From Thermoplasmata archaeon (lineage in GTDB: Archaea > Thermoplasmatota > Thermoplasmata > Thermoplasmatales > Thermoplasmataceae), in NCBI GenBank assembly GCA_021797955.1, contig JAJZYV010000048.1, positions 1 through 9,103 on the forward strand: a stretch of DNA of 9,103 nucleotides. The letters are read 5' to 3'. This document shows, in pieces, positions 1 through 9,103 of this stretch. Every line of letters begins with the position of its first letter. Position 1 is the stretch's first letter. The notes under the pieces are model-generated. The model had not been told where the DNA came from. It saw nothing but the letters and a program-made list of their open reading frames with translations, and ran no database searches. The translations under genes were made by a program, and so were the position numbers.

Positions 1-17
1 TATTATCGAACCACCCG

Positions 18-35
18 CACCCTGCAAGAAGGGTT
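18..35 (-). terminator. Possible short hairpin downstream of the MNT gene
   Basis: ACCCT (19-23) and AGGGT (30-34) can pair around a six-base loop, 17 to 32 bases past the MNT stop codon. There is no T-run after it on the minus strand, and archaeal terminators generally depend on T-runs, so this is only a weak candidate. I see nothing else in the first 51 bases. Confidence 0.2.
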
Positions 36-51
36 CAGAAACTTGAGGAGT

Positions 52-435
52 TTAGAAAGAGGCACGATTATCAGTAACCTTATCCTGTTTGGACAGCTGA
101 TCCATAATTTGGAAATCATCTCTTAATATGACTCCTTCGTTATACGCGTCCTTTACAAGTTTAATATTTTTACTTTTCATTTTAATGAATTCTTGTGGTG
201 TAAGAAGAATTACCTCAAAACCAGGTGGAAAATCTATCGCCTTCAGTCTTTGCAGAGGATTTCCATTAAAATTACCAATGATCAGTACATCTACATCGCT
301 CCACAGATTAAAATCCCCCCTCGCATATGACCCGATTAGGAGAACAGTGGCTCTAAAATTAATTGTATTAGAATATTCCCGAGCCTTTTTAATAATTCCT
401 TCTCTCTCCTCTATTCGTCTTTCAATGATATCCAT
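52..435 (-). CDS. MNT-type minimal nucleotidyltransferase, probable antitoxin partner of the HEPN gene
   Basis: A 127-residue protein of the pol-beta-like minimal nucleotidyltransferase (MNT) family. The nucleotide-binding and metal-binding signature is clear: GSYARGD at residues 35-41, then SDVDVLII at 46-53, so G35-S36 and D47/D49 form the GSx10DxD motif. The third acidic residue of the site is probably E74 in FEVILL, where many relatives have Asp. There is no substrate-recognition domain, as expected for an MNT protein. It is the second gene of a pair: its ATG lies inside the 3' end of the HEPN gene (25-base overlap), so translation is probably coupled. In studied HEPN/MNT modules the MNT protein neutralises the HEPN ribonuclease, in some cases by adding AMP to it. 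That role here is inferred from family and context. Confidence 0.88.
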   Translation of the reverse strand: MDIIERRIEEREGIIKKAREYSNTINFRATVLLIGSYARGDFNLWSDVDVLIIGNFNGNPLQRLKAIDFPPGFEVILLTPQEFIKMKSKNIKLVKDAYNEGVILRDDFQIMDQLSKQDKVTDNRASF

Positions 436-818
436 TTTCTTTCAATCTCATCTATTATTGACTTTGATAATTCTATTGCCTCGAATGCATCTTCTTTGGT
501 ATAATAGTCCTCAGGCGTTCCATCAGCCCATGAATCCGTATATCTCGTCGGAATGTAATATTTATCCAATTTCTTTGCGATGTTAATTAGATTGGAATCA
601 AAATTCCCCTTTTGAAGCAGCATGGAAATTGAATGCCCAAAGGAGTCATTTCCAGTTCCCCGTAAATATGCTTTAACTGAAAACTCTGCAGCCTGCTGAG
701 CTTTAAAGCAAGCCCAGTTATAGAAACATGCTTCTTTATCATTCATTGATGATTTCAATGTTGATTTGGCATTGGATATCCACCTATCAAATTCATCATT
801 GTCAAGATAACTTCCCAT
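411..818 (-). CDS. HEPN domain protein, probable toxin-like partner of the MNT gene
   Basis: A 135-residue single-domain HEPN protein of the COG2250-like type. Recognisable family blocks are the helix AQQAAEFSVKAYL (residues 40-52), GHSISMLL (61-68), and LDKYYIPTRYTDSW (84-97) followed by YYTKEDAFEAIELSKSII (105-122). HEPN proteins are all-alpha, and many are ribonucleases that need an Rx4-6H motif. I see no such motif: R92 in PTRYTDSW has no His after it, and R53 is too far from H62. It may therefore be non-catalytic or use other residues. It is first in a two-gene unit with the downstream nucleotidyltransferase. The chosen ATG has a TATA-like stretch about 30 bases upstream and no clear ribosome binding site, which suggests a leaderless message. 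A prophage-defence or regulatory role is possible but not shown. Confidence 0.85.
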   Translation of the reverse strand: MGSYLDNDEFDRWISNAKSTLKSSMNDKEACFYNWACFKAQQAAEFSVKAYLRGTGNDSFGHSISMLLQKGNFDSNLINIAKKLDKYYIPTRYTDSWADGTPEDYYTKEDAFEAIELSKSIIDEIERKWISLKDE

Positions 819-842
819 TATAAATATAGAAAGAAATAAGAG

Positions 843-855
843 ATATTAAAAATTA
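843..855 (-). promoter_or_regulatory. TATA-like element of the HEPN/MNT pair
   Basis: On the minus strand the bases read TAATTTTTAATAT, centred about 30 bases before the HEPN ATG. That is the distance expected between an archaeal TATA box and a start site at or next to the start codon of a leaderless gene. A second A+T stretch (CTATATTTATA) touches the ATG itself and is too close to act as a TATA box for this start. The call rests on position and composition only. Confidence 0.4.
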
Positions 856-1015
856 CCCTTTCATTCTTCGGGTTTGAATACGCTTTGTTTTATTGATTTC
901 AGAAAAATTTGGAGCCGTTCAATTAACAACAATTTCATTTATGACTTTGTGTTATTTGCAAAACTCCACAACCTCCTAATCGATAGCATCATCGCATGTA
1001 ATATTCATCAGTTAA

Positions 1016-1025
1016 ACCTTTTATA
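1016..1025 (+). promoter_or_regulatory. Upstream TATA-like element for the surface protein gene
   Basis: ACCTTTTATA is a good match to an archaeal TATA box. Transcription from it would start near 1045-1050, inside the palindrome at 1041-1062, giving a leader of about 115 bases. The first eight bases, ACCTTTTA, recur exactly 46 bases downstream at a second TATA-like element. Confidence 0.35.
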
Positions 1026-1040
1026 CTGGCAGTTGCTGTT

Positions 1041-1062
1041 TTCCAATATGAAAATATTGGGA
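1041..1062. promoter_or_regulatory. Palindrome CCAATAT-GAAA-ATATTGG, operator or hairpin
   Basis: CCAATAT (1043-1049) and ATATTGG (1054-1060) are perfect inverted repeats around GAAA. Two further pairs, T-A and a T-G wobble, extend the stem to nine pairs. As DNA it looks like a two-fold binding site for a dimeric helix-turn-helix regulator. As RNA it is a stem with a GNRA tetraloop. It sits between two copies of ACCTTTTA, so it could control the choice between two start sites of the rightward gene. No regulator gene is visible in the window. Confidence 0.4.
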
Positions 1063-1074
1063 CCTTTTAAAATA
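1062..1074 (+). promoter_or_regulatory. Proximal TATA-like element for the surface protein gene
   Basis: ACCTTTTAAAATA lies directly after the palindrome and repeats the ACCTTTTA of the upstream element. A start about 25 bases downstream would give a leader of roughly 70 bases, long enough to carry the good ribosome binding site seen before the gene. Supported by composition and spacing only. Confidence 0.35.
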
Positions 1075-1152
1075 GTCGGGTTGCGCTCCATAGCTTATTT
1101 TACACTCCTAAATTTTCTTACAAAGCCTCAGAAAGTTGCATTGTCTTCATAT

Positions 1153-1158
1153 GGTGAT
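1153..1158 (+). promoter_or_regulatory. Ribosome binding site GGTGAT that fixes the start at 1163
   Basis: GGTGAT is complementary to the 3' end of archaeal 16S rRNA and stands four bases before the ATG at 1163. The in-frame ATGs at 1136 and 1151 would add a short polar stretch before the signal peptide and have no such site, so the 1163 start is preferred. Confidence 0.65.
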
Positions 1159-1162
1159 TAAA

Positions 1163-1993
1163 ATGAATTCTACATATTCTAAGAGATTGATACCTTTGAT
1201 TATCGCGTCAATAATTCTCATATCAATTATTCCTATGCCCAGTGTTAGACAAGATACCCCTTCCTTTACCCCGTATTCCAACACGTCGCCATATGTAGTC
1301 GGCTCAGACGCTGTAAATTATAATAACTATCTGGCATTGAATTTTAACGCATCGTTGTATCTATATGGATACGGCACATCAGGTATATGTCCGGCATCAC
1401 CATTTGCTAATGGTTCGCTCGCAGTTGGAGTAGGAGAGAATGGTTATAATGATACTGGGTTGGCCATCACAACTTCATCTATAAACAGCTACAACCCTTA
1501 TGGAAATTCACATTATACGATTGGAGGAGTTGGCGTTAGTGGTTTTTCAAGCCATAGTACATATTATGCAGTAAATACCCCGCCAATACAGCCGGCAACC
1601 ACAATAAACCTCACCTTTAATGTTACCAGCTATTCACTTGTAGTTATAATGGGAATGATTGGGGGCGCTTTCTGTATTTCACTCTCTGGAATTACCGGCA
1701 TGAAAATTGATTCAATCCTTAATTATTCCGGAGATGTTGGCCTAGAGATTTCACAGGCTTATCTTAATACCGGAAAGTATACAGTTATAGAAAATAGTAC
1801 AAACGGTGATGGTGGATCAAACACCAGAAGCGAAATACTTTCTGCATCGGTTTTCTATTCTGTCACATCTACTAATTCAAGTACATCAACCTCCAGTACA
1901 ACCCCACTTAACCTACAGGAGTTTGGATTGATATCCGTTGCAATTATAATCGCAGCATCTGTTATAATTTTCACAATGAGGAAAAAGAAATGA
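1163..1993 (+). CDS. Sequon-rich, membrane-anchored surface protein of unknown function
   Basis: I do not recognise a family. The 276-residue product has a basic N-terminus (K7, R8) and a hydrophobic segment at about residues 9-25, which suits a signal peptide. A Ser/Thr/Asn/Gly/Tyr-rich ectodomain follows, then a Ser/Thr stalk at 232-247, a single membrane segment at about 255-271 and a terminal RKKK stop-transfer tail. The ectodomain carries nine N-x-S/T sequons (N40, N62, N83, N96, N149, N153, N187, N211, N238). It also has only two cysteines, C76 and C171, which could form a disulfide. This is the architecture of glycosylated surface proteins in wall-less acidophilic archaea. There is no PGF-type sorting signal, so anchoring is presumably by the C-terminal helix. 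The gene stands alone and converges on the operon to its right, with no evident functional link. Confidence 0.75.
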   Translation: MNSTYSKRLIPLIIASIILISIIPMPSVRQDTPSFTPYSNTSPYVVGSDAVNYNNYLALNFNASLYLYGYGTSGICPASPFANGSLAVGVGENGYNDTGLAITTSSINSYNPYGNSHYTIGGVGVSGFSSHSTYYAVNTPPIQPATTINLTFNVTSYSLVVIMGMIGGAFCISLSGITGMKIDSILNYSGDVGLEISQAYLNTGKYTVIENSTNGDGGSNTRSEILSASVFYSVTSTNSSTSTSSTTPLNLQEFGLISVAIIIAASVIIFTMRKKK

Positions 1994-2154
1994 ATTGACT
2001 TCAAATAAAATAGATAGAGGTGAGGTTGGTATTACCGTAAGTAATGGTTTCGTGTATAATACGGGATATATACGAATTGGTCCTATGAATAGGAGGCTAT
2101 CTCGATCTCAAGATCAACCTCTAACTACCATATTATGATAATAACCAGAAATAA
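1994..2154. other. Convergent intergenic spacer with nested inverted repeats
   Basis: This spacer separates two gene ends and is dense in complementary segments. TAGAGGT (2015-2021) pairs perfectly with ACCTCTA (2117-2123); as an alternative, GAGGTTG (2022-2028) pairs with CAACCTC (2115-2121). Inside are four smaller hairpins: ATTAC/GTAAT (2031-2045), CGTGTATA/TATATACG with one G-T pair and an eight-base loop (2051-2074), TCCTA/TAGGA (2081-2094) and GATC/GATC (2104-2115). For leftward transcripts the structure is followed by TATTTTATTT (2001-2010 read in reverse), which suits termination of the long operon. A structured small RNA or a decayed short inverted-repeat element are alternatives. 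I could not fit a tRNA cloverleaf: there is no T-loop signature on either strand. Confidence 0.5.
2001..2123 (-). terminator. Probable 3' end region of the hydrogenase-like operon
   Basis: Leftward transcripts leave the last operon gene, pass through the series of hairpins and reach the T-rich run TATTTTATTTG at 2000-2010. In archaea a T-rich run is the main termination signal, and the hairpins may protect the mRNA 3' end. The same hairpins lie downstream of the rightward surface gene and could serve both transcripts. Confidence 0.35.
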
Positions 2155-4023
2155 TTAGGAGTAGAAGAGTAGCGAAATGAGTGTAAGAAGAAGTGCGATT
2201 ATGGTGTATGCCATATAGGTATTGATATTTCCGTTCATGAATTTTCTTGCAAAATACTTTGAAAATTTTGTGTAAAGCGAAGCTAAATCAGAAATTACTA
2301 CCCAGAAAATGTCAAAAGTTCTTTCACTGTATATTCCGTTAATCTTCTCTTCTCTTGTAAAATATACCTTTTTCATAATTAATCTGATTGAGTTAGAATA
2401 TGCAAAAGAAGTAAGCTTTTCCCCCATTGGCAATCCCCCATTCCATGGATTTACCTTCCTTTCTTTTCCTCTTAAAAGATAATATGTGGAAACAAACGGA
2501 ATAGAAATAAATATAATGTCAAATGTTGGAGATATAAATCCAAAATAGCCCTTAACTCCTGGGGAGACAATGAGAAAACCCTGAGGGATATCTTTCAATG
2601 TACCGAGAAATTGAATGTTACTTATTCCTGTAAAATTCGCAATAACAGGATTGAATAAAATAATCATTAGTGGCGCAATAATACCCATAATCAGCACTGC
2701 GGGACCTGCTACTGATAGAGGAGTTCTTACATCTGTTGAATTTGATCTTTCCTTTCTGTTCATTGACATGAATGAAAAATACTTAGTGAAAGCTATTATT
2801 GACATCCCTGCACCCAAGGCAGCAAGACTTCCTGCAAAAATGGCAGTAAGGGAGATATATGTCTTTGGCTCGGTGGAAGTAATGAATAGAGATTCAAGCA
2901 ACATCCATTCACCAATACCTCCTCCAAGGGGTATTAGACCCATGAGTGAGATGGCAGAAACACCAAATGCGAACCTTGAGAAACCTCGTATGGAACTTCC
3001 ATTTACTTTATTAAGATCTTTATTTTCAGAAACTGCAGTGGAAATGAACATTGTTGTCTTTGCCAATGCATGTGCGGTTGCATAAACGAGTACTGCAATA
3101 ATGGTAAAACCCGCCAGATCAACATTACCATAATACATATTTATTATAAACAAACCAATCAACGTGAGCATTGCCCCGCAATTTTCAATGGTACTGTAAG
3201 CGGGGAGCATTTTACTGTTTTCAGATGACACCGCATATATGGAAGCCATAAGGAGAGAGAATGATCCAATAATCATTAGAGCTATTCCAATTGATACGTA
3301 CGGTAAGGTCTCCAAAATAACAAGTCTCATTGTTGCATAAATTGCAACGGTCGTCATGGCTGCGCTGAAAATAATCGAACCGTTTGTAGGTGCTTCACCA
3401 TGAGCTATTGGTAGCCATTCAACCATCTGAAGAGGAATTATACCCATCTTAATCATGAAACCTATGAGTGCTACGAACAGGATATAGGGATTCACATTCA
3501 TTGTTACCATATTCAATGTTCCTGTGTAGAAGAAAATACCTGCGAAGGCAACCCCAAGGAATAGCGTTGATAGTTCACCAAAAGCCAGAAATACAAATGG
3601 AGGGAATGCCAGCGAAGTTCTCTTGTATCCTATGATAAGATAACCGAAGATGCTCATACCTTCCCAGAAAAGAATTAGGGTAAGATAATTAGATGACATG
3701 ATTACACCCATCATAGAATAAATGGAGAGTGAGTAAGCAAAGGCAATGATTCTGTTCGTATTCACATAATATAATGAAAATATACTGTCAAGAAATTCTA
3801 TGAGGCCCAGAATAAAAAGGAAGGCTCCAGAGAGTTTATCAAGAGAAAATGAAAGATATCCCATTGAGAAACTGCCTATTTTAATTTTGTCTAAAAGGAA
3901 AAGTAGTGAAAGAGCAATTATGGCAAAAGAGATAATTGCACTGGCAATGTATGAACTTCTCCTGTTAATTATTGCTATGATTGAAGGAATGAAAAGTAAT
4001 ATCAATATAATTGCCAGAATCAT
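2155..4023 (-). CDS. hyfB: HyfB-like (NuoL-family) antiporter-like membrane subunit of an Ehr-type complex
   Basis: A large proton-translocating subunit of the NuoL/MrpA-like family, very hydrophobic with roughly 14-16 membrane helices in 622 residues. Hallmark residues are present: E121 in LILFWEG, K192 in GFMIKMGIIPLQ before EWLPIAHGEAPTNGS, K271 in SENSKMLPAYSTIENCG, H318 and K322 in ATAHALAKTTMF, and E372 in GGIGEW. After the antiporter core comes a C-terminal extension with PWNGGLPMGEKLTSFAYS (about 526-543), equivalent to the WxCG-containing tail of HyfB/HycC but without its Cys. The true start is taken as the ATG whose ATGA overlaps the stop of the small-subunit gene, matching every other junction in the operon. 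A start at 4083 would add 20 polar residues encoded inside the previous gene. It is the last gene of the operon. The HyfB assignment is firmer than any statement about which ion it moves. Confidence 0.88.
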   Translation of the reverse strand: MILAIILILLFIPSIIAIINRRSSYIASAIISFAIIALSLLFLLDKIKIGSFSMGYLSFSLDKLSGAFLFILGLIEFLDSIFSLYYVNTNRIIAFAYSLSIYSMMGVIMSSNYLTLILFWEGMSIFGYLIIGYKRTSLAFPPFVFLAFGELSTLFLGVAFAGIFFYTGTLNMVTMNVNPYILFVALIGFMIKMGIIPLQMVEWLPIAHGEAPTNGSIIFSAAMTTVAIYATMRLVILETLPYVSIGIALMIIGSFSLLMASIYAVSSENSKMLPAYSTIENCGAMLTLIGLFIINMYYGNVDLAGFTIIAVLVYATAHALAKTTMFISTAVSENKDLNKVNGSSIRGFSRFAFGVSAISLMGLIPLGGGIGEWMLLESLFITSTEPKTYISLTAIFAGSLAALGAGMSIIAFTKYFSFMSMNRKERSNSTDVRTPLSVAGPAVLIMGIIAPLMIILFNPVIANFTGISNIQFLGTLKDIPQGFLIVSPGVKGYFGFISPTFDIIFISIPFVSTYYLLRGKERKVNPWNGGLPMGEKLTSFAYSNSIRLIMKKVYFTREEKINGIYSERTFDIFWVVISDLASLYTKFSKYFARKFMNGNINTYMAYTIIALLLTLISLLFYS

Positions 4024-4652
4024 GAATAACCGCCCCTCGCACGTATGATAGCATCCAGAATGATAAAGGGATCCGGAGGACAACCTCCAATAATCACATC
4101 TGCGTCCAGAACCTTTGATAGAGATTCTCCGAGTATACTACCTGAAGCAGGGCACGCTCCCATGGCAAAGACCAGTTTTGGTTCCGCCATGATGTCATAT
4201 GCCTCCTTAACTATCTGTTTCATTTTTTCAGCCAAAACCCCTATGACAAAAATTGCATCAGCCTGCTTTGGCGTATTTACAAAGAATATACCAAGCCGAT
4301 TCATGTCATAGAAGGGATTGCCGAGAGCATGAAGCTCTGAGTTGCATGCCCCACAACTTCCTGAATCAATAACATAAATTTTAAGAGATTTCATAAGTGC
4401 GGGCTGTGTTCTGTAAATTATTGAGTTATTCGGATTAAGAGAAGGTGAAAAACTGGAACTGCACCTTCCACAAGATATACAACCTCTCAAGTCAACCTTG
4501 TCGTTACTAATTGCCTTAGTAGGACAATCATCATAGGAACCCTTTGTGTGAATTGGCAGTGTCGACCATGGGCTGATAATTTCAGGTTTTTCTTTTGGAA
4601 ATCTGCTTGTTATTACCCCTTTTTTAATACCTCTTAGAATCCACCTGCTCAT
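4020..4652 (-). CDS. hyfI: HyfI/NuoB-like small subunit fused to an N-terminal single-cluster ferredoxin-like domain
   Basis: This 210-residue protein is the electron-transfer subunit of the peripheral arm. Residues 1-80 form a reduced HyfH-like ferredoxin domain: DCPTKAI supplies C43, and GCISCGRC supplies C58, C61 and C64, enough for one [4Fe-4S] cluster instead of the usual two. Residues 90-210 are the small-subunit domain. DSGSCGACNSEL (C100, C103), GACPAS (C167) and GGCPPDP (C191) give the four ligands of the proximal cluster. The spaced CxxC is of the hydrogenase type; complex I NuoB has two adjacent cysteines. All cluster ligands are thus intact although the partner large subunit lacks a Ni-Fe site. 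HyfH and HyfI are separate genes in E. coli, so this fusion is a compact form. It overlaps both neighbours by ATGA. The function in electron transfer is secure; the donor is unknown. Confidence 0.9.
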   Translation of the reverse strand: MSRWILRGIKKGVITSRFPKEKPEIISPWSTLPIHTKGSYDDCPTKAISNDKVDLRGCISCGRCSSSFSPSLNPNNSIIYRTQPALMKSLKIYVIDSGSCGACNSELHALGNPFYDMNRLGIFFVNTPKQADAIFVIGVLAEKMKQIVKEAYDIMAEPKLVFAMGACPASGSILGESLSKVLDADVIIGGCPPDPFIILDAIIRARGGYS

Positions 4653-5857
4653 GATATCACACTCATTTCGCTTATCCAGATCCCAAAACTCTCATAGGCA
4701 AAGGGGAAGTCAGTTTTAACATTGCCCTGCATGCCAAGTAAAAATCCTTCCAGATTGACTAAAGATGGTGGTCTCACATAGACATAATCAATATTACCGT
4801 CCTTTATCTCAATGTATAAGGTGCAATCACCAGATGGTGTCTCTATCCTGTTCAGGGATCTTCCAGTAAACTCCTCCGGCTTTGTAGTAAGGTTCTCAGT
4901 TATGTCCATTAAGTTTATTGCCTGTTCAATTATCCTTTCAGATTCAGAAATTTCCTGGGCTCTCACAAGGAATCTCGCCAGAGAATCAGAACCATTCTCA
5001 GAAACTACATTGAATTTTAATCCTTCATAATATGGATCATTTCCTCTAACATCATAACTTACGCCTGTTGCTCTCAGAGCGGGACCGCATAACCATGGTC
5101 TCTCAATAGTGCAAGTCTTTTGTATCCTGTCAATGAAAATCCTGGAACCGGAAAGAAGTCTCAGAATATCTTTAAATTCTTTCACAATTTCGGGTAATTC
5201 CTCGGATAAAAGATCAATACGAATTTCTCTGGTAATACCTCCTATGGTATTTATTCCAAAAAAATAGCGGTGCCCAAAGGCCTTTGAAATGAGACGCAAC
5301 ATCCTCTCTCTTAGGGCATTCAGATGAAATGATGCAATATTTTGGGATGCTGCTTCACAAAGGCGGGTTATCACAAAAAGGTGTGAAGCAATCCTTTCCA
5401 ATTCCACCATTATAACCCGTGTCAGTTTTGTGGATTGTGCAGTTTTAATATTCAGAGATTTTTCAATTGCCCTGCAAAACAACGTTGAATAGGACGCACT
5501 ATGGAAACCATTAAAACGCTCCATCTTCAGAAGTGCTCTGTCAATAGGTTCTCCCCTGATGTTTAATATTCTCTCTTTGAATCTGGGAAAAGTGCTCATG
5601 GAAATGATTCTTTCACCGTTAGTATACATTTTGAAAAGAATTGATTCGATAACCCCTCCCATGCTGGGTCCGTAATCAAATCCTATGATATTTTCTCCTG
5701 CTGTACTATGTTCAAATTCCCCTTTCAGGCAATTTAGATAATCCAGATGATCAAGGTCATTCTCAGATGTTCTTAGAGGTATATCTGAACCTCTAAGAAT
5801 CACATATTGCTTGCCTCCATTAGTGAATATACCCTCCACAATATCATCTGTATTCAT
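4649..5857 (-). CDS. hyfG: HyfG/NuoD-like large subunit without Ni-Fe cysteine ligands (Ehr-type)
   Basis: The 402-residue protein is homologous to the large subunit of group 4 [NiFe] hydrogenases and to NuoD. Aligned by eye, MERFNGFHSASYS (residues 112-124) matches the ERVCGICGFAHS block, so the first two metal-ligand cysteines are N116 and H119. At the C-terminus FPFAYE (384-389) falls where DPCxxC is expected, giving F386 and E389. GPSM (63-66) replaces the GPxH block. The six cysteines present (43, 128, 167, 249, 257, 345) never form CxxC. Other family features remain: VELERIASHL (151-160) and the IETPSGDCTLYI region (338-349). The long NuoC-like N-terminal domain of HycE/HyfG is absent, as in archaeal membrane-bound hydrogenases. 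A good GGAGG site precedes the ATG. It is therefore unlikely to evolve or oxidise H2; Ehr-type complexes share this loss. Its substrate is unknown. Confidence 0.9.
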   Translation of the reverse strand: MNTDDIVEGIFTNGGKQYVILRGSDIPLRTSENDLDHLDYLNCLKGEFEHSTAGENIIGFDYGPSMGGVIESILFKMYTNGERIISMSTFPRFKERILNIRGEPIDRALLKMERFNGFHSASYSTLFCRAIEKSLNIKTAQSTKLTRVIMVELERIASHLFVITRLCEAASQNIASFHLNALRERMLRLISKAFGHRYFFGINTIGGITREIRIDLLSEELPEIVKEFKDILRLLSGSRIFIDRIQKTCTIERPWLCGPALRATGVSYDVRGNDPYYEGLKFNVVSENGSDSLARFLVRAQEISESERIIEQAINLMDITENLTTKPEEFTGRSLNRIETPSGDCTLYIEIKDGNIDYVYVRPPSLVNLEGFLLGMQGNVKTDFPFAYESFGIWISEMSVIS

Positions 5858-7209
5858 GTTATCATTCCTCCAAGGTAAAAGAATGTAATACCAAGGGACA
5901 TAATCACCGTGGTAATCGTTACCAGAATCTGGCTAAGGGCCGGTTCCCCCTTTCTCTCTGTTTCGTTTCCGTCAAATACCATAGTTGAAACTTTGTGTAT
6001 TACAGACAGTGAAATTATGAAAAGAGTTATTATTAAAATTATTACGGCTGCTACCTGCCCAATAGAAATTAACTGATAAATGATGAGAAACTCACCAATA
6101 AAAGTGGCAAAAGGCGGTGCTCCAGTTACTGCCAAGGATGAAAGGATCAGCGTTGATGAGGTATATGGCATTCGATTTCTCATCCCCCGAATCATTGAAA
6201 TGTTTCGAGTGCCATACATTTCCAGAATGTTGCCAGATGAATAGAATGCACCCGATTTACCAAAAGCATGAGAAAGGAGGATGAGTATTGCCCCTAGAAA
6301 TCCAATGCCTCCTGTTATGAGCCCTAACAATGCAATAGACATGTTCTCCATTGTAGAATATGCAAACATCCTCTTTGTCTGAGTCTGCGACGGCATCACC
6401 ATTGCAACGAATATGAGGGATGCGAAAATAAACACAAGATATATTCCCTGCACCGGTCCGACTGAGGTTACGGAATAGAATTCATAGAGACAATACACTG
6501 CAACAGGAAGGAGAATACCAGAAAACATGGCACTTATCTCCGAAGGCGCCTGGGAGTGGGCATCAGGGAGCCATGTATGCATTGGAAATATGCCAATTTT
6601 TGTACCGAATCCAATCAGTGCAGTAACGCCTGCAATGGCAAGAAGAGGGTTATAGACATTGATAAGGGATATGTCAGTTATTGTTAAATGCCTGTAAACA
6701 TCAAATATGAGTATTACAGATATTAGCGCTATGGCTAGTCCCGATGACACAAGAATAACATATCTCCATGCTGCCTCAAGTTCATTTCTTCCTCTTTCAA
6801 CGATTAGAAGGAGGGCTGATGATGCTGTAGTGGCTTCCAACCCTATCCACATTAGACCAAAATTATCTATGATCAGGGTAAAGAGCATGGTAAATGTAAA
6901 CAAATTTATTAGGGAGTAATGAAGTTTCAAATTTTTAGATTCTCCCAGTTTTTTATGATAGCCGGATGCAAATATGGAGGAGAAAAGATAAACAAAAGAC
7001 ACCGTAAAAACAAGATATCTGTTTAGATCATTTAGAAAGAATGGTCCATATATGCCATTGGAAGTGAAGAGGAGAATAATGGAATTGGCTGCAGTTATAA
7101 GTGCTCCTGCGATACTAATCTCCTTAAAATGCCTTAAAAAGTACGATCCTGAAGTAAGAACCGGTATTGATAAAATAAAGTACATATAATACTGACTTGA
7201 GAGTATCAT
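5854..7209 (-). CDS. hyfF: HyfF-like (NuoM/NuoN-family) antiporter-like membrane subunit
   Basis: A 451-residue integral membrane protein with about 13-14 helices, of the NuoL/M/N antiporter-like family. Key residues for ion translocation are all visible: E125 in MWIGLEATTASS, K204 in GFGTKIGIFPMHTWLPDAHSQAPS (the most typical block, residues 201-223), K279-R280 in QTKRMFAYSTMENMS, H314 and K318 in LSHAFGKSGAF, and E373 in FATFIGEF. The sequence shows no C-terminal HyfB/NuoL-type extension, so HyfF or HyfD is the closest named match; position between hyfE and hyfG favours HyfF. The start has a GGAGATGAT-type binding site, and the gene overlaps the previous stop by ATGA. It presumably forms the inner part of the membrane arm, next to the hyfC- and hyfE-like subunits. 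Confidence 0.88.
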   Translation of the reverse strand: MILSSQYYMYFILSIPVLTSGSYFLRHFKEISIAGALITAANSIILLFTSNGIYGPFFLNDLNRYLVFTVSFVYLFSSIFASGYHKKLGESKNLKLHYSLINLFTFTMLFTLIIDNFGLMWIGLEATTASSALLLIVERGRNELEAAWRYVILVSSGLAIALISVILIFDVYRHLTITDISLINVYNPLLAIAGVTALIGFGTKIGIFPMHTWLPDAHSQAPSEISAMFSGILLPVAVYCLYEFYSVTSVGPVQGIYLVFIFASLIFVAMVMPSQTQTKRMFAYSTMENMSIALLGLITGGIGFLGAILILLSHAFGKSGAFYSSGNILEMYGTRNISMIRGMRNRMPYTSSTLILSSLAVTGAPPFATFIGEFLIIYQLISIGQVAAVIILIITLFIISLSVIHKVSTMVFDGNETERKGEPALSQILVTITTVIMSLGITFFYLGGMIT

Positions 7210-7826
7210 CCGATCATCTCCTGAATGTTTTCTGTTTCAAGTGTTTCTGATATTAGAACTGCGGAAACAATAACAAGGGCAAGAACATCAAGTAATACGC
7301 TGATTTCAACTATGAGGGGTAGTGAAATAATGCCAAGACTTAGTAAAATAATTGCGTTCTCTTCCTCAATATATCCACTGAATTGAGCTATCTTGTTTTT
7401 TCTTGAGGCGATAAGAAGCATACCCTGGATCATCATGGCAAAACCTATGCCTCCAATATTACTTCCAGTATAGGGGAAAAAGACTTCGTGATATACTGCA
7501 AGAGATATAACTAGTAAAACAACACTGAGTATTGTTATGGATGGAATACCTTTTGAAAGCTCCCTGAACATATTCCCCCTTTTAGGGAGTTTTCTGTAAA
7601 GGATATATGCCGTAAGAAATCCGCGAAGTAGTGCTGTGAGTATTCCAAGGATCACAAGATCAATTGAGTCAGTTGCGATTCCGAGATAGATTGCATATAC
7701 AGAGAGAAGAAGTGATTGAACAATTATTACATGCACCTTAGACATGATATACGTTCCAATCTGTGCCCAGATTCCGGTAAACAATAAACTAACTGCTATA
7801 ACATTTAAAATTTCTACATTTGTCAT
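7206..7826 (-). CDS. hyfE: HyfE-like membrane subunit (NuoK-related region)
   Basis: A 206-residue protein with about six hydrophobic segments, the usual size of HyfE. The diagnostic part is the C-terminal half: YIEEENAIILLSLGI (152-166), then SLPLIVEISVLLDVLALVIV (168-187), matching the ENG...PLIVE..VLLDVL pattern of HyfE. E156/N157, E174 and D180 are the conserved polar positions. In the complex it corresponds to the NuoK-like element that links the NuoH-like subunit to the antiporter-like subunits. A polar cytoplasmic loop (YRKLPKRGNMFRELSK, 77-92) divides the two halves. The ribosome binding site GGGAGGT is the strongest in the operon, and the ATG overlaps the upstream stop codon as ATGA. 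Confidence 0.87.
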   Translation of the reverse strand: MTNVEILNVIAVSLLFTGIWAQIGTYIMSKVHVIIVQSLLLSVYAIYLGIATDSIDLVILGILTALLRGFLTAYILYRKLPKRGNMFRELSKGIPSITILSVVLLVISLAVYHEVFFPYTGSNIGGIGFAMMIQGMLLIASRKNKIAQFSGYIEEENAIILLSLGIISLPLIVEISVLLDVLALVIVSAVLISETLETENIQEMIG

Positions 7827-8770
7827 ACTAAACCTCCCAGGACAAATATGACAACAGAGAATATTGACAGGGTAAACGATACTGCCAGATAATCGGCAAT
7901 TTTAAACAGTCTAACCTTAGCAAGGCTCTGTTCAATAAATATTACAATGAGGATCAAAATTATCCACTTTCCTATCATAATGGGGATATCCTCAAGGGCA
8001 CCAAGAACAGAATTCTGCATAAACCATGGAAACAAGAAGACATTGAGTAGAACGGATCCCAAGAGGTATTGTTTCATCCATGACGACTCCTTTATGAGAA
8101 ATAAATCACGGCCGCCGTATTCAAACGTTCTCCCTTCATCAATCATTCCCATTTCCCATAAGCCAGAACTCTCCAGAGGTAGTTTTCCAGTTTCAAACAA
8201 AAATATCATGAAGAAAGCTATCATTGACAGAATGTGAGTGAGCGACAGATAAGTTGTGAAGCTTGTGGCTATGGATTCGTTTGTAATGTAGGGATTGTTC
8301 GTTCCGGTCTGGATCGCCACGGCAAAAAATACAAGAATAAGGGTGGGCTCAGCAAGTGCTGAGAACGTTGCCGATCTGCTCGCTCCCAATGCAGAATAGT
8401 TGCTACCTGAGTCAAGTGCGGCTAGTATGAGGATGACAGAAGCCAGGGAAAACAACATTGCTCCTCCAAGAAAATCAACCATTGGTGCAAAATCTGTTGG
8501 CTCAGGTATGACAACCGGTATCACAAATGATATGGTAAAGAGAATGGAAAACACCAGGTAAGGAGCAATTCTATATATTCCCCCACCGCTGGTAGTTGTA
8601 TTTCTTTCCTTTACAAGATATTTATACAGGTCATAATAGGGCTGTAGAACTGGTGGGCCTCTCCTCGATTCTGTTTTTGCCTTAAGATTCTCATATATTC
8701 CCTGAACCAGAGGTGCAAGAATTAAAACTCCTATAACCTGAATAGCCGTTTCTATGATGCCCCCTATCAT
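7823..8770 (-). CDS. hyfC: HyfC-like (NuoH-family) membrane subunit that anchors the peripheral arm
   Basis: The 315-residue product has about eight membrane helices and is homologous to NuoH/HycD/HyfC, the subunit that contacts the small and large subunits and transmits redox energy to the membrane arm. Family blocks: ESRRGPPVLQPYYDLYKYLVKE (34-55, cytoplasmic loop), LDSGSNYSALGASRSATFSALAEP (119-142), and FETGKLPLESSGLWEMGMIDEGRTFEYGGRDL (192-223). The last of these carries the charged residues E193, E206, D211/E212 and E217 that line the link between the redox site and the channel. It is the first operon gene. Its ATG follows GGGTGTAATA, an acceptable but modest ribosome binding site, and a hairpin lies just upstream. 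Homology is certain; which quinone-like or other ligand, if any, it binds cannot be told. Confidence 0.9.
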   Translation of the reverse strand: MIGGIIETAIQVIGVLILAPLVQGIYENLKAKTESRRGPPVLQPYYDLYKYLVKERNTTTSGGGIYRIAPYLVFSILFTISFVIPVVIPEPTDFAPMVDFLGGAMLFSLASVILILAALDSGSNYSALGASRSATFSALAEPTLILVFFAVAIQTGTNNPYITNESIATSFTTYLSLTHILSMIAFFMIFLFETGKLPLESSGLWEMGMIDEGRTFEYGGRDLFLIKESSWMKQYLLGSVLLNVFLFPWFMQNSVLGALEDIPIMIGKWIILILIVIFIEQSLAKVRLFKIADYLAVSFTLSIFSVVIFVLGGLV

Positions 8771-8774
8771 TATT

Positions 8775-8780
8775 ACACCC
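8775..8780 (-). promoter_or_regulatory. Ribosome binding site of the operon's first gene
   Basis: On the minus strand GGGTGT stands four bases before the hyfC ATG and contains the GGTG core of the archaeal site. It lies seven bases downstream of the hairpin at 8787-8823, so folding could affect its accessibility. Confidence 0.45.
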
Positions 8781-8786
8781 TAAACA

Positions 8787-8823
8787 GATGTCATCAGCTT
8801 TTCGGCGATTAAAGGCTGACATC
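8787..8823 (-). promoter_or_regulatory. Bulged hairpin in the operon leader
   Basis: GATGTCA (8787-8793) pairs perfectly with TGACATC (8817-8823). After a three-base bulge (8794-8796), GCTTTT (8797-8802) pairs with AAAGGC (8811-8816) through one G-T wobble, leaving an eight-base loop. The stem has 13 pairs. It could be a leader element controlling translation of the operon, an operator, or an mRNA 3'-end structure for the upstream frame. It is not followed by a T-run on the minus strand, which argues against a simple terminator. Confidence 0.4.
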
Positions 8824-8843
8824 ATAGCCAACAGGTCAGATCA

Positions 8844-9103
8844 TTATTCCTTATAAGCGTTGTGCAAATTTGTAACTGGACATTCTGTTGTTCCTGATCC
8901 ATTATCCATGTCTGGTCTTTCTTTCCATGACTGATGGGTATTTGAGATGAAATTGTTCCCTCTCAATTTTAATGTATAATAATTTGAAAATATTCCTGTA
9001 TAAATCATGGATCTGTAATTAGATCGTGATTCCCCTGATACTTTCATGTAAAGCGCAGAAAATCCGGAACCTCTCGCTGCATTATTAGTATCTTCCATAT
9101 CTG
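8844..9103 (-). CDS. 3' end of an unidentified open reading frame, cut by the window edge
   Basis: An open frame on the same strand as the operon runs from the window edge to a TAA stop 73 bases before the hyfC start. The visible part is about 86 codons. It is open beyond the first in-frame ATG near 9098, so it is probably the C-terminus of a longer gene and not a small gene. The peptide is hydrophilic, rich in Asn, Ser and Thr, without membrane segments or a motif I recognise, and has one cysteine (in ECPVTNLH). All three plus-strand frames here are interrupted, which mildly supports it. It is unknown whether it belongs to the complex. A chance open frame cannot be excluded. Confidence 0.4.
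   Translation of the reverse strand, partial: DMEDTNNAARGSGFSALYMKVSGESRSNYRSMIYTGIFSNYYTLKLRGNNFISNTHQSWKERPDMDNGSGTTECPVTNLHNAYKE
8850..8857 (-). promoter_or_regulatory. Candidate TATA element of the hydrogenase-like operon
   Basis: The palindrome CTTATAAG would place the start of transcription near 8824-8828, so the message would begin almost exactly at the base of the hairpin at 8787-8823 with a leader of about 55 bases. It overlaps the last codons of the upstream open frame. A weaker TTTAAT in the hairpin is an alternative. Positional inference only. Confidence 0.3.

Follow-up and report, generated by a model that had tools for sequence, protein, structure and literature searches.

The window, a stretch of 9,103 nucleotides from a Thermoplasmata archaeon akin to those of acid mines (positions 1 to 9,103 of contig JAJZYV010000048.1, assembly GCA_021797955.1), carries on its minus strand a gene for a hydrogenase-like large subunit in which all four cysteines that bind Ni-Fe in hydrogenases are replaced. 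The gene belongs to the known Ehr family, and the core observation had been published earlier for its close relatives (PMC3750248). The features of the window that bear on this assignment are as follows.

7823 to 8770, minus strand: HyfC/HycD/NuoH-like membrane anchor, 315 aa, first gene of the operon (PF00146, 8.4e-33)
7206 to 7826, minus strand: HyfE-like membrane subunit, 206 aa (match to a hydrogenase 4 membrane subunit at 3.2e-07, under the curated cutoff)
5854 to 7209, minus strand: HyfF-like antiporter subunit, 451 aa (PF00361; match to hydrogenase 4 subunit F above the cutoff), with E125 and K204 retained
4649 to 5857, minus strand: Ehr-type large subunit, 402 aa, the gene under study (open reading frame, Pfam, alignments, and tree)
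5645 to 5647, minus strand: E71 of the large subunit, at the position of the hydrogenase proton glutamate (MbhL E21, HycE E193), which is Gly in all 10 NuoD rows
5501 to 5512, minus strand: N116-G-F-H119, at the site of the hydrogenase N-terminal CGIC by alignment
5270 to 5272, minus strand: H196, specific to the family and present in 81 of 86 rows
4691 to 4693, minus strand: E389, conserved, not a ligand position
4667 to 4678, minus strand: W394-I-S-E397, at the site of the hydrogenase C-terminal CxxC (HycE C531/C534) by sequence and structural alignment
4020 to 4652, minus strand: small subunit, 210 aa, a one-cluster ferredoxin-like domain fused to a NuoB/HycG-like domain (PF01058)
4461 to 4526, minus strand: ferredoxin-like cluster of the small subunit (C43, C58, C61, and C64), Cys in 38 or 39 of 39 rows
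4344 to 4355, minus strand: proximal cluster CxxC of the small subunit (C100 and C103) with hydrogenase spacing, completed by C167 and C191
2155 to 4023, minus strand: HyfB-like antiporter subunit, 622 aa from the ATG at 4023 (642 aa from an alternative TTG start at 4083)

Six minus-strand genes form the operon, in the order HyfC-, HyfE-, and HyfF-like subunit, large subunit, small subunit, and HyfB-like subunit, and all five gene junctions overlap by 4 bases if the HyfB-like gene starts at the ATG at 4023. The large-subunit frame runs through 402 codons without an internal stop, and read on the plus strand, these positions are riddled with stops; the original prediction of an intact frame in a tight operon, free of decay, is thus borne out. 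Equally correct was its statement that no CxxC occurs in the protein, the six cysteines of which are scattered over positions 43, 128, 167, 249, 257, and 345. The sole Pfam match of the large subunit is PF00346 (Complex1_49kDa). A protein search returned 554 matches at an E value of 1e-5, and the database names, taken from the best 120 of these, include "formate hydrogenlyase," "Ni,Fe-hydrogenase III large subunit," and "NADH-quinone oxidoreductase subunit D-related protein." The expectation that automated names would mislead was therefore partly justified among the matches listed, and the first two names are unsafe as a basis for modeling H2 metabolism.

When six peptide patterns were scanned over genome contigs, the two nearest loci were those of Thermoplasmata archaeon YP3.bin100 (L001, 70%) and Thermoplasmatales archaeon E-plasma (L002, 71%). 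In the E-plasma assembly, the large-subunit gene is split into two frames (L002, 10001 to 11211), and relatives of intact length occur in other records. In E-plasma and in YP3, the genuine NuoD is apparently accompanied by two distinct Ehr large subunits (G001 C3:132642-133676, which is L049; G002 C66 and C18).

Alignment with Escherichia coli HycE places C241 on N116 and C244 on H119, so the replacement of CGIC by N116-G-F-H119 had been read correctly. At the C-terminal end, GSLDPCYSC of HycE falls on ESFGIWISE, which puts C531 on W394 and C534 on E397, and the structural alignment of a model with HycE, ending in the pair of model residue 400 and HycE 537, agrees with this register. The hexapeptide FPFAYE, which had been taken for the DPCxxC region, comprises residues 384 to 389 and lies upstream of the ligand motif; its E389 aligns with a Gly or Ala of the hydrogenase and NuoD rows, and that assignment had to be abandoned. 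No alternative register that would bring cysteines to the ligand positions was found in the sequence alignments or the structural-alignment end points. The replacement of all four cysteines in the large subunit exceeds chance: among 86 family rows with less than 80% mutual identity, 77 have no cysteine in the ligand quartet and 9 have exactly one, and the quartet reads NHWE in 49. Rows with a single cysteine, such as P0092, P0097, P0099, L048, and L050, may represent leftovers or reversals.

The residues of the cavity, placed by alignment only, differ in how strictly they are kept. E71 is Glu in 84 of the 86 rows and Asp in the other 2, E389 is Glu in 78 and Asp in 7, E397 is Glu in 68 and Asp in 18, and G392 is invariant (86/86). 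Trp occupies position 394 in 56 rows and Asn position 116 in 60, with another residue in 26; position 119 is His in 50, Phe in 28, and Tyr in 5. E71, H196, E389, and G392 are accordingly better conserved than N116 and H119. Conserved residues at cavity positions lend partial support to the proposed remodeling of the cavity, which would have taken place under constraint. The three candidate ligands named in the original prediction fared unequally, as E389 is highly conserved and lies off the ligand positions, and N116 and H119 are constrained in only one part of the family. By alignment, W394, E397, E71, and H196 are further candidates that had been overlooked. A role of MbhL E21 in proton transfer has been described (PMC7684303). 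No assignment of cavity residues for Ehr was found in the open-licence literature searched.

The small subunit carries the cysteines for two predicted [4Fe-4S] clusters. Judging from their spacing and the ferredoxin pattern, C43, C58, C61, and C64 are presumably the ligands of one of these. The best PDB match of the small subunit is MbhJ (6cfw_J), with which its proximal motif aligns without a gap, making the proximal cluster hydrogenase-like. In a 39-row comparison, from which rows of ≤29% identity or ≤150 aa had been dropped, all eight cysteines are retained in 38 or 39 rows, and the proximal four in every row. The Glu/Lys pairs of the putative pumps are likewise kept, in 37/39 and 39/39 rows for HyfF and in 39/39 for both residues of HyfB (E141 and K212 in the numbering of the 642-aa form, both retained in the window).

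A 70-row tree unites the 54 Cys-less rows from archaea in one clade (support, 100/100), the sister of which consists of three longer Ehr-like rows (Ehr-S; joint branch, 100/100). Both groups lie apart from HycE, HyfG, and MbhL and from ten NuoD rows, in a tree that contains these three hydrogenases only, no published Ehr reference rows, and a weakly placed MbhL (84/58). L071 yielded no large subunit, and the broken L002 copy and the G002 C18 copy were left out. The Ehr-S rows (L079, L080, and P0100) have a longer large subunit with the quartet S, N or T, S, G and retain the GPxH histidine. With both Ni-Fe CxxC motifs absent, NuoB-, NuoH-, and antiporter-like subunits encoded alongside, and a branch separate from hydrogenases and NuoD, the window protein has the marks of Ehr, which supports the initial view of an Ehr-type subunit rather than a hydrogenase. 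Membership in the neighboring classes fails on specific residues. None of the four cysteines of a group 4 [NiFe]-hydrogenase is present. I70 and G117 stand where complex I has its quinone residues Nqo4 H38 and Y87, and the small subunit has CxxC, as in HycG, instead of the adjacent CC of NuoB at cluster N2. The proximal motif has four cysteines and not the shortened form with three ligating cysteines that marks Pyrococcus MBS; MBS also keeps MbsL C85 and C385 and has lost MbhL E21, according to PMC7684303, through which MbsL, outside our alignment, is known, whereas the window protein has neither cysteine and keeps E71. These failed tests lower membership in the classes concerned, not the general likeness to them.

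The family was found in 43 of 200 Thermoplasmata genomes at an E value of 9.9e-44 or better. HypD occurs in 4 of these 43 carriers and in 102 of the 157 other genomes (Fisher P = 4e-11, shared ancestry ignored), and COX1 above the cutoff in 37 of 43 and 38 of 157, respectively (Fisher P = 2e-13, with the same disregard of ancestry). Three unclassified genomes (G174, G159, and G064) were counted as noncarriers; the result is nearly equal without them. Since the Ehr-S loci L079 and L080 lie in HypD-bearing genomes, the statement on HypD holds for the archaeal clade and not for Ehr at large. Cytochrome bd, for which 10 genomes were queried, is present in two of the six COX1-less carriers (G058 and G077) and absent from G015, G061, G139, and G172, of which G015 and G061 carry HypD. 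PF02621, which represents one quinone route only, was detected in 18 of 27 chosen genomes and is missing in G058, G022, G130, G163, G082, G052, G172, G015, and G061. Both closest relative genomes, E-plasma and YP3, lack HypD and contain a genuine NuoD, further PF00346 proteins, and PF02621.

Of 43 stretches examined with a simple gene caller, 31 showed the full six-gene order, among them the window; L079 and L080, both Ehr-S, have another order, and ten stretches were ended by the contig or unresolved by the caller. In 8 of the 43 (L041, L042, L069, L070, L071, L076, L079, and L080), the final gene of the operon is directly followed by a convergent gene for a universal stress protein (PF00582). 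These loci fall into three distant parts of the tree, Ehr-S included (L071 has no tree row), and the window, L001, and L002 have no such gene there. Partner genes were rejected as a clue to the electron donor: most neighbors, compared mainly through BLAST clusters, differ from locus to locus, and the recurrent universal stress protein gene is not found at the window.

Several neighboring genes were noted in passing. Positions 52 to 818 of the window (minus strand) hold an MNT nucleotidyltransferase gene (52 to 435; PF01909) beside a HEPN protein gene (411 to 818; PF05168), a toxin-antitoxin-like pair of which the MNT protein has weak matches to PADLOC candidate models; by eye, a similar pair follows the operon in L002. 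The product of 1136 to 1993 (plus strand), without a Pfam match, looks secreted or surface anchored by eye, and a 1,256-aa relative is encoded downstream of the L001 operon. Upstream of the operon and on the opposite strand, L001 (2344 to 4167) and L002 (4247 to 6025) contain genes that by eye resemble those for Rieske protein, thioredoxin reductase, and thioredoxin.

The Ehr complex probably pumps protons with electrons from another reaction. In the fuller reading, to which we give an even chance, the window gene encodes the large subunit of a six-subunit, proton-pumping Ehr complex of the complex I and group 4 hydrogenase superfamily that is fed by ferredoxin and likely delivers electrons to a membrane quinone. 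The donor would be soluble and of low potential, most likely ferredoxin, and electrons would pass through the two small-subunit clusters to the former Ni-Fe cavity. There, an acceptor could be bound and protonated by the carboxylates E71 and E397, together with E389, H196, and Y62, and the reaction would drive proton pumping through the HyfC-, HyfF-, and HyfB-like subunits. The likeliest acceptor would be a membrane quinone of the host respiratory chain, bound in a mode unlike that of complex I. The reverse direction, ferredoxin reduction driven by the proton motive force, is also conceivable.

Several observations weigh against this reading. With I70 and G117 in place of Nqo4 H38 and Y87, quinone binding would need a new mode, and the genuine NuoD in the closest relatives makes a second quinone reductase not obviously necessary. 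COX1 and cytochrome bd are both absent from four carriers (G015, G061, G139, and G172), two of which (G015 and G061) have HypD; PF02621 is missing in 9 of the 27 genomes queried; and 38 COX1-bearing genomes lack the complex, in a co-occurrence that ignores shared ancestry. Ferredoxin as the donor is challenged by the suggestion of formate dehydrogenase as partner of Ehr-related complexes (PMC3750248, PMC6349859).

That the cavity holds another ligand, such as some other metal ion or a soluble acceptor of small size, coordinated by N116, H119, E397, and their neighbors, is in our judgment rather unlikely. The 60 rows with N116 do form a constrained set of side chains capable of binding a metal or substrate (H119 in 50, W394 in 56, E397 in 59, E71 in 60, H196 in 60, and E389 in 59). 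A His/Asn metal site as a family-wide feature was rejected, because His gives way to Phe or Tyr at position 119 and N116 varies while the acids stay. Most loci have no gene before or after the operon that looks like a cofactor-making one (neighbors compared mostly by BLAST cluster). Among family members with N116 and H119, the proposal may still hold. A membrane-bound sulfane-sulfur reductase resembling MBS, in which polysulfide is reduced at an open proximal cluster, would suit the sulfur respiration of some Thermoplasmatales. MBS itself offers a precedent, being a Cys-depleted relative of known substrate that likewise lacks Nqo4 H38 and Y87 (PMC7684303). We nevertheless consider it improbable, given the gap-free proximal motif relative to MbhJ with four cysteines in 39/39 rows, the retention of the E71 that corresponds to the glutamate lost in MBS, and COX1 in 37 of 43 carriers.

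A cryptic or unusual hydrogenase, to which the hydrogenase-type fold, E71, the proximal cluster spacing, and some database names among the matches listed would point, is very hard to reconcile with zero of four Ni-Fe cysteines, no other register found, and the absence of HypD from both closest relative genomes. Decay of a former hydrogenase could be read from the broken frame in E-plasma, yet the intact frame and 4-base overlaps in the window, the conserved clusters and pump residues, and the cavity acids conserved in 86 diverse homologues make a remnant exceedingly improbable.

Beyond the ferredoxin- and quinone-linked pump, we tentatively propose, as an idea with somewhat less than even prospects, that the complex I superfamily has a fourth type of active site, represented by the archaeal Ehr clade. 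It would be a cavity of carboxylates and His (E71, H196, E389, and E397) in which the hydrogenase proton relay was kept after metal loss, and it would serve, in archaea that are mostly aerobic, a second quinone-reducing pump fed by ferredoxin, or the same pump in reverse. If true, this site would differ from the Ni-Fe site of hydrogenases, the open Fe-S cluster of MBS, and the His/Tyr quinone site of complex I. Correcting the register and identifying the conserved residues of the cavity yields a short list of positions open to testing, and the range of candidate reactions is narrowed by the association of the complex with Thermoplasmata genomes that are aerobic and for the most part without HypD.

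Compared with E. coli formate hydrogenlyase and hydrogenase 4 (HycE, HyfG), the window complex lacks the Ni-Fe cysteines, has no maturation gene among its six, and retains of the ferredoxin-like part a single cluster, in a domain joined to the small subunit. Pyrococcus MBH supplies the best small-subunit match and the counterpart of E71 but keeps all four cysteines, and MBS has two cysteines, no E21, and a three-Cys proximal cluster in a motif three residues shorter than that of MBH (PMC7684303). Complex I (NuoD/Nqo4, NuoB) shares the fold, the absence of Ni-Fe cysteines, and an acid where HycE has C534 (E or D in 10/10 NuoD rows), whereas its quinone His and Tyr are missing here, hydrogenase-type CxxC replaces its adjacent cysteines, and it branches separately. 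Ehr occurs in archaea and bacteria and has been described without an assigned function in Sulfobacillus (PMC4378227), ammonia-oxidizing archaea (PMC10432482), and comammox Nitrospira (PMC10284858); HydDB was trained to exclude it as not metabolizing H2 (PMC5037454). The Sulfobacillus Ehr likewise lacks the Ni-binding motifs and comprises six syntenic genes like those for NuoH, NuoL, HyfE, and HyfB (PMC4378227). Closest, along with the Sulfobacillus Ehr, are the putative group 4 hydrogenases of AMD plasmas, among which Table 1 of PMC3750248 lists a putative hydrogenase complex for Eplasma, the host of L002: their large subunit lacks both Ni-binding motifs, as does that of the window, for which the cavity residues are assigned here.
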